A DNA stretch of 64,000 nucleotides, taken from contig NZ_ASSJ01000004.1 of NCBI RefSeq assembly GCF_000473895.1, positions 62,001 to 126,000 of the forward strand, read 5' to 3'. The position numbers were made by a program, and so were the translations under genes. Numbering within the stretch: position 1 is the first letter of the stretch; every line of letters begins with the position of its first letter. The DNA comes from Rubidibacter lacunae KORDI 51-2. Its GTDB lineage: Bacteria; Cyanobacteriota; Cyanobacteriia; Cyanobacteriales; Rubidibacteraceae. Below the pieces are notes generated by a model. That model ran no database searches and was not told where the DNA came from. It saw only the letters and a list, made by a program, of their open reading frames with translations. Positions 1 to 64,000 of the stretch are shown here, piece by piece.

Positions 1-183
1 AACTCGAGGGCGATCGCTTCCGCGCAGCTGCTGGCCAATGCCCCTATCAATAACGAGACGGGAATATTCATGCTTGAGGCGATCGCGCCTTCCGAGCGGC
101 AGCAAGCCGTCCGAACCCTCTTTCAGGTCGCGGGGCTGGAGGCTTACAACGCCAACCTCCGCCAGCCCGGGCGCAGATGGTAG
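1..183 (+). CDS. C-terminal end of an unrecognised protein (cut by window edge)
   Basis: The reading frame is open from the first base to a TAG at 181-183 and gives about 60 residues. The composition looks like real protein: Ala/Leu-rich helical stretches such as LLANAPINNETG and RQQAVRTLFQVAGLEAY, with two HIP1 sites. The start lies outside the window. I do not recognise the family. It may belong to the same decaying locus as the remnant at 372-1000, so an intact function should not be assumed. Confidence 0.35.
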   Translation, partial: NSRAIASAQLLANAPINNETGIFMLEAIAPSERQQAVRTLFQVAGLEAYNANLRQPGRRW

Positions 184-371
184 CCAAAACAGGTCGGTCC
201 CCTCGGCGGCCTGCGCGAGATCGCAACCGAACTATAAGATCTTGGCGTCCATTGCTCTCGGTCCCCCTCAACGCGATCGCTATACTCAATGTCTGCGCCG
301 CGCGCTAACTGAGCCAACAAGTGAAAAGGGTCACCGCCAACTGCCTGGACGCCTTAGGTAAAGAGAAGACT

Positions 372-1000
372 ATGTCCCTGACCTTAAGTGAAATCGGCTA
401 GCTCCCGTTCTAACGGCTTCCGAAGTTCTGGGGCGATCTGGTTTGCAGCCCTCGCAAATCTCCAGAAGAGGCCGACCGCATGTGGACTAGTGTCGATTTA
501 GACCAAATCCTCGACTCGCGCTTGCCTGGGCGTGGGTACATCTAACGCTTCAGCGATCGCTGTTACCAATTTCAGCAAACAATCTTGTTATCAGCCAACA
601 AATGCCCCAGCGGTTGGACGACAGGTCAAAGCTTGCAACAGTTGTAACTCTACCTAAAGGAAGACCTTAGTAGAGCTCCCATACTCGATGAAATTAATAC
701 CTTTGGCGAATCAGCCATGGATGATACGTTGTTGCTGTGCCGGGTGAAATCCTACGTCGAATTTCGCCAACTGCAGCCATCGCTCTGGGACGAATCCATG
801 CAGGCATACAGCGGATTCAGCCTTCATCCGTCTCCGCGATTTACTCGTTAGCTAACGGTTTCGAGCCTCGCCCGACGCACTTATGACAGGACCAAAGTAG
901 TGGGCGCGCCCGCGCGTCGAATACCAGATTGGAACATCACGGGCTGCGCCCCCCTGCAGTTCGTAGATTGGGTTTTGAAAAGCCCTATCTCAAAAAGAGC
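372..1000 (+). pseudogene. Decayed gene of an unrecognised family with five in-frame stops
   Basis: From the ATG at 372 one frame still reads as protein-like sequence (FWGDLVCSPR, ILDEINTFGESAMDDTLLLC, SFLHPSPRF-like and LQFVDWVLK segments). It is interrupted by TAG at 399 and 849 and TAA at 411, 543 and 645. No frameshift is needed to follow the protein from end to end, so the damage is by point mutation only. The parent protein would have been a little over 200 residues. The family is not recognised, though the segments look like a cyanobacterial conserved hypothetical. The frame finally closes at 1062, touching the 3' end of the convergent ppk2 gene. The end given here is where protein-like character fades. 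Confidence 0.6.
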
Positions 1001-1060
1001 GGATACAGAACAGATACACAACAGCGTTCGAAACGGAAATCTAACAACGGTGAAACTGAC

Positions 1061-1963
1061 TTAGGAAACAGCGTCTTCCGCCTCTAAAATCGCCTTGGCT
1101 TCCTGCAAGCGCTGCAGGTGGTCGGGTCCGACCTCGGGATAGGCCAAATTCAAGCTGTCCAGCTTTTCATGGATGAAGTACCCAACGGCTAGCCGCGCAA
1201 ACCACTTGCGATCGGCGGGGATGACGTGCCAAGGAGCCCATTTTGTGCTGGTGTGGGTAAGCGCGTCCTCGTATGCCTCCATATATTCGCCCCAATGCTC
1301 GCGCTCCCGAGCGTCGCTGACGGAAAATTTCCAGTTCTTCTCCGGGCGATCGATGCGCTCCAGAAACCGCTCCCGCTGCTCCTCTTTCGAAACATTTAAG
1401 AAAAATTTAAGAACGTGGATGCCACTATTGACCAAGTATTTTTCGAAGTTGTTGATCTCTTCAAAACGCTGTTTCCAGATGTGCTTGCCCTTCACCGCAG
1501 GCGGCAGCTGTTGACTATCCAATAGCTCGGGATGGACCCGAACGACCAACACCTCCTCGTAGTATGAGCGGTTGAAGATCCCGATTCGTCCTCGCTCTGG
1601 CAGCGCCTTGAACGAACGCCAAAGATAATCGTGATCGAGTTCTTCCGCTGAAGGCTGCTTGAAGCTAAATACCTGACACCCTTGAGGATTGATGCCCGAC
1701 ATGACATGTTTGATGGTGCTGTCTTTGCCCGCAGCATCCATGGCTTGGAAAATAATCAGTAAGGCATGGATGTTCTGGGCGTAAAGCATGTCTTGAAACT
1801 CGGCCAGCCTCCCGACGCCTGTTGCCAAAACTTCTCGAGCTGTGTCTTTCTGAAGCTTGCCAGTATAGCGCGTGTCGTATTCTTTTAGTCGCACCTTGCT
1901 ACCAGGGACAACAAGCATCTTTTCTGGAGCAAGAGCATCAATGAGCGAGTCTTTGTCTTTCAT
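1061..1963 (-). CDS. ppk2: Polyphosphate kinase 2 family protein
   Basis: About 300 residues. PPK2 enzymes transfer phosphate between polyphosphate and nucleotides in the cytoplasm, most often phosphorylating NDP or NMP at the expense of polyphosphate. The P-loop variant MDAAGKDS lies near residues 75-82, followed by MSGINPQG. A Walker B-like strand with the arginine-rich IFNRSYYEEVLVVRVHPE segment lies near 129-146, and a lid region contains RIDRPEKNWKFS. The ATG at 1963 is preceded by a GAGGGG ribosome binding site. An upstream in-frame ATG at 2014 would add 17 residues not expected in the family. It converges with the remnant at 372-1000. Substrate class cannot be settled from sequence alone. 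Confidence 0.88.
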   Translation of the reverse strand: MKDKDSLIDALAPEKMLVVPGSKVRLKEYDTRYTGKLQKDTAREVLATGVGRLAEFQDMLYAQNIHALLIIFQAMDAAGKDSTIKHVMSGINPQGCQVFSFKQPSAEELDHDYLWRSFKALPERGRIGIFNRSYYEEVLVVRVHPELLDSQQLPPAVKGKHIWKQRFEEINNFEKYLVNSGIHVLKFFLNVSKEEQRERFLERIDRPEKNWKFSVSDAREREHWGEYMEAYEDALTHTSTKWAPWHVIPADRKWFARLAVGYFIHEKLDSLNLAYPEVGPDHLQRLQEAKAILEAEDAVS

Positions 1964-2268
1964 GTTTCCCCTCGATTCACTTGGCTGTTTCTGCTGCAGG
2001 GAGCATTTCTGCAATCAAACTCAGTAATTAAATTATTATCTCATTTAAAAATAATGGTTGTGTTGACTCGAGCGACTCAGCTGAGCGACTGCAGCCCGCA
2101 AGCCACAGACCGCTGTAGTTTTCCTGCACTCCACCTCGCCATTGACTTGGAGAGTCGGGCCGCGCGGTGGCAATTGCGCAGACGTCCCGGCGATCGCGTC
2201 GAGAACCGGATAGCTTTCGGTTACGCTGGTAGCGACGAACTGACTACCGAAGCGATCGCCCTGCCGAG

Positions 2269-3855
2269 ATGACTGACGTGCCGCGCTCCAAACCGCAACC
2301 AGAATCGAAAGCATCACAAGAACCAAAAAAAGACTCCACCCTCGCCGAAATTCGAACCACTCGCGTCGAGAAAATCGCGCAACTCCAAGCTGCCGGACTG
2401 AACCCCTTTGCCTACAAATGGGACGTCACGCACCATGCGGCCGAGTTGCAGGAAAAATATGCCGACCTCGGCAGCGGCAAAGAATGCGACGATACGGTTG
2501 CGATCGCGGGACGGATCTTGACCCGGCGCGTCTTTGGCAAATTGGCATTTTTCGTGTTGCAAGATGAAACGGGGACGATCCAGCTTTACCTCGATAAAAA
2601 GCGCATCGGCGCATCGATGGCGGCTTTACCCAACGCCTTTAATCTGCTGAAGAACCTGACTGATGCGGGCGATTTCCTTGGCGTAAAAGGTACCCTCAAG
2701 CGGACGGACAAAGGCGAGCTGTCGATTGCCGTTAGCGAGTTTGAAATTCTCACCAAGTCCCTACTACCGCTGCCGGATAAGTGGCACGGACTCACCGACA
2801 CCGAAAAACGTTACCGCCAGCGTTACGTTGATTTGATCGTCAATCCAGAGGTCCGCGCGACCTTCCGGCGGCGCGCGCAAATCATTGCCAAATTGCGACG
2901 CTTTCTCGAAGATCGCGGCTTCCTGGAAATCGAAACGCCCGTACTCCAACCCGAAGCTGGTGGGGCTGACGCGCGGCCGTTCGTGACTTATCACAATACC
3001 TTGGACATGCCGCTTTACCTGCGGATTGCTACCGAGCTGCACCTCAAGCGCTTGATAGTCGGCGGTTTCGAGCGCGTATTCGAGATCGGGCGTATCTTTC
3101 GCAACGAAGGCGTGTCCACGCGTCACAATCCGGAGTTCACTTCGGTTGAGCTTTACCAAGCTTATGCCGACTATCACGACATGATGGCGCTCACAGAAGA
3201 GGCGATCGCGGCCATCGCCTCGGATGTCCTCGGCACGCTCGAGATCGAGTACCAAGGTCAAACGATCGATTTGACACCCCCCTGGCGGCGCGCGACCATG
3301 CACGATCTCGTTCGCGAACAAACCGGCGTTGATTTCGCGCAGTTCGAGTCCTTCGCCGAGGCTAAGGCAGCGGCAGTGGCAGCTGGAGTCAGGGTCCCGG
3401 ACAACTGCTCCACGCTCGGGAAACTTCTCAATGAAGCCTTCGAACAATTGGTTGAATCAACCTTGATTCAACCGACCTTTGCGATTGATTTCCCGATCGA
3501 AATCTCGCCTCTGGCTAAACCCCACCGATCGCGTCCCGGTTTGGTCGAACGCTTCGAACTTTATGTTGTCGGCCGAGAACACGCGAACAGCTTCTCCGAG
3601 CTGACGGATCCCCTCGACCAACGCGATCGCCTGGAAGAACAGGCACGCCGCAAAGCTGCCGGCGACTTGGAAGCTCAGGGCGTCGATGAAGACTTTCTAA
3701 CCGCGCTGGAATTCGGCATGCCGCCGACTGGCGGCCTCGGTATCGGAATCGATCGCCTGGTCATGCTCTTAACTGACGCGCCCAGCATCCGCGACGTCAT
3801 TGCATTCCCACTTTTGAAGTCGCAAAGTTCAGCTGCGGAGAAGTTCGGGGACTAG
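2269..3855 (+). CDS. lysS: Lysyl-tRNA synthetase, class II
   Basis: 528 residues. It charges tRNA-Lys with lysine using ATP in the cytoplasm. After a charged N-terminal tail come the OB-fold anticodon-binding domain (about residues 60-190, with [16 protein letters not shown]) and the class II catalytic core. Motif 2 reads [14 protein letters not shown], and motif 3 is [14 protein letters not shown] near the C-terminus. Length is normal; the N-terminal tail of about 25 residues ([16 protein letters not shown]) is a little long. The ATG at 2269 overlaps the end of a HIP1-rich leader. It converges with the DUF92 gene. Confidence 0.96.
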
Positions 3856-3942
3856 TAGGGCTAGGGAACGCGAAAGGGTGAAATCGCCTGAAATCGCAGC
3901 TCCGGCAAGGAGCGCGCGGGAGCGCAACGGCAAGCAAACTTC

Positions 3943-4719
3943 CTATGCCAAGGCTGCGTGCCCCAGTGCCAACGCGATCGCCACCAGCGCTCCGACAGTC
4001 GTGTTGATGATGTTAACGACCTCGTTGGTCATCCAGGTGACTTTCGCCTGAATTGTTGCTCCGATCGCGCTTTCTACCGTCGTCGCGACAAATGCAGCGA
4101 TCGCGCACCACAATACGCCCCAGAGGTCAATGGCACCCACACCCCAGCTCACGCCGGCGATCGCCAGGGACCCGACGATACCGGCCAGGGTTCCTTCCAA
4201 ACTGACTGCACCTTCGGTTCCTGGCGGGACCGGCTTGAGCGTTGTCACCAGAAACGTACGCCGCCCGTATGCTTTGCCGATTTCGCTCGCCACCGTATCT
4301 GATAGCTTCGTACTAAAACTGGCCGCATAACCCAAGATCAACAGCGACGCGATCGCGCGATCGCCGTGCAACCCATCCACCAGACCGACCCCGACCGCGC
4401 AGAGTGCGCCCGTCAGTGCCGAGCCCCAAACGTTCTCAGGACCGCGCGCGCCCGACCGTCCTTCGGCGATACCGGCAGCTTCCTTGCGGGCCATCCCCAC
4501 GCGGGTAACGGCCGACCCAAGGATAAAATAAGCTGCCAAGATCGCGTAACCCGACGAGCCAAGGGTGCCCCAAACCAATACACCCAAAATCCACGCATGG
4601 ACAATGCCGGCAAGCGTCAGGAGCTGCTTGGGCAGCACCCGGACGATCGCCAGCAACCCGGCGTTGAGCGCGATCGCGATCGCCCACGGATTTTGTGCAA
4701 GGGCTGTCAAACCGTTCAT
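3943..4719 (-). CDS. DUF92 integral membrane protein, VTE6-like phytyl-phosphate kinase
   Basis: 258 residues, nearly all hydrophobic, with six or seven likely membrane helices. The DUF92 signature segments are present: SAVTRVGMARKEAAGIAEGRSGARGPENVWGS after helix 3, SFSTKLSDTVASEIGKAYGRR in the centre and TLKPVPPGTEGAVSLEGT after it. In plants (VTE6) and in Synechocystis, DUF92 members act as phytyl-phosphate kinases that recycle chlorophyll-derived phytol for tocopherol and phylloquinone synthesis. Assignment to that activity here is by family. The ATG is preceded by AGGAGC, a strong ribosome binding site. The gene is followed by the 4771-5538 gene upstream on the same strand, with a 51-bp gap. 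Confidence 0.8.
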   Translation of the reverse strand: MNGLTALAQNPWAIAIALNAGLLAIVRVLPKQLLTLAGIVHAWILGVLVWGTLGSSGYAILAAYFILGSAVTRVGMARKEAAGIAEGRSGARGPENVWGSALTGALCAVGVGLVDGLHGDRAIASLLILGYAASFSTKLSDTVASEIGKAYGRRTFLVTTLKPVPPGTEGAVSLEGTLAGIVGSLAIAGVSWGVGAIDLWGVLWCAIAAFVATTVESAIGATIQAKVTWMTNEVVNIINTTVGALVAIALALGHAALA

Positions 4720-4770
4720 TTCTAGCTCCTGCTATGCGAGCGCGGTCTGCGAGCTGGACTGACTCCGGAC

Positions 4771-5538
4771 TCACTCTTCCGGCGGCATTGTCACAGTCAG
4801 ACTACCATCAGGAGCGACTTCGACGGACCCGCCCAGTTGGCGAATGCGATCGGCAGCATACCGCTGTACGTTTAAATCGGTGGTGTTTTGGAGGACGATA
4901 CGCCACGAACTAGCCTGAACCCAGCGACTATCGGGGTTTGATGCCAGGAAGCGGGCAAGTTGCGCAGCTCTCTTCGAGCGTCGTTCGGACATGGGATTGT
5001 CCTGTTGGCTTGCCCAAGCGGATGCCTGTTCGAAGGATCGCTGGGCTGCATCGGTATCGCCTAAAAGCAGCAGCTCGTCGATAGCCTTAAAACGCCAAAC
5101 CAGATCGGAGAGCGGCAGTTCTGGCTGCAAGTGTTTCAACCCTTGTTGATATATTGCCACCGATTTGTCTGGCTGGCCCGCGTACAGCGAATTGACGATG
5201 CCGAGGCTTATATAGGCACTGATGAAGCGCGGGTCGTTGGCGATAGTCGCTAGGAAATAATCGTCGGCGAGTTCGAAACCCATCTGTTGGCGCTCGCCTG
5301 AGCTACCAAAGTACTGCAGGAACTGCAAATAAACCCAGTCGGCTACGAGGTTGCGCAAACCAAGGTTAGAGGTTTGGGAAAGCAGATTGAGGCGTAATGA
5401 CGTTGCTGCTTCCCGAGACTCGAGACGCTGCGTGTAGAACGCAGCGTCAGAGTTACTTGCTTTCAGGCGGAGGAATTGCAGTCCTACGACCCCAAGACAG
5501 CACAAGGCGATGGCGATCGCGGCAATTCGTCTGGACAC
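4771..5538 (-). CDS. Membrane-anchored helical repeat protein, function unknown
   Basis: 255 residues with a GTG start. An N-terminal hydrophobic segment (residues 4-23, IAAIAIALCCLGVVGLQFL) probably anchors the protein in the membrane. The remainder is alpha-helical and TPR-like: PRFISAYISLGIVNSLYAG, KSVAIYQQGLKHL and AQRSFEQASAW fit tetratricopeptide helices. LVADWVYLQFLQYFG is a conserved-looking motif near residue 65. The C-terminus carries a short beta-rich tail (GGSVEVAPDGSLTVTM). I recognise it as the type of conserved cyanobacterial protein without assigned role. A pilin gene lies upstream on the same strand, but a terminator-like hairpin separates them. Confidence 0.7.
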   Translation of the reverse strand: MSRRIAAIAIALCCLGVVGLQFLRLKASNSDAAFYTQRLESREAATSLRLNLLSQTSNLGLRNLVADWVYLQFLQYFGSSGERQQMGFELADDYFLATIANDPRFISAYISLGIVNSLYAGQPDKSVAIYQQGLKHLQPELPLSDLVWRFKAIDELLLLGDTDAAQRSFEQASAWASQQDNPMSERRSKRAAQLARFLASNPDSRWVQASSWRIVLQNTTDLNVQRYAADRIRQLGGSVEVAPDGSLTVTMPPEE

Positions 5539-5576
5539 GAACTATTTTCCTACTCCACTCTATTTTCAAGATAACA

Positions 5577-5626
5577 AACCCCGCACCTAGAGCAGCAGAA
5601 AGGCAAGTTGCAAAAAGTGCGGGGAG
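5577..5626 (-). terminator. Possible Rho-independent terminator after the pilin gene
   Basis: Read on the minus strand, CCCCGCAC pairs with GTGCGGGG (5617-5624 with 5579-5586) around a loop of about 30 bases. The stem is followed by TTTGTT. It lies just beyond the pilin stop codon and before the next gene on the same strand. The loop is long and the T-tract is interrupted, so the call is moderate. Confidence 0.45.
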
Positions 5627-5684
5627 TTGCTAGAAAATACGAGATAGTTGCCCAAGAACAGTTATAGCTGCGGACAAGTAAACA

Positions 5685-6164
5685 CTAGCAAGCGTTGTCT
5701 TCAATTGTAGACTCAGTACCATCTTGGAGTACTCGGCCACACCAATTGCCTAGAGTAGAGCTGCTGGTGGCGCCACTTGGGGCTGCTTGAGCAAAAGTTT
5801 CAGCGGCAGTAGTGCCGGGTAAAATCTCGTAAGTCCAGTTATTGGTTACGGCGTCGTTGGTGCCGACTGCTTGTCCCCCAGCACCATTGGAGAATATGAC
5901 CTCACTATCGAGCTCATCGAAGTTAGCAGCGAAGGAGGGATTGTCCAAGCGGTAGGCTTGCTGAGCGCGATTGATTACACCCAAATTGGCTTGCGCTTCG
6001 GAAGCTCGAGCCTTGTCAGCTTGGTTTAGGAAGTTGGGCAGAGCGATCGCGGACAGGATGGCGATGATGATGATTACAACTAGCAGTTCGATCAGAGTAA
6101 AGCCTTTGTTGCTGGACTTGCGAGCCAGCAGCTGGAGAAGCTTGGCTTGGAATTGAGCTTTCAT
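5685..6164 (-). CDS. Type IV pilin-like protein (PilA/general secretion pseudopilin)
   Basis: 159 residues. A type III signal sequence is clear: a positively charged leader (MKAQFQAKLLQLLARKSSNK) is followed by G21-F22TLIELLVV and a long hydrophobic helix to about residue 44. The prepilin peptidase would cut between Gly21 and Phe22, and Glu26 is the conserved Glu+5. The C-terminal domain has TNNWTYEIL and a disulphide-capable pair, Cys142 and Cys159, as in PilA-type D-regions. The product is exported and assembled into a type IV pilus or pseudopilus used for motility or DNA uptake. GGAG precedes the ATG. No assembly genes lie nearby, which is common for cyanobacterial minor or major pilins. 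Confidence 0.88.
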   Translation of the reverse strand: MKAQFQAKLLQLLARKSSNKGFTLIELLVVIIIIAILSAIALPNFLNQADKARASEAQANLGVINRAQQAYRLDNPSFAANFDELDSEVIFSNGAGGQAVGTNDAVTNNWTYEILPGTTAAETFAQAAPSGATSSSTLGNWCGRVLQDGTESTIEDNAC

Positions 6165-7007
6165 GGAGTGTTTCTCCGAGAATTTAGCGAGGTGGTTACC
6201 TGAGGTTTAGTGGTCCCTCGCACCTAACGTACCCAGCCCTCTCAAGCAAGCGATCGTCTAATGGAAAAAACGATTTTCTATGAGTAACCTTGTGGAGCAG
6301 AAAGCCAGCTCTTGCAGGACTGACAGTCCGATTTGCGCGGTTTTGACGCGATCTAGCAGCTGTTCTCAGCGAGATAGCGACCTTCACCCTTCAGAGAAAA
6401 AAAGTTCTAGGACGTGTAGGCGCGGGTGCAGGAAAACCCCGGCGGCGTCCAACACAACCCAACGCGCTCGATATTTCAATTGCGGCAGGCGTAAAACTGA
6501 GCGTAACGGCGAGCAGGATCGGTTGCGACTGGCACGGCTCCGCCAAGCCAACGGCGCAGGCCGTATTCCCGACGTAGGCTGAGCGAGAAGGCCTCGGCAT
6601 CGACGGAGGCTCGTCGGCATTGAAGGAATCTGAATAGCTTTCAGATATCGATCTACGCCCGCAGAAAAAAAGAGCGGGGTTGCAACGGGTTGGCGGGCGA
6701 TCGCGCCCTCTAATCCAGGCGATCGCACCAGCCAGTTCTTCACCGCGCAAGTCAGCGACGATCGTGCACCGATGCCCGCTTCAAACGTTTCATTCGCCGT
6801 TGTCGGAACCCAAGCGCTATTTTCCGGTCAAACCGTGCTGCGACTTGCAATTTTTCGTTGATGCCGGCGGTGCGTTAGCCCTGACGGCGGTAAGGGCAAG
6901 CGAGCTGCATGCGAGCGATCCGTACTGACCTCCAATCTGTCGTGCCCGCGAAGCATTCTGGTTATCTAAACGCCCTTCTGAAGTTCAAATCAGGTTCCTT
7001 AAAACAC
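6165..7007. other. 843 bases without a recognisable gene
   Basis: Open frames exist on both strands (for example 6384-6743 minus) but are Arg/Ser/Pro-rich and overlap each other, as expected for GC-rich non-coding DNA. The first part holds the pilin promoter region. Two HIP1 sites lie near 6698 and 6720. No homology could be recognised. Confidence 0.5.
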
Positions 7008-7454
7008 ATGACTATCTCGCCGACTCGCCCCCGGACCACCGCCCGCCGCAATGCCGCTGCTCCAAATGCGGCCTACCGCCAACTGACCGGCGATTTGAAG
7101 CGCGTTCGCGCTCGCGTGGAGACCCTGGAGCAAAAAAACCGCCAGCTGCAGCAGCAGAACCGCCTATTGCAGGAATATTTAGGGCGCTTCGTACAGGCGT
7201 CGCAATACTTACAGCAAGCCAGTGCAGAAGTTCGGTCGGTCGGCAGCGATCGCGCCGGGCGGCAGCCGGATTTGCCGCCGTTTGCAATTGCGCCGACCCA
7301 TGCAGAGATTCGCGCGACCCGTCGTCCGTCTCGCAATCGCAACGTGGAGGGCACCAGCGTCTGGGTAGTGGTGATTTTAATGGTGGCGATCGTCGCGTCG
7401 TTTACGGGGTTGGGCTACGCAATTGTCAGACCCCTTATGCCGCCGCAGCGATGA
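7008..7454 (+). CDS. Coiled-coil protein with C-terminal membrane anchor, unknown function
   Basis: 148 residues from the ATG at 7008. A basic N-terminus (TRPRTTARRNAA) leads into a strong coiled coil, about residues 25-70 (LKRVRARVETLEQKNRQLQQ with heptad leucines). A Pro/Arg-rich linker follows, then one membrane helix close to the end (VWVVVILMVAIVASFTGLGY). The topology resembles tail-anchored scaffold proteins, with the coil on the cytoplasmic side. An upstream in-frame ATG at 6909 would add 33 residues of low coding character. The family is not recognised. Confidence 0.6.
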   Translation: MTISPTRPRTTARRNAAAPNAAYRQLTGDLKRVRARVETLEQKNRQLQQQNRLLQEYLGRFVQASQYLQQASAEVRSVGSDRAGRQPDLPPFAIAPTHAEIRATRRPSRNRNVEGTSVWVVVILMVAIVASFTGLGYAIVRPLMPPQR

Positions 7455-7690
7455 TTGTATCGGTCGGACGCCAGGTTGCGAGCGCGCTCTGTCCAGTTAC
7501 GGTCGCTGGCTCTGCCTGGAGTGGAACCCGCCACCGAGCGATCGCTTCAAGTAGATAGTGATGTCTTGCCGCAGCAAGATATGATCGAGATCTCTGTATT
7601 CGAGTGACTCGAATAAACAAGGGTCCAGCTCCAGCGCATCAGAGATACCAGCAAACATTTAAAGCTGATGAACTAGTACGACGACTAGCC

Positions 7691-8455
7691 ATGAATCTTC
7701 CTCTCGCGTGTAGGTTCGCCGCGCTTGCGGTGGCAACGATCTCGGCATTTGCAACTGCGGGCGGCGCACGCGCGCAAGCGACCTTCGGACAGCAAGAAGT
7801 AGAACAGACCGATTTCGTTGCGATCGCGTCGCCCTATGGTAACGGTCAGCACCAGTTGCTAATTCTGGAGCAGACCAACAACGAACGCCCTTGCTGGAGC
7901 GAGAGCGAGAGCGCTGCTGGGGGCGGGCCGGTCCGTGTCGAACCACTGCTATTGGATTTCGACTTCAGCGGAATTTGCGCCCGCAGCACCGATGGCAACG
8001 GTTACTCGCTTCGGATGAGCGGCCAGGACTTGGGGCTGGATTATATTCTGCGTATCGTGCAGTATAACGGCGAGCTGGTGTTGGTTGGAACGCCGCGCGT
8101 CGATCCAAATGCCCCGGACATTGTTGTCGGGCGCACGTACGCCAACGGCAGAGACTATTTCAAGATTTTCCTGGAGCCTGGCTGGCGTTTTGCCAAGCGC
8201 ACCTATGGCGATCGCGTACTCGGTCACATTTACTTAGCAACCGATGCGTCGCTGGGCAGCACCGTTCTAAGTGGCAACGGGGACGGCGGAGCAGTCCAGC
8301 CTAGCGTGCAGATTCCCGTCGCACAACCGGAAACCTTTGAACCTGCTGTCGCGGAACCTGCCGTCGCTCAACCGCAAAATGTTTTGCCGCCTGTGCCGCC
8401 TGTGCCGCAAAACGGTTTGCCGCCCGTGCCACCTGCACCGCCGGCAGATTTCTAA
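7691..8455 (+). CDS. DUF3747 family secreted protein
   Basis: 254 residues from the ATG at 7691. A signal peptide ends in GGARA-QA near residue 28, so the protein is exported. The DUF3747 pattern follows: FVAIASPYG, HQLLILEQ, CWSE, then LLLDFDFSGICARSTDGNGYS and GHIYLATD near residue 190. The C-terminal 55 residues are low complexity, with repeated PPVP units ([20 protein letters not shown]). The family is confined to cyanobacteria as far as I know, and its role is unknown. A longer frame from 7604 would put the signal peptide internally, so the later ATG is preferred. Confidence 0.82.
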   Translation: MNLPLACRFAALAVATISAFATAGGARAQATFGQQEVEQTDFVAIASPYGNGQHQLLILEQTNNERPCWSESESAAGGGPVRVEPLLLDFDFSGICARSTDGNGYSLRMSGQDLGLDYILRIVQYNGELVLVGTPRVDPNAPDIVVGRTYANGRDYFKIFLEPGWRFAKRTYGDRVLGHIYLATDASLGSTVLSGNGDGGAVQPSVQIPVAQPETFEPAVAEPAVAQPQNVLPPVPPVPQNGLPPVPPAPPADF

Positions 8456-8483
8456 ATCGAGCTTTCGCCCATTGAGCCCGCGT

Positions 8484-8540
8484 TAGGCATCGCTTCAAGG
8501 CTTTAAACCCTTCCTCTGCTCGTGTTACGGACTTGGCGGG
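8484..8540. repeat. Diverged copy of a repeat also found at 23544-23602
   Basis: TAGGCATCGCTTCAAGGCTT here matches TAGGAATCGCTACAAGGCTT at 23544. The similarity continues through AAACCCTT and a final CGGACTT..GC.GG block over nearly 60 bp. This looks like one end of an insertion sequence or MITE. It directly abuts the 5' break of the kptA remnant. Confidence 0.5.
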
Positions 8541-9014
8541 AAAGGTCGATGTTGACGGTCTGCTCCCACTCGCGGAAGAGTCTTGGCGATCGCTTTCGAT
8601 GTCATTCCTCGAGAGGGTTGTTGCCGACAGCAACAAGCAGCGTTTCACTGTTGAAGACTTTCGCGCCAGAATTCTCCCCAACCCTAGGAATGCCGTCCCC
8701 GTCGATCTGGATCTTGCGCCCCGCCAACCACCAAACGAGTTGTTTCACCCCACGGAAACGCGGTTCCTGGCTTCGATTCGGGCGGAAGGATTGTCTAGCA
8801 GGAGCCGACCACACGTTCTCCTTTCCCAGGACGCAATTCCGCCGCTACGTTCGGCTAACGACATGGAAAGCCAGTGGTGCAAAGCGTTACCGCCGGACAA
8901 TTGCACGCAGATAGCTACCGTTTCAATTTGCCCGGGAATGGTGTTAGGCTGACCGATCGTGTCCAAATTGCCTATATGGGGTCCCCAACTGACGACAAAT
9001 CGAACGGACGCTAG
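8533..9014 (+). pseudogene. kptA: Broken RNA 2'-phosphotransferase (KptA/Tpt1) gene
   Basis: KptA removes the 2'-phosphate from spliced tRNA using NAD+. The first frame reads VDVDGLLPLAEE, FLERVVADSNKQRF, VPVDLDLAPRQPPN, LFHPTETRFLASI and AEGLSSRSRPHVLLSQD, a good fit to KptA from the linker into the catalytic domain. A frameshift then moves the match to another frame from about 8886: VTAGQLHADSYRF, GNGVRLTDRV and AYM, the family's C-terminus. The N-terminal domain (normally ending in a LRHxPE segment) is absent, with an element-like repeat in its place. The catalytic HGT is HPT here, so the gene is dead on three counts. Confidence 0.75.
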
Positions 9015-9086
9015 ACTGAACTCTAAGCCTAGTGCGCGAGCATAAAAACGACGCTCCAATTGCTCCTCTAGCCTCGATACCCACTC

Positions 9087-9311
9087 ATGTCGAATCCCTC
9101 CGAGCCTAAGATTTGGGTGAACGAACAGTACGACCCCGGCGGGTTGTTGTATGCCTGTATTGCTAGCTGCAACGAAACTCGCGCGCGCGACTGCCACGAG
9201 TCGTTTCTCAAAAACCTCACCGAAGAGCAAAAATCTGACGGCTGGACGGCATGCTTGCGCACGGTCAACTCCTGGGATGAGGTTCCCGCAAGTGCCCTCA
9301 AAATTAGCTGA
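9087..9311 (+). CDS. Small hypothetical protein
   Basis: 74 residues from ATG 9087. The composition is balanced, with many Asp/Glu and five Cys (LLYACIASCNETRARDCHESF, WTACLRTVNSWDEV), unlike the Arg/Ser-rich shadow frames. There is no signal peptide or membrane helix. I do not recognise it. A 161-codon antisense frame overlaps it but looks like a shadow. The next gene (9339-9596) converges on it. Confidence 0.4.
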   Translation: MSNPSEPKIWVNEQYDPGGLLYACIASCNETRARDCHESFLKNLTEEQKSDGWTACLRTVNSWDEVPASALKIS

Positions 9312-9338
9312 GCCTGGCAGGATGCGATCGAATCGTCC

Positions 9339-9596
9339 CTACTTTTCCAGTCGCACTACGTACCACTGCAGGTATTCGCCGGGACCTGGATCGAACTCGC
9401 AAGACGTCGACAGGAGGTGATGAGCTTGTTCGGAAACGGTTGCAAATTTCTGAAGATCGCGCGGCAAATCGTCCTGGCGATCGCTTAGGATGCCGGTCAG
9501 TTTCTCTAACAATTCGGCCGCGCTGAGAAATTGCTCGGGTTGTCCGGTTTCGAGCACGACATAGCCGTCCTCTTGATACATAATGGGGTCTGGCAT
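9339..9596 (-). CDS. CRR7-like (chlororespiratory reduction 7) protein
   Basis: 85 residues. The pattern MYQEDGYVVLETGQPEQFL, AELLEKL, LPRDLQKF and the C-terminus GPGEYLQWYVVRLEK fits the small CRR7 family of cyanobacteria and chloroplasts. In plants CRR7 is needed for assembly of the NDH-1 complex of cyclic electron flow. The role here is inferred from the family. The protein has no membrane segment and would be soluble in cytoplasm or at the thylakoid surface. It stands alone between convergent and divergent neighbours. Confidence 0.65.
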   Translation of the reverse strand: MPDPIMYQEDGYVVLETGQPEQFLSAAELLEKLTGILSDRQDDLPRDLQKFATVSEQAHHLLSTSCEFDPGPGEYLQWYVVRLEK

Positions 9597-9785
9597 GGCG
9601 TTCGGTCCCGCTCGGAACGCCCATCAGTCTAGCATTGCTGCTGCTGTTGCTCCGCCACAAATGCCTCAGCCACGGCCCTTACTAAGGTCCTCCAAAAGTA
9701 TCAATACGAGAATCGGTGCGGAAGACAGTAGACTCAATGCCGGCTCGATTCCATTTCGCGCACGCACACTTCTACGACCAAACTC

Positions 9786-11189
9786 ATGAGCAATACTCGC
9801 CGCGAGCGCGATTCGATGGGCGATCGCGAATTGCCAGCAGATGTTTACTACGGCATCCAAACGCTCCGCGCAAGGGAAAACTTTCCGATTAGCGGTCTCA
9901 GACCGCTGCCAATATACGTCGATGCATTTCTGTTGCTCAAAAAAGCGACTGCGATTGCCAATGGCGACCTCGGTTGCATTCCTCCCGAAGTCAGCGCAGC
10001 GATCGCCCGGGCAGCAGACGACATCCTTAGCGGTCAACTCCGAGATCAGTTTGTTGTTGATGTTTATCAAGCTGGGGCGGGCACGTCTCACCACATGAAC
10101 GTCAACGAAGTGCTAGCCAACCGCGCCCTGGAGATTCTCGGTGCGGAGAAAGGTGATTACAAACGCGTTAGTCCCAACGACAGTGTCAACTACGGTCAGT
10201 CCACCAACGACACGGTGCCCACGGCCATTCGCATCGGCAGCTTGTTGGCTCTGGAGCATTCCCTCTATCCGGGATTGCACGACGCGATCGCCGCCCTAGA
10301 TGAAAAATCCCTCGCCTTCCGCAACCTGGTGCGCTCCGGTCGCACGCACTTGCAAGATGCCGTCCCCGTGCGCCTCGGCGAAACCTTCCACGCGTGGAGC
10401 CAGATCCTCCGCGACCACCGCACGCGCATCGAGCAAGCGGCAACGGACTTGCAGCAGCTCGGCATCGGCGGCAGCGCCACCGGCACGGGATTGAATACTC
10501 ACCCGCAGTATCGCGATCGCGTCGTAGCGCTGCTAAGCGAATTCCTCGGGCAACCGCTGCAAAGCGCACCGAATCTGATGGCTGCGATGCAAAGCATGGC
10601 ACCGTTCGTGCGCGTGTCCGGGTCGCTCCGCAACCTCGCGCAGGACTTAGCAAAGATTTCCCACGACCTGCGGCTGTTGGATTCGGGACCGAAAACTGGC
10701 TTCAAGGAAATTCAACTGCCGCCCGTGCAGCCGGGCTCGTCGATCATGCCGGGTAAATACAACCCGGTCATTGCCGAGATGATGACGATGGTGTGCTTCC
10801 AGGTTATGGGCTTTGACAGTGCGATCGCCCTGGCTGCCCAAGCCGGTCAGCTCGAACTCAACATCACGATGCCGCTGATCGCCTACAACCTCATTCACAG
10901 CATCGAAATCCTCGGCAGTGCTCTATCGGTGCTTGCCGAGAAATGCCTGCGCGGCATCGAAGCCCGACGCGATCGCTGCCGCGACTATGCCGAAGCTAGT
11001 CTGGCACTTGTAACGGCGCTGAATCCCCACATCGGCTATCTCAACGCTGCTGACGTGGCTAAAGAGTCGCTGGCAACGGGCAAATCGATCCGCGCGATCG
11101 TGCTGGAGCGCAATTTGATGAGCGCCGAAGCGTTAGCCCAAGTGTTGGATCTCGAAGCGATGAGCGCACCCCACGGATTGCCAAACTAG
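9786..11189 (+). CDS. aspA: Aspartate ammonia-lyase (aspartase/fumarase superfamily)
   Basis: 467 residues. Aspartase converts L-aspartate to fumarate and ammonia in the cytoplasm. The superfamily signature GSSIMPGKYNPV near residue 318 carries the catalytic Ser loop. The choice of aspartase over fumarase rests on the N-terminal ERDSMGDRELPADVYYGIQT, on QAGAGTSHHMNVNEVLANRA, on QSTNDTVPTA, and on the C-terminal LNPHIGY and TGKSIRAIVLER pattern, which are closer to AspA. Fumarase C remains the alternative. The Tyr in GKYNP is unusual, since most members have Val. Length is normal. Start ATG 9786 fits the family N-terminus. Confidence 0.8.
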   Translation: MSNTRRERDSMGDRELPADVYYGIQTLRARENFPISGLRPLPIYVDAFLLLKKATAIANGDLGCIPPEVSAAIARAADDILSGQLRDQFVVDVYQAGAGTSHHMNVNEVLANRALEILGAEKGDYKRVSPNDSVNYGQSTNDTVPTAIRIGSLLALEHSLYPGLHDAIAALDEKSLAFRNLVRSGRTHLQDAVPVRLGETFHAWSQILRDHRTRIEQAATDLQQLGIGGSATGTGLNTHPQYRDRVVALLSEFLGQPLQSAPNLMAAMQSMAPFVRVSGSLRNLAQDLAKISHDLRLLDSGPKTGFKEIQLPPVQPGSSIMPGKYNPVIAEMMTMVCFQVMGFDSAIALAAQAGQLELNITMPLIAYNLIHSIEILGSALSVLAEKCLRGIEARRDRCRDYAEASLALVTALNPHIGYLNAADVAKESLATGKSIRAIVLERNLMSAEALAQVLDLEAMSAPHGLPN

Positions 11190-11302
11190 GACCTCAAACT
11201 GGCGAACGTGCATCGCGCGCGGGCGATCGCCGGTTGGCTACCAGCAAGTGCATGCCGACCTCAACCAGCCCGTTACCCGCAACCCAAACTGCGCAGCGGG
11301 GG

Positions 11303-12097
11303 TTAAGACCCGGTCTTGGCGGCCGGTCGGAAGAGATGTGCGTGTTGTGGATGATACAGGTGCGATCGCGCGGCGGTGAGTCCATTCAATGCAGGGCTGA
11401 TGAGGTATAGCGTCGTGCGAATAAACTGCTCTAACTGACTAACCGCAGCCATATGTGCTAGCGACGTAACGCGAATTTTCTCGTCCGGCCAGCCGAGACG
11501 GTAGCAGATGGCAACGGGAGTATCGGCTGGATAGTGAAGCAGCAGCTGCGCTTGCGCGGTCTCGACGTGCCGCGCTGCCAGATACAATGCCAAACTCGCG
11601 CGGTGAGCAGCTAGCGACGACAGTTCCTCAGCTGCCGGTACCGCCGATGCCCGGCCGCTCGGTCGCGTCAAGATAATCGTTTGCACCAGCTCGGGGACGG
11701 TCAGTTCCACACCGAGCTTTGCCGCAGCATCCTGAAAGGCGCTGATGCCCGGAATCAACTCGTAGGAGACTCCAGCCTTGGCGAGGGCGCGCGTCTGTTC
11801 GTGAACGGCACTATAAAGCGTCAGGTCACCCGAATGAACTCGCGCAACAGACAAGCCCGCGCGCACGCGATCGATCATGAGCGGCACGATCGCCTCCAGC
11901 GTCAGACTGCCCGTCCTCACGCGTTCGGCATCGGCACGGGCATCAGCAAAAATCTGCGGCGGCACCAGCGAGTCGGCATAGACGATAACATCAGCACGAT
12001 CGATCGTGCGTTTGGCTTTCAGCGCGAGCAGCTCCGGGTCGCCCGGTCCGGCTCCCACAAAATAGACGGCTGGCGCGAGCGCTGCAGGTGCAGACAT
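11303..12097 (-). CDS. cobM: Precorrin-4 C(11)-methyltransferase
   Basis: 264 residues. This SAM-dependent enzyme methylates C-11 of precorrin-4 (or cobalt-precorrin-4) in corrin ring synthesis for cobalamin. The tetrapyrrole methylase fold is visible: VYFVGAGPGDPELLALKAKR at the N-terminus, YADSLV, RVHSGDLTLYSAVHEQ, YELIPGISAFQDAAA with the PGISAF motif, then TIILTRPSGR. The C-terminus (HLYHPQHAHLFRP) matches CobM proteins. Another cobalamin gene, cobQ, lies at 35.6 kb but is not linked. It is divergent from the metal sensor gene. Confidence 0.92.
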   Translation of the reverse strand: MSAPAALAPAVYFVGAGPGDPELLALKAKRTIDRADVIVYADSLVPPQIFADARADAERVRTGSLTLEAIVPLMIDRVRAGLSVARVHSGDLTLYSAVHEQTRALAKAGVSYELIPGISAFQDAAAKLGVELTVPELVQTIILTRPSGRASAVPAAEELSSLAAHRASLALYLAARHVETAQAQLLLHYPADTPVAICYRLGWPDEKIRVTSLAHMAAVSQLEQFIRTTLYLISPALNGLTAARSHLYHPQHAHLFRPAAKTGS

Positions 12098-12235
12098 GGT
12101 AGATAAGGTAGTACGGAGCGAGTGCAGCTACACGTTAACAGGTCTCCAAGCAACGAGCCCGTTGCCAATCGGCGATCGCCACGCCAGAACCGACTTACCT
12201 GGGAATAGATTTGGTGGCGATCGAGCAACCGAGCC

Positions 12236-12259
12236 GGAGCCCATTCAGGGAGCCCATTC
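12236..12259. repeat. Two 11-bp direct repeats upstream of the metal sensor gene
   Basis: GGAGCCCATTC occurs at 12236-12246 and again at 12249-12259, a 13-bp period, in the 268-bp gap between cobM and the CsoR-family gene. Such spacing could mark an operator, but it does not match the G-tract sites known for CsoR/RcnR proteins. Confidence 0.3.
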
Positions 12260-12365
12260 GGAGTTCGGTGTGGTTGTTCCACTCGATTGTTAGGATCGAA
12301 TCGCCTCAGGCAGCCCACGCATGTGAAATCGTGTCTGCCTGGCGTCTTCGTTGCAGTGCAAACTT

Positions 12366-12755
12366 ATGACCAAAGCCGACTCTCACCGCGATCGCGTGAA
12401 CGCCCATCGCGCTCCCGCCCACTCGAGCGACCCCGAGGCGATCGCGGCTGATGCAGATTCGCCCCACACCCATGCCCATGCTCACGTCCACGACCCCGAG
12501 TCACTGCGCCGCATCGTTAACCGCCTGTCGCGGCTGGAGGGACACATTCGCGGGGTGAAGTCGATGGTTGCCGATAGCCGTCCGTGTCCAGAAGTGCTGA
12601 TGCAAATTGCTGCTGTTCGCGGCGCACTCGATCGCGTGGCGCGCATGATCCTCGACGAACACCTCAGCGAATGCATCGCCCGGGCTGCTGAGGAAGGCAA
12701 CATCGAATCGGAAATTGAAGAACTCAAAGCCGCACTCGATCGCTTCTTCCCCTAG
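12366..12755 (+). CDS. CsoR/RcnR-family metal-sensing repressor (InrS-like)
   Basis: 129 residues from the ATG at 12366. The DUF156 all-helical core starts at RIVNRLSRLEGHIRGV. Metal ligands are visible as Cys74 (RPCPEV), His99 and Cys103 (DEHLSEC), the Cys-His-Cys fingerprint of copper (CsoR) and nickel (InrS) sensors. An N-terminal extension of about 45 residues holds alternating histidines at 34, 36, 38, 40 and 42 (HTHAHAHVH). The cyanobacterial nickel sensor InrS also uses an N-terminal His, so Ni(II) sensing is a fair inference, but Cu(I) or Co cannot be excluded. Metal binding would release the protein from its operator. No efflux pump gene is adjacent. Confidence 0.8.
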   Translation: MTKADSHRDRVNAHRAPAHSSDPEAIAADADSPHTHAHAHVHDPESLRRIVNRLSRLEGHIRGVKSMVADSRPCPEVLMQIAAVRGALDRVARMILDEHLSECIARAAEEGNIESEIEELKAALDRFFP

Positions 12756-12829
12756 TGCTGGGCCAAGCAAACTGCTGAGAAACGGGCGATAATCGGGACG
12801 TTTCTTCCCTGAGCTAATACTCCTCCACC

Positions 12830-13600
12830 ATGCACCGCCTGCTCCAGCACGTTCGCATCTCAATCCTTACCCTAACTGCGATCGCTTGCCTGATCGGCGC
12901 CCTCTGCTGGGTTAGTCCGGCGATCGCCGCCGCTGCGGGGTCCGGTCCCCAACTCGAGCGCCAAGTCCTAGAAGTCATCCGCGCGCACCCGGAGGCAATT
13001 GTCGAGGCATTGCAGGCTTTTCAGGTACGGGAACGCCAGAAAATCGACCGCGTTCGGCAAGCCTTTCTTCAGCAACTGCAGACCGAACCAGCCGCCATCA
13101 TCGGTGCGTCTCCTGCCACTGACGCAATTGACTCGCGATTGGTTGTCGTGGAGTTCTCGGATTTTCAATGTCCGTTTTGCGCCCGCCTGCACGATACACT
13201 CGATGAGTTTCTAGCGCAACACGGCGACGACGTAACCCTGGTTTACAAGCACTATCCCCTCGCGTCCCTTCACCCGCAGGCGATCGCAGCGGCCCGAGCA
13301 GCTTGGGCAGCGCAGCAGCAAGGACGGTTCTGGCCGTATCACGATGCTCTTTTCGCGCGGGCAGGCAACCTTGACGCAGATGCCTTCACTGCAATTGCCC
13401 GCGACCTCGGCTTGGATCTAGAACGCTTCGAGCGCGATCGGGCTTCAGGGGAAGCTGGAGTGGCGATCGAGCGGGATGTGGAGCTGGGCAACGAGCTGGG
13501 CGTGCGCGGAACCCCCTTTTTAGCGATCGGCAGCGAGATTTTTGAAGGTGCCGTCAGCACAGACGAGCTCGAAACGGCCTTGGCTGCCGCGCGCGGTTGA
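12830..13600 (+). CDS. DsbA-like thiol oxidoreductase, exported
   Basis: 256 residues. An N-terminal hydrophobic signal (residues 9-33, ending SPAIAAAAG) indicates periplasmic or thylakoid-lumen location. A helical segment with a long charged helix (RERQKIDRVRQAF) precedes the thioredoxin-fold domain. The active site is C114-P-F-C117 in FSDFQCPFCARLH, and the cis-Pro loop is GVRGTPFLAIG near residue 229. YKHYPL, HPQAIAAARAAWAA and FWPYHDALF fit the DSBA domain of the BdbD/DsbA-like group. It would form or shuffle disulphides in exported proteins. No DsbB/VKOR partner is in view. Confidence 0.85.
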   Translation: MHRLLQHVRISILTLTAIACLIGALCWVSPAIAAAAGSGPQLERQVLEVIRAHPEAIVEALQAFQVRERQKIDRVRQAFLQQLQTEPAAIIGASPATDAIDSRLVVVEFSDFQCPFCARLHDTLDEFLAQHGDDVTLVYKHYPLASLHPQAIAAARAAWAAQQQGRFWPYHDALFARAGNLDADAFTAIARDLGLDLERFERDRASGEAGVAIERDVELGNELGVRGTPFLAIGSEIFEGAVSTDELETALAAARG

Positions 13601-13769
13601 GCGGACCGCTGGCACGAAGGCAAACGAGAGTAGACGCTGTCTGAAGCACCGTACCGACACATTGCGAGATGGGCGATCGCCGTGGGAGCGATTGCTCGAG
13701 ACCGTCGCGAACTGAACGCAGTAATATGTCGGTGTTTTTGCTCTCAACACTTAATATCGCGCACGGGTG

Positions 13770-15440
13770 ATGGACCAACTTCTCTACTCGCTGGTGGCCG
13801 TAGTTCCGATCGCAACCGTATTTTTGTTGTTGATCGTCGCCAGACAGCCGGCCGGTCGCGCGATGCCGCTTGCCTATGCCGTTACGGTTGGCATTTCGCT
13901 GTTCGTCTGGCAAGTTCCCTTCTCACAAGTGGCAGCATCAGGCGTTCAAGGACTAGTCGCTGCGGGGGAAATTCTTTACATCGTCTTTGGAGCTATCTTG
14001 CTCCTCAACACCTTGCAAGAATCTGGCGCGATCGCCTCCATTCGTCAGAGTTTGCTGGGCGTCTCGCGCGATCGGCGAGTACAGGTCGCGATCGTTGCTT
14101 GGCTCTTCGGCAGCTTCATCGAAGGAGCATCGGGGTTCGGTACGCCTGCCGTGATTGCAGTACCGTTGTTAGTTGCGATCGGCTTCCCTGCGATGGCTGC
14201 TGTAATTTCCGCGCTCATCATCCAAAGTACGCCTTCTAGCTTTGGTGCGGTTGGAACGCCAATTATCATCGGTGTTGATGCTGGACTGGAGGGCGTGTCG
14301 GCAGTCGAACAACAGCTTGCCAACTTAGGGTTGACCCAACCCGAGTATCTAAAGGTTATCGGACAATGGGCGGGAGTCTTTCACGGTATCGTCGGTACGT
14401 TTCTGCCGTTAGTTTTGGTTGTCGTCCTGACAACAGGCTTTGGCGCTCGCAAATCAGTTGCCGATGGTCTAGCAGCTTGGAAGTTTGCCTTATTTGCAGG
14501 GTTGTCATTCACGATTCCCTATACGCTAACGGCGTGGTTTATAGGTCCGGAGTTTCCTACCTTGATTGGCGGCTTAGTTGGACTGGGGATTGTGGTTCCG
14601 GCTGCGCGCAGCGGTTTTTTGGTCCCGGCTCAAACTTGGGACTTTCCCGATCGCGAGCAATGGCCCGAAAGTTGGTCTAGTGCTCGACCCGAAGGCAGAA
14701 TTAAGCCAGCCAGGACACTGATGCCAGCATACAAAGCCTGGCTTCCCTACGTGCTGCTGGGCTTGATTTTAATGCTGACGCGTTTTGAGTTTCTGCCAAT
14801 CCGCGGTTGGCTCCAGTCCGCGACCTACACCTGGAGCAATATTTTCGGCACCGAAGTCACGGCGAGAACGCAGCCGTTTTATTTGCCGCCAACGGTGTTC
14901 CTGATTGTGGTTGCAATCACTTACTTCGTCCACGACATGCAGCCCAGTGCCATGCATCGAGCCGTATTGCGCGCTTTACCAATGCTGCAAAAAACTGTTT
15001 TGGCACTGGGTGCGGCGGTGCTGATGGCTAGAACATTTATCAATTCTGGCGTTAACACTGCCGGGTTGAACAGCATGCCATTAACCTTGGCGAACGGCAT
15101 GTCGAATATTACCGGACTGACGTGGCCGTTTTTTGCCCCGTTTGTCGGCAACATTGGCTCGTTTGTTGCCGGCAGCGTGACAGTCAGCAACATGATGTTT
15201 TCGCTCTTTCAGTTTGGGGTAGCCCTCCAAATTGGCGTGACAACTGCAGCAATCTTGGGCTTGCAATGTATCGGTGCCTCGGCAGGCAATATCATCTGTG
15301 TTTCCAATATCGTTGCTGCCGAAGCAACAGTTGGTCTTGCCGGTTGCGAGGGACTGCTGATGCGCAAAGTGTTGCTGCCAACCATCTATTACACGGTCTT
15401 TGCAGGCTTGCTGGGCGTGCTATTTCTGCTCGTCTTCTAA
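13770..15440 (+). CDS. lctP: L-lactate permease family transporter
   Basis: 556 residues with at least 12 hydrophobic segments, in the inner membrane. LctP carriers import lactate (and often glycolate) with protons. The family signatures are FGSFIEGASGFGTPAVIAVP near residue 113, LIIQSTPSSFGAVGTPI near 150, and GNIGSFVAGSVTVSNMMF, QCIGASAGN and ICVSN in the C-terminal half. The ATG at 13770 follows an in-frame GTG at 13767; the ATG is preferred. No lactate dehydrogenase gene is adjacent. In a phototroph glycolate is a plausible physiological substrate, but this is inference. Confidence 0.9.
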   Translation: MDQLLYSLVAVVPIATVFLLLIVARQPAGRAMPLAYAVTVGISLFVWQVPFSQVAASGVQGLVAAGEILYIVFGAILLLNTLQESGAIASIRQSLLGVSRDRRVQVAIVAWLFGSFIEGASGFGTPAVIAVPLLVAIGFPAMAAVISALIIQSTPSSFGAVGTPIIIGVDAGLEGVSAVEQQLANLGLTQPEYLKVIGQWAGVFHGIVGTFLPLVLVVVLTTGFGARKSVADGLAAWKFALFAGLSFTIPYTLTAWFIGPEFPTLIGGLVGLGIVVPAARSGFLVPAQTWDFPDREQWPESWSSARPEGRIKPARTLMPAYKAWLPYVLLGLILMLTRFEFLPIRGWLQSATYTWSNIFGTEVTARTQPFYLPPTVFLIVVAITYFVHDMQPSAMHRAVLRALPMLQKTVLALGAAVLMARTFINSGVNTAGLNSMPLTLANGMSNITGLTWPFFAPFVGNIGSFVAGSVTVSNMMFSLFQFGVALQIGVTTAAILGLQCIGASAGNIICVSNIVAAEATVGLAGCEGLLMRKVLLPTIYYTVFAGLLGVLFLLVF

Positions 15441-15908
15441 CGGAGCCAGGACTTACATAGCCGGGATTGACAACTTTACCGTATTGGCTGAGATCTCGTT
15501 TCGGGAGACCCTTGCCCCACGAATAATATCTCTACCAGTGCCTCCACTGCCCGGCAAAAATCATCTTCTCCTGCCTTTAACCTGACCCCTCATCTGCCGC
15601 GACATCGAGCTGATGATGTACTATCGCGGGATAAAGATCGTGCAAATCAAAGTTTTTTTGCGACAGATAGACTTACTCCCTGCGTTGAACCTGAAGGTTC
15701 GACGTCGGGGCACATGGACCCTTTATGGGCGGTGGAGCGGCTCGGGGGCGAGCAGCTCACAATCATACGGATGAACTCAATACAGGAGTATGTCCTAGCC
15801 ACGCGATCGCCGTGTCAAAGCACTCTGGGGAACGATCGCCTGACTTCGCTGTACTGATACGATCTTACCGATCCCCTTCAGTTCGCGCGCCAACCGCCCC
15901 CATTCGCG
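15441..15908. other. 468-base intergenic region, no gene recognised
   Basis: Short frames (such as 15725-15919) have no coding character. A GGTTCGA near 15696 resembles a tRNA T-loop, but no tRNA can be folded around it. The last 100 bases are the likely promoter region of the 15909 gene. Confidence 0.5.
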
Positions 15909-17504
15909 ATGAACACTAGCAAGCAACTAACCCAACCGCAAAACCACGGCAAACGCAATTACTTGCTGTGGGTGGAGCGTGCCCTTGCCACCCTCGCGCT
16001 AGCCAACCTTGGGCTGGTGCTATTCGACTTAAGCTACGTACCGTTCCGCAACTTCTACTGGCGCGAGTTTCCACTACTCGTAAACGGGTTCGCCTATTTA
16101 CCCAAGTCAACGTTTGCTATTAGTCACACGCCCAAAATCGTCACGCTCTACGAATGGACGGTCGAGATGATGCCGCAGCCCTTGCTCGACCTGCCGCTGC
16201 TCCCGCCGCTGCTCGATCGAGGTTATGACTACATAAAGGGCATCAACGCCCATCCAGAAACCATCAAGTACTTGCAAACGGTCGACCAGCTCGAAGAGCA
16301 ATTGCTAGAAACGGGGTTGCTCTCGCCGGAGACTGATGAAATCTTGGCAAGCCTGCAAGCGCAAAGTAGCATTATCATCCGTACCAACCCGTTTGAGCTG
16401 GCTGGTAAAACTGGTACCCTCGAAACGATTAAAAGCCGGATGCGCGAGCACGTTGGGACCGCATCGGCAGAGGCCGCCTTCGATACATTCTGGACGGCAC
16501 GTTATCTCAAAAGCCAGGACTACGAAAAGCAAATTGCTTTCTTTAAGTCGGACATCGCACCGCTCATTCGGACCAACTTCCTGCGGGCAATTGACCCCGA
16601 TACGGGCGGATTCATCGATCGCTTCGCGCTGCTCGACATTCCATTTGCCATATTCTTCGCGTTTGAGTTTTTCATTCGCACGTACTTCATACACCGCCGT
16701 CACACGGGTCTACGCTGGATTGACGGTATGTTGTGGCGTTGGTACGACGTGTTTCTCTTTATTCCAATTTTGCGTTGGCTGCGAGTCATCCCGGTAACAA
16801 TCCGCTGCAATCAATCCGGCTTGCTCGATCTCGAAGCCGTTCAGCGTCAAACGTCCCAAGGATTCGTTGCGGGTATTGCCGAAGACATCACCGAAGTAGT
16901 GGTCGTCCAGACGATCGACCAACTGCAGGGAGGACTCAAGCGCGGTGACTTAGCCCGCATCCTGACCCGCGGCAGCGATCGCGCCTACGTCGATCTAAAC
17001 GAAACCAACGAGGTCGGTGAACTTGCTAGGCTCTTTGGCGAATTAGCCGTCCATCGGATATTGCCGAAGGTGCGTCCGGATATCGAAGCGCTGATTCGCT
17101 ACAACGTCGAAAAAACCTTCTATCAATCGCCCGCCTATGAGAGATTAAGGACAATTCCGGCGTTCAACCGTCTCGAACACCAGATTTCCGAAAATCTCGT
17201 TCGTCAGCTTTATCAAGTCGCCTACGGGTTACTCGTTGCAGCCATTGAAGAAGACCCGGCTGCTGACGAACTGATCGAGAAGTTGGGTGCGAGCGTTACC
17301 GAAGCCGTGTCGTCGGAGATGCAAACCCAGCAAACGCTAGATCGTATCCAAACGCTACTGAACGACCTACTCGAAGAAATCAAGGTCAACTATGTCGAGC
17401 AGCTATCGACCCAAAGTGTGGAAGACCTATTAGAACAAACGCGCAAATTGCGTCAAGCTGCTCGCACCTCGAAGCAGGCAGGGAGGGTTGCAGACTCAAG
17501 CTAA
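15909..17504 (+). CDS. Large cyanobacterial membrane protein of unknown function
   Basis: 531 residues. One membrane helix lies near residues 25-45 (LATLALANLGLVLFDLSYV). A soluble helical segment with a Glu/Gln-rich stretch follows. A membrane pair near 236-300 reads LDIPFAIFFAFEFFIRTYF then WYDVFLFIPILRWLRVIPV. The last of these, with Arg at three-residue steps, resembles an S3-S4 voltage-sensor hairpin, but no pore domain follows. The C-terminal 230 residues are soluble and helical, with a coiled-coil tendency near 440-510. The family appears conserved in cyanobacteria, and I know of no assigned function. It is monocistronic by spacing. Confidence 0.7.
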   Translation: MNTSKQLTQPQNHGKRNYLLWVERALATLALANLGLVLFDLSYVPFRNFYWREFPLLVNGFAYLPKSTFAISHTPKIVTLYEWTVEMMPQPLLDLPLLPPLLDRGYDYIKGINAHPETIKYLQTVDQLEEQLLETGLLSPETDEILASLQAQSSIIIRTNPFELAGKTGTLETIKSRMREHVGTASAEAAFDTFWTARYLKSQDYEKQIAFFKSDIAPLIRTNFLRAIDPDTGGFIDRFALLDIPFAIFFAFEFFIRTYFIHRRHTGLRWIDGMLWRWYDVFLFIPILRWLRVIPVTIRCNQSGLLDLEAVQRQTSQGFVAGIAEDITEVVVVQTIDQLQGGLKRGDLARILTRGSDRAYVDLNETNEVGELARLFGELAVHRILPKVRPDIEALIRYNVEKTFYQSPAYERLRTIPAFNRLEHQISENLVRQLYQVAYGLLVAAIEEDPAADELIEKLGASVTEAVSSEMQTQQTLDRIQTLLNDLLEEIKVNYVEQLSTQSVEDLLEQTRKLRQAARTSKQAGRVADSS

Positions 17505-17694
17505 GGGAAAACCGAAAAAATGGAACAGGAACAAACCGATATACCGGCTGAGCACAAATAGCTCGGACTCAAGCCAAAGCGGGCTTGTGATGTCAAAGTT
17601 CTCGTTTGCAACAAGCGTACGAGCCCTGGAATAACCATTTGTAAAGGCAACAGTTGCAGCTATCTAGCAATAGTACGGAAAAACGAACGCGTGT

Positions 17695-17798
17695 TTTCGG
17701 AAAACCTCACTAATGCCCTTGTTCGAGGGGGGGACAACGGCAGCGAAAGCGCAGCGTTACGGGAAGACGACCGCCCCCTTTCGGGAAACCTCACTGCC
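17695..17798 (+). promoter_or_regulatory. Direct repeats in the hsp20 upstream region
   Basis: TTTCGGAAAACCTCACT starts at 17695 and TTTCGGGAAACCTCACT at 17779, 17 bases with one mismatch, 84 bp apart. Between them GAGGGGGGGAC and CCGCCCCCTT could pair as a hairpin. No CIRCE palindrome was found upstream of hsp20, so the repeats are candidate operator or leader elements. Confidence 0.35.
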
Positions 17799-17847
17799 AA
17801 AATCACGAGCCCTTGCGAGTATGAAGTTGTTCGCCACGAGGCACTTA

Positions 17848-17884
17848 AACCTTACGCGATAGCAACTAAATGGAGGTTCGTACC
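17848..17884 (+). promoter_or_regulatory. Possible RNA thermometer hairpin masking the hsp20 ribosome binding site
   Basis: AACCTT (17848-17853) can pair with GGAGGTT's GAGGTT portion (17873-17878), which includes the ribosome binding site GGAGG seven to twelve bases before the ATG. The loop is 19 bases. Short fourU-like or single-hairpin thermometers are known in cyanobacterial hsp17 leaders. The stem is only six pairs with one G-U, so melting at modest heat is plausible. Confidence 0.4.
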
Positions 17885-18352
17885 ATGGCACTCGTTCGTT
17901 GGAATCCGTACGGTGAATTCGACGCATTGCGACGCCAAATGGACCGCTTGTTTGAAGATGTAACCGAGCATGGCGGTCTCGACACGCGCAATTGGAATCC
18001 TGCCGTCGAAATGCAGGACAAAGGCGATAGCATCGTGCTGAAAGTTCAACTACCTGGCTTGGACGGGAAGGATCTCGATATTACCGCCACGCGCGAAGCT
18101 GTAACGATCGCTGGCGAATACCGTCGCGAATCCGAAGAGAAGAAGAACGGTCTCTTTCGCAGCGAATTCTTTTACGGAAGCTTCAAGCGCACGGTCGGTA
18201 TGCCAGTTCCCATCCAGAACAACAACGCGAACGCTGACTTCACCGATGGCGTCTTAACCCTAACCCTGCCGAAGGTTGAAGAAGCCGTAAACCGCACGGT
18301 CAAGATCGACCTTGCCGGCGAAACTCCAGGCTTAGCAGCAGCAGAGCGCTAA
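17885..18352 (+). CDS. hspA: Small heat-shock protein, Hsp20/alpha-crystallin family
   Basis: 155 residues from the ATG at 17885, which has GGAGG upstream. It is an ATP-independent chaperone that holds unfolding proteins and, in cyanobacteria, also associates with thylakoid membranes. The N-terminus MALVRWNPYGEFDALRRQM is typical of cyanobacterial Hsp16.6/17. The alpha-crystallin domain spans about residues 37-140 (WNPAVEMQD, VLKVQLPGL, ITIAGEYR-like VTIAGEYRRESEE, FRSEFFYGSFKRTV, ADFTDGVLTLTLPK). A classical C-terminal IXI motif is reduced to VKIDL. An in-frame ATG at 17870 overlaps the ribosome binding site and is rejected. Confidence 0.95.
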   Translation: MALVRWNPYGEFDALRRQMDRLFEDVTEHGGLDTRNWNPAVEMQDKGDSIVLKVQLPGLDGKDLDITATREAVTIAGEYRRESEEKKNGLFRSEFFYGSFKRTVGMPVPIQNNNANADFTDGVLTLTLPKVEEAVNRTVKIDLAGETPGLAAAER

Positions 18353-18645
18353 GTTGTCATTCCCTAAGGCGATCGCCCTCGCTCGGGCTGCTCGGACAGT
18401 GACCGCGTGGCATCTCAGCGATTGTGGATGACCTGACGCAAATAGCACGTTTGCACCTACACGGTAAGCCGCGACGAGTCAATTTAGAGTTGATTCCAGT
18501 GCGCTTGCCGTGCTTTTTTAGCATTCTTCACTCAATACCAGTTTGGCAACTGGACTCTGTTACAGTCGGACAGCTCGTCGTACTTCAGTATGTATTCCAG
18601 AACTTCTAAATGTGCGTTTGTAAAATTAGCCGAAGCATTGCCTTA

Positions 18646-18795
18646 GAGACTGTTTGAAAAGTCAATTGGCGTGAAATTGGGCACATGCCTCACAAAGAGA
18701 GAACGGGAGTTTCGCGACCTCACCAAGGATCGCTCAGGTTAATCCGATACCCGAACTGGTTTTTTTAAATTGGCCTCTTAAATTCAAACAGTAGA
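18646..18795. mobile_element. Short non-coding element with 10-bp terminal inverted repeats
   Basis: ACTGTTTGAA at 18649-18658 is inverted exactly as TTCAAACAGT at 18783-18792, bounding about 144 bp with no frame. The left end, GAGACTGTTTGAAAAG, resembles ends of IS5-type insertion sequences. No clear target duplication is seen. It lies in the otherwise empty 596-bp gap between hsp20 and recR. The rest of that gap holds nothing recognisable. Confidence 0.45.
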
Positions 18796-18948
18796 CCGGA
18801 GCGATCGCCTCCAAGGCGTCGAGCTAAAGGGCGATCGCGACTTTCTGCAAGTCTTGCAGGCAGCTTTGATGATAGGCAGTTCTCTAAGATAGGGGGGAAT
18901 TGAACGTTTGAGACAGTTCTAGCCACGTATACGCCACCTCTCGCTCGG

Positions 18949-19521
18949 TTGATCGAGCACCTCCAGAAGTTGCCCGGGGTAGGTCCTAAAACCGCTCAAC
19001 GCTTGGCGCTCTATCTGATCGAACGCCCGGAAAAGGACGTGCTTGCCTTCGCGCAGGCACTCGTGGATGCGAAGCGTCAAGTTGGCTTGTGTCGCATCTG
19101 CTTCAACTTGTCCGTTCAGCCGGTTTGCGATATCTGCCGCAACCCCCACCGCGACGATCGCGTCATTTGCGTGATTGCCGACCCCCGCGACGCGATCGCC
19201 ATCGAAAAAACCCGCGAATATCGAGGGAAGTACCACGTTCTCGGGGGCGTTATCTCGCCGATGGAGGGCGTCGGTCCCGAGCAACTGCATCTGCAAGAAC
19301 TCGTGCATCGGGCCAGCAAGGACACCGTCGAAGAAATCATCATAGCGATCGGCCCGAGCGTCGAGGGCGACACGACCACGCTGTACGTCGGGCAATTGCT
19401 GAAGCCATTCGTGCGCGTCACGCGCATTGCCTTTGGCTTGCCGATGGGCGGCGACTTGGAATACGCCGACGAGGTAACACTGGCGCGAGCATTAGAAGGT
19501 CGCCGCGAGCTGGATTACTAG
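18949..19521 (+). CDS. recR: Recombination mediator protein RecR, start uncertain
   Basis: RecR acts with RecF and RecO to load RecA at gaps. The helix-hairpin-helix [19 protein letters not shown], the zinc finger C-x2-C...C-x2-C (LCRICF, PVCDIC) and the Toprim domain ([30 protein letters not shown]) are all present, and the C-terminus is complete. The conserved N-terminus continues upstream of the TTG at 18949 as [12 protein letters not shown], but that frame has no ATG, GTG or TTG before its stop at 18901. The codon where a start is expected (18916) is GTT. Either TTG 18949 or a non-standard codon is used, or the gene has lost its start. Confidence 0.85.
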
Positions 19522-20089
19522 CTGCAGCGTCGAGTTTGCTGCGCCTGCAGTCGCGCGATCGCCTCACCAGCAGGCATCGCCGTTCGCTTGAGGATAACTG
19601 CAGCGATAGTCCTGGCAACTCTCTATCCGCATCCAGTAGAGCCAATGACCGCCCGCGCCTTCCCTTGAATTGTCAGTGCCCGTTGCGCCTCCGAGCTGAT
19701 TGCGTCTGGTGCCACTATCCTCGATACGCGCGATGCCGTGGCATGGAGTTGCGATCGCGTGACTGATGCCGTACGCATTCGCTGGCGGACTTCACCCATT
19801 CCATGCCGCTTAAGGTTAAATCTCCCAAGCGATCGCGCCGCACTCCAAACCCGACTCAGCGCCCTCGGCATCTGCTGCAGCCCTTCCATGCTGGCAATTG
19901 GCTATCCTATTGCTGCCACTGGTTTGGCGAAGCGGGGAGCATGACTGGATGCTGCGATCGCTCGGACACGAGCGAGCTGCTCGAGCAGATGGCGGTCAGG
20001 CAGCGATCGCGCAAACCCGAGTAACAATCGCGTTCGGCTCGGCAGTGGAGTCAACTCCAACACCAGGCAACTTCACCGGGCGCCCGCGC
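19522..20089. other. 568 bases after recR, no gene recognised
   Basis: Frames on both strands overlap and are Arg/Ser-rich. HIP1-type octamers are present. Nothing could be matched to a family. The region runs into the rhodanese-like remnant at 20090. Confidence 0.45.
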
Positions 20090-20470
20090 GACACGAGGAC
20101 GATCGCGCTACCCGAGCTGCCGGTATCGCAAGACTATCAAGATCGTATTGTGGCGATCGACGCCCGCAGTCCTAGCGAGTTCGCTGGAGCAATGTCGTTT
20201 AGCGAGCGGCGGACGGTCCGCCTGCCTGGAGCGCTTCCCCTGCACTTCCGCGAATGACTCAAAGCGCAACGCATCTTGCGGGAACGCACGCGATCGCCCG
20301 ACGAGATGGGCGTAGATCGAGAAACATCCTTCCTTGCTTATTAAAAGGGCAGCTTGCGCTCGACGTGGTTCGTTTCGGTTTTGCAGCAGTTGGGATACGC
20401 TCACGCGCAAAACTAAGTCAATTCGATGTGGGAGGGTCGGCCGGTAACCCGCCAGAATACTTGATGGGTT
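20090..20470 (+). pseudogene. Decayed rhodanese-domain gene (possibly mnmH/selU)
   Basis: One frame reads IALPELPVSQDYQDRIVAIDARSPSEFAG, the usual start of a rhodanese domain. TGA at 20255 and TAA at 20342 follow. The same frame then resumes with GSLRSTWFVSVLQQLGY, which fits the rhodanese active-site segment (CxxGxRS followed by a LxxxGY helix), with the catalytic Cys position lost. The N-terminal spacing resembles tRNA 2-selenouridine synthase, but the P-loop half is not found, so a simple rhodanese is equally possible. Confidence 0.45.
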
Positions 20471-20561
20471 GAGGGTGCGATCGCCTCGCGAGAGTTGCCA
20501 TCGTTAGAGTAAAGGTCAGTGCCGCGAACGATGCTGCCGATACCGACCTGGGAGCGCCCCG

Positions 20562-21656
20562 ATGACTTCTGGAACCAGTATCCTAACCGAGCCCATTGCC
20601 ACCGTAACGCGATCGCGCCTGGCCCTACCCTTGGGCGATCCGGCAGGTATCGGACCGGAAGTCGTCCTCAAAACACTCGCCGACCCGGCCGCGACCGCTC
20701 TCGGCGAGCTGACTGTCATTGGCAGCCGCAAGGTTCTCATCGCCGCCTATCAACAGCTGCGCGATCGCGGCCTAACCGCAATCGCCGACCCGAATGACAT
20801 CGACATCATCGACGTGCCCGTGACAGGCGAGTTCGCCCCCGGCGAAGGCAACGCTGCTAGCGGAGCGGCAAGTTTCACTTGGCTGCAAGCCGCGATCGCT
20901 GCAACGCTGGCCGGCCGCTGCGACGGAGTTGTCACTGCCCCGATTGCGAAGTCCCTGTGGGCAGCAGCCGGACGCGTTTATCCAGGTCAAACAGAGGTGC
21001 TGGCCGAAGCAGCTGGTGTTGAAAAGTTCGGGATGTTGTTTGCCGGGCGATCGCCGCACTCGGGTTGGATGTTGCGGACCCTTCTAGCCACAACGCACAT
21101 CCCGCTGCGCCGCGTCCCGGATGTTTTGACCCCCGAACTGCTGGCGTGGAAGCTGGATTTGCTCGTGACTTGCCTGCACCAAGACTTTGCCATCGATCGC
21201 CCGACAATCGCGGTATCCGGCTTGAATCCTCATAGCGGCGAAGGCGGTCAGCTCGGCACCGAGGAACGCGATTGGTTGATTCCGCTGCTAGAGCGGGAGC
21301 GACGCGATCGCCCTCACGTGCAGCTCATCGGCCCCGTCCCACCGGACACGCTTTGGATGCAGCCCGCACAAGCTTGGTATGGAACCCTAGGATCTGGGGC
21401 GCGATCGCGGGCTGCCGACGCCTACCTGGCGCTCTACCACGACCAAGGTTTGATCCCGGTCAAGCTGCTGGCATTCGATTGCGCTGCCAATATCACCATC
21501 GGCTTGCCCTTCGTACGGACCTCACCCGATCATGGCACGGCTTTCGACATTGCCGGTCGCGGTATCGCCGACCCCACGAGCTTCAAAGCTGCTGTTCGCA
21601 TCGCGACGGAACTCGTGAACCAGCGCCGCCAGACCGCAGACGCGCTAGCGCTTTAG
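20562..21656 (+). CDS. pdxA: 4-hydroxythreonine-4-phosphate dehydrogenase
   Basis: 364 residues. PdxA oxidises 4-phospho-hydroxy-L-threonine with NAD+ in the DXP-dependent pyridoxal phosphate pathway. The family landmarks are [20 protein letters not shown] near residue 20, [16 protein letters not shown] near 126, [29 protein letters not shown] with the metal-binding His, and a second metal-binding His in [14 protein letters not shown]. The C-terminus [16 protein letters not shown] is complete. The N-terminus is about ten residues longer than some members. The ATG at 20562 is the first in frame. It converges with the response regulator gene. Confidence 0.95.
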
Positions 21657-21696
21657 CCTCTAGAGGCGATCGCGCCGAGCAGCCTGCTGACGTGCA

Positions 21697-22386
21697 TTAC
21701 TTTTTGGGCTTTGCGCCGAAACGATATCCCTTGCCGTAAACCGAGTGGATCGACAACGAAGCATTCTCGAGGTCCAGTTTGCAGCGCAGCAAGCGCACCA
21801 ATGCAGACAAGGCATTGCTGTTGGGCTCCTCGCCGGGCGCCCATACGTCCTCGTGTATCTGCTGGCGGCTGAGCACGCGCTCGGGATTGTGCATGAAATA
21901 CTCCAGCAGTTGTGTTTCCTTATTCGTAAGAGCGATCGCTCGTCCGTTACAGTAAGCAATCTGGCACTCGCAATCGAGTTCGAGGTCGCCCACTCGCAAG
22001 CGCGGGGAGGAGGCATCATCACCCAGACCCGATCGCCGCAGCAGCGCGCGGACCCGCGCCAGCAACTCCCGCAATTCGAAGGGTTTGATCAGATAGTCGT
22101 CCGCTCCGGCATCCAATCCGTGCACGCGATCGTCGAGCGTGTCCTTTGCCGTCAGAAACAGCACGGGCGTGGCGTCCCCGCGCGATCGCAACCGCCGACA
22201 CAACTCCAGTCCGCTGAGCTTCGGCATCATCCAATCAAGGATCAACAAGTCGTAGTGCGAGAGCTGCACTAAGTTCCACCCCGCTGCGCCGTCGTACGCC
22301 ACGTTCACTTCATACCCTTCGCAGGCGAGCACCTGTGCCAGCGGTGCGGTCAGCTCTGCCTCATCATCGACTAACAAAATGCGCAT
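21697..22386 (-). CDS. rppA: OmpR/PhoB-type response regulator (RppA-like)
   Basis: 229 residues. The receiver domain (1-120) has the acidic pair D7/D8, phosphoacceptor Asp51 in LLILDWMMP, the T/S in FLTAKD and the K of YLIKPFELRELL. The winged-helix output domain (about 130-225) has LTNKETQLLEYFMHNPERVLS, SALVRLLRCKLD and VYGKGYRFG. GADDYLIKPFELRELLARVR and the overall pattern fit the cyanobacterial RppA group, which responds to redox or nickel. No histidine kinase gene is adjacent, so the partner is unknown. It is divergent from hisG, with 151 bp between the starts. Confidence 0.75.
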   Translation of the reverse strand: MRILLVDDEAELTAPLAQVLACEGYEVNVAYDGAAGWNLVQLSHYDLLILDWMMPKLSGLELCRRLRSRGDATPVLFLTAKDTLDDRVHGLDAGADDYLIKPFELRELLARVRALLRRSGLGDDASSPRLRVGDLELDCECQIAYCNGRAIALTNKETQLLEYFMHNPERVLSRQQIHEDVWAPGEEPNSNALSALVRLLRCKLDLENASLSIHSVYGKGYRFGAKPKK

Positions 22387-22537
22387 TGAAAGGGGTTGTA
22401 AAATCGTTCGGAACTGCGTCGGCGCGATCGCGCTCCGGTAGGATCTATTGTGCCGCTGCTTGCGCTGCTAACCGGCTCGATACTCTTGGCAGTGTGCGAG
22501 CGCTATTGGTTTGTCGCTACTGTTTGGGAGACCGCCC

Positions 22538-23203
22538 GTGATTTCTATCGCCCTGCCGAAAGGCGCGCTACTCAAAGACAGCATTGCCATTTGCCAGCAC
22601 GTCGGTCTCGACTTCAGCGCCTTCCTCGATAAACAAAACCGCCAGCTGCAAATTATCGATCCAACCGGAACGGCACGTGCTCTCCTCGTCCGCGCCCAAG
22701 ACGTCCCTGTTTACGTCGAATACGGTCAAGTGCAGCTTGGCATTGTCGGTTACGACGTGCTGCGCGAAAAGTCTCCGGACGTTGCCAATCTTGCCGACCT
22801 GCACTTTGGTTACTGTCGCATGTCGGTTGCCGTCCGCAGTAGCAGTCCGTACCGCCAGCCTCTCGACTTGCCACCCCACGCGCGCGTTGCGTCTAAAGCG
22901 GTAAACTGTGCTCGCGAATACTTCGACAGTCTAGACCTGCCCGTTGAGATCATTCCGCTTTACGGGTCGGTCGAACTAGGACCGATTACAGGCATGTCCG
23001 AAGCGATCGTCGATCTTGTTTCAACCGGCCGTACCCTTCGCGAAAACGGGTTGATCGAAATTGCCGTGCTCTTCGAGAGCACCGCACGCCTGATCGCCCA
23101 CCCGCTGAGCTATCGTCTCAGTCCCGACAATCTCCACGCGATCGCCACCCAACTGCGCCTTGCTAGCGAGCCAGCGCCGCCGGCCGGCGTTGTCGGGAGT
23201 TGA
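22538..23203 (+). CDS. hisG: ATP phosphoribosyltransferase, short form
   Basis: 221 residues from the GTG at 22538. HisG joins ATP and PRPP in the first step of histidine synthesis. The start [15 protein letters not shown] fits the family N-terminus exactly, and GGGAG lies upstream. Further landmarks are [34 protein letters not shown], and the PRPP loop in [22 protein letters not shown]-like sequence near residue 155. The length shows the short form, which lacks the C-terminal histidine-binding domain and needs HisZ as regulatory partner. HisZ is not in the window. Confidence 0.95.
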
Positions 23204-23726
23204 GGCGATTGAATTGGCTCCGCACCATCAATACCTAATGATCAGAGGGCAGGCACAAGTGGGCTGGGATAACCAGTGCGCAGTGGTTTATCGATGGTGG
23301 CAGAGACTCAAACCCTTTACAGCCTTTGCATTTTAGCCATGCACGAAGTACCAAATGGCACCAATGTGTTTTTCAGGCTTCTTAGAAAAGAGGAAGTCCT
23401 AAAGTGCGATGGTCCTGCTGGGTAAGGAGCAATGGCTACGTGCCGGACTTTTCCCGTTTTCTTTTGGCGCGTAAAATCGGTTGGTCTTCGGGGCGTTCGA
23501 AAGCCTGCTTATCCCGTTGTGCTATCTCAAATCCTCAGCTTGCTAGGAATCGCTACAAGGCTTGAAACCCTTGCTGAATGATTGTTTCGGACTTTAGCAG
23601 GAATAGTCAGCTACGCGCGGGTAGCGCGCCTGCGCCACCTTTAAGGTGCAGCACTCCCTGGATGTGAGTATCTTAAGGTTTGGTTCTGACCTTGGGCGAG
23701 TCTGACGCACAGCCGATCGGACGTGC
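23204..23726. other. 523-base intergenic region with insertion-sequence traces
   Basis: No intact gene. At 23544-23602 lies a near-60-bp segment (TAGGAATCGCTACAAGGCTT onward) that is repeated in diverged form at 8484-8540 and looks like an element end. On the minus strand near 23340-23400 a short translation FLFSKKPEKHIG vaguely recalls transposases, but it is too short to assign. Confidence 0.4.
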
Positions 23727-25832
23727 TTAAGGGCTTTCCAGAGCGGCGATCGCTGCTTTAACAATGTGACAGTAAGGCGATCGGGTCACGTCGATCTCGG
23801 TAGCAGCGCCACTGCCGGGATGTAGCATGCCGATACGTCTCCCGCGCCGCACGCAGAGCGTTTGCCCTCGTCCATTACGGATGCGTAATTCGTCGCGTAC
23901 CGACCAGAAACGACAGGCGTATGCTCGGCCTTGATGTTGAAACTCCGTTTGTTGGAGTTCAGAGGAGAGTGGCGTCGGACTCTCTACCGATGGCTCAGAT
24001 GGACCAGTAATCTGAGCGATTGGGTTGGGACCCGCCGTTGGATTCGTCGCCAGAACTGCTGCACCGGATGGTTCGACTGCTTGGTTAACAGCACGGACAC
24101 CGACAAGTTCGAGTTCGATCGACGTGCGACCTTGCCAGGAATTTTCGCGGAGCTTGTAGGCAATGTCGATGCGGGGGGGTAGCGGCAGGTATTCGCCCCA
24201 GCGCCAGGCGATCGCCTGCAGTTCGATCTGCGGATGGGTGGGTTGCACGAACGTAGCTTTGAGATGATTTTCGCCCACGCGGCGTTGGGCGAGAACGCAT
24301 ACATTCGGCGTCCAAAAGACCGGTTGTTCGTTACCGATACCCCACGGCTGTAGGCTGTCAATTTCCTGGTACAAAGCGCTGGTGAGGTCGGGAAAATCGG
24401 CTCGGGTATCGATCGCGACGAGCGGTTTAAGGTGTTCTGGTTGCAAACAGCGGTGCGCGAACCTGCTGAGGCGATCGCGAAACGCGTCCAGGTTCTTCGC
24501 AACCAGGCTGAAACCACCGGCTGCTTTGTGCCCGCCAAATTTTTCGAGTAAGTCGCTGCAAAACTCTAGAGCCTCGAAGACGTGGAACTCCGGAATGCTC
24601 CGCGCTGAGCCTCGTAAGTGCTCGCCAGCATCGTCTTCATGGGTGCCCAGAAATACCGGTACGCCGTAACGCTCGACCAAGCGCGAGGCAACAATACCGA
24701 TGACGCCGTGATGCCAGTGGGGTTGGACAAGGACGATCGCGCGGTGCTGCTGCCAATCGGCGCGATCCTCGTCTAACAGGCCGATCGCTTCGCGTTCGAT
24801 GTCGCGACAAAGCTGCTGGCGCTGGCGGTTGACGGCTTCGCATTGCATGGCACGGGCGAGGGCCGTGCTCGGATCGTCGGTGGCAAGCAGTTCGATCGCA
24901 ATTTGGGGATCCGATAGCCGTCCGATCGCGTTGATGCGCGGCCCCAGGCGAAAGCCAATATCTTCGGGCTTCACTGCGTTGCGATCGTCCTTGACACCGG
25001 CAATCTGCATCAGCGACTGCACGCCCGCCAAACGCGACTGCGGCAGCAAACGCAAGCCGCGCCGCAGCCAGCGCCGGTTCACACCCGTCAGCGGTGCGAG
25101 GTCGGCGATCGTGCCGAGGGTAAACAATTCCAGCAGCGGTCCGGTCAGCCCCGCCAGTTGTCCCTGCGATCGCGCCAGGGTAACAGCCAGCACGTAAGCA
25201 ACCCCGACGCCAGCCAACCCGCGGTAGGGCGACTCCTCTGGCAGTAACTTAGGATTTAAGATCGCACCGGCCGGCGGCAGTTTGGCCGGCAGGTCGTGGT
25301 GGTCGGTGACGATCGCCTCGAGACCCAACTCGACTGCCCGAGCGATCGCGTCGTAGGCGGCAATCCCGTTATCGACCGTTAATATCAACCCGACACCAGC
25401 CGCCGCAAACTCTTCCACGATGCGGCAGTTGATGCCATACCCTTCCTGCATCCGACTGGGAATGGCGTAATCGACCTGCGCGCCTGCATGTCCCAGTGCA
25501 CGTAACAACAACGCCGTACTGGTCATACCGTCGGCATCGTAGTCGCCGCAAATCGCAATCGCCGTCCCGTCGGCGATCGCGCGCTGCAACAGGTCGACAC
25601 TTTTCGCCAAGTCCGGGAACGCTTCGAGCGGATCTGGCAGTGCCATAGCTTCCGGATTGACGTGTAGGGCTGCTCGTTCGGGCGTGTCAGCTCCGCGCTC
25701 GATCAGAACTCGAGCCAGCAGCGGCGACAGTCCGGTAGCCGCGGCAATTGCAGCGACGAGATCGGGAGGAGGGCTTGCGATGCACCAGCGTTGGGCGGGC
25801 AGGCAGGATTGAGGAGTAGAAGGGGCGAGCAC
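23727..25832 (-). CDS. recJ: Single-stranded-DNA-specific exonuclease RecJ
   Basis: 701 residues, GTG start. RecJ degrades single-stranded DNA 5' to 3' in recombination and repair. The DHH domain shows the catalytic metal sites: CGDYDADGMTSTALLL near residue 95, LILTVDNGIAAYDAI, and DHH in IVTDHHDLPAKLPPA near 175, then LAGVGVAYVLA. The DHHA1 domain holds HWHHGVIGIVASRLVERYG and FGGHKAAGGFSL near 440. An OB-fold follows. The last 110 residues extend past the bacterial core with a linker rich in Pro/Ser/Thr and a terminal basic domain (RVRRGRRIGMLHPG-like), as in other cyanobacterial RecJ. Confidence 0.95.
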   Translation of the reverse strand: MLAPSTPQSCLPAQRWCIASPPPDLVAAIAAATGLSPLLARVLIERGADTPERAALHVNPEAMALPDPLEAFPDLAKSVDLLQRAIADGTAIAICGDYDADGMTSTALLLRALGHAGAQVDYAIPSRMQEGYGINCRIVEEFAAAGVGLILTVDNGIAAYDAIARAVELGLEAIVTDHHDLPAKLPPAGAILNPKLLPEESPYRGLAGVGVAYVLAVTLARSQGQLAGLTGPLLELFTLGTIADLAPLTGVNRRWLRRGLRLLPQSRLAGVQSLMQIAGVKDDRNAVKPEDIGFRLGPRINAIGRLSDPQIAIELLATDDPSTALARAMQCEAVNRQRQQLCRDIEREAIGLLDEDRADWQQHRAIVLVQPHWHHGVIGIVASRLVERYGVPVFLGTHEDDAGEHLRGSARSIPEFHVFEALEFCSDLLEKFGGHKAAGGFSLVAKNLDAFRDRLSRFAHRCLQPEHLKPLVAIDTRADFPDLTSALYQEIDSLQPWGIGNEQPVFWTPNVCVLAQRRVGENHLKATFVQPTHPQIELQAIAWRWGEYLPLPPRIDIAYKLRENSWQGRTSIELELVGVRAVNQAVEPSGAAVLATNPTAGPNPIAQITGPSEPSVESPTPLSSELQQTEFQHQGRAYACRFWSVRDELRIRNGRGQTLCVRRGRRIGMLHPGSGAATEIDVTRSPYCHIVKAAIAALESP

Positions 25833-26030
25833 GAGAGAATCTCGGAGAATTTAGAGCGTGCGTTCTCACATCTCGTCGCTATCAACGGGCTGCATGTGCC
25901 CGCGCGATAGCGATTCGTAGGCAGAGCTTACCGCAATTCTCCGCACATATCGAGGGCGATCGCGCCGACCGGCAGCACGAGTCAGCCGTTGCAGCTGCTG
26001 GGAGTGTGCGGTACAATTCTACATTGACAA

Positions 26031-26045
26031 TGAGAACCATTCTCA
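26031..26045. promoter_or_regulatory. Zur-box-like palindrome upstream of znuA
   Basis: TGAGAACCATTCTCA is a perfect 6-3-6 palindrome, preceded by TTGACAA, in the 303-bp gap between recJ and znuA. Fur-family zinc repressors bind such sites. Together with the operon it controls and the zur gene at 61.5 kb, zinc repression of znuACB is a strong inference. Confidence 0.7.
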
Positions 26046-26135
26046 CTCGCCGTGCGCCCAGGGGTTTTGCTATCAACCTCTAGCAGCATGCGAAAGGCGG
26101 GTTTGCCAGCGCGATCGTCCAAAGGAGACTAGCAC

Positions 26136-27341
26136 GTGTTCGAACTCGGATTTGCCAACCATCACCTGCGTCGGTTTTCTATTGCAGCCGTATCGGTGCT
26201 TGCCTTTGGATTGGGAAGTTGTGGTTCTTCGCCAACGGTGAGTGATGAACCTACTGCTAGTGACGCCGCAGCATCTGAGGCTGAGAGCGCGACGAAAGCC
26301 GAGATGGATACCCTGCAGGTGGTGACGACGTTTCTGCCAGTTACGCAGTTTACTAAAGCCGTGGTCGGCGATCGCGCTGAGGTCGTGCAATTGCTGCCTG
26401 CCAATATCGGTCCTCATGATTATCAGGCAAAGCCTACGGACGTGCAGGCGATCGCTAAGGCTGACGTGTTGGTCAAGAATGGTTTGGAGATCGAGTTCTT
26501 CTTGGAAGACCCGATTGACAATGCGGGTAATGAGGCCTTAGTCGTTATCGATACCAGTGAAGGCGTGTCCGCGCTGGCAAGTGCTGACGAACACGACGAG
26601 CACGGACATGACAAACACGAAGAGCACGGGCATGACGAGCACGAGCATGACGAGCACGGGCATGACGAGCACGGGCATGACGAGCATGACGCAAGTCCTG
26701 AAGGCAAACAACAAGAGCACGTTGAAGAGGGGCACCACCACCACGGTGAATTTGACCCGCACATTTGGCTCGATCCGAAGCGGGCGATCGAGCAAGTAGA
26801 GAATATTCGGGACGGCTTAATTGCCGTCGATCCGGATGGGGAAGCGGAATTCGTCTCGAATGCAGCCGCCTACATAGAACAACTGCAAGCTTTGGATGCG
26901 GAAATCTCCGCGCAACTTGCACCCTATGCCGGTCAAACCTTCATCACCTTCCACGACTTTGCCTTCTACTTTGCCGAAAGCTACGATCTCAGCGCCGAGT
27001 TTCTAGTCGATTTTCCAGCAGCAAGCCCGTCTCCTGAGGACGTACGACAACTCATCGAGCGAACTAAAGCTGAGAATATCCAGGCACTGCTAGCCGAGCC
27101 GCAAGCTGGTAACGACGTATTCGCGTCGTTGGCTAAAGACTTGGATGTCAAGATCAGTGTTTTCGACCCCGTGGAAACGGGCGGTCCTGACGCCACCGAG
27201 CCGGAGTATTACTTCATCATCATGCGCCAGAATGCGGACAACCTAGAGGAGGCATTTGGCGGATCGGTGCAATCGCAGTGGTTCTTGAAAAAGCCTTATG
27301 CTGTAGCCGGGTTGCTGCGACCATTTGAATTAGCATCCTAG
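26136..27341 (+). CDS. znuA: Zinc ABC transporter substrate-binding protein
   Basis: 401 residues, GTG start with AAAGGAGA upstream. The N-terminal signal ends in LGSC29, a lipobox, so it is probably a lipoprotein facing the periplasm. Zinc ligands are visible as His94 (NIGPHDYQ), His209 (FDPHIWLDP) and His273 (TFHDFAF), with a C-terminal acidic partner likely. Between the first two strands lies the His/Asp/Glu-rich loop typical of ZnuA, here long (residues 151-203), formed from repeated HDEHG units. It begins the znuA-znuC-znuB operon. Confidence 0.95.
   Translation: MFELGFANHHLRRFSIAAVSVLAFGLGSCGSSPTVSDEPTASDAAASEAESATKAEMDTLQVVTTFLPVTQFTKAVVGDRAEVVQLLPANIGPHDYQAKPTDVQAIAKADVLVKNGLEIEFFLEDPIDNAGNEALVVIDTSEGVSALASADEHDEHGHDKHEEHGHDEHEHDEHGHDEHGHDEHDASPEGKQQEHVEEGHHHHGEFDPHIWLDPKRAIEQVENIRDGLIAVDPDGEAEFVSNAAAYIEQLQALDAEISAQLAPYAGQTFITFHDFAFYFAESYDLSAEFLVDFPAASPSPEDVRQLIERTKAENIQALLAEPQAGNDVFASLAKDLDVKISVFDPVETGGPDATEPEYYFIIMRQNADNLEEAFGGSVQSQWFLKKPYAVAGLLRPFELAS
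26586..26690 (+). repeat. Tandem 15-bp repeat encoding the ZnuA histidine loop
   Basis: The unit CATGACGAGCACGGG is perfect at 26646-26660 and 26661-26675, with degenerate copies before and after. Each unit encodes HDEHG. Copy number may vary between strains by slippage. Confidence 0.75.
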
Positions 27342-27375
27342 ATCATCTGAATTAGTATTCTTAGGAGACGCCGGT

Positions 27376-28176
27376 GTGAGAGGGGGTATTGCGGAGGACA
27401 TCGCAACGAGCGTGGTCCTAGCAGCACGAGGGCTAACCGTCTACCGCGGCAAGCGGGCAGCAGTGCGAGATGTATCGTTCGTACTAGCGGCAGGTAGCGA
27501 TACTGCCTTAGTCGGCCCGAATGGTGCGGGTAAAAGTACCTTAATTCAGGCACTGTTGGGAGTTTTACCCCACCAGTCTGGAGAGGTGTTTATACTGGGT
27601 CAACCTCTAAGCTCTACGGGTAAGTTGCCGGCCCCAATCCGCCAGCAAATTGCTTACCTGCCGCAACACTTTCTGTTCGATCGCCGCTTACCCATCACTG
27701 TTAAGGACTTGGTTGGGTTGGGTTGGGATCGTTTGGGCGTTCGATTTCCTTGGGCGGGGCGCGGGGCTCGTCGTAATGCCATTCGGGACGCACTTGCTCG
27801 AGTCGATGCTTGGCACCTCCGCCATCAGTTTATTGGCAGTCTCTCAGGAGGAGAAACGAAGCGAGTCTTACTCGCCTATTGCTTGGTTCGTCCTCGGAAG
27901 CTATTGATTTTAGATGAAGCTCCCGCTGGGTTAGATGCTCGTGCTGAATGGGAATTCTATCAAATGCTGGACCAACTCAAACGAGAGTTTGGCTGGGCAA
28001 TTCTACAAGTTTCGCACGACCTCGATATGGTGCAGCGGACTTGCGATCGCGTCATTTGCATCAACCAAACCATTCGTTGCCAGGGCAGTCCGGAGTCCGC
28101 GCTCTCTGAGTCCAATCTGGCTGCTCTATACGGTTCGGGCTTCGTCCGCTACCGACACTCCTGTCGAGACGAGTAA
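27376..28176 (+). CDS. znuC: Zinc ABC transporter ATP-binding protein
   Basis: 266 residues, GTG start with TAGGAGAC upstream, 34 bp after znuA. Walker A is GPNGAGKST, the Q-loop lies in IAYLPQHFLFDRRLPITV, the ABC signature is FIGSLSGGETKRVLLA, Walker B is LLILDEAPAGLD, and the switch His is in QVSHDLDMV. It resembles the metal-type (ZnuC/MntB) ATPases. It would drive zinc import at the cytoplasmic side of ZnuB. The signature LSGGE is followed by TKRV instead of the usual QQRV. Confidence 0.93.
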   Translation: MRGGIAEDIATSVVLAARGLTVYRGKRAAVRDVSFVLAAGSDTALVGPNGAGKSTLIQALLGVLPHQSGEVFILGQPLSSTGKLPAPIRQQIAYLPQHFLFDRRLPITVKDLVGLGWDRLGVRFPWAGRGARRNAIRDALARVDAWHLRHQFIGSLSGGETKRVLLAYCLVRPRKLLILDEAPAGLDARAEWEFYQMLDQLKREFGWAILQVSHDLDMVQRTCDRVICINQTIRCQGSPESALSESNLAALYGSGFVRYRHSCRDE

Positions 28177-28179
28177 GTC

Positions 28180-29022
28180 ATGATGATTGAGACCGAACTG
28201 ACTCGCGTCGTCGAACTCTTTCAATTTCCATTCATGCAGCGGGCACTGATTGGCGGTGTTTTGACCGGGCTGATGGGAGGGTTGTTGGGAAGTTTCACTA
28301 TCTTACGGCAACTCTCTTTCTTCAGCGATACGTTAGGTCACTCAGCGCTGTTGGGACTCAGCTTGAGTTTGCTCTTCGGTCTCGACTCCTCGGCAGTTTT
28401 ACTCCCGTTCGCAGTTGTATTCGCGCTGGCGGTCGTCTATCTCTTGGAACGAACGCAGTTGTGGACGGATGCTTTGCTAAATATCGTTTACTCCTCGTCG
28501 CTAGCGATCGCGATCGTCGTCCTTAGCTTCACCGACCGCTACCAAGGAGGAATCGAGAGCCTTTTATTTGGCGATATTTTAGCAATACAAAACCTAGACA
28601 TAGTGCTCGGCTTCATCTTACTTGTTGGCTGCATTGCCTTCGTTGGTCTAACAATGCAAACTCAGATCTTGCTGACGCTGCACGAGCCGATGGCGATCGC
28701 GCGCGGCGTTGCGATCTCAGCCCACCGCAGAGTGTTTGTCGTTTTACTAGCCTTGGTTGTCGGTGTCTCGATTAAGGCGATCGGCGTATTATTGGTCAGT
28801 GCTTTCATCGTCATTCCAGCCTGTGCTGCTCGGCTGCTGGGTCGTAACTTTGCAACTTATACGTTGATCTCTGCCGGTTTGGGAGCGCTGAGCGCGATCG
28901 GCGGCATCGTACTTTCTGCGTTCTTCGACCTACCTTCTGGACCGAGCATAGTCGTTACTCAACTGACAATCTTCCTGGCAGCAATAGTTGCTCCTAGCAA
29001 AAGCAAACTTCTCGCTCAATAA
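28180..29022 (+). CDS. znuB: Zinc ABC transporter permease
   Basis: 280 residues with eight or nine hydrophobic segments. The ABC-3 family pattern is clear: FMQRALIGGVLTGLMGGLLGSF at the N-terminus, LSFFSDTLGHSALLGLSL, ALLNIVYSSSLAIAIVVL, SLLFGDILAI, and GVSIKAIGVLLVSAFIVIPACAA. It starts three bases after the znuC stop, so the two are co-translated. It would form the membrane channel for Zn(II) from ZnuA. Confidence 0.93.
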   Translation: MMIETELTRVVELFQFPFMQRALIGGVLTGLMGGLLGSFTILRQLSFFSDTLGHSALLGLSLSLLFGLDSSAVLLPFAVVFALAVVYLLERTQLWTDALLNIVYSSSLAIAIVVLSFTDRYQGGIESLLFGDILAIQNLDIVLGFILLVGCIAFVGLTMQTQILLTLHEPMAIARGVAISAHRRVFVVLLALVVGVSIKAIGVLLVSAFIVIPACAARLLGRNFATYTLISAGLGALSAIGGIVLSAFFDLPSGPSIVVTQLTIFLAAIVAPSKSKLLAQ

Positions 29023-29140
29023 CTGAGGTAGCCCCTAAAGTTCGTCCGTTATTCAACCATCCGTTTTACTAGTTTTAACCAGCTTTGCTTTCTCCAAAAC
29101 GCCGCGCTAGCATACGGATGAAGCGACATTTGGTCAATCC

Positions 29141-30058
29141 ATGGCAATGACTTCCGAAACCGAAACTGTGCTGTCCGATCGTGGTATTGGTGGCACCATT
29201 CGGAAATACCACTGGACGTTCGAGAAACGAGAAGTCACTATCTGTTACGAAACTCTGGGGACGGGCACGCCGGTTTTGCTGTTACCCGCATTTAGTACCG
29301 TGTCCTCGCGCGAGGAAATGGTTGGAATTGCGCGATCGCTATCTCCCTATTTTCAAGTTGTTGCTTTAGATTGGCTGGGATTCGGAGACTCGGAGCGTCC
29401 GGAAATCGAATACACGCGGGCGCTTTACCAACAGTTGATACAGCACTTTGTTCGCGATTGTTTTGACAAACCCGTAGCGATCGTTGCTGCCGGACACGCA
29501 TCGGGGTATGCCCTACACTGCGCCCACACCCTACCCAACGCATGCGCGAAGCTCGTCCTCATCGCGCCCACCTGGAAAGGACCTTTTCGGGCAATGGGCA
29601 TGCCGAAGCTGGTAGCAGGTGGTGTCAGGACCTTAGTACGATCGCCGCTCCTCGGACAGGCACTGTACGCACTCAATACGGCTCCAGCATTTCTTGAGTT
29701 CATGTATCGCCGTCACGTTTATGTCGATTGCTCTCTCCTTACCTCGGACTTTATCAAGCATAAGCACCGCATCACCCAACAATCGGGAGCGCGGTTTGCT
29801 CCTGCCGCATTTGTGACCGGAGCTCTGGATCCGATGCGCGATCGCGAGGAATGGCTATCGGTGGCGCGATCGCTTGAATTGCCTGTGCTGGCAATTTTCG
29901 CCGAACACTCTCCACCCCAGTCCAAAGCCGAGATGGATGCTTTGACCGCACTGCCTCAGATTCAACATCAAAACCTTCCGGGCTCTCTGGGATTGCACGA
30001 AGAGCTGGCGACGGACGTGGGAGCAACCGTCCTGAAGTTTCTGCAACACTCTTCGTGA
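29141..30058 (+). CDS. Alpha/beta hydrolase-fold protein lacking the usual nucleophile
   Basis: 305 residues. The fold is evident: VLLLPAFSTVSSREEM (oxyanion region), VVALDWLGFGDSERP after strand 4, and the elbow at residues 116-122. In place of GxSxG the elbow reads G-H-A-S-G, so the nucleophile position is Ala120 and the Ser is one residue later. A cap segment (150-210) and the terminal His (GLHEELATD) are present. The usual acid lies in TGALDPMRD. The missing Ser suggests a non-hydrolytic role, or use of the shifted Ser121. Substrate is unknown. It stands 118 bp after znuB and might be read through. Confidence 0.75.
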   Translation: MAMTSETETVLSDRGIGGTIRKYHWTFEKREVTICYETLGTGTPVLLLPAFSTVSSREEMVGIARSLSPYFQVVALDWLGFGDSERPEIEYTRALYQQLIQHFVRDCFDKPVAIVAAGHASGYALHCAHTLPNACAKLVLIAPTWKGPFRAMGMPKLVAGGVRTLVRSPLLGQALYALNTAPAFLEFMYRRHVYVDCSLLTSDFIKHKHRITQQSGARFAPAAFVTGALDPMRDREEWLSVARSLELPVLAIFAEHSPPQSKAEMDALTALPQIQHQNLPGSLGLHEELATDVGATVLKFLQHSS

Positions 30059-30874
30059 GGTCTCTGTCGGCACAGTCTCTATTGGACGTGTTGCCCGGGG
30101 CTGACTTGCATCTTTGCCGATAGTCTTTGGCTTTGTTGACAGCTCTGTCCGTCATGTCGACATGGTGGCATTAACTGCAACCGACATCGCCTCTGAGACT
30201 AGCAAAGTCCTTGTCTTGTTTGACGGCTGGATGGTGGTTGACGCTCCTGCGGTGAAATGACCGAGTCAAAGATCGACAGCGTATGACTTTCAGCCTCTAC
30301 ACCAGTGCGTATTTTGCTTCCCTAGCGATTAGTAAAGAGTTCAACTGATGGCCGCACACGAGCAACAGCAATCTCGAGGTGTAAGCATCACGCAGTGGCA
30401 CCAGAAGCGTCATGTCCCAGTAGCGGGCGAAGGATGATTTCCCGCATCATTTCAGCATAATTACTGCCTATTTTCATTACCTTGTTGCCAATAGCGACCT
30501 GCATCCCTCAAGCATTCATGAGAATGGGATGCATGGGCGACCTCGGTGCCATCGGCGGCATCGAGGTTGAAATTAGCGGAATGGTTGGAGGTGCGGGAGC
30601 GGAAGGCAAGGATCGAAAAACAATAGAATTCGCGCGGTCGACGATCGACGAATCAGTTATTCGCAACAATATTATTGCCTTACTCGAAAACATTTGTCGT
30701 GTACATTTTTTTGCCCTGCAAACAAAAAAAGTACTTACCATTCTCAGTTGGGTTCAGAACGATCGCACCAAGGTCGCCCCAAAAGACCACAGGCACGGCC
30801 GTCCAGCACCCCATTGACACGCGACTGCTCCATACAGCAATCCTTGTGCTGAAAGGGCTCACTACACGATCGCT
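30059..30874. other. 816 bases without a supported gene
   Basis: A 111-codon frame at 30482-30817 (TTG start) has low-complexity Gly/Met-rich start and no recognised homologue; its antisense is also open. HIP1 sites are rare here compared with the flanks. Nothing else was identified. Confidence 0.45.
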
Positions 30875-32218
30875 TTACCAAGGACTGCCAATTGCCGTGA
30901 AGGCCGCCCAATAAAACGGATGGGAGAACTCACCACCTAACTCGGCAAGTTCGGGCGGAAGTTCCAAGCCGCATGTCGAGCCACGCAACTCACCACGCTC
31001 CACCCGCACCTGCCCTTGCAACAAGGCTAACTGCGCCCGGCGCAGCGCTTCGGACTTTGTTGGAGCTTGCTGTAACTGCGCGTAGAACTCGCTCATCAGG
31101 GCTAGGGTACCCGTATCGCTTACGCTCCAAAGGCTGGCGATCGCCGTATTCACTCCTGCTTGCAGCGCCAACCTCGCAATGCCCAGTTCGGCGTCGCGAT
31201 CGCCGATCGCCGTTTGGCAAGCGCTGAGGACCAACAGCTCCACAGACGCATCTCCCCAGGGAATCTCTCGCAGGCGATCGAGCGTCAGCCGCTCGTTCCA
31301 AAACTGCACGTACGACTCACTGGCGGTGCCGGACTCGAACCGCGCGTGGGTTGCTAGATGCACGATGCGATAGGGAATAAAGCCCAATTCCTGCTGCAAT
31401 GTCCGGATCGTGAAACCGCTGTTGAGGAAGGTGCGATCGAGCCGGGTGCTTGCGACCGCCTCGATTTCCACAGGTACTGCTGGCAGAGGGACTTCCGTTG
31501 CAAACTGCGAAGCGCCCATTGCCAGCACAAGCGCCTTTTGGAGCGGCGTGTAGCTAGTTTGCATCAGATTGAAGCCAGGAATACGCGCGTGACTGAAGCG
31601 CTCTACCAGAAACCGGTTGCCGTCGTGCAGGACGCCCAGCGGCAGCGATCGCAATCCCCCACCTAGGCAGAACATCAGCGTGTCGATCTCGGCTGTTACA
31701 AGCTCGTCTGCCAGCGGTCTTACCAACCAGTCATACAGCTGCTGGGCTGGTTCTAAGTAATCATCGTTGCTCGGATATTGTGTCGATCGTCCGAGGTTGC
31801 GGGCTGCCCCACGGAGTTGCTCGGCCGCGACGTCAACGGTAAACCGCTTGGGCGTTCCGCCCGGCAGCAGGAGAATCAATTCCAGTTGTTGTGGTTTGGG
31901 GATGGCATAGATCGGCGCTGTCGGCTGACTGGTTTGGGCTGACAGGCGAGCTAAAGTGGCCGCAATTTCGTCTGCCGCAAGGGTGACATCTGCTAGGTCG
32001 GCAGCAAAATAATCCTCATACTGCCCTTCCCAAGAGCGCTCTACAGCCGTTACGGCTTGAGATACATCTCCGCTGTCGAGCAGCTCTATTATGGGGTCCA
32101 CATAGACTTGCTCGGAATCCTGAGGGATAGCTTCCTGGGCGATTACTACTGGAGCGCTCTGCAGCAAGCATAGGAAACCGACGCAGAACGGCGACCAGAT
32201 ACGCAGCTTCGCAGGCAT
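30875..32218 (-). CDS. Exported CHAT-domain protein (caspase-like protease fold)
   Basis: 447 residues. An N-terminal signal peptide (FCVGFLCLLQSAPVVIAQEA) indicates export. A helical region (about 40-100) precedes the CHAT domain, which reads LPLGVLHDGNRFLVERFSHA, YRIVHLATHARFESG with catalytic His291, and ELLVLSACQTAIGD with catalytic Cys334, followed by GIARLALQAGVNTAIASLWSV. The C-terminus FSHPFYWAAFTAIGSPW is typical. In other cyanobacteria CHAT domains usually follow TPR arrays; here the TPR part is short or absent. A processing protease role outside the cytoplasm is likely, with substrate unknown. Confidence 0.85.
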   Translation of the reverse strand: MPAKLRIWSPFCVGFLCLLQSAPVVIAQEAIPQDSEQVYVDPIIELLDSGDVSQAVTAVERSWEGQYEDYFAADLADVTLAADEIAATLARLSAQTSQPTAPIYAIPKPQQLELILLLPGGTPKRFTVDVAAEQLRGAARNLGRSTQYPSNDDYLEPAQQLYDWLVRPLADELVTAEIDTLMFCLGGGLRSLPLGVLHDGNRFLVERFSHARIPGFNLMQTSYTPLQKALVLAMGASQFATEVPLPAVPVEIEAVASTRLDRTFLNSGFTIRTLQQELGFIPYRIVHLATHARFESGTASESYVQFWNERLTLDRLREIPWGDASVELLVLSACQTAIGDRDAELGIARLALQAGVNTAIASLWSVSDTGTLALMSEFYAQLQQAPTKSEALRRAQLALLQGQVRVERGELRGSTCGLELPPELAELGGEFSHPFYWAAFTAIGSPW

Positions 32219-32580
32219 TATTCAAGTCCGAGTAGTTGCGACCTGCAGTTGCTTCAACGATACTCGATTTCCATTGCAGTCGTCCGTTGCCCAGCACACC
32301 AGCGGGTTCCGATCCCGAGCACGCTACCTTGCATCGGGGGATTTGGGGATCGGCGAACTGACTTCGCACCAACCATAGCGGCGATCGATTCAATGAGACT
32401 AATAAAAATCGTTACTGTCAACGGGAAGGCTCGATATAACTTTTTTAATCGGTTTAACAAGATGGCGATCGCCTTTTCAGTGTGGTATAAGAATCGTGTT
32501 CGGACGTGGGTAGTATAAGGACGTAATGCGTAGATTTCCCTTCCTACTTGCGTGCGGGAGTCTCGGGGGAGCTCGAAATA
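32219..32580. other. 362-base intergenic region between divergent genes
   Basis: It separates the CHAT gene (minus) from the sugar transferase (plus) and must hold both promoters. The part at 32390-32510 is AT-rich. No gene or repeat was recognised. Confidence 0.45.
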
Positions 32581-33303
32581 ATGGCTGTGGGATTCCGTCT
32601 GGCTGATGCAGAAGGGCCTCTACCTCGCAAGGAATACAAGGGAGCAATAAGAGCGACGCGCTCGCCCCGCCCCACGGGGTTGGCTACTTCAACCAGCCAT
32701 CCGGCTGTGACGAGTTCGATCAAGCGGATGCTCGACATATTGGGGGCTCTTGTCGGGTTGATATTGACAGCGTTGCTGCTGCCTTTGGTGGGGATCGCAA
32801 TTTACTTAGACGATCCGGGTCCGATTTTCTACCGCCAGCAGCGGGTTGGACTGAAGGGCAAATGTTTCCTAATTTGGAAGTTCCGCTCCATGGTGCGCGA
32901 CGCCGAGGAAATGCAGCATCTGGTCGAGAACCAGGCCAACGGTTATATCTTCAAAAACGAACGCGACCCGCGGGTTACGCGAGTCGGGCAGTTCTTGCGG
33001 CAGTCAAGTCTGGACGAATTTCCTCAGTTCTGGAACGTCCTGCGCGGCGAGATGAGCTTGGTCGGTACGCGTCCGCCCACGGTTTGTGAAGTCAAGCAGT
33101 ACGAGCCACATCACTGGCAGCGGTTAGATATCAAACCCGGCTTAACCGGCGAGTGGCAGGTAAACGGCCGCAGTGATGTCAAGGACTTCGAAGAGGTTGT
33201 CCGCATGGACTTGTACTATCTGCATCGCTGGTCAATCGCCTACGACCTACAAATTATTGCCCAAACGGTACTGGTCGTCCTGCGCCGTACAGGAGCCGTT
33301 TAG
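32581..33303 (+). CDS. Bacterial sugar transferase (polyisoprenyl-phosphate hexose-1-phosphate transferase)
   Basis: 240 residues from the ATG at 32581, with GGGGGAG upstream. These enzymes transfer a sugar-1-phosphate to undecaprenyl phosphate, starting exopolysaccharide or O-antigen synthesis at the membrane. One hydrophobic helix (residues 47-75, LGALVGLILTALLLPLVGIAI) ends in DDPGPIFYRQQRVG. The catalytic dyad region is QSSLDEFPQFWNVLRGEMSLVGTRPP, followed by KPGLTGEWQVNGR. This is the short form without the N-terminal multi-helix domain of WbaP. No glycosyltransferase cluster is adjacent. Confidence 0.9.
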   Translation: MAVGFRLADAEGPLPRKEYKGAIRATRSPRPTGLATSTSHPAVTSSIKRMLDILGALVGLILTALLLPLVGIAIYLDDPGPIFYRQQRVGLKGKCFLIWKFRSMVRDAEEMQHLVENQANGYIFKNERDPRVTRVGQFLRQSSLDEFPQFWNVLRGEMSLVGTRPPTVCEVKQYEPHHWQRLDIKPGLTGEWQVNGRSDVKDFEEVVRMDLYYLHRWSIAYDLQIIAQTVLVVLRRTGAV

Positions 33304-33843
33304 GCACAGTAAGGGTTCTGTTTAGCTTTCGCATCAGAGGAGATCGCTCCATAGGATGGCAGCAATCTTGCTGATGTTGCTGCTTTTGCATTGATGCGCA
33401 TTCACATTGATATTCAGTGCGTTTGGACGGGACGATCGCGACCTGGCTGGGGAATAATTTGGTGTGGGCAATAATGATGCCTCAAAGTTCGCCTGTGCAT
33501 AGATTTCCATGAATCAGGGGATTCCGAGGTTCCGCCTCAGGATCCGGAACTAAGATTCTTGAAACCATGAAAACCTAGCCCGTCGGAGAAACTCTCGCAC
33601 GAATACAACGCACTCGTCTCTAAGTCTAGAACTAGAAACATTTGGCGTGCACGTAAGTAGAGTCGCGCCCGACTTTCGATATCGTTGCTGGGGTTGGTAA
33701 ACGCGCCCTTGGCTTCAAGTCGATACCGATGCGGTCGGGCAGCACGGTTTGACAACTCGTCTTTGGACGGCGAGATCGGGGCGCGGTACCTTAAGTAACT
33801 GCTGCAGGGGCAGAGCACGATATTTCAAGGAGAACGGCTGGTT
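33304..33843. other. 540-base intergenic region, nothing recognised
   Basis: A 93-codon minus-strand frame (33537-33818) has no coding character. The last bases before 33844 hold CAAGGAG, the ribosome binding site of the next gene. Confidence 0.45.
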
Positions 33844-34857
33844 ATGGGATGGCTCGATCGACGGACAGTGCGGGCGTTTGTCGGAGCGGCGATCGCGTCG
33901 GTACTAGCAGGAGTTACAGCGACGCAGGCACAGGAAGCAGAACGGCAACCGGTGCAGGTTGTGTTTGCCGCGCGGGTGGGCGATCGCGTATTTGCTTGTG
34001 GTGAAACCTACGATCTCGGACGGACGGCGATGCTGCTGCAGCCAGCAGATTTTCGCTTTTACGTCTCGAAGGTGGCACTGATCGACACAAACGGTCGTGC
34101 CGTTCCGGTCGTGCTGGAACAAGATGGGAAGTGGCAGCACAAAGACTTAACGCTGCTGGATTTTGAGGACCGGACCGGCGCGTGCGACAACGGGACCGTC
34201 GAGACCCGCGATCGCGTGGTCGGGACTGTGCCTGCAGGGGACTATCGCGGGGTGCGCTTCCTTTTGGGCGTACCTTTCGACCTCAACCATGCCGATGCTG
34301 TCACGGCACCGTCGCCGCTCAACCTAACCTCGATGTGGTGGAACTGGCAGGGCGGATACAAATTCCTACGCCTCGACTTAAGCGCGCCGATGGCGGCGGC
34401 GGTGGATGGCACGATGCCGGATATGCCAAATATGTCCGATGTTAGCAATCATGGCGGTCATGGCGGTCATGACGGTCGCGAAAGCAAACAACACGGTAGC
34501 AGTCACGGACACCACGGTGACAATCATGTCAGCCACAGCAGCGGTTATTCGCTGCACCTGGGCAGTAGTGGCTGCGAAGTACCAGTTGGCGCGCGCCAGC
34601 CCACCCACTGCCGCTATCCCAATGTCGTTGAAGTGACGCTTGAGGGTTACGAGCCCGGACGAAGTGTCGTGGTGGCAGACCTCGGCGCGCTGGTTGCCAA
34701 CAGCGACCTCAGTAGCAATGCACCCGACACGCCGCTCGGTTGCATGTCCGGCCCCGACGATGCTGATTGCCAGCCAGTATTCAACCAACTCGGGCTGCCC
34801 TTTGCGGCTGCAAACGCAGGAGACGACGAGGTGCAGCACTTCTTCCGGCTCGAATAG
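33844..34857 (+). CDS. mbnP: MbnP-like copper protein (four-Cys metallo-mystery family) with Met/His-rich insert
   Basis: 337 residues. A signal peptide ends near residue 30 (TATQAQ), so it is exported. The MbnP/TIGR04052 pattern is strong: VFAARVGDRVFACG, QPADFRFYVSKVAL, LLDFEDRTGACDNGT, GVRFLLGVPFDLNHAD, LTSMWWNWQGGYKFLRLDL, LHLGSSGCEVP, and GCMSGPDDADCQPVF. Cys residues are 52, 114, 244, 256, 300 and 309. In methanotrophs MbnP binds copper and one Trp is turned to kynurenine by the di-haem enzyme MbnH; Trp165, 166 and 168 are candidates. Residues 191-232 hold an insert with five Met/His-rich runs, absent from the core. No mbnH gene is in the window. Confidence 0.85.
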   Translation: MGWLDRRTVRAFVGAAIASVLAGVTATQAQEAERQPVQVVFAARVGDRVFACGETYDLGRTAMLLQPADFRFYVSKVALIDTNGRAVPVVLEQDGKWQHKDLTLLDFEDRTGACDNGTVETRDRVVGTVPAGDYRGVRFLLGVPFDLNHADAVTAPSPLNLTSMWWNWQGGYKFLRLDLSAPMAAAVDGTMPDMPNMSDVSNHGGHGGHDGRESKQHGSSHGHHGDNHVSHSSGYSLHLGSSGCEVPVGARQPTHCRYPNVVEVTLEGYEPGRSVVVADLGALVANSDLSSNAPDTPLGCMSGPDDADCQPVFNQLGLPFAAANAGDDEVQHFFRLE

Positions 34858-35575
34858 CAGGTCTCTCGAATACCGCTTTTGGCCCGCAACCGAATTACTT
34901 GATGGTGGACCTCAAGACAAGGGCGCGTTCGAACCGCTTAGCTTCTTCATCCACTTGCAAGCAACCCTGCAGGCCATCCTCCCCAACCAGATGCGTGGGA
35001 TTGGTTTATTCCCAGCAAGACAAATTATTCTGTCCGATAAGGACAGCGCGGGTTGAAACAAGAGGCGATCGCAGACGTCGGAAAAATCAAGAAGTCTAGA
35101 CAATCAGATTGTGCGGTGGCGATTGCCATGGCAACTCAGCACCTGCGAGGTTTATGGGAAGCAGAACTCCAGGACATCTTGCCCGGTGCATCGGGCAGTT
35201 TCTTCTTAGGATTTAGTTGCTGCTCGCCGAAAAAGTATGGGGAAGCGGCTCCGTAATTCAGCCACCCTGGATGTTGCTGTTACCTTGGATCGCGTTCTGC
35301 GTCGTTTATCTGCTCAACCAGACTGAATGTGTTCGCCGCAGCCTGCAAGTTCGCTCGATGGGACTGCCATGGATACCGTCGAACTCCATGGCATAGGCTC
35401 AATTGTGAGTTTCTCGCCCAGGTTTGTTGCGACGCATCACCTCGATAGTGCAGCGTCAAGAAATTTTTTTGGTTTCTCATCCTCTCATACTCTTGTTAAA
35501 AGGAGAGTCCCCAAAGATAGCCAACTCTAAATCTTGGACTTGGCAGAGCACTAGTTTCTATACAAGTAATGTTTC
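34858..35575. other. 718 bases without a supported gene
   Basis: Short frames such as 35053-35256 use TTG starts and have no family match. No di-haem peroxidase gene (the usual partner of mbnP) is present on either strand. A CCATGG pair near 35370-35395 is not convincing as a site. Confidence 0.45.
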
Positions 35576-37084
35576 GTGAACAACTCCGAGCGTATCCCAG
35601 AACCGGTTTCAGCTCTGATGGTCGTGGGGACGACCTCTCACGCGGGCAAGTCGCTGTTGACAGCAGCAATTTGCCGGATTCTCAAGCGGCAAGGCTATCG
35701 CGTGACGCCGTTCAAGGGTCAGAATATGGCGCTCAATGCTTATGCGATCGCCGATGGCGGCGAGATCGGCTACGCCCAAGCGGTGCAGGCGTGGGCTGCA
35801 GGACTCGAACCGGCGATCGCGATGAATCCGATCCTGCTCAAGCCCCAAGGCGACATGACCTCGCAAGTGATTCTGGAGGGCAAAGCTGTCGGGCGCACGC
35901 GCGCGGCGGACTACTATCGCGACTATTTCGAGCGGGGTTGGCAAGCCATTCAGCGATCGCTGCAACAGCTCGCTCGTCATTACGAGTTCGTCGTTTGCGA
36001 AGGCGCGGGTAGTCCGGCAGAAATCAACCTCAAGCATCGCGACTTGACGAACATGCGCGTTGCCAGATACCTGAATGCGCCGACGTTGCTCGTGGTCGAT
36101 ATCGATCGTGGTGGGGCGTTCGCCCACGTAGTCGGGACTTTGGCATTGCTCGATTCTGACGAACGCGCATTGATTAAGGGCGTCGTCATCAATAAATTCC
36201 GCGGACAGCGATCGTTGCTCGAATCGGGCATCCAGTGGCTAGAGAACTACACGGGAGTTCCAGTTGTCGGCGTAATTCCTTGGCTCGATCGCCCCTTTCC
36301 GGCCGAAGATTCTCTGGATTTATTCGAGCGACGGGGACGCAGGCGCGATGCCGACCTCGAGATTGCCGTCGTGCGACTGCCGCGCATTGCTAACTTCACG
36401 GATTTCGATCCGCTCGTGGCAGAACCGAGTGTCTCGCTGCGCTACGTAATGCCGGGCGAGGCGATCGGGCAACCAGATGCTGTCGTGATTCCCGGCTCGA
36501 AAGCTACGCGATCCGATTTGGAAACCCTGCGAGAACGCGGCACGCTCGCAGCACTCCAGTCCTACGCCACTGCTGGCGGAACGGTCGTTGGCATTTGCGG
36601 CGGCTTGCAAATGCTCGGTCGCACGATTGCCGATCCGCACGGTTTTGAAGGCGACGCCGGCACCTCAGAGGGATTGGGATTGTTGCCACTGGAAACCGCG
36701 ATCGCTGCCGAGAAACTCACGCAGCAACGCACGACGCGATCGCGCTGGCCGCTGGGCGAGCTGCCGGTTGAAGGCTACGAGATCCACCAAGGCAGAACGG
36801 CAGCGATCGCTCCCGAATGCATGCAGATGTTTGCCGATTGCGACCTCGGGTTTGTGCATGCGGGGCGATCGCATTGGGGCTGTTATTTACACGGCGTCTT
36901 TGAGAACGGTGCGTGGCGACGGGCGTGGCTAAATCAGTTGCGATTGCGTCGAAACTTGGCACCATTATCGCTCGAGGTACCCCATTACCGACAGCAGCGA
37001 GACGCATCATTTGATGCGATCGCCGACGCGATCGACACCCATCTCGACCTAACACCACTGCTACCAAAGCACGCTGCAAAGTAA
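35576..37084 (+). CDS. cobQ: Cobyric acid synthase
   Basis: 502 residues, GTG start. CobQ amidates four carboxyl groups of adenosylcobyrinic acid a,c-diamide using glutamine and ATP. The N-terminal synthetase domain has the P-loop VVGTTSHAGKSLLTAA, FKGQNMALNAY, LLKPQGDMTSQVIL, VCEGAGSPAEINL and VDIDRGGAFAHVVG. The glutaminase domain has VVIPGSKATRSDL, the catalytic Cys in VGICGGLQMLG near residue 340, GYEIHQGRT and LHGVFEN with its His. Length is normal. It precedes the kinase gene at 37190 with 105 bp. Confidence 0.96.
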   Translation: MNNSERIPEPVSALMVVGTTSHAGKSLLTAAICRILKRQGYRVTPFKGQNMALNAYAIADGGEIGYAQAVQAWAAGLEPAIAMNPILLKPQGDMTSQVILEGKAVGRTRAADYYRDYFERGWQAIQRSLQQLARHYEFVVCEGAGSPAEINLKHRDLTNMRVARYLNAPTLLVVDIDRGGAFAHVVGTLALLDSDERALIKGVVINKFRGQRSLLESGIQWLENYTGVPVVGVIPWLDRPFPAEDSLDLFERRGRRRDADLEIAVVRLPRIANFTDFDPLVAEPSVSLRYVMPGEAIGQPDAVVIPGSKATRSDLETLRERGTLAALQSYATAGGTVVGICGGLQMLGRTIADPHGFEGDAGTSEGLGLLPLETAIAAEKLTQQRTTRSRWPLGELPVEGYEIHQGRTAAIAPECMQMFADCDLGFVHAGRSHWGCYLHGVFENGAWRRAWLNQLRLRRNLAPLSLEVPHYRQQRDASFDAIADAIDTHLDLTPLLPKHAAK

Positions 37085-37189
37085 AGCTTGGTTGCAACTG
37101 AGTTATTGCAAGTCGCTGATGCGGATGCCGATTGTCAAAATAGAAGTGGCACTCGCTTTCGGGCAGTGATTGAGGGCGATCGCCTGAGA

Positions 37190-38761
37190 ATGGACGCGTT
37201 GATGTCGGCTCAAACACTCCCACTTCTCGTTACTCAGATGCTCGAACCGGAGTTTTATCCTCATCCGGTTAAACCGCCAATTCGCCTCGTACAAACGCAT
37301 ATTTCCTACGTTTTTCTGACCGGCGATATCGCTTACAAGATCAAGAAAGCGGTTGACTTTGGTTTTCTCGATTTTTCAACAGTCGAGCGCCGCAAGCATT
37401 TCTGTCATGAAGAACTCCGGATGAACCGCGAGATTGCACCCGACATTTACCTCAATGTCGTCGCGATCGCGTGCAAGGGAGATCGCTACGCGCTCGACAG
37501 TGATGGGGAGATCGTCGAGTATGCCGTTCGCATGCGCCAGTTTCCACAATCGGCACTGTTGAGCAACCTCTTCGCACGCGGCGCACTAACTGATGACCAC
37601 CTCGAAACCTTGGGCCATGTCGTCGCTGCCTTTCATGCCGGAACGGCAACGAACGACCACATTCGCAGCTTCGGGTCGGCCGACAAGATTGGTGAAGCCA
37701 TTGGGGATAACTATCGCTACACCCAGAAATACGTTGGCGGCCTGCAAACACAACAGCAATTTGAGGAGACCCAACAGTTCACCGATGCTTTCCTGGGTGA
37801 GCGCTCCTTGTTCGCAGAACGCCAGAGCCAACATCGCATTCGTGAATGCCATGGAGACTTACACCTTAAAAATATATGCTTCTGGCGTGGGGCTATTCAC
37901 TTGTTCGATCGCATCGAGTTCAACGAGTCTTTTCGCTTCGTTGACGTGATGTACGATGTGGCATTTACAGTCATGGATCTCGACGGGCGCGATCGCCCCG
38001 ATCTAGGGAACGTTTTCCTCAACACGTATCTCGAACGTTCCGGCGATTGGGACGGCGTACGCGTGTTGCCGTTGTATCTTTGCCGCCAGGCTTACGTGCG
38101 AGCAAAAGTCAATTCGTTCGTCTTTGAAGAGTCGGAAATCGACGCAAGCGATCGCCGAGAAGCAGCAGCAGCAGCAGGACGTTACTATCACCTAGCCTGG
38201 CAGTACGCGCAGCCGCGCTCGGGTAACTTGATCTTGACCTGCGGGTTGTCCGGTTCGGGAAAATCTACCGTAGCTCGCGCGATCGCCCGCCGCATCAATG
38301 CTATTCACCTGCGCTCGGATGCCGTGCGCAAACACCTTGCCGGCGTGCCGCTAGAACGGCACGGGACAGAGGCACTGTATGTGCCCCACGTGACGCAGAG
38401 AACCTATCGTCGCTTGTTGAATTTAGGGCTTGCACTCGCCGAGCGCGGGTTTCCCGTCATCCTCGACGCTCGGTACGCTCGACAGGAACATCGTCGTGAG
38501 GCGATCGCGGCGGCCGCAGCCCGCGGGCTGCCCCTGCAGATCTTGCACTGCACGGCGCCGGTGAACGTCCTGCGCGATCGCTTGCAATCGCGGCGAGGGG
38601 ACGTGTCTGACGCGACTCCACAGCTGCTAACAAGCCAGCAGGCAAGTAGCGAACCCTTTGCCGGAAGCGAGTGTCAGTATGTAATTGAGGTCGATACAAC
38701 ACGCGAATGGCAGTCGCATTTGGAGGACTTTTGTCCCGGACAGACTCGAACCGTACCTTAA
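37190..38761 (+). CDS. Two-domain protein: aminoglycoside-phosphotransferase-like plus P-loop kinase
   Basis: 523 residues from the ATG at 37190. The N-terminal half resembles APH-fold kinases: LTGDIAYKIKKAVDFGFLDF (nucleotide Lys), YAVRMRQFP, CHGDLHLKNICFW with the catalytic HGDLHxxN, and FDRIEFN where a DxD/E metal site is expected. The C-terminal third is a gluconate-kinase-like P-loop domain: LTCGLSGSGKSTVARAIA near residue 383, LRSDAVRKHL, and VILDARYARQEHRR. Such fusions are widespread in bacteria and are usually annotated as AAA-family ATPase; the substrate is unknown. A TTG at 37088 is possible but gives an unconserved leader. An ATG at 37202 is also possible. Confidence 0.75.
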   Translation: MDALMSAQTLPLLVTQMLEPEFYPHPVKPPIRLVQTHISYVFLTGDIAYKIKKAVDFGFLDFSTVERRKHFCHEELRMNREIAPDIYLNVVAIACKGDRYALDSDGEIVEYAVRMRQFPQSALLSNLFARGALTDDHLETLGHVVAAFHAGTATNDHIRSFGSADKIGEAIGDNYRYTQKYVGGLQTQQQFEETQQFTDAFLGERSLFAERQSQHRIRECHGDLHLKNICFWRGAIHLFDRIEFNESFRFVDVMYDVAFTVMDLDGRDRPDLGNVFLNTYLERSGDWDGVRVLPLYLCRQAYVRAKVNSFVFEESEIDASDRREAAAAAGRYYHLAWQYAQPRSGNLILTCGLSGSGKSTVARAIARRINAIHLRSDAVRKHLAGVPLERHGTEALYVPHVTQRTYRRLLNLGLALAERGFPVILDARYARQEHRREAIAAAAARGLPLQILHCTAPVNVLRDRLQSRRGDVSDATPQLLTSQQASSEPFAGSECQYVIEVDTTREWQSHLEDFCPGQTRTVP

Positions 38762-38871
38762 GCTGTCTGTCTCCCCGGCGAGCGATATCGACTTCCGTCG
38801 CTAGGTAACTTCTCGACAGCATTGTCTGCCACCACGCCCGATCGGTCACAATTCCTATCACCGCAGCTGAA

Positions 38872-39855
38872 ATGAACTCCTCACGAACACCGTCAAGGCC
38901 TGCATTCGGAATCGGATTGTTGTTAACTGGATTGTTATTAGCTGGATTATTGTTGCTGGAGGCTTGTAGCGGCTCGGACGCGGACCCAACATCACGTAAA
39001 ACCTCAAATGCAGGCCTGGATTCTGCATCTGTGCCAGAAACTCCAGCAACTCCCCCCAGGGAAACAAACGTTGAATCTAGTCCGCCCGACAGTGCTGCAG
39101 CGAACCCGGGTGGGGTGGAACCTGAAGTGAACGAACAACCTGCTGCGTTGGCGTTCGAAATCGTGGAAGTGTCGCGTTCTGTCGGCAACTGTCAAAAAGA
39201 AGACATGCCTTGTTTTGAGGTAGTCTTACGATACCCGCAAACGAGCGATGGGGAGGCTGCAATTGCCGGCCGAGTGGATGCAGCCGTTCGCGACCAAGTT
39301 CTCGACTCGCTTCTCCTCTTTCAGGAAGGGACGAGCGATAGCATCGACAGCGCGATCGACGACTTGTTTGCCGAGTTCGACGCATACATTCGCTCGTTCA
39401 CTCCGGAGGACGTCCCGGCTTCATCGCACTGGGCAATTGAAATCGACGCCCGCCTTGAATACCGAACGGATGAGACGGTCACCGTCATGTTCGATCGATA
39501 TGCCTACACCGGTGGGGCCCACCCCAACTCGATGCGGATTTTCTTGAACTTCGATCGCGCGACTGGCAATCGCGTGGAGTTGGACGATGTCGTTGCCGAC
39601 CGCGAGGGTTTCGGCGATTTGATTCAACGCAAGCTTAAAGCCGCCAACAATATCCCCCCTGACGGCAACCTAGCCGATGCCGGCTACTTCGACTTTGCTT
39701 TACCCAAGAATTTTGCTCTGGCAACCGACGGTGTGGTCGTTCGTTATAACCCCTACGAAATCGCACCCTACGCCCTCGGACCGACGGAAGTGACGCTCAG
39801 TTACGACGAACTCGACGGCCTGCTCGTCTCCGATCGAACCGGCGCGCCGCAATGA
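38872..39855 (+). CDS. Lipoprotein with a DUF3298/RsiV-like domain
   Basis: 327 residues. The signal LLLTGLLLAGLLLLEAC ends in a lipobox with Cys32. A Pro/Ser/Thr-rich linker (35-95) leads to the folded domain, about residues 95-320: PCFEVVLRYPQ, DYAYTGGAHPN-like DRYAYTGGAHPNSM, LNFDRATGNRVELDDV, FDFALPKNFALATDGVVVRYNPYEIAPYALGP. This last pattern is characteristic of DUF3298 and the neighbouring DUF4163 in RsiV and PdaC, which bind lysozyme or peptidoglycan. The role here is inferred. Its stop overlaps the ATG of the broken M28 peptidase gene, so the two once formed an operon. Confidence 0.78.
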   Translation: MNSSRTPSRPAFGIGLLLTGLLLAGLLLLEACSGSDADPTSRKTSNAGLDSASVPETPATPPRETNVESSPPDSAAANPGGVEPEVNEQPAALAFEIVEVSRSVGNCQKEDMPCFEVVLRYPQTSDGEAAIAGRVDAAVRDQVLDSLLLFQEGTSDSIDSAIDDLFAEFDAYIRSFTPEDVPASSHWAIEIDARLEYRTDETVTVMFDRYAYTGGAHPNSMRIFLNFDRATGNRVELDDVVADREGFGDLIQRKLKAANNIPPDGNLADAGYFDFALPKNFALATDGVVVRYNPYEIAPYALGPTEVTLSYDELDGLLVSDRTGAPQ

Positions 39856-40673
39856 CCCGACGCGATCGCCTTTGGACTCACATGCGGCAGGTTGCCCGCG
39901 AGCGCGACCCGTACTTCAATCCCCAGGGACATTTTTCGTACGCTAATACATACGGTCCGAACTGCAGCACTGGGGCACCGTGAGGGAGCATGCGTTTGAC
40001 GCGCGCGGGCAGACGCGAGTGAATCTGCTGCTCGACTTGCCCGGAAACACAGCGGGCGTCCCGATCGCGATCGGCGCGCATTTCGTTGCAGTCCCCAATT
40101 GTACTGGCTCAGACGACAATGCAACGGGCGTAGCGGTGCTGTTGGAATTGGCACGCGCTGTTGCTGCCGAACCGTTAGCATCCCCCGTGCGCTGTATTGC
40201 TTTTGACATGGAAGAATACGGTTTGCTCGGCAGCCGGAGCTATGCAGCAGCCCTCCAACAGCAAGGCGCAGCCCTAAGCCTGATGTCGTCGCTGGAAATG
40301 CTCGGCTATTGCGATCGCGCGGCAGGCTCACAGCGCTACCCAAAGTTTGCGCTAATTCTATCCGTCGCGAGGGGATTTCCTAGCCCTTGTGGGTAATTGG
40401 CGTATGCTAGCTGCCCTGCCGACCCTCAGCCGTGCCATTCGGCGAACGGGTCTGCCGTGCAAGTGGCTGATGGTGCCGGCTGGTGGCGAGCTCGTCCCCG
40501 ACACTCGATGCAGCGATCGCGCCCCGTTCTGGGACGCGGGCTATCCAGCAGCCATGGTGACGGATACGTCTTTCCTGCGCAATCTCCACTACCACCGTCC
40601 AAGCGACACCCTCGACCTAGACTTTTTAACCGCCGTTTGCAGCGGATTGATTGCAGGGTTAAGTCAGCTTTAA
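39852..40673 (+). pseudogene. Frameshifted M28-family zinc peptidase gene
   Basis: Three pieces in two frames rebuild one peptidase. Piece 1 (frame of ATG 39852) ends near FNPQGHF. Piece 2 runs in another frame with YIRSELQHWGTVREHAFD (after a TAA at 39944), GAHFVAVPNCTGSDDNATGVA, FDMEEYGLLGS, and ends at 40396. Piece 3 returns to the first frame with GDFLALVGNWRMLAALP and ends HYHRPSDTLDLDFLTAV. Metal ligands of M28 (His in GAH, the DDN Asp, the EE pair, the HYHRPSDT His) are still visible. The Asp normally following GAHY is Val. Two frameshifts and a stop make it a recent pseudogene. Confidence 0.82.
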
Positions 40674-40869
40674 AGCAATCGCGTCCCTATTCGCGGCCGG
40701 TCGAGGTGCGATCGCTGCGTACGTCACACCAGGGCACGGCTGCGTTCGAGCTGTCAGGGTTCCCCAAGCGGGTGGGCAGCTGCGATCGAGTACCATCAGT
40801 CTAAGCTCTTGCTAATGCCTCTCACTTAATATCTTTCGTAACGTCTGCGTCCCTCAATATCGGTTGCCA

Positions 40870-41997
40870 ATGTCCGTTTCCCCTACGTCAGCTTCTTGGA
40901 TTTTGCAGCTCGACAACACGACTTGGCGTTTTGCCAAGCAAGGTCCGCCGGTAGTCGATCGCGTCTCACTGGAGCTGCAGCAGGGCGAGATTTTGGGCCT
41001 GCTCGGCCCTTCGGGTTGCGGCAAAACAACGCTATTGCGACTCGTAGCAGGATTCGAGCCGCCGCAAGCCGGAAGGATCTCGATCGGCGGCCGGCCGGTA
41101 GCTGGTCCAACCTGGGTCCCGCCTGAGCGCCGCGACGTCGGCATGGTCTTCCAGGATTACGCCCTGTTCCCGCATTTGACTGTGGTTCAGAACGTCGCCT
41201 TCGGGCTGCAACGTACGTCCCAGCTCGAGAAAGCGGTCGCACGCAAACGCATCAAAGAAGTGTTGGCGCTCGTCGGACTGGACGGGTTGGACGGACGCTA
41301 TCCTCACGAGCTGTCAGGCGGCCAGCAGCAGCGAGTTGCAGTGGCGCGAGCGCTAGCACCGCGTCCGGCTCTGGTCTTACTCGACGAACCGCTCAGCAAC
41401 CTCGATGCCCAGGTGCGCTTGCGCTTGCGGCAGGAATTACGCGATATTCTCAAAGCAGCGGGCGCATCGGCAATTTTCGTAACGCACGATCGTGAGGAAG
41501 CCTTATCAATTGCCGATCTCGTTGCCGTAATGCGCGCCGGCCGCCTCGAACAAGTCGGCACTCCAGAAGATATCTACAACCGCCCGGCAACGCGCTTCGT
41601 CGCCGAGTTCGTGACACAGGCGAATTTCCTCACCGCCCGACCCTCCGGCAATAGCTGGGAAACTGAGTTAGGTAATTTCATCGTTACTGCCGATGCGCTA
41701 AATGGCTGCCACCTCAACGGAGCGGAGAGGGCAGAGCTAATGGTTCGTCCGGAAAACGTTTACTGTCAGCCAGACCCCGCCGGTACGGCAACCGTTCGCG
41801 ATCGCCAATTTCTCGGCCACGATTGTTGCTACCGACTGCAACTGGCTTCGGGCAGCGAAATCATCGCGCGCTTGTCCGGGACAACGGCATTTGCGCCAGG
41901 TACTCGCGTGCACGCGAGCGCTGAAGCGCGCGATGTTCGTCTTTTCCCGGCTGCCGACCCGATTGGCAGGAGCCGGTCTGTCGCACCAGCAAGATAA
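40870..41997 (+). CDS. futC: ABC transporter ATP-binding protein, iron(III)-type (FutC-like)
   Basis: 375 residues from the ATG at 40870. Walker A is GPSGCGKTT, the Q-loop MVFQDYALFPHLTV, the signature HELSGGQQQRVAVARAL, Walker B LVLLDEPLSNLD and the switch His IFVTHDREEAL. A TOBE domain (about 240-365) follows, with RPENVYC and LGHDCCYRLQL. The sequence is closest to the FbpC/FutC group that energises periplasmic ferric iron uptake. No permease or binding-protein gene is adjacent, which fits the scattered fut genes of cyanobacteria. A related sugar or molybdate function is less likely. Confidence 0.8.
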   Translation: MSVSPTSASWILQLDNTTWRFAKQGPPVVDRVSLELQQGEILGLLGPSGCGKTTLLRLVAGFEPPQAGRISIGGRPVAGPTWVPPERRDVGMVFQDYALFPHLTVVQNVAFGLQRTSQLEKAVARKRIKEVLALVGLDGLDGRYPHELSGGQQQRVAVARALAPRPALVLLDEPLSNLDAQVRLRLRQELRDILKAAGASAIFVTHDREEALSIADLVAVMRAGRLEQVGTPEDIYNRPATRFVAEFVTQANFLTARPSGNSWETELGNFIVTADALNGCHLNGAERAELMVRPENVYCQPDPAGTATVRDRQFLGHDCCYRLQLASGSEIIARLSGTTAFAPGTRVHASAEARDVRLFPAADPIGRSRSVAPAR

Positions 41998-42015
41998 CCC
42001 AACTGCCAGATACCT

Positions 42016-42227
42016 AGGGTTTGCTGAAAAAGTCCACAAAACGAATTTAGGAGGCAGAGAGCTTATGGAATCTGGCTTTTACCATCTAGCCCCAGCTTTT
42101 TGCCTCGGATTCTCGGCCCAAGTGCAAGGGTTTTGAGGCTCTGGTGCCTATAACCTTGCACTTTTCTGGAATAGAAAACGCTGAGATCCTTTCATTGCAT
42201 GGATTCCAGCCTTTTTCAGCAAGCCCT
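42016..42227 (+). mobile_element. 212-bp MITE-like element, copy 1
   Basis: It begins AGGGTTTGCTGAAAAAGTCC and ends CTTTTTCAGCAAGCCCT, so the ends are inverted repeats. It is non-coding. Flanks are ACCT (42012-42015) and ACCT (42228-42231), a 4-bp target duplication. The same element lies inverted at 42232 and again at 47985. The transposase source is unknown; 4-bp duplication limits the candidate IS families. Confidence 0.8.
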
Positions 42228-42231
42228 ACCT

Positions 42232-42443
42232 AGGGCTTGCTGAAAAAGGCTGGAATTGTTTCAGCGAGAAGGTTCCAGCGTTTTCTGCGTCAGAGAAGTG
42301 CAAGTTTATGGTTGCTAGAGCCTCAAAACCCTTGCACTTGAGCCGAGATCTAGGTGCGAAAATCTGGGGCTAGATGGCGAAAGCCTGATTTCATGAGCTC
42401 TCTGTCCCCTAAATTTACTTTGTGGACTTTTTCAGCAAGCCCT
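42232..42443 (-). mobile_element. 212-bp MITE-like element, copy 2, inverted
   Basis: It begins AGGGCTTGCTGAAAAAGGCT and ends GGACTTTTTCAGCAAGCCCT, the reverse orientation of copy 1. It is bounded by ACCT at 42228-42231 and 42444-42447, so three ACCT copies frame two elements. Together they make an inverted repeat with arms of about 212 bp and a 4-bp centre, able to form a very long hairpin. Confidence 0.8.
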
Positions 42444-42660
42444 ACCTATCGGCAGGTAACGCAAGGGCGGCGGCGATCGTTCCGGTTAATTGCGCGCTGT
42501 TACCTGAAACCAATGTGCACAGTGCAGGCGAACATGAGACAAACAATCCACCGGCTAAAGAAACCCGATCTGCCACTGTCGCAGCACTTTCTAGAGTTGG
42601 TATTAGTTTGAAGGTGCCGGACCGCATGGTTTGAGGCGGTTGAGGGGTGGGTTCGGACAT
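42442..42660 (-). CDS. Possible small ORF cut short by the MITE
   Basis: 72 residues from ATG 42660, with AGGG upstream. The protein (PTPQPPQTMRSGTFKLIPTL, then SLAGGLFVSC) is not recognised. Its stop codon TAG is made from the last two bases of the element and the A of the target site, so the insertion ended the frame. Removing both elements and the extra ACCT copies would let it read on as LPADRYLAVGL. It may be a real truncated gene or a chance frame. The remaining gap to 43063 holds nothing recognisable. Confidence 0.3.
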   Translation of the reverse strand: MSEPTPQPPQTMRSGTFKLIPTLESAATVADRVSLAGGLFVSCSPALCTLVSGNSAQLTGTIAAALALPADR

Positions 42661-43063
42661 TTCAACCCTGAAACGACCCTGCATCGGGACTTCCGTTTTG
42701 GAATTTTTCTGGACACCCATCCGTTGCTATGGTGTGGTACTTACTCGGAGATTTATGGAATCCAAGGACCGGTCGCACGCGCTGGTGCAGTCACCCCCCT
42801 AAAAAATCCTTCCGGCACGCTGCCGAATGACTGTGCAAGTCAGACATGCCGAACAGTCTGCTACCTTACCGCAACCGCAAAATACTCACGACAGGGCATT
42901 AAAGAGCTGCCAACCAGCCATTGCCACCAGGGACTCCTCGAAGTGCCAGCTGCCGAAAAAGCCACTATACGTTCCGTTCGTTCGACTTATCGGCGCTAAC
43001 GAATTGCACCGTTGAAGACAGTCCCCACTTGCGAGAGCACGCCGCCAGTTTTAGCAATCTCTG

Positions 43064-43297
43064 CTACGCGCCAGGGCTTAAAATTTCTAGTTCATCCGCA
43101 CGCATGTGAACGGAGAAGCGCGGTTCGAACTTCACCAGCACGGGCATATTCGCGCTGACAGGTCGACCCTGCCATTCGGTCACGATCGCTTGCACCTCAC
43201 CTTCTAAGCCTTTGATATCAAACGGTTGTTTCTTGTGCTGAGGATGGTGATAAACGATCACCGACTCAGCCACACGCACGCGATCGCCGACGTTCAT
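43064..43297 (-). CDS. ftrV: Ferredoxin-thioredoxin reductase, variable chain
   Basis: 77 residues, the usual length in cyanobacteria. The SH3-like FeThRed_A fold is evident: MNVGDRVRVAESVIVYHHPQ, FDIKGLEGEVQAIVTEWQGRP, then PVLVKFEPRFSVHMRADELE. The variable chain caps the iron-sulphur catalytic chain, which passes photosynthetic electrons from ferredoxin to thioredoxin. The catalytic chain gene is not in the window. The PP2C gene lies upstream on the same strand, 175 bp away. Confidence 0.93.
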   Translation of the reverse strand: MNVGDRVRVAESVIVYHHPQHKKQPFDIKGLEGEVQAIVTEWQGRPVSANMPVLVKFEPRFSVHMRADELEILSPGA

Positions 43298-43472
43298 AAC
43301 CCTCGCTGTCGCAAAATCTCAAGTCGTCTCATACCAAACAGCCTGCAGCTGCACGGTTGCCAAAACCTTACGTGCCGCCGCACGACAGTTTTCCCATTCT
43401 TGCACAGCGCGTGCCGCCATCCCTAGCGCGGACAGTAACGTTTGATTGAAGCTGCTTGCTGAAGCCCGCGAT

Positions 43473-45014
43473 TCAGATGCGGCGCCGGGGACCGAGGCGA
43501 TAACGGGCGATCGCCAACGTAATGTTGTCGTGACCATTGCGATCGTTGGCCAGCTTCATGGCCAGCCGCGTAGCCGATGCCAGCGACAGTTCATCTCGCA
43601 GCACGGCAGGTGCGAATTCGTGCCAAGACTCTTCAAGAAACTGGTAATCGCTTAACCCGTCCGAGCACAACAACAATAAACCGTCCTCATCGACAATTAA
43701 CCGCCTGACCGTTGGGCGCAACCCGCTTGCATCGGCAATCCCAATCGCTTGCGACAGTGCACGCAAGCGCACCCGCTGGATGGCTGTTCGCGGTAGCAAC
43801 CGCGAGTTCAATATGTATTGAGTTGCCATATCGTCGTCGACAGTAAGCTGGCAGCACCTGCGGGCAGTCAGCCAGTAAGCACGACTGTCGCCAACGTGAG
43901 CGAGGTAAACCTCGTGGGCGGGGTTGCCGTCTTCAGCGAGGTGCTGTTTCACCTGCACCGCCATCACAAGCGTCGTCGCCATACGCGAGCGCGCATGACG
44001 GTTCTGGGCATTGTTGCGCGCAACGATCGAGTTATTAGTAACGCGGACAGTGGTCGCGATCTGGCGGGCGATCGCGGTGGGCATCTGTGCGGACGGATTG
44101 CGAGCTGTCTCGACCAAAAGCTTATCGATCTGCAGCTTCAGCGACTGTACTGCCAGCTGGCTGGCGATCTCGCCCCCGTCGTGTCCGCCGATGCCATCGC
44201 AAACTAAGATCGAATCCGTTGCTTGGAGTTCGTTTGGAGACGCGGCATCGGATCGGAAGTGTCCGAGCGGATAGCAGCTATCCTGGTTGTGCCGCGGGAA
44301 ACGTCCGGTATCGGTCAACACCGACACCTCCCAAGTACGGGGCTGACGAGCCGTCGCAGCTAGCAACAGCGAATTTAATGACGCGATCGCGCTGTCGCGT
44401 TCCGCCTGACTCCTCTGCAGCTGCGCGGCAATGAAGCTTAATTGGGGCGAGATCGCCGGCCGCGCCTTTGGTGCCAGCGTCGCCCACACGATCCCGAGCT
44501 GTTTTTGCGTTGCTGCGCCGGTTGCCGGCAGGAGTTCTAGCAGGCGCACCCGGCCGTCAGCGACGCGCACGTTATCGAACTGAAGCAAGCTATCCGCTAC
44601 GCCTAGTGCTGCTAACAACGGCCACAACTCCAACATCTGCCACAACCAATTAAGCTGGCGCAGTGCAGTCGCCTTAGGCCAGGCTGCTTGCAAGCTCGGC
44701 AACAACTCTCCCCGCGCGTCGAGCGGCGGGTTGTCGAGCAACACTACCCTATCTCCAGTCTCCAGCAGGCAAATATCGTAAATTTGGGGGAGATGCAGGT
44801 TTTGTTCGTAAGCGCGAGCGTAGCACTGCAGGTCCTTGGGTAGGGGGACTGGCGCGAGCGGGAGTTGCGCCGGCTGGAGATCGTGCCAGACTCGCTGGTG
44901 CGCCACCCGGAAGCGGCTGGCAACGATCGTGCCAGGAGGAATGCTAGCAGCAGGATCGCCACTTGCCCAGAGCAGCGGCGTCGGTGATTGGAGAGAGCGA
45001 CTGGAAACGGTCAC
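43473..45014 (-). CDS. PP2C-type serine/threonine phosphatase with N-terminal extra domain
   Basis: 513 residues from a GTG at 45014. A TTG at 45077 would add 21. The C-terminal 250 residues are a PP2C domain with the metal sites GRFPRHNQDSC, ILVCDGIGGHDGGEIAS, LAHVGDSRAYWL, LLLLCSDGLSDY and the final NDRNGHDNITLAI. The N-terminal 240 residues (LPLAPVPLPKDLQCYARAYE, LLQFDNVRVADGRVRLLEL) resemble a degenerate kinase-like or FHA-less sensor region found only in cyanobacterial members. It would dephosphorylate Ser/Thr proteins, substrate unknown. Confidence 0.85.
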   Translation of the reverse strand: MTVSSRSLQSPTPLLWASGDPAASIPPGTIVASRFRVAHQRVWHDLQPAQLPLAPVPLPKDLQCYARAYEQNLHLPQIYDICLLETGDRVVLLDNPPLDARGELLPSLQAAWPKATALRQLNWLWQMLELWPLLAALGVADSLLQFDNVRVADGRVRLLELLPATGAATQKQLGIVWATLAPKARPAISPQLSFIAAQLQRSQAERDSAIASLNSLLLAATARQPRTWEVSVLTDTGRFPRHNQDSCYPLGHFRSDAASPNELQATDSILVCDGIGGHDGGEIASQLAVQSLKLQIDKLLVETARNPSAQMPTAIARQIATTVRVTNNSIVARNNAQNRHARSRMATTLVMAVQVKQHLAEDGNPAHEVYLAHVGDSRAYWLTARRCCQLTVDDDMATQYILNSRLLPRTAIQRVRLRALSQAIGIADASGLRPTVRRLIVDEDGLLLLCSDGLSDYQFLEESWHEFAPAVLRDELSLASATRLAMKLANDRNGHDNITLAIARYRLGPRRRI

Positions 45015-45236
45015 TTGAGAAAGCCAATTTTGGCAGCATGTCCGCGATCGCGCGGTGGCTGCAACAGTTGCGGGCAATTAAGATTCAAGATAAGGTGCCT
45101 TACCGCATCTGCAACGATCCGGTCCAAATCTGCGGTCGCTCGCCGTCCCCAGAACCAGGGTTCTTGGCAACCGGAAAACTGAAATCCAGGCATTCAAGCA
45201 AACCTAACACTTACAATCTTCCCACTATCGGTCGAG

Positions 45237-45716
45237 ATGACGACACAAACTGTTCCAGGCATTGCAATCGCGTTAATGGGATCGACGCTGGCCGTCACGA
45301 CACCGGTGGCTTGGGCGATCGCAGGTGCAGTCCTCTGCGCGTTGGAATTCGTATTGCCGACAGCCTTCGTTATCTTCGCGCTGGGGGTCAGTGCGATGGT
45401 CGTGGCTGTGGTTGCGCTCGTTGTCCCGCAACTCTCGCTACAGGTGATGCTTTGGATGGTCTGCTCGACCTTGGCAGTCGCCGGCGTGCGTCAGATGGCC
45501 GCCGCGCGGCGGCCGCGCGCGATCGCCGAAGCAACTGAAGCCAAAACCCTCGTAGCGATTCCCCCCGGCAAGGACGGGCGCGTGTTGTACGAGGGCAGTT
45601 CTTGGCGCGCGCGCTGTGCGGACGCCGCGATACCATTGGCATCGCAACAGCAGGTTTTGGTCGTGCGCCGCGAAGGTAATACTCTGTACGTACTACCTAC
45701 CGAAATTTTGGACTGA
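45237..45716 (+). CDS. NfeD-family membrane protein
   Basis: 159 residues. Three hydrophobic segments (residues 22-90, AWAIAGAVLCALEFVLPTAF, LGVSAMVVAVVALVVPQL, LQVMLWMVCSTLAVAGV) are followed by an OB-fold domain ending in the short NfeD pattern GKDGRVLYEGSSWRARC, VLVVRREGNTLYVLP. NfeD proteins work with the SPFH/flotillin protein encoded beside them to organise membrane microdomains or degrade membrane proteins. The SPFH gene follows 123 bp downstream. Confidence 0.88.
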   Translation: MTTQTVPGIAIALMGSTLAVTTPVAWAIAGAVLCALEFVLPTAFVIFALGVSAMVVAVVALVVPQLSLQVMLWMVCSTLAVAGVRQMAAARRPRAIAEATEAKTLVAIPPGKDGRVLYEGSSWRARCADAAIPLASQQQVLVVRREGNTLYVLPTEILD

Positions 45717-45839
45717 CGCGGCAAGCCCATTCTCCCGGCGTTCGGTTGATAATGCCGCGCGATCGGACCGTTATATGTTCAACGCACCTCGCTCGAAAAC
45801 CGAACGAACGCGCCCCATTCATCGCAAGGAAAGTCATCC

Positions 45840-46841
45840 ATGGGACAGATTCTAATACTCTTCGCGCTGCTAGCCGGCGGGACGGCGCTCTCTGGTATTC
45901 GCATCATCCGCACGCAAAATGAAGCGCTCGTCGAGTTTCTGGGCAACTACGATCGCAAGCTAAAACCGGGGTTGCGCTTCGTCAAACCGCTGGTCGAGAC
46001 CATTGCTTATCACGAAACCACGCGCGAGCGCGTGATCGATATTCCGCCCCAGCGCTGCGTTACCCGCGACAATGTTTCGCTCGAAGCCGATGCCGTCGTC
46101 TACTGGCGCATTGTCGATATGGAGAAAGCATACTACCGCGTTGAAGATCTGAACCGGGCGATTGAAAACCTGGTGCTGACCCAAATCCGCTCCGAGATCG
46201 GCAAACTCGAACTCGACCAAACCTTTACCGCGCGCACGGAAATCAACGAGATCTTGCTACGCGAACTCGACATTTCCACCGACCCCTGGGGCGTGAAGGT
46301 GACCCGTGTCGAATTGCGCGACATCAATCCGTCTAAAGCCGTGTTGGATTCCATGGAGTTGCAGATGGCAGCCGAGCGCAAAAAACGTGCGGCTATTCTG
46401 ACCTCTGAGGGCGATCGCGAAGCCGCGATCAACTCGGCTAAGGGACGGGCCGAATCAGAAGTTCTCAACGCCGAAGCGAGCAAAAAAGCCGTTATTCTCG
46501 CTGCAGAAGCCGAACGCGAGGAGCAGATCCTCACAGCTAAAGCAACTGCCGAGGCTATCCAAATTGTCACCGAGCAACTGCGTGGCGACCCCAACGCCCG
46601 CGAAGCCCTGCAATTCCTGCTCGCACAGAGTTATTTAGAAACGGGCCGCGCAATTGGCAGTAGCGATAGTAGCAAGGTGATGTTCATGGATCCCCGTGGT
46701 ATCGTCTCCACGCTCGAAGGCGTGCGCGCCGTCCTCGGCGACTCCGACCCCGGTCGTGAGATGACCGGTGACAATCCTCCCTCTAACCTCGGTTGCCCGC
46801 CCGTCCCCCCAGCTCCACCGGATTTCCGGAGCCGCATCTGA
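45840..46841 (+). CDS. SPFH/band 7 (paraslipin-type) membrane protein
   Basis: 333 residues. An N-terminal anchor ([16 protein letters not shown]) is followed by the SPFH domain: [58 protein letters not shown]-like signature, and [21 protein letters not shown] long Ala/Glu-rich coiled coil (about 175-245) follows, and the tail ends in [10 protein letters not shown]. The protein forms membrane-bound oligomers. The ATG is preceded by AAGGAAAG. It is the partner of the NfeD gene just before it. Confidence 0.92.
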
Positions 46842-46897
46842 TCTGCGCGACCCATACCCATCGAGTCCAGCTGGATGACTGCCCTCAGCACCTGCAT

Positions 46898-47695
46898 CTA
46901 GCGGACAGGTTTATGGGCCGATATCGTGGCGAGGGAAAAGTCAAACACTTGCCCCCGCTTGACAAAACCTCGAAATCCATCGGCGCGCGCGTCCGGCAGC
47001 GGACCTGGTTGATAGTGATACAGCCACATCTTGCGCTTGAGGTCGGCAGGTAAATGGCGCAGGTCGTTGTAATGCGCGTGGATACCCGTCGGCCGCATTG
47101 CCGTTTCTGCATCCTGGAAGATCGTATCCGCGCGCCGGTAATACTCCTGGTAGCGCCCGTACTGATTTTGCGCGTCCGTTGTCAGGAAAATCTTCGTCCC
47201 GTCGATCTCGAAAAATAGCCCGTAGCTGGGCATCAAAAAAAAGCCATTATTGACGTGGACCACTCGCACGAGTTGGAATTCAACGCCTTCCCAAGCAAAG
47301 CCGCCGCCGCGTTCCACTGGATGTACTGCGAAAAAACTATCGAGTGTAGCGATGTCACCTTCCAGCGATCGCATGCCACCCGAGAGGGTTCGTTCCCAAA
47401 GCTCGCTAGTCAACTCTTTGCTGAGATACAAATGGGGACATTCGCAGCGCGGATCGTACTTGCGAGTAAAGCCAATGTACTCTAGACCGCCAACGTGATC
47501 GGAGTGGAGATGGCTGATGTAAATATCAGTGATATCGAAATAAGACAGCCCAACAGAGTAAAGCGAGAAGCGAATATCCGAGCCGCAATCGATTAACAAC
47601 CGCCTACCACCCGCGGTTGTTAGGAGCATGTTCGATTGAAAATTATCTGCACCGACCGTGAATGCCGAGCCAGAACCGAGAAACGTAAGCTGCAT
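46898..47695 (-). CDS. MBL-fold metallohydrolase
   Basis: 265 residues from the ATG at 47695. An upstream frame to 47845 adds 50 residues without family likeness. The metal-binding motif is H62-L-H64-S-D66-H67 in IYISHLHSDHVGGLEY, and the later ligands are probably His in VVHVNNGFF, Asp in FLTTDAQNQ and His in LYHYQPG. It starts MQLTFLGSGSAF, the common opening of RNase Z/PhnP-like members. Its substrate is unknown. It converges with the SPFH gene. Confidence 0.85.
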   Translation of the reverse strand: MQLTFLGSGSAFTVGADNFQSNMLLTTAGGRRLLIDCGSDIRFSLYSVGLSYFDITDIYISHLHSDHVGGLEYIGFTRKYDPRCECPHLYLSKELTSELWERTLSGGMRSLEGDIATLDSFFAVHPVERGGGFAWEGVEFQLVRVVHVNNGFFLMPSYGLFFEIDGTKIFLTTDAQNQYGRYQEYYRRADTIFQDAETAMRPTGIHAHYNDLRHLPADLKRKMWLYHYQPGPLPDARADGFRGFVKRGQVFDFSLATISAHKPVR

Positions 47696-47984
47696 CCTGA
47701 AATTAGTGTCGCGCAGGGGACTGTGAGCAGGCGCTGCGCGGTTAAAACGCTTGGATTGCCCCAAGTCTAGCTCACTTCCCACTGACCCGACCGATTGCAT
47801 CGACATGACCGACGGTGGGGTAAACCTAACACCATTGGGAACCACGCTCTCTGGGATTAAACCTCACTTCGAGCTCCAAATCTTCGAGATTCTAAAACAT
47901 CCCCTTTGAGATAAAAGCGCTCTCCGGTGCACCCAGCTACAGCTTCACACCCCGAAATTCGAGTATTTATTGCACGAGATAATT

Positions 47985-48196
47985 AGGGCTTGCTGAAAAA
48001 GGCTGGAACCCCTGTAATGAAGGGATCTCAGCGTTTCCTATGCCAGAAAAGTGCAAGGTTATAGGCACCAGAGCCTCAAAACCCTTGCAATTGGGCCGAG
48101 AATCCGAGGCAAAAAGCTGGGGCTAGATAGTAAAAGCCAGATTCCATAAGCTCTCTGCCTCCTAAATTCGTTTTGTGGACATTTTCAGCAAACCCT
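47985..48196 (-). mobile_element. 212-bp MITE-like element, copy 3
   Basis: Same length and ends as the copies at 42016 and 42232, in the orientation of copy 2 (starts AGGGCTTGCTGAAAAAGGCT). The flanks AATT at 47981-47984 and 48197-48200 are a 4-bp target duplication. The right flank includes the stop codon of the RNase D-like gene. Confidence 0.8.
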
Positions 48197-48198
48197 AA

Positions 48199-48834
48199 TT
48201 AATGGTGGTCGAAAAGATCGCGGTACTGCAATAAGTCAAGTTCAGAATGTACTGAAATGCATTGAAAGCAGCGTTGCGCGAGCTCCCAACGGCCTTCCCG
48301 CTGCAGCATCTGCGTCAGTTTCTGCCGCAAGCTCAGTAGGTAACGCACGTCATTGGCAGCATAGCTGAGCTGTTCGTCAGATAGATTGGCGGCGTCGCCC
48401 CAGTCAGAGCTTTGAGAGCTCTTGTCGAGTTCGACGGATTCAAGTTCTTGCACCAGAGTCTTCAGACCGTGGCTGGAGGTGTAGGTACGTGCAAGCTTAC
48501 TGGCTACTTTTGTACAGTAAATCGGCCCGATACTTGCTCCAAAGGTCTGCTGCAACTGCGCGACATCGAAACGCGCGAAGTGGAAGACCTTTTCGACTTC
48601 GGGGGCGGTCAGCAAGTGGACTAGGTTCGGCGCTGACGTCTGACCGCGCGCGATACGGATGACGGTGACGGAGCCAGCCGCATCGCACAACTGCACCAAA
48701 CACAAACGATCGCGGCGGGGAACGAGCCCCATTGTTTCGGTGTCGACTGCGATCGCGTCGCCGCAGAGGTATTGCTGGAGCGTCTCTTCAGACAAGTCGC
48801 GATCGCAGACTTGGAACAGGCTTGAATCGAACAT
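48199..48834 (-). CDS. RNase D-like 3'-5' exonuclease
   Basis: 211 residues from the ATG at 48834, without the HRDC domains of full RNase D. The DEDDy motifs are present: exo I AVDTETMGL, exo II VFHFARFDVAQL, exo III YAANDVRYLL with the Tyr and Asp. WGDAANLSDEQ and LKTLVQELESVELDKSSQSSDW complete the fold. It would trim RNA (or DNA) 3' ends. The stop TAA lies in the target duplication of a MITE, so the C-terminus (DLFDHH) could have been altered by the insertion. A longer frame from 48936 is poorly supported. Confidence 0.85.
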   Translation of the reverse strand: MFDSSLFQVCDRDLSEETLQQYLCGDAIAVDTETMGLVPRRDRLCLVQLCDAAGSVTVIRIARGQTSAPNLVHLLTAPEVEKVFHFARFDVAQLQQTFGASIGPIYCTKVASKLARTYTSSHGLKTLVQELESVELDKSSQSSDWGDAANLSDEQLSYAANDVRYLLSLRQKLTQMLQREGRWELAQRCFQCISVHSELDLLQYRDLFDHH

Positions 48835-49415
48835 GGCGCGCGGTGGTGCTGCGAAATTTTCCCGACGATACTCTAACACCGCCCTCAAGGCCGGGGCGCG
48901 AGCAATTGCGCGAGCAGTATTTCCCGGTCTCGGCAAGCTTTATGCCGATATCTCTCAGGTCGAAGTCGCCGCTGAGATTGTCGGGGTGACTCGGACTGTC
49001 GATCTAGCTTCCTGCTGCAACAGCTGTTGGGTTTGTTTGCCCTTGAAGCACTGCTTAGGTCTCGGCAACCGTTTGGGTGGGATGGCCCTGAAGTTCTGGT
49101 TAGCTCGCCGGTCGAGGCCGCCATGGAAAAAGGGACCGTCCTCGAGTCCATCGCGCGCCTGCCAGCTTAGGCAATTTCGAGGAGGCGGGACTGACTAGAA
49201 CTGCAACTCTTGAAGCCGCTGTTCTTGAAATCGCCGTGTATAGCGTTAGTGGTTGAAGCGCGCGAGTATGGCTCGTTGAATGTCATCACCAGCTAGGTTC
49301 GGCAGTAGTGCCGGTGAGGGCAGCCTCGATGGAGGGGCTTTAGATTATCGGCGCTATGGAGGCGCGACGTCAGGCTGCAGCCGTGCCAAGCAGTAACTCG
49401 GCGATCGCGAAGAGC
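48835..49415. other. 581 bases with a possible decayed plus-strand gene
   Basis: On the plus strand LYADISQVEVAAEIVGVTR (near 48940) and, in another frame, LLGLFALEALLRSRQPFGWD then LVSSPVEAAMEKGTVLESIA (about 49020-49171) look protein-like and would join by one frameshift. The family is not recognised. The remainder holds nothing. Confidence 0.3.
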
Positions 49416-50702
49416 CTAGAGCTGCGGCGCATCCTCCACACCATCGCGTTCTCGCCGATACTTCGCGACGGTTTGCACGTCCTTGTCCCCGCGACCCGAG
49501 CAGTTGACAACCAGGCGCGGGCTGCCGTTTAAATGCGGGCAAAGGGTTTCCAGATAGGCAAACGCATGGGCGGTTTCGAGGGCTGGGATGATGCCTTCTA
49601 ATTGCGATACCCGCTCGAAGGCTGCGATCGCCTCGGCATCGGTGACGCTGTAATACTCCGCGCGGTTGCTGTCTTTAAGGTAACTGTGTTCGGGACCGAC
49701 GCCGGGATAATCGAGACCGGCGCTGATCGAATGGGCTTCGATGGGTTGGCCGTCGTCATCTTGCAGCAGGTAACTCATGGCGCCATGCAGCACGCCAGGC
49801 TTGCCGCGGGTTAACGTTGCCGCATGTTTATTGGATTGGACGCCTTCGCCGCCAGCTTCAACCCCGATCAGGCGTACGGTTGGTTCGCCGACGAACTCGG
49901 CAAATAAGCCCATGGCATTCGAACCGCCACCAACACAGGCAAGGAGAATGTCCGGCAGTCCGCCCCACAGCGCCGCACACTGCTGACGGGTTTCCCGTCC
50001 GATAACGGCATGGAAATCGCGGACTATCTGCGGATAGGGATGGGGTCCTGCAACGGAACCAAGAATGTAGTGAGTGGTCTCGACGTTGGTTACCCAATCG
50101 CGGATGGCTTCAGAGGTGGCGTCTTTGAGCGTTCCTGTCCCGGCGGTGACGGGTCGGACGGCTGCGCCGAGCAGGTTCATTCGGAATACGTTGAGCGACT
50201 GGCGCTCCATATCCTGCTTGCCCATGTAAATGACACACTCCAGGCCGAAACGCGCGCAGGCAGTTGCAGTAGCCACCCCGTGCTGTCCCGCTCCGGTCTC
50301 GGCGATAATTCGCTGCTTGCCCATGCGCTGGGCGAGCAATACTTGCGCGATCGCGTTATTGATTTTGTGCGCGCCCGTATGATTGAGATCTTCGCGCTTC
50401 AGATAAATCTGCGGGCCGCTGCCGTCGGCGCGAGCGTAGCGGGCGCTGAGGCGTTCGGCAAAGTAGAGCGGGCTGGGTCGACCGACGTAGTCTCGCAGCA
50501 GATGCTGGAGCTGTTGCTGGAAGCTCGGATCGCCACTATGGTGGTGGTAAGCTGCTTCCAGTTCGCTGAGGGCAGGCATCAGGGTTTCGGGTACGTACTT
50601 GCCGCCATAGCTGCCGAAGCGCCCGAGGGCATCGGGCTGTGGCGTTACGCGTGGCGCAACCCGTGCGGGGGTTGTTGAAGGGGGAAAGGGAGTTGCCGTC
50701 AC
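49416..50702 (-). CDS. trpB: Tryptophan synthase beta chain
   Basis: 428 residues from a GTG at 50702; an in-frame TTG at 50723 is the alternative. TrpB joins indole and serine to tryptophan with [21 protein letters not shown] opens the enzyme, the PLP lysine lies in [15 protein letters not shown], and [16 protein letters not shown], the glycine loop [21 protein letters not shown] and the C-terminal [11 protein letters not shown] are all present. An N-terminal tail ([15 protein letters not shown]) precedes the core, as in other cyanobacteria. No trpA lies beside it; trp genes are usually scattered in this phylum. Confidence 0.96.
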
Positions 50703-50833
50703 GATCCGAATTGCTCTCGACAAACCCCATTATTATGGATTTGTCCGCGATTCTCCAGGCGAGCCTCTCAAGGGGGTCTGGTTCGGGTCGGTATTTCAAG
50801 CTTCCCGAAATGACGGTCGCGGTTGGCGTGTGA

Positions 50834-51739
50834 ATGAGGTCGAGGCGGTCTATTGTGCCCAAGCGTTGTTGGTTGCTGTCGGTATTAGCGTGTGCCGGAT
50901 TGTGGAGTGCGGCAGCGGTTCCAGCTCGAGCTCAGGCGTTGTTGCCTTACGCGCTCGAGCTAGACTTCGAGTATTTGGAGACCCAGGGACTCGCGCTTGC
51001 CCGCGATGCCGTACAGTTGCTGCGTCTCCAGCAGGTGGATTTGGCTTTACCGCGAGCAGAACTGGCCACGCAGCTCGCGCCAGACGCGTTTCAGACCTGG
51101 TTTATTCTCGGGACGCTGCAGGCCCAACGTGAAAATCCCGAAGCAGCGATCGCGGCATTGCAGCGAGCGCGCGCACTCGCGCCTGAGGAGGCAGGAGTCT
51201 CGTTCACGCTCGGGCGGGCGCACTTCATAGCTGGGGATTACCGCACCGCAGTTGAGGAGATTCAGACCGGTTTAAGATTGGAGCCCGATTCGGTTGAAGC
51301 CCTGTTCGATCTTGGTAACGCGTATCTCAAGCTCGGCGACTACGGTGCTGCCATCGAGTCCTTTGAAAATGCGGTCGATTTGGACGAAGCGTTCTGGCCG
51401 GCAATTAATAATATTGGCTTGGTGCACTACGAACAAGGCGATACTGAGGCCGCGATCGATCGGTGGGAGGCCGCAGTGGCGATCGACGATGGCTCGGCCG
51501 AGCCGCTACTCGCGATCGCCGTGGCGCACTTTGCCCAGGGCCGCCTTGAGGAAGGTATCGCCATGGGCGAGACTGCGCTGGAGCTAGACTCGCGCTACGG
51601 CGACCTGGAGTTTCTTGCCGAGAACCTCTGGGGCGAGCGTCTGTTGGACGATACGCGCGCGTTTTTTTTTAGCCCGCCAATTCGCGCCGTGCTGACACGG
51701 TTGCAAGTGGCACCGCCAACAGCATCACCGGATGAATAG
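50834..51739 (+). CDS. Exported TPR protein
   Basis: 301 residues. A signal peptide (SVLACAGLWSAAAVPARA) ends near residue 33. At least five tetratricopeptide units follow (about 70-240), with AFQTWFILGTLQAQRENPEAAI, AGVSFTLGRAHFIAGDYRTAV, ALFDLGNAYLKLGDYGAAI and AINNIGLVHYEQGDTEAAI. The product would act as a scaffold in the periplasm or thylakoid lumen. It is divergent from trpB with about 130 bp between. Confidence 0.8.
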   Translation: MRSRRSIVPKRCWLLSVLACAGLWSAAAVPARAQALLPYALELDFEYLETQGLALARDAVQLLRLQQVDLALPRAELATQLAPDAFQTWFILGTLQAQRENPEAAIAALQRARALAPEEAGVSFTLGRAHFIAGDYRTAVEEIQTGLRLEPDSVEALFDLGNAYLKLGDYGAAIESFENAVDLDEAFWPAINNIGLVHYEQGDTEAAIDRWEAAVAIDDGSAEPLLAIAVAHFAQGRLEEGIAMGETALELDSRYGDLEFLAENLWGERLLDDTRAFFFSPPIRAVLTRLQVAPPTASPDE

Positions 51740-52109
51740 GTAGCTACCGCAGGTCACATTCAAGCAATCATCGTACGTTCCCAGCCGCACCGCGCTCCCA
51801 CAACTGAACGTTGGAGGAGGGCTGTGCGCCGGCCGAGCGCGGGCAACATTACTGTTTCGCGCGTCGACCAACTTGTTGAGGGCGCTAGGCTGAGGGCATT
51901 GTCCCCTCCCATAACTGCTCGACCCGCGGCAGTCGTCTGGGGAAAGGAACTCGACGGAGCATTTGTCCATCGGGGGAGACTCAGTTGCTGAACGCTTTTT
52001 GGCCGATGGGAACCGGCCGGTAAACTGTTTAGCGAGCGCGTTCGGAGTTGCGAACGCTGCTCGGATACAAGCAGCCTTAATGCTGCTCGTCGTATTCGTA
52101 CGGTTGGTC
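51740..52109. other. 370-base leader of the topoisomerase gene
   Basis: An open frame reads into the gyrA-type gene from 51963, but the family N-terminus begins at the ATG at 52110, so it is probably not translated. No repeat or RNA structure was recognised. Confidence 0.4.
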
Positions 52110-54809
52110 ATGGCAGAACAGCTCGATCTTTTAGGTGGCGGTCAGGTAGTGCCAACGGCGCTCCGTGAAGAGATGGAGCGGTCGTATCTGGAATACGCCA
52201 TGAGCGTAATTGTCGGACGGGCACTACCGGACGCACGCGACGGACTGAAACCCGTGCACCGCCGCATCCTTTACGCGATGTACGAGCTGGGCTTGACGCC
52301 CGATCGCCCGTTCCGTAAATGCGCGCGCGTAGTCGGGGACGTGTTGGGTAAATACCATCCCCACGGCGAACAAGCGGTATACGACGCATTGGTGCGGATG
52401 GTGCAAGAGTTTTCGTCGCGCTATCCGCTGCTCTCCGGACACGGCAACTTCGGCTCGCTGGACAACGACCCGCCGGCGGCGATGCGCTATACCGAGACCC
52501 GCCTTGCTGCGATCGCCCAGACCGCCATGCTCGACAACATTGGCGAAACCACGGTCGATTTTATCGGCAACTTCGACAATTCCCAGCAAGAACCCGTGGT
52601 GTTGCCTGCTCAGCTACCATTTTTGCTGCTTAACGGCTGTGCTGGAATTGCGGTAGGGATGGCAACGAATGTACCGCCCCACAATCTCGGCGAACTTGTT
52701 GACGGAGCAATCGCCCTGATCGACCGTCCGACGCTGTCGGACGCAAAGCTGTTCGAACTGATTCCGGGACCGGACTTTCCCACCGGCGGTGAAATCATCG
52801 AGATCGACGGCGTGCACGAAGCCTATCGCACGGGACGCGGCACGATCAAAGTCCGCGGCATCACCAGCATCGAGCGCTTGCGGTTGCGCGGTCGCCGGCA
52901 GCAACGGACGGCGATCGTCGTGACGGAGCTGCCGTATCAAACGAACAAAGCCAGTTGGATCGAGCGCGTTGCCGACTCGGTCAACAGCGGTCGCTTGGAA
53001 GGCATCGCCGATCTCCGCGACGAAAGCGATCGCAACGGCATGCGTGTCGTCATCGAACTCAAGCGCGATGCCGACCCGGAAAGTATCCTCACTCAACTGT
53101 ACGCGCGGACGGCCCTGCAATCGAATTACGGTGCGATTTTCTTGGCCCTGGTGGACAATCGTCCCTGCCAATTATCGTTACGAGAATTGTTGCTGGCATT
53201 CTTGGAGTTCCGCGAGCAGACGCTGACACGCCAGATCGCCCACGACTTGGAGGCAGCTCAGCGGCGGTTGCACCTCTCGGAAGGACTGCTCTTGGCTCTG
53301 GAGCAGCTCGATGCCACGATTGAAATCCTGCGCTACGCCGCTGACGGCACGACGGCTAAAACTCAAATGCAAGAGCAGCTCGGCATCACAGACGTGCAAG
53401 CCGATGCAATTTTGGCGATGCCCATGCGTCGCCTTACCGGACTCGAGCGCCAAAAGCTGGCCGCCGAGGCCACCGAGCTGCGCGAGCAGATCGCACGTTA
53501 CCAGGACTTACTTGGCAATCGCCGCGAGTTGCTCAAAGCGATGAAAAAGGACCTGCGCGCGCTCAAGCGTCAATTCAACAACGCGCGTCGGACGCGGCTG
53601 CCGCACCGCGGAGGTGCCGGACCCAGCACAAATGTTCCGGACGAAGCGGGCGGACCTCCTGCGCTCGAAAAAACCGTCACTAAGGCAAAACGAAAACCGG
53701 CAGCGACATCAGTCAAGACTACTCCCTCGCTCTCTCGGCCGGACAGCGGGCCACCTGAGGTTGCTCAACTCGAGACCGGTTCCCTTGAAGCCATCACGTC
53801 TGCTCCGCTCCCACCTGAGCGCGACCTAGACGCCATTGTCGAAATATCCCAGGATGGATGCATCTGGTGGCGCAATGATGGCGAACAGCATATCGCTCCT
53901 GGACGGGATTCCACGGTTTCGAGTGCAGCTGGCGACCTTGTTATTTTCCGACAGCCCCTCGCTGCTGGCCCGTTGGTTGCCATTTCCGATAGTGGCAAAG
54001 CCCACTTAACCAACCTCGATGCCGTCCCTCACGTTGAGAGTGAATCGCAGCCCTTGGTAGCAGCGCTCCATGGATCGGCAACGAGCGCGATCGTGGCGTT
54101 TTTCTCCTTGCCCGAGGAGTCAGACGTGCGTATGGATCTGCTACTGCTCACCGAACGCGGCAAGCTCAAACGCCTGCCGTTGAGGGAACTAAGATCTCTA
54201 GGCGGGCGTGGACTCAAGGTTATGGACCTTAAGGATGGCGATCGCTTGGGGTTCGCGTGTCGGGCACGCGCAAGCGACGAACTCGCAATCGCCACGAGCA
54301 GCGGACGAATGTTGCGCTTGCCGATTGACGGCGAGAACGTACCGGTGATGAGTCGAACGGCACAAGGCATCACGATCGCGCGTTTGTCGGAGCGACATGG
54401 CGAGACCTTTGTCGGTTGCACGGCCCTGTTGCCAACAGACGACCTGTTGTTGTTCACGCAGCAGGGGTATGCCAAGCGCCTGCCGCTAAGCGAGCTGCCG
54501 TTGATGAACAAAAATAGTTTTGGCGCCCGCGCGCTGACCTTTGCCGACCGCCAAGATCGTCTCGCAGCCGCAACTGCAGCGGCGACAGCACAAGAGGTAG
54601 CCATCCAAACTAACGCCGACCGCATTCTAACTTTGCAATGCAGTGCGTTGGCGGCATGGGACCGCGACGGCACAGGCGATCGCCTAGATGCTTTAGAAGC
54701 AGACGAGGCGATATTGAGCGTGACCCCCGTGCAACTAACTGGGATAGATCCCGAAGATTATTCAGTTACCGATGGAAGCCATAGAAACCTCTCAATGGGA
54801 GCGAGCTAA
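52110..54809 (+). CDS. DNA gyrase/topoisomerase IV subunit A (second cyanobacterial GyrA type)
   Basis: 899 residues from the ATG at 52110. It cuts and reseals DNA with its partner ATPase subunit (GyrB/ParE). The winged-helix active site holds the catalytic Tyr127 in [44 protein letters not shown] and FPTGGEII follow the family. In the quinolone region the usual HGDSAVYD is HGEQAVYD. A Pro/Ser-rich linker (about 500-590) leads to a degenerate beta-propeller C-terminal domain, with a GyrA-box-like segment less clear than in true gyrase. Cyanobacteria carry two such genes; this looks like the shorter, ParC-like one. Confidence 0.88.
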
Positions 54810-55319
54810 TTCCAAACCAGGGTTGAAATTTACACCATCCAATAGAGCATCTAAATCGGATCCATCGAAACAATTGCAACAACCGGCAAGCCCCACAGAA
54901 AAACCCCAAGAAACTCCAGGACAAGTACAGGCGCACTATTGTTCGGGCAAGACGCAAGCTAGGAAAATTTGTGTCCGAAGCTAGAAGGATAGGCTAGGAT
55001 AGTGCAACGTCAATCGCCTCTTAAAAAACTTCTAAATTCCACCAGTACAAATGAACGATTTGCAGGCGGGTAGATCTTGACATCGTAATGGAAGTGAGTT
55101 TGAGTCACTTCCAAAAAGAAACATCTATTGTACGGTCGGTTCGGTCTTGAAGTGTGCGATCTGGTCCCTAATTTAGCGCATTTGCCTGAGTCGGGATTGT
55201 CCAGCATTCGAGATGGTTAGGCATGCCGTTCGGAGTCGTATTAGTCATAAACGATCGTTACAATCGCTACCGAAATATAATGCCTGACTATTTTGATCTT
55301 ACGACTGTTGCTATTTGAT
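54810..55319. other. 510-base intergenic region, AT-richer than its flanks
   Basis: No frame has coding character. HIP1 sites are absent through most of it, unlike neighbouring DNA. It contains the promoter region of the TPR gene. Confidence 0.45.
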
Positions 55320-56906
55320 ATGGTTCAACTTAGTTTGCATGAGTACAAGTCTGCATATGCCGAGCGCGCGTTGGTTTCAGGCGCACCTGTGGTCTCTTCG
55401 AGTCCAGAGCTCATGGCTCGCGCGTGCCCGGATCGTGCCCGCGTGAATTACTTTCTAGGTCTGGCGTATGCAGAATGTCAAAACTACCCACAAGCTTTGG
55501 AGAGCCTTCGCGAAGCAGTTACAATCTGCTCGGACTATCCCGAGGCACTCTACCAGCGCGGGCTAATATATTTTGCTCTCGGAAATTTTCAATTCGCGAT
55601 TGCCGATTTTAATTATGCTCTCCACCTTTACTCTCAGTTTTATGGCGGAACAGGTTTCGATACTGTTGGTTCAACCATCGATACAATCGAGGGTATTGTC
55701 GGAGACTTCTGCTCGCCATTGAGCGAGCGCCAACAGGCGCTTCAAGACCGAGTAGCACTTGCCAAACTTCATAACGATCGCGGACTAGCTCACGAAAAAT
55801 GGGGTGACTCTGAAGCAGCTGTCGCCGATTTCAATCGCGCAGTGCGGTACGACCCCGACTTTGCGGCTGCTTACGTTCACTGTGGCAATGTCTATTACGA
55901 ATGCGGCAATTACGATGCGGCAATCGACAGTTTTGGTTGTGCTCTAGTTGTCGCACCCGATAGTTCCGCAATAGTGTATCGCCGAGGTTTGGCGCGAGCG
56001 GCACGCGGGAGGGCGACAGAGGCTATTGCCGATTTCAACCACTCCATAGCACTAAACCCGGACTGTGCGAAAGTTTATCTCCATCGTGGCATCACGCATA
56101 TGCAAACAGGCAACTGGATTGAGGCAGTTGCCGATTACGAACGCGCAATATGGCTCGATCCAGAGTCGGAGTGCGCTTATTTACAGCGCGGTTTGGCATA
56201 TCACGAGTTGGGCGACTTCGAGGGCGCTATCGCCGACTACAATCGGTCCCTCGAACTCAATCCCGACCTCTACCACGCCTTCGAAAGCCGCGAACGCGCG
56301 CACAAGAGCTTGGAAGCTTCTTGGGAGCCCGTTCCTACACCCGACGACTTCAAGTCCGTCGCAGCTAAAGCTTATTTGTATCGGGGCATTGAGTCAATTC
56401 GTATAGGTAATCAACGCGGTGCGATCGCCGATTTCGATCATGCGCTAGCGATTGTGCCAGATAACGTCGAGGCACTCTACAACCGCAGCATTGCCTACAA
56501 CAAGCTCAACGACTGTGAAGCCGCAATTGCCGATCTACGCCGTATTTTGCAATTGCACCCCGACTTTGGCAATGCCGCCGATCGAATGTTCCAACTCCAA
56601 CTCGAATTCAATTCTCATAAATTCAGGTTCGGGACGATCCTGCACCCGATCTCCCGTCACTGGCAGGTGTGGTTCGCACTGCACGGTCGGTATGTTACCT
56701 GCGTCTTTGCCAGCGGCGAACGCTCCCTAGCGGAATCCGTACGCGGCCAACTCGAAACTGCCCTTGATGCTCGAGAGCTGGATGCTGCCAGGGCGATCGT
56801 AGAGGTCATCGGCAACGTCGAGTCGATTGACGGTAGCTTGCCAGTGGATCCGCTCCCGGATAATTCTGTCGAGCAAATCGAACGCCGGATGCGCCGTTTT
56901 GCCTAA
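55320..56906 (+). CDS. Large TPR-repeat protein
   Basis: 528 residues from the ATG at 55320. About eight tetratricopeptide units are visible: YFLGLAYAECQNYPQAL, ALYQRGLIYFALGNFQFAI, DRGLAHEKWGDSEAAV, YVHCGNVYYECGNYDAAI, VYRRGLARAARGRATEAI, YLHRGITHMQTGNWIEAV, YLQRGLAYHELGDFEGAI and YLYRGIESIRIGNQRGAI. There is no signal peptide or membrane helix, so it is cytoplasmic. The C-terminal 110 residues form a separate unknown domain. The gene has lower GC and fewer HIP1 sites than its neighbours. Partner and role are unknown. Confidence 0.82.
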   Translation: MVQLSLHEYKSAYAERALVSGAPVVSSSPELMARACPDRARVNYFLGLAYAECQNYPQALESLREAVTICSDYPEALYQRGLIYFALGNFQFAIADFNYALHLYSQFYGGTGFDTVGSTIDTIEGIVGDFCSPLSERQQALQDRVALAKLHNDRGLAHEKWGDSEAAVADFNRAVRYDPDFAAAYVHCGNVYYECGNYDAAIDSFGCALVVAPDSSAIVYRRGLARAARGRATEAIADFNHSIALNPDCAKVYLHRGITHMQTGNWIEAVADYERAIWLDPESECAYLQRGLAYHELGDFEGAIADYNRSLELNPDLYHAFESRERAHKSLEASWEPVPTPDDFKSVAAKAYLYRGIESIRIGNQRGAIADFDHALAIVPDNVEALYNRSIAYNKLNDCEAAIADLRRILQLHPDFGNAADRMFQLQLEFNSHKFRFGTILHPISRHWQVWFALHGRYVTCVFASGERSLAESVRGQLETALDARELDAARAIVEVIGNVESIDGSLPVDPLPDNSVEQIERRMRRFA

Positions 56907-57513
56907 ATTATGACTTTAACCTGGCATATCTGGAGAGTTCCTAACAAGGGTTAGCGTTTTGCTCGTACTGCCATGTCAAATGGTCGTCAGCAGCGAGCAT
57001 CTCAAGAGATGCCATATCAACTGTGCGCGATCGCAGTCACTGCTAACCTATGGGGTCGACAGGGAGCGTCAGGTCTATTTCTAGGATGAAAGCGGCGATA
57101 CACGGTCGTTGAGGTTTCCGAGCGCACTCCTTAACTGCCATCTCCATAAGTTGCATTCGGCAACCACTAGGACTCGGCATGATATCAAACCCCGCCAGAA
57201 CACTATCGCAACCGAAGCCCAAAAACATCTTAGTTTCCAATATTGAGATGCCTGGCCATGGAGAATGCCTTCCAGGTTTGATACAAAAGTTATTGCGCGT
57301 TTGAATACGATCGGTGTATAGAATTTACGCAACGTCCTGTACCTGGCTAATGTTGTTTTAGCCTCCGCCAAAGCTGCGATTGTTGCTCAGCCATACTGTG
57401 CGGGGCACCTGCAAAACGTTCGGGCAAGCGCTTGTGAGACCCAGCTGAGAATCAGACGGCATCCGATTGAAGTTTTTACAATTCTTGGTTGTTTATTAAT
57501 TGTTATCAGCGAT
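56907..57513. other. 607 bases upstream of dnaE-C, no supported gene
   Basis: Two overlapping minus-strand frames (57043-57240 and 57081-57371) have somewhat protein-like text (FLGFGCDSVLAGFDIM) but no family match and are in different frames. They may be a decayed gene. The last 60 bases are AT-rich and likely hold the dnaE-C promoter. Confidence 0.4.
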
Positions 57514-57618
57514 ATGAAGATCGTTAGTCGCAAATCTCTTGGTGTGCAGCATGTCTATGATATCGGCGTCGCTCGCGACCATAATTTCCTTTTAGCAAAC
57601 GGTGCGATCGCGTCGAAC
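57514..57618 (+). other. DnaE intein C-terminal half (IntC, 35 residues)
   Basis: The sequence contains [17 protein letters not shown], the IntC block F with its His, and ends in AIASN with the Asn that cyclises. It is followed by the Cys+1 nucleophile codon at 57619-57621 and by FN, the standard DnaE extein junction. It is not part of the mature polymerase. Confidence 0.95.
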
Positions 57619-58851
57619 TGCTTCAACAAATCGCATTCGACAGCATACGCCTACGTTACCTATCAAACTGCTTATTTGAAAGCAAATTATCCGGTCGAAT
57701 ATATGGCAGCGCTGCTGACAGCAAGCAGCAGCAGTAGCGACAAGGTCGAAAAATATATCGACACCTGTCGCAAGATGCACATTGATGTCGAACCTCCAGA
57801 TATCAACCGGTCGAACGTCGATTTCACCCCCGTGGGTGACAAAATTCTTTTCGGCTTATCTGCCGTACGGCACGTGGGTGTGGGCGCGATTGAAGCCATC
57901 TTGGCGGCACGGGATACCGGGCGGTTCGAGTCGCTTGCCAATCTATGCACGCGGGTCGACCTCGGCGTTGTCAACCGGCGAGCGCTGGAGTCGCTGATTT
58001 ACTGTGGGGCGTTCGATCGCCTGCAGTCCAACCGCCGACAGCTCGTCAACGACCTCCAACCCTCGATCGCGTGGGCGCATCAGCGCGCGCGGGAAAAAGC
58101 AAGCGGCCAAACCAATCTCTTAGACTTGCTCGGCGACTCTTCAGCGACGACGGAAGACGCCAGCGGCTTCGAACAGGCACCGGCAGCAGACCCCGTAGAG
58201 GATTTCTCGTCGACAGAAAAACTCAAGCAAGAGAAGGACTTACTGGGGTTCTACATATCCGACCATCCACTTGAGTCCACGCGCCAGGCCGCGGCCGTGT
58301 TCGCGCCAATCGAACTAGCGGACCTTGGAGCGCACCGCCGCAAGTACGTTTGCGCGGTTGCCATTCTCGTGGAAGTCAAGAAAATCACTACTAAAAAAGG
58401 CGATCGCATGGCCTTCGTGCGTCTAGAAGACGTGTCGGCACAAATTGAAGGCGTAGTGTTCCCGGAAACCTTCGCACGGATCGGGTCGATGCTGGCGGAA
58501 GAAGCTCGTTTGATCGTCTGGGGCAAGGGAGAGTTCCGCGACGATCGGGTTCAGTTGATCGTCAGCGACGCCGAGCCGATCGAGCGCGGTCGCACGCTCG
58601 TCGTAGAGCTGACGGCGGACGAAGCCCTAGATCGCGTGCGCCAGCAACAGTTACAGCATGTATTGAAAGGAGCAACTGGCGAACGCGATCGCCTGCGGAT
58701 TCCAGTGGTCGGGCTGGTGCAGGACGGGGAATCACACCAGCTCGTCCGCTTCGGCAGCGATTTCTGGGTGCGAGACTATCGCAGCGCCGCGCGCGAACTC
58801 GCCGCGGTCGGCTTCCGCACGCGGGTCACCCCGATCGCTTCGGACAGCTAG
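57514..58851 (+). CDS. dnaE: Split DnaE, C-terminal half with N-terminal intein half
   Basis: 445 residues. This is the second half of the cyanobacterial replicative DNA polymerase III alpha subunit, which is encoded by two separate genes joined by protein trans-splicing. Residues 1-35 are the intein C-half ([10 protein letters not shown] to AIASN). The extein starts at Cys36 with [20 protein letters not shown]. Further DnaE landmarks are [35 protein letters not shown] and the OB-fold region [19 protein letters not shown]. The N-terminal half gene is not in the window. ATG 57514 is the intein start. Confidence 0.96.
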
Positions 58852-59030
58852 CTTGCGCCCCCACAACCCAATCGTTCTAGAAGGCGAGCCCTCCGCAGGG
58901 AGCAGTTCGGACTGCGGCCATCCAAAGTTTTCAAGGATCCCAAGTTTTCAAGTTGCGCTCCTTACAGAACTCGTCGCGAACCAGATTCAAGCTCGCTGGC
59001 TCTAAAGTTTGTTCCTGGGTCGACAGGGCA

Positions 59031-59750
59031 CTAGGCATTGCGTTCGCGGACGGCTTCAAGCACGCGGGAGAAGTAGAAGCGCGTGCTCGTCATGGCTTGG
59101 CGGCGGATGGCAAACCCTTCTGCCTGTAGCGCGGCAACAATGTCGCGCTCGGTATGTTGGTAGGCGCGCGTGGTTTTGCTCGGCCCTGGGAAGAACTCGC
59201 CGATTTTCTTCAGCAGGGTCAACAGCGGCGTCTTGGGTGCAAAGCTCAGGATTAAGCGTTCCTCGCTCGAGGCTGCCAAACGCGAAATCGTTTGAACGGC
59301 ATCGGCGAGTGGGTAGTGGATGAGCACGTCCAGACAAATAACCGTGTGATAGCTACCGGCGATCGCGTCCATGTCCTGCACGGAAAACGTTACCGAACTG
59401 TTGTTGCTGAGTTCTTGTTGCGCCCGCGCCTGCGCTTCACCGACCATTTTCTCGGAGATGTCGCTGGCGAAGACGCGCGCGCCGGATTTAGCGAGGGGAA
59501 TGCTTAAGCTGCCGACCCCGCAGCCAACATCGCAGATCGTTTGACCGGTCGTTACCCCATCTGCCTGCAGCCATGCCAATACAGTGTCGATAGTCTGTTG
59601 GTGTCCGACGCGGATATCGCGCTGTACCTTATTAACCTCGGCGGTCGTGCCATAGATGCGTCGCCAGCGCTCGAATCCCGTTGAGTTGAAGTAATCTCTG
59701 ACGATGGTCTTATCGTCAGTGCCGCGGTCGGTGGTATTCGTACCCGTCAT
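59031..59750 (-). CDS. chlM: Magnesium protoporphyrin IX methyltransferase
   Basis: 239 residues from the ATG at 59750. ChlM transfers a methyl group from SAM to Mg-protoporphyrin IX in chlorophyll synthesis. The N-terminus has VRDYFNSTGFERWRRIYG, typical of ChlM, then VNKVQRDIRVGHQQTID, the SAM motif ICDVGCGVGSLSIPLA, VICLDVLIHYP and LSFAPKTPLLTLLKKIGEFFPGPSKT. The C-terminus FYFSRVLEAV is complete. An upstream frame to 59978 adds 76 unrelated residues. The gene is not clustered with other chl genes. Confidence 0.95.
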   Translation of the reverse strand: MTGTNTTDRGTDDKTIVRDYFNSTGFERWRRIYGTTAEVNKVQRDIRVGHQQTIDTVLAWLQADGVTTGQTICDVGCGVGSLSIPLAKSGARVFASDISEKMVGEAQARAQQELSNNSSVTFSVQDMDAIAGSYHTVICLDVLIHYPLADAVQTISRLAASSEERLILSFAPKTPLLTLLKKIGEFFPGPSKTTRAYQHTERDIVAALQAEGFAIRRQAMTSTRFYFSRVLEAVRERNA

Positions 59751-60143
59751 GTAGTTGAGGCGCGTGCCGGCACGCTGCGGTTTGTCAATGAACGTTAATG
59801 AACTCTTGCGAATAACTGTTGCAAAGCGCTTGCGATCATTAAGCTTAGCGCTGGCCGGTCGCCAGTGCAATCGATTGAGTGCTCGATGCCAGCACCAGTG
59901 CAGTAATGCGTGTCCTGCTGCGACGCTGCCCGCGTAAACTTTTGAACCGAGTTGTGGGCGTGGGTCGTTACAGCCCATCCGCCTATCTCGTCATGCTGGA
60001 CTCCGAGGGTCGCGTGCGCGCAACTGGGTGGGGCATCGCTCGGCTAAAGCAACCGATTGGCACTTTAGGTAGGCTTGGGCGCAACTCCTCAAGGAAGAAC
60101 GCGGCAGGATCGAGCAATTAGTGACAATGCGTATACTAGCTGC
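59751..60143. other. 393-base gap between divergent chlM and scpB
   Basis: No frame with coding character and no repeat was recognised. It must contain both promoters. Confidence 0.4.
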
Positions 60144-60722
60144 ATGAGCAACCCCTCGCGTACTTCGAGTCAGCCCCTCAAGACGCAACCCCCACGCTTG
60201 GCCGCTCGCATTGAAGCCGTTCTCTATCTCGTAGGACAGCCGCTGCCGCTAGCCGAGATTGCCGAACGGGCTGCCTGCGATCGCGAGGCTGCCGCTGAAG
60301 CGCTGCTCGAACTCGCAACCGACTACACCCACCGCGACAGTGCCCTAGAAGTCGTCGAGACACCTGCCGGCTATGGCTTGCAGCTGCGCGCTGTGTTTCA
60401 AGCCTTGTTGCAAGATCTGGTCCCGTCGGAATTGGGAGTTGGGGCGCTGCGAACCCTAGCCGCGATCGCGCTGAAGTCTCCCTTACTGCAGACCGAGTTG
60501 ATCGACCTGCGCGGTAGCGGTGCTTACCAACACGTTCAGGAACTCGTCCAGCTCGGCTTCGTGCGCAAACGCCGCCAGAGCGACGGGCGTTCCTTTTGGC
60601 TGGAAGTCTCCGACAAGTTCCACCACTATTTTGAAATCGACGAACGCACCCAGGTAATTGGACGGGCGGCACCCTTGCCTGCCGAACATTCTTCCGTTGA
60701 AACCGGCGATCGCGCAGACTAA
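60144..60722 (+). CDS. scpB: Segregation and condensation protein B
   Basis: 192 residues from the ATG at 60144. ScpB is a winged-helix kleisin-interacting subunit of the SMC-ScpAB condensin that organises chromosomes. Two winged-helix units are visible: AARIEAVLYLVGQPLPLAEIAE and ALRTLAAIALKSPLLQTELIDLRG, followed by HVQELVQLGFVRKRRQSDGRSFW and VSDKFHHYFEI. The C-terminal tail is longer than in Gram-positive ScpB. scpA and smc are not nearby. Confidence 0.92.
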   Translation: MSNPSRTSSQPLKTQPPRLAARIEAVLYLVGQPLPLAEIAERAACDREAAAEALLELATDYTHRDSALEVVETPAGYGLQLRAVFQALLQDLVPSELGVGALRTLAAIALKSPLLQTELIDLRGSGAYQHVQELVQLGFVRKRRQSDGRSFWLEVSDKFHHYFEIDERTQVIGRAAPLPAEHSSVETGDRAD

Positions 60723-60868
60723 ACTAGACCGAGATCGAGCGGTTACTGACATCCGCACCGTACACAATTGGTTCGCGATCGCACCCTTCGCACCCGGGAA
60801 ATCGCCATCTGGAACGTCAGGATCCGAATGACGATCTAAAGTAGAGAGAACATCTTCAACAGTTGCTA

Positions 60869-61213
60869 ATGGTATTCGACCCAGAATTCTTCAACGCCAA
60901 TGCCCAGGAGCAATCCCAGGCAGAGACAGAAGCGGGCGACAATCTGCTGCTGCAGTACCTTCAAGAGCAAAACCCCGAAATCCTCGCCCAGGTGGCGCGA
61001 GCGGTAACCCCCGAAGTCAAGCAAATCGTTTCCCAAAACGTGCAAGGGCTATTGGGAATGCTACCCAATGAAGCCTTTCACGTGCAGGTAACGACCGATC
61101 GCGAAAATCTCTCGACGCTGCTGGCATCAGCGATGATGACAGGTTATTTCCTGCGCCAGATGGAACAGCGCATGGAATTAGACATTAACTTGCACGGCGG
61201 TCTGAATTTTTAG
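60869..61213 (+). CDS. DUF760 family protein
   Basis: 114 residues from the ATG at 60869. LLLQYLQEQNPEILAQVARAV, VTPEVKQIVSQNVQGLLGMLP, FHVQVTTDRENLSTLLASAMMTGYFLRQMEQRMELD is the DUF760 pattern, found in cyanobacteria and plastids, where one plant member tunes acclimation to light or wounding. The role here is unknown. It has no membrane helix. Confidence 0.88.
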   Translation: MVFDPEFFNANAQEQSQAETEAGDNLLLQYLQEQNPEILAQVARAVTPEVKQIVSQNVQGLLGMLPNEAFHVQVTTDRENLSTLLASAMMTGYFLRQMEQRMELDINLHGGLNF

Positions 61214-61466
61214 CTCCACTCCCTCCTCGATTGAGGTCAGTCGCACCGAGTTCGGGCGATCGAGCACCGCCAGTGGCTGGCGTGCATTACCGACAAGCAC
61301 TCCCACGCGCGCCGTTCGCCCCGCCGGCGAGTAGTGCGTTTGCATGTTCCTCAGAACTCGCCTCGCCCTAATGCACCCTATTTTCAATAGGCAAAGGTTG
61401 TTGCAACAGGGTGCGCGAAACTCCTATGATTGTCAACAAACCAAAGCTTATTGAGGGAGGGCGTCC

Positions 61467-62069
61467 GTGACTGCTCACACTACAGACTCCCTGAAGGCGG
61501 AGTTGAATGCGCGCGGCTGGCGCATGACGCCCCAACGCCAGACGATTTTGCACGCATTTCAAAAGCTACCCCGCGGCGACCATCTCAGCGCCGAAGAGCT
61601 GTGCGACTTTTTACAACAACGCGGCGAAACCGTTAGCTTGTCTACGATTTACCGCAGTTTAAAGTTGATGACGCGCATGGGTATCCTGCGCGAACTCGAA
61701 CTCGCCGAGGGTCACAAACACTACGAACTCAATCGCCCGCATCCACACCACCACCACCATCTCGTGTGCATTCAGTGCAATCGCACGCTCGAATTTAAGA
61801 ACGACTCGGTCCTCAAACAGTCGCTCAAGCAAGCAGAGAAAGAAGGGTTGCAGCTTATTGACTGCCAGCTGACTGTAATGACTATCTGCCCAGAAGCCAT
61901 CCGTTTGGGCTGGCCGTCGGCATTGCCGAGCAACTGGATGTGCGCGCGCGCCCTTTCCGAAGGTCATGACGGCGATCGCATTGCGGCACTAGCAGCAGCA
62001 ACCGTGGCGCATGAGTCCCAAATGGACGCGACCGAGGCGGATGGGGAACGCCAGTCTGCAATCGAGTAA
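61467..62069 (+). CDS. zur: Zinc-responsive Fur-family repressor
   Basis: 200 residues, GTG start with GAGGGAGG upstream. The winged-helix DNA-binding domain (1-90) contains GWRMTPQRQTILHAF and TIYRSLKLMTRMGILREL. The metal region has HPHHHHHLVCIQC, the C-x2-C structural zinc site, and the end LIDCQLTVMTICPEA with GWPSALPSNWMCAR. This last segment replaces the CxxC of Fur and PerR and is typical of cyanobacterial Zur. It would repress zinc uptake genes such as znuA at 26.1 kb when zinc is sufficient. Confidence 0.88.
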   Translation: MTAHTTDSLKAELNARGWRMTPQRQTILHAFQKLPRGDHLSAEELCDFLQQRGETVSLSTIYRSLKLMTRMGILRELELAEGHKHYELNRPHPHHHHHLVCIQCNRTLEFKNDSVLKQSLKQAEKEGLQLIDCQLTVMTICPEAIRLGWPSALPSNWMCARALSEGHDGDRIAALAAATVAHESQMDATEADGERQSAIE

Positions 62070-62130
62070 TCTCGCAAATGGTCGAACCAGAAATCGTTTC
62101 CAGCCTACTGGGTTTTCTGCAGTCTTATCG

Positions 62131-63438
62131 CTAGTCTTCCCGCACGACCGCGGCTGCCGAGTTTCCGTCACCGCGGGTGCCGAAGAACCATAGTGCCGCG
62201 GCGGCCTCGGCACGCGTTACTGGCTTTTGCGGTTGTAGCAGGCGCGTGAAGCCATACACTCGCCGGATATTGGCGCGATCGCCGTTATTGTAGTCGGCGA
62301 GAACGGCTGATAGTGCAATTGGGTCGACTTGTTCTATATCCTGAAATCCCCAGGCAGCCCGGACTGTCTCCACGGTTGCTGTCGGAAGTCCCTGGCGCAG
62401 GTCCAGTGGCACCTTCCACAACAGCAGCGTTTCTCGCGTAAGGGGTGCCTCGGGGCGAAAGCTCTTTACGGTAAGATCGCCGCTCAACTGCGAAGGAATC
62501 AGTCCTGCTTCAGCCAGTCCCTGTACGGCAGGAAACTCTGGAGCCGAAGGCGGTACGTCTGCAAATACCGGGTCCTCAGTTACCGCAATAGCACGCAGAC
62601 GATCGCCTGGACGCTCGCGCATTAGGTTGTTTGCAGCCACGAGCCAGCGGGCGAAGTCCCCGCGGGAAACGGGCTCGTTCGGCACGAAACGATCTCCTGT
62701 TGCCGCATCCAGCACGCCAAGAGCCGCTACGTCGCGCAGATATGGTTGGAGTGCTTCGGGTGCTGCTGAAATGTCGACGAATGTTTTCGGTCCGGGCGCC
62801 ACTGCAGGCTCGAACGATTCGGATTCTGGTGCATCGTTGCGCGCAGTATTGCCGTTTGCATGCGTTTCTGCGGGGGGGGTGGCAGCTCCGCCCGCATCGG
62901 GTGGCGTATAGTCCGGCGGCGTAACGCGCGTCTGCCTCTCGTAGGTCAAGGCGATCGTTGTCGGCTCCGTGAGGTTGGCTTGCGTCAACTCGATCCTGGC
63001 ATTGAGATTGCCGCGTCGAGCGCTCAGTTTCGTCGGGTCGATGGCGGGCTCGGACGCGATCTCTATCGGGTCCAGGATCCAACCGTCCTCGTTTAGGACG
63101 CGCTTGTAGAAGCTGGCGATCGGCGTGAGCCCGCTGTCCGACTCCCACAGTACGCGACCGCGATTGTCGGCTGTATCATCGTCTAGCAGTCGTACCTCTG
63201 GATACACCGGGATGGCTTCCGGTAACGCTTCCGGTCGGGTAGCATTGGCGGCATCGGCATCTCCGAACTCCGGTGCGAACGTCTCCGTCACCTCGGGCCC
63301 ATTATTCAAACCCGGATCGGGAGCCAGACGCTCTTGCCAGGCAGCATCACTGCTGCAGGCACTCAACCATCCGAGTGCCCCGATCGCGATCGCGCAGCGC
63401 ACCAGCCCGCGAATTTGAAACCGACTCAACTTCCGCAA
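62131..63438 (-). CDS. Lipoprotein with S-layer homology (SLH) domains
   Basis: 435 residues. The signal ends in the lipobox LSAC28. An extended Asp/Pro-rich region and a beta domain (about 75-165, RGRVLWESDSGLTPIASFYKRVLNEDGW) follow. Two SLH domains lie near 220-420: TFVDISAAPEALQPYLRDVAALGVL with FVPNEPVSRGDFARWLV, and FADVPPSAPEFPAVQGLAEAGLI with FRPEAPLTRETLLLW. SLH domains bind cell-wall polymers; here the protein is anchored in a membrane as well. It is divergent from the HAD gene. Confidence 0.85.
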   Translation of the reverse strand: MRKLSRFQIRGLVRCAIAIGALGWLSACSSDAAWQERLAPDPGLNNGPEVTETFAPEFGDADAANATRPEALPEAIPVYPEVRLLDDDTADNRGRVLWESDSGLTPIASFYKRVLNEDGWILDPIEIASEPAIDPTKLSARRGNLNARIELTQANLTEPTTIALTYERQTRVTPPDYTPPDAGGAATPPAETHANGNTARNDAPESESFEPAVAPGPKTFVDISAAPEALQPYLRDVAALGVLDAATGDRFVPNEPVSRGDFARWLVAANNLMRERPGDRLRAIAVTEDPVFADVPPSAPEFPAVQGLAEAGLIPSQLSGDLTVKSFRPEAPLTRETLLLWKVPLDLRQGLPTATVETVRAAWGFQDIEQVDPIALSAVLADYNNGDRANIRRVYGFTRLLQPQKPVTRAEAAAALWFFGTRGDGNSAAAVVRED

Positions 63439-63550
63439 ACCCCCTTAAACGCAGGGACCTAACGCCTTTAAGCTAGCGCAGTCGCAGCGGTTGTTGAAGG
63501 GTGGCTGTGCTATGTCTGGTATCGTCATCCTGTCACTCGAGAGAACACTT

Positions 63551-64000
63551 GTGGTTGCAATTCGGTGCGGAGATCGCGCGTTTGCCAATATCGAGGCGAT
63601 CGTTTTCGACAAAGACGGCACACTGGAAGACTCTCTATCGTTCCTACGAGAGCTGGCCCGACGGCGGGCGCGATTTATCGACGCGCAAATTCCGGGTACG
63701 GGCGACCCACTGCTTATGGCTTGCGGCATCCAAGACGAGCGCATCGACCCCACTGGCATGATGGCAGTGGGCAGCCGCAGCGAATGCAAAATTGCCGCTG
63801 CCGCTTACATCGCCGAAACTGGGCGGAGCTGGTCCGAGGCGCTGGCGATCGCGGAGATGGCTTTTGTAGAAGCCGATCGCACCCTACCGCGCACCGTTGA
63901 TGTATCGCCGCTGTTTCCAGGCGTGCGCGCAACGCTAGAAACCTTACATGCCGCTGGCGTCCAACTCGCCATTCTTTCTGCCGATTCCCCAACGGGCGTG
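63551..64000 (+). CDS. HAD-superfamily hydrolase (cut by window edge)
   Basis: The frame runs off the right edge. From the GTG at 63551 it reads VVAIRCGDRAFANIEAIVFDKDGTLEDS, with the HAD motif I FDKDGTL, then ARFIDAQIPGTGDPLLMA, AVGSRSECKIAAAAYIA and LAILSADSP, probably motif II (LSADS). The opening fits cyanobacterial phosphoglycolate phosphatase-like proteins. An ATG at 63512 with AAGGGTGG upstream is also in frame; the later GTG gives a better family N-terminus. Substrate unknown. Confidence 0.75.
   Translation, partial: MVAIRCGDRAFANIEAIVFDKDGTLEDSLSFLRELARRRARFIDAQIPGTGDPLLMACGIQDERIDPTGMMAVGSRSECKIAAAAYIAETGRSWSEALAIAEMAFVEADRTLPRTVDVSPLFPGVRATLETLHAAGVQLAILSADSPTGV

Follow-up and report, generated by a model that had tools for sequence, protein, structure and literature searches.

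A cyanobacterial mbnP gene separated from its predicted partner gene mbnH in Rubidibacter lacunae KORDI 51-2

MbnP and MbnH form a pair that is conserved far outside methanobactin producers (PMC3621798), and an mbnP gene that stands by itself raises the question of whether its product acts alone or with a partner encoded elsewhere in the genome. Such a gene is found at positions 33844-34857 (forward strand) of the window examined in this study, a 64,000-nucleotide stretch of Rubidibacter lacunae KORDI 51-2 DNA, where it encodes a predicted exported copper protein of 337 amino acids. This protein scored 269.5 bits against the NCBI MbnP model TIGR04052 (cut-off 140) and 132.7 bits against the Pfam MbnP family PF20243 (cut-off 27), and its sole sequence match in the PDB was 7l6g (E 5.8e-34). 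A structure predicted with 17 related sequences (mean pLDDT 72.6) returned chains of 7l6g as its top six fold matches (E 7.6e-21 to 1.7e-19), and no PDB match under E 0.001 was obtained beyond these chains. The profile, sequence and fold matches agree with the membership proposed in the preliminary description of the locus: the product is a genuine MbnP, an assignment far past chance, and a genome-wide profile search identified one MbnP copy in this organism.

By-eye inspection of the sequence predicts an N-terminal signal peptide covering about residues 1-30 and ending in ATQAQEA (33844-33933, forward strand), within which residues 7-28 have pLDDT values below 50. An AAGGAG upstream of the gene resembles a ribosome-binding site, while no sigma-70-like promoter was detected near mbnP and no known RNA families were detected within positions 32500-36000 of the window. 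Approximately 0.6 kb downstream of mbnP lies an intergenic repeat of 107 bases (window 35445-35556) with long inverted ends, CTAGTGCTG...CAGAGCACTAG, which looks like a small MITE-type element. Six more copies occur elsewhere in the genome (73-82% identity), and none of the copies listed is on contig C51 beside the mbnH gene described below.

All six cysteines named in the preliminary description (residues 52, 114, 244, 256, 300 and 309) are at those positions in the protein, and in an alignment of 17 rows of MbnP sequences (A1) C52, C244, C256, C300 and C309 are invariant and C114 is nearly so. The WWNWQGGYKF segment is also where that description had placed it; it carries the WxW motif (W165-W166-N167-W168; 34336-34347, forward strand), in which W166 and W168 are both invariant in A1. 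From the work on Methylosinus MbnP, we take W166, the first Trp of the motif, to be the predicted kynurenine site. Two histidines are likewise invariant in A1: His149 of the sequence LNHAD (34288-34290, forward strand), a candidate copper ligand, and His238 of HLGS (34555-34557, forward strand), at which the conserved core begins again after a variable loop.

The absence of mbnH from the flanks of this gene, noted earlier, extends to the entire window, where neither a profile search nor a tblastn search with the organism's own MbnH gave a match. A search of the whole genome, which the preliminary description had itself put forward as the way to refute a solitary MbnP, identified a single mbnH on contig C51 (40138-41142, reverse strand; TIGR04039, about 511 bits; cut-off 362.85). 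Counted from a GTG start, its product has 405 amino acids with two CxxCH haem motifs, at 89 (CATCH) and 243 (CFHCH); NCBIfam names it an MbnH family di-heme enzyme, and the PDB entry nearest to it in sequence is the di-heme enzyme 6e1c (E 1e-110). This mbnH is intact and full-length, and the genome therefore holds one MbnH per one MbnP. On contig C4 (207501 bases) mbnP occupies positions 95844-96857, more than 95 kb from both ends, and C51 (51829 bases) extends more than 10 kb beyond mbnH on either side. Even as neighbouring contigs, C4 and C51 would therefore keep the two genes at least about 106 kb from each other. An ABC transporter and a GYF-domain protein are among the products encoded near mbnH, where no copper genes were seen by eye. 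Searches for a vestigial mbnH beside mbnP and for a vestigial mbnP beside mbnH turned up only weak matches, of about 20-30 bits, and most of the matches close to mbnP lie inside a neighbouring gene. No upstream motif shared by the two genes was found, the best 16-base match (12/16) being equalled in 56 of 60 shuffles; this comparison gave no sign of co-expression of the unlinked pair.

The distribution of the two proteins was surveyed in 390 genomes of the class Cyanobacteriia. Every one of the 38 genomes with an MbnP sequence (a count that leaves out G310, with an MbnP fragment of 21 residues) also contained an MbnH sequence (Fisher p about 1e-48, uncorrected for shared ancestry), and four of the 390 had partial MbnH-like stretches without MbnP. 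In 36 of the 38 genomes, mbnH lies downstream of mbnP on the same contig and strand, with a median gap of 159 bases between the profile matches; one of these adjacent pairs, that of G097, looks like a degraded remnant. The genes are apart in the remaining two, R. lacunae KORDI 51-2 and G082, and among the nine genomes of its own family R. lacunae KORDI 51-2 is the only one with MbnP. Of 19 related loci from a second collection, 18 have mbnH after mbnP, and the other one runs into a contig edge. No copper-related neighbour recurs, mbnP and mbnH being the only genes present in more than three of 18 cyanobacterial loci.

These results suggest that R. lacunae very probably possesses an ordinary MbnP/MbnH pair whose genes have been separated and whose products work in trans, the distant partner that the preliminary description had offered as an alternative; each sequence feature tested as a requirement of such a pair is present in the genome, in trans. 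In Methylosinus, MbnH reportedly acts on the WxW motif of MbnP, turning its first Trp into the kynurenine on which Cu(I) binding depends. By analogy, the single MbnH encoded on the separate contig would oxidise W166 of MbnP to kynurenine, and this residue would allow the MbnP core to bind Cu(I). Both proteins are presumably secreted and would meet in the periplasm, and because they would do so as exported products, linkage of their genes should not be required. The usual mbnP-mbnH pair may simply have been split apart in Rubidibacter. The literature searched contained no biochemical evidence for any cyanobacterial MbnP/MbnH pair.

An alternative is that this MbnP acts alone, with the distant MbnH unused or serving another substrate and a Met/His-rich loop forming the main copper site. 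The unlinked genes and a loop with nine His and four Met would be in keeping with such a role; however, the WxW motif and core histidines are retained, and this reading fails because the genome contains an intact mbnH for its one intact mbnP and the two co-occur completely across the class. A solitary MbnP is thus very improbable. Still less credible is that the separation is an artefact of a contig misjoined around one of the genes: the assembly does consist of 99 contigs, but both genes are interior to their contigs and each is surrounded by unrelated intact genes.

A different history, in which one of two ancestral pairs lost mbnH and the other lost mbnP, so that the present pair mixes two lineages, is possible but rather unlikely. 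It would be a variant of the history with the function the same, and it can be compatible with the explanation of a pair separated in the genome. In its favour is G082 (loci L051/L089 and L078/L088), the other cyanobacterium in which the two genes lie on different contigs, both of them again contig-interior. In trees of 46 MbnP and 46 MbnH sequences, the G082 MbnP groups with that of G376 and the MbnH with that of G203, both with strong support, and these differing affinities suggest a mixed pair. No remnants of lost partner genes were detected at the G082 loci. For Rubidibacter itself, no remnant of a lost gene is detectable beside either mbnP or mbnH, and both proteins form long branches within a region of the cyanobacterial group that the trees do not resolve; since neither is firmly placed in its tree, their common origin is not proven. 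In both trees, a cyanobacterial-type mbnP-mbnH pair from a contig labelled Candidatus Gracilibacteria (L013) is nested among cyanobacteria, and this label is likely a binning error.

The loop between the WxW segment and His238 comprises residues 175-237 (34366-34554, forward strand), and the Met/His-rich run makes up its variable end. It sits between a strand at residues 173-180, directly after the WxW segment, and a strand at residues 234-240 carrying His238, and its residues 184-213 and 215-232 have pLDDT values below 50, in keeping with a flexible loop. For comparison, the span between the WxW segment and the HLGS motif was examined in 47 cyanobacterial-type MbnPs, including that of L013. 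Its length ranges from 24 to 110 residues (63 in Rubidibacter), and its His content is 9.4%, compared to 1.1% in the remainder of the protein. At least one His is present in the loop of all 47 proteins and at least two in 42, while none of eight non-cyanobacterial MbnPs (Pseudomonadota, Myxococcota and Sericytochromatia; a small sample that drew on plasmid records) has a His there. The His-bearing loop is thus typical of cyanobacteria and not special to the Rubidibacter protein: the insert pointed out earlier exists and its cyanobacterial character is supported, but it is not peculiar to this MbnP. Three or more Met occur in only four of the 47 loops, that of Rubidibacter among them, which makes the Met run less widespread than the His residues. 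Cyanobacterial MbnPs carry a flexible, fast-evolving surface loop whose position in the fold does not vary, and which may help to gather copper. A more speculative and rather unlikely possibility is that the loop serves, in cyanobacteria specifically, as a second site that collects copper and passes it to the kynurenine site, in which case these MbnPs could be multi-metal periplasmic copper buffers.

Compared to the MbnP of Methylosinus trichosporium OB3b (7l6g), the Rubidibacter protein shares the WxW motif, the cysteines and a C-terminal GCMS...DC segment; along the fold match the two are 28% identical. No long His-rich loop is present in the Methylosinus protein, Rubidibacter residues 186-230 falling between two aligned blocks, and the organism that carries its gene produces methanobactin. 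The MbnP on plasmid A of Trichormus variabilis ATCC 29413 is 41% identical over 99% of the protein and also has a His-bearing loop (4 His in 29), but there mbnH is directly downstream of mbnP. RefSeq already names this T. variabilis protein an MbnP, so a cyanobacterial MbnP is not new; what is uncommon here is the gene arrangement and the loop feature. MopE and CorA are copper proteins with a tryptophan-derived kynurenine and are made beside a MauG-like enzyme (PMC3621798). These methanotroph proteins and their di-haem partners have the general idea in common with MbnP/MbnH, although the MbnP sequence is without marked similarity to either (PMC3621798).

The present study removes a false lead, that of an MbnP without MbnH, and indicates that the two genes can be unlinked and yet both be kept. 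Copper is required in cyanobacteria for plastocyanin and oxidases; given this need and the one plastocyanin-type protein encoded by the Rubidibacter genome, a copper role of MbnP/MbnH outside methanotrophs is a reasonable subject of study.

Five plasmid records give the gene that follows mbnP the product name 'methanobactin export MATE transporter MbnM' (L091:4967-6118, L092:3783-4952, L093:4038-5222, L094:3891-5051 and L095:3812-5083). All five proteins contain two CxxCH motifs, and the four that were scanned (L093 excluded) are above the MbnH cut-off. Judging from these sequences, the name looks wrong for the five genes in the mbnH position, and it would hide mbnH from readers of the annotation. 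On plasmid 3 of Deinococcus radiodurans (L097:2851-4705), an MbnP-family gene with no match to the WxW...HxGS loop pattern is followed by a two-haem peroxidase, which scores 263.5 bits and so falls under the MbnH cut-off of 362.85, and then by copC and copD.
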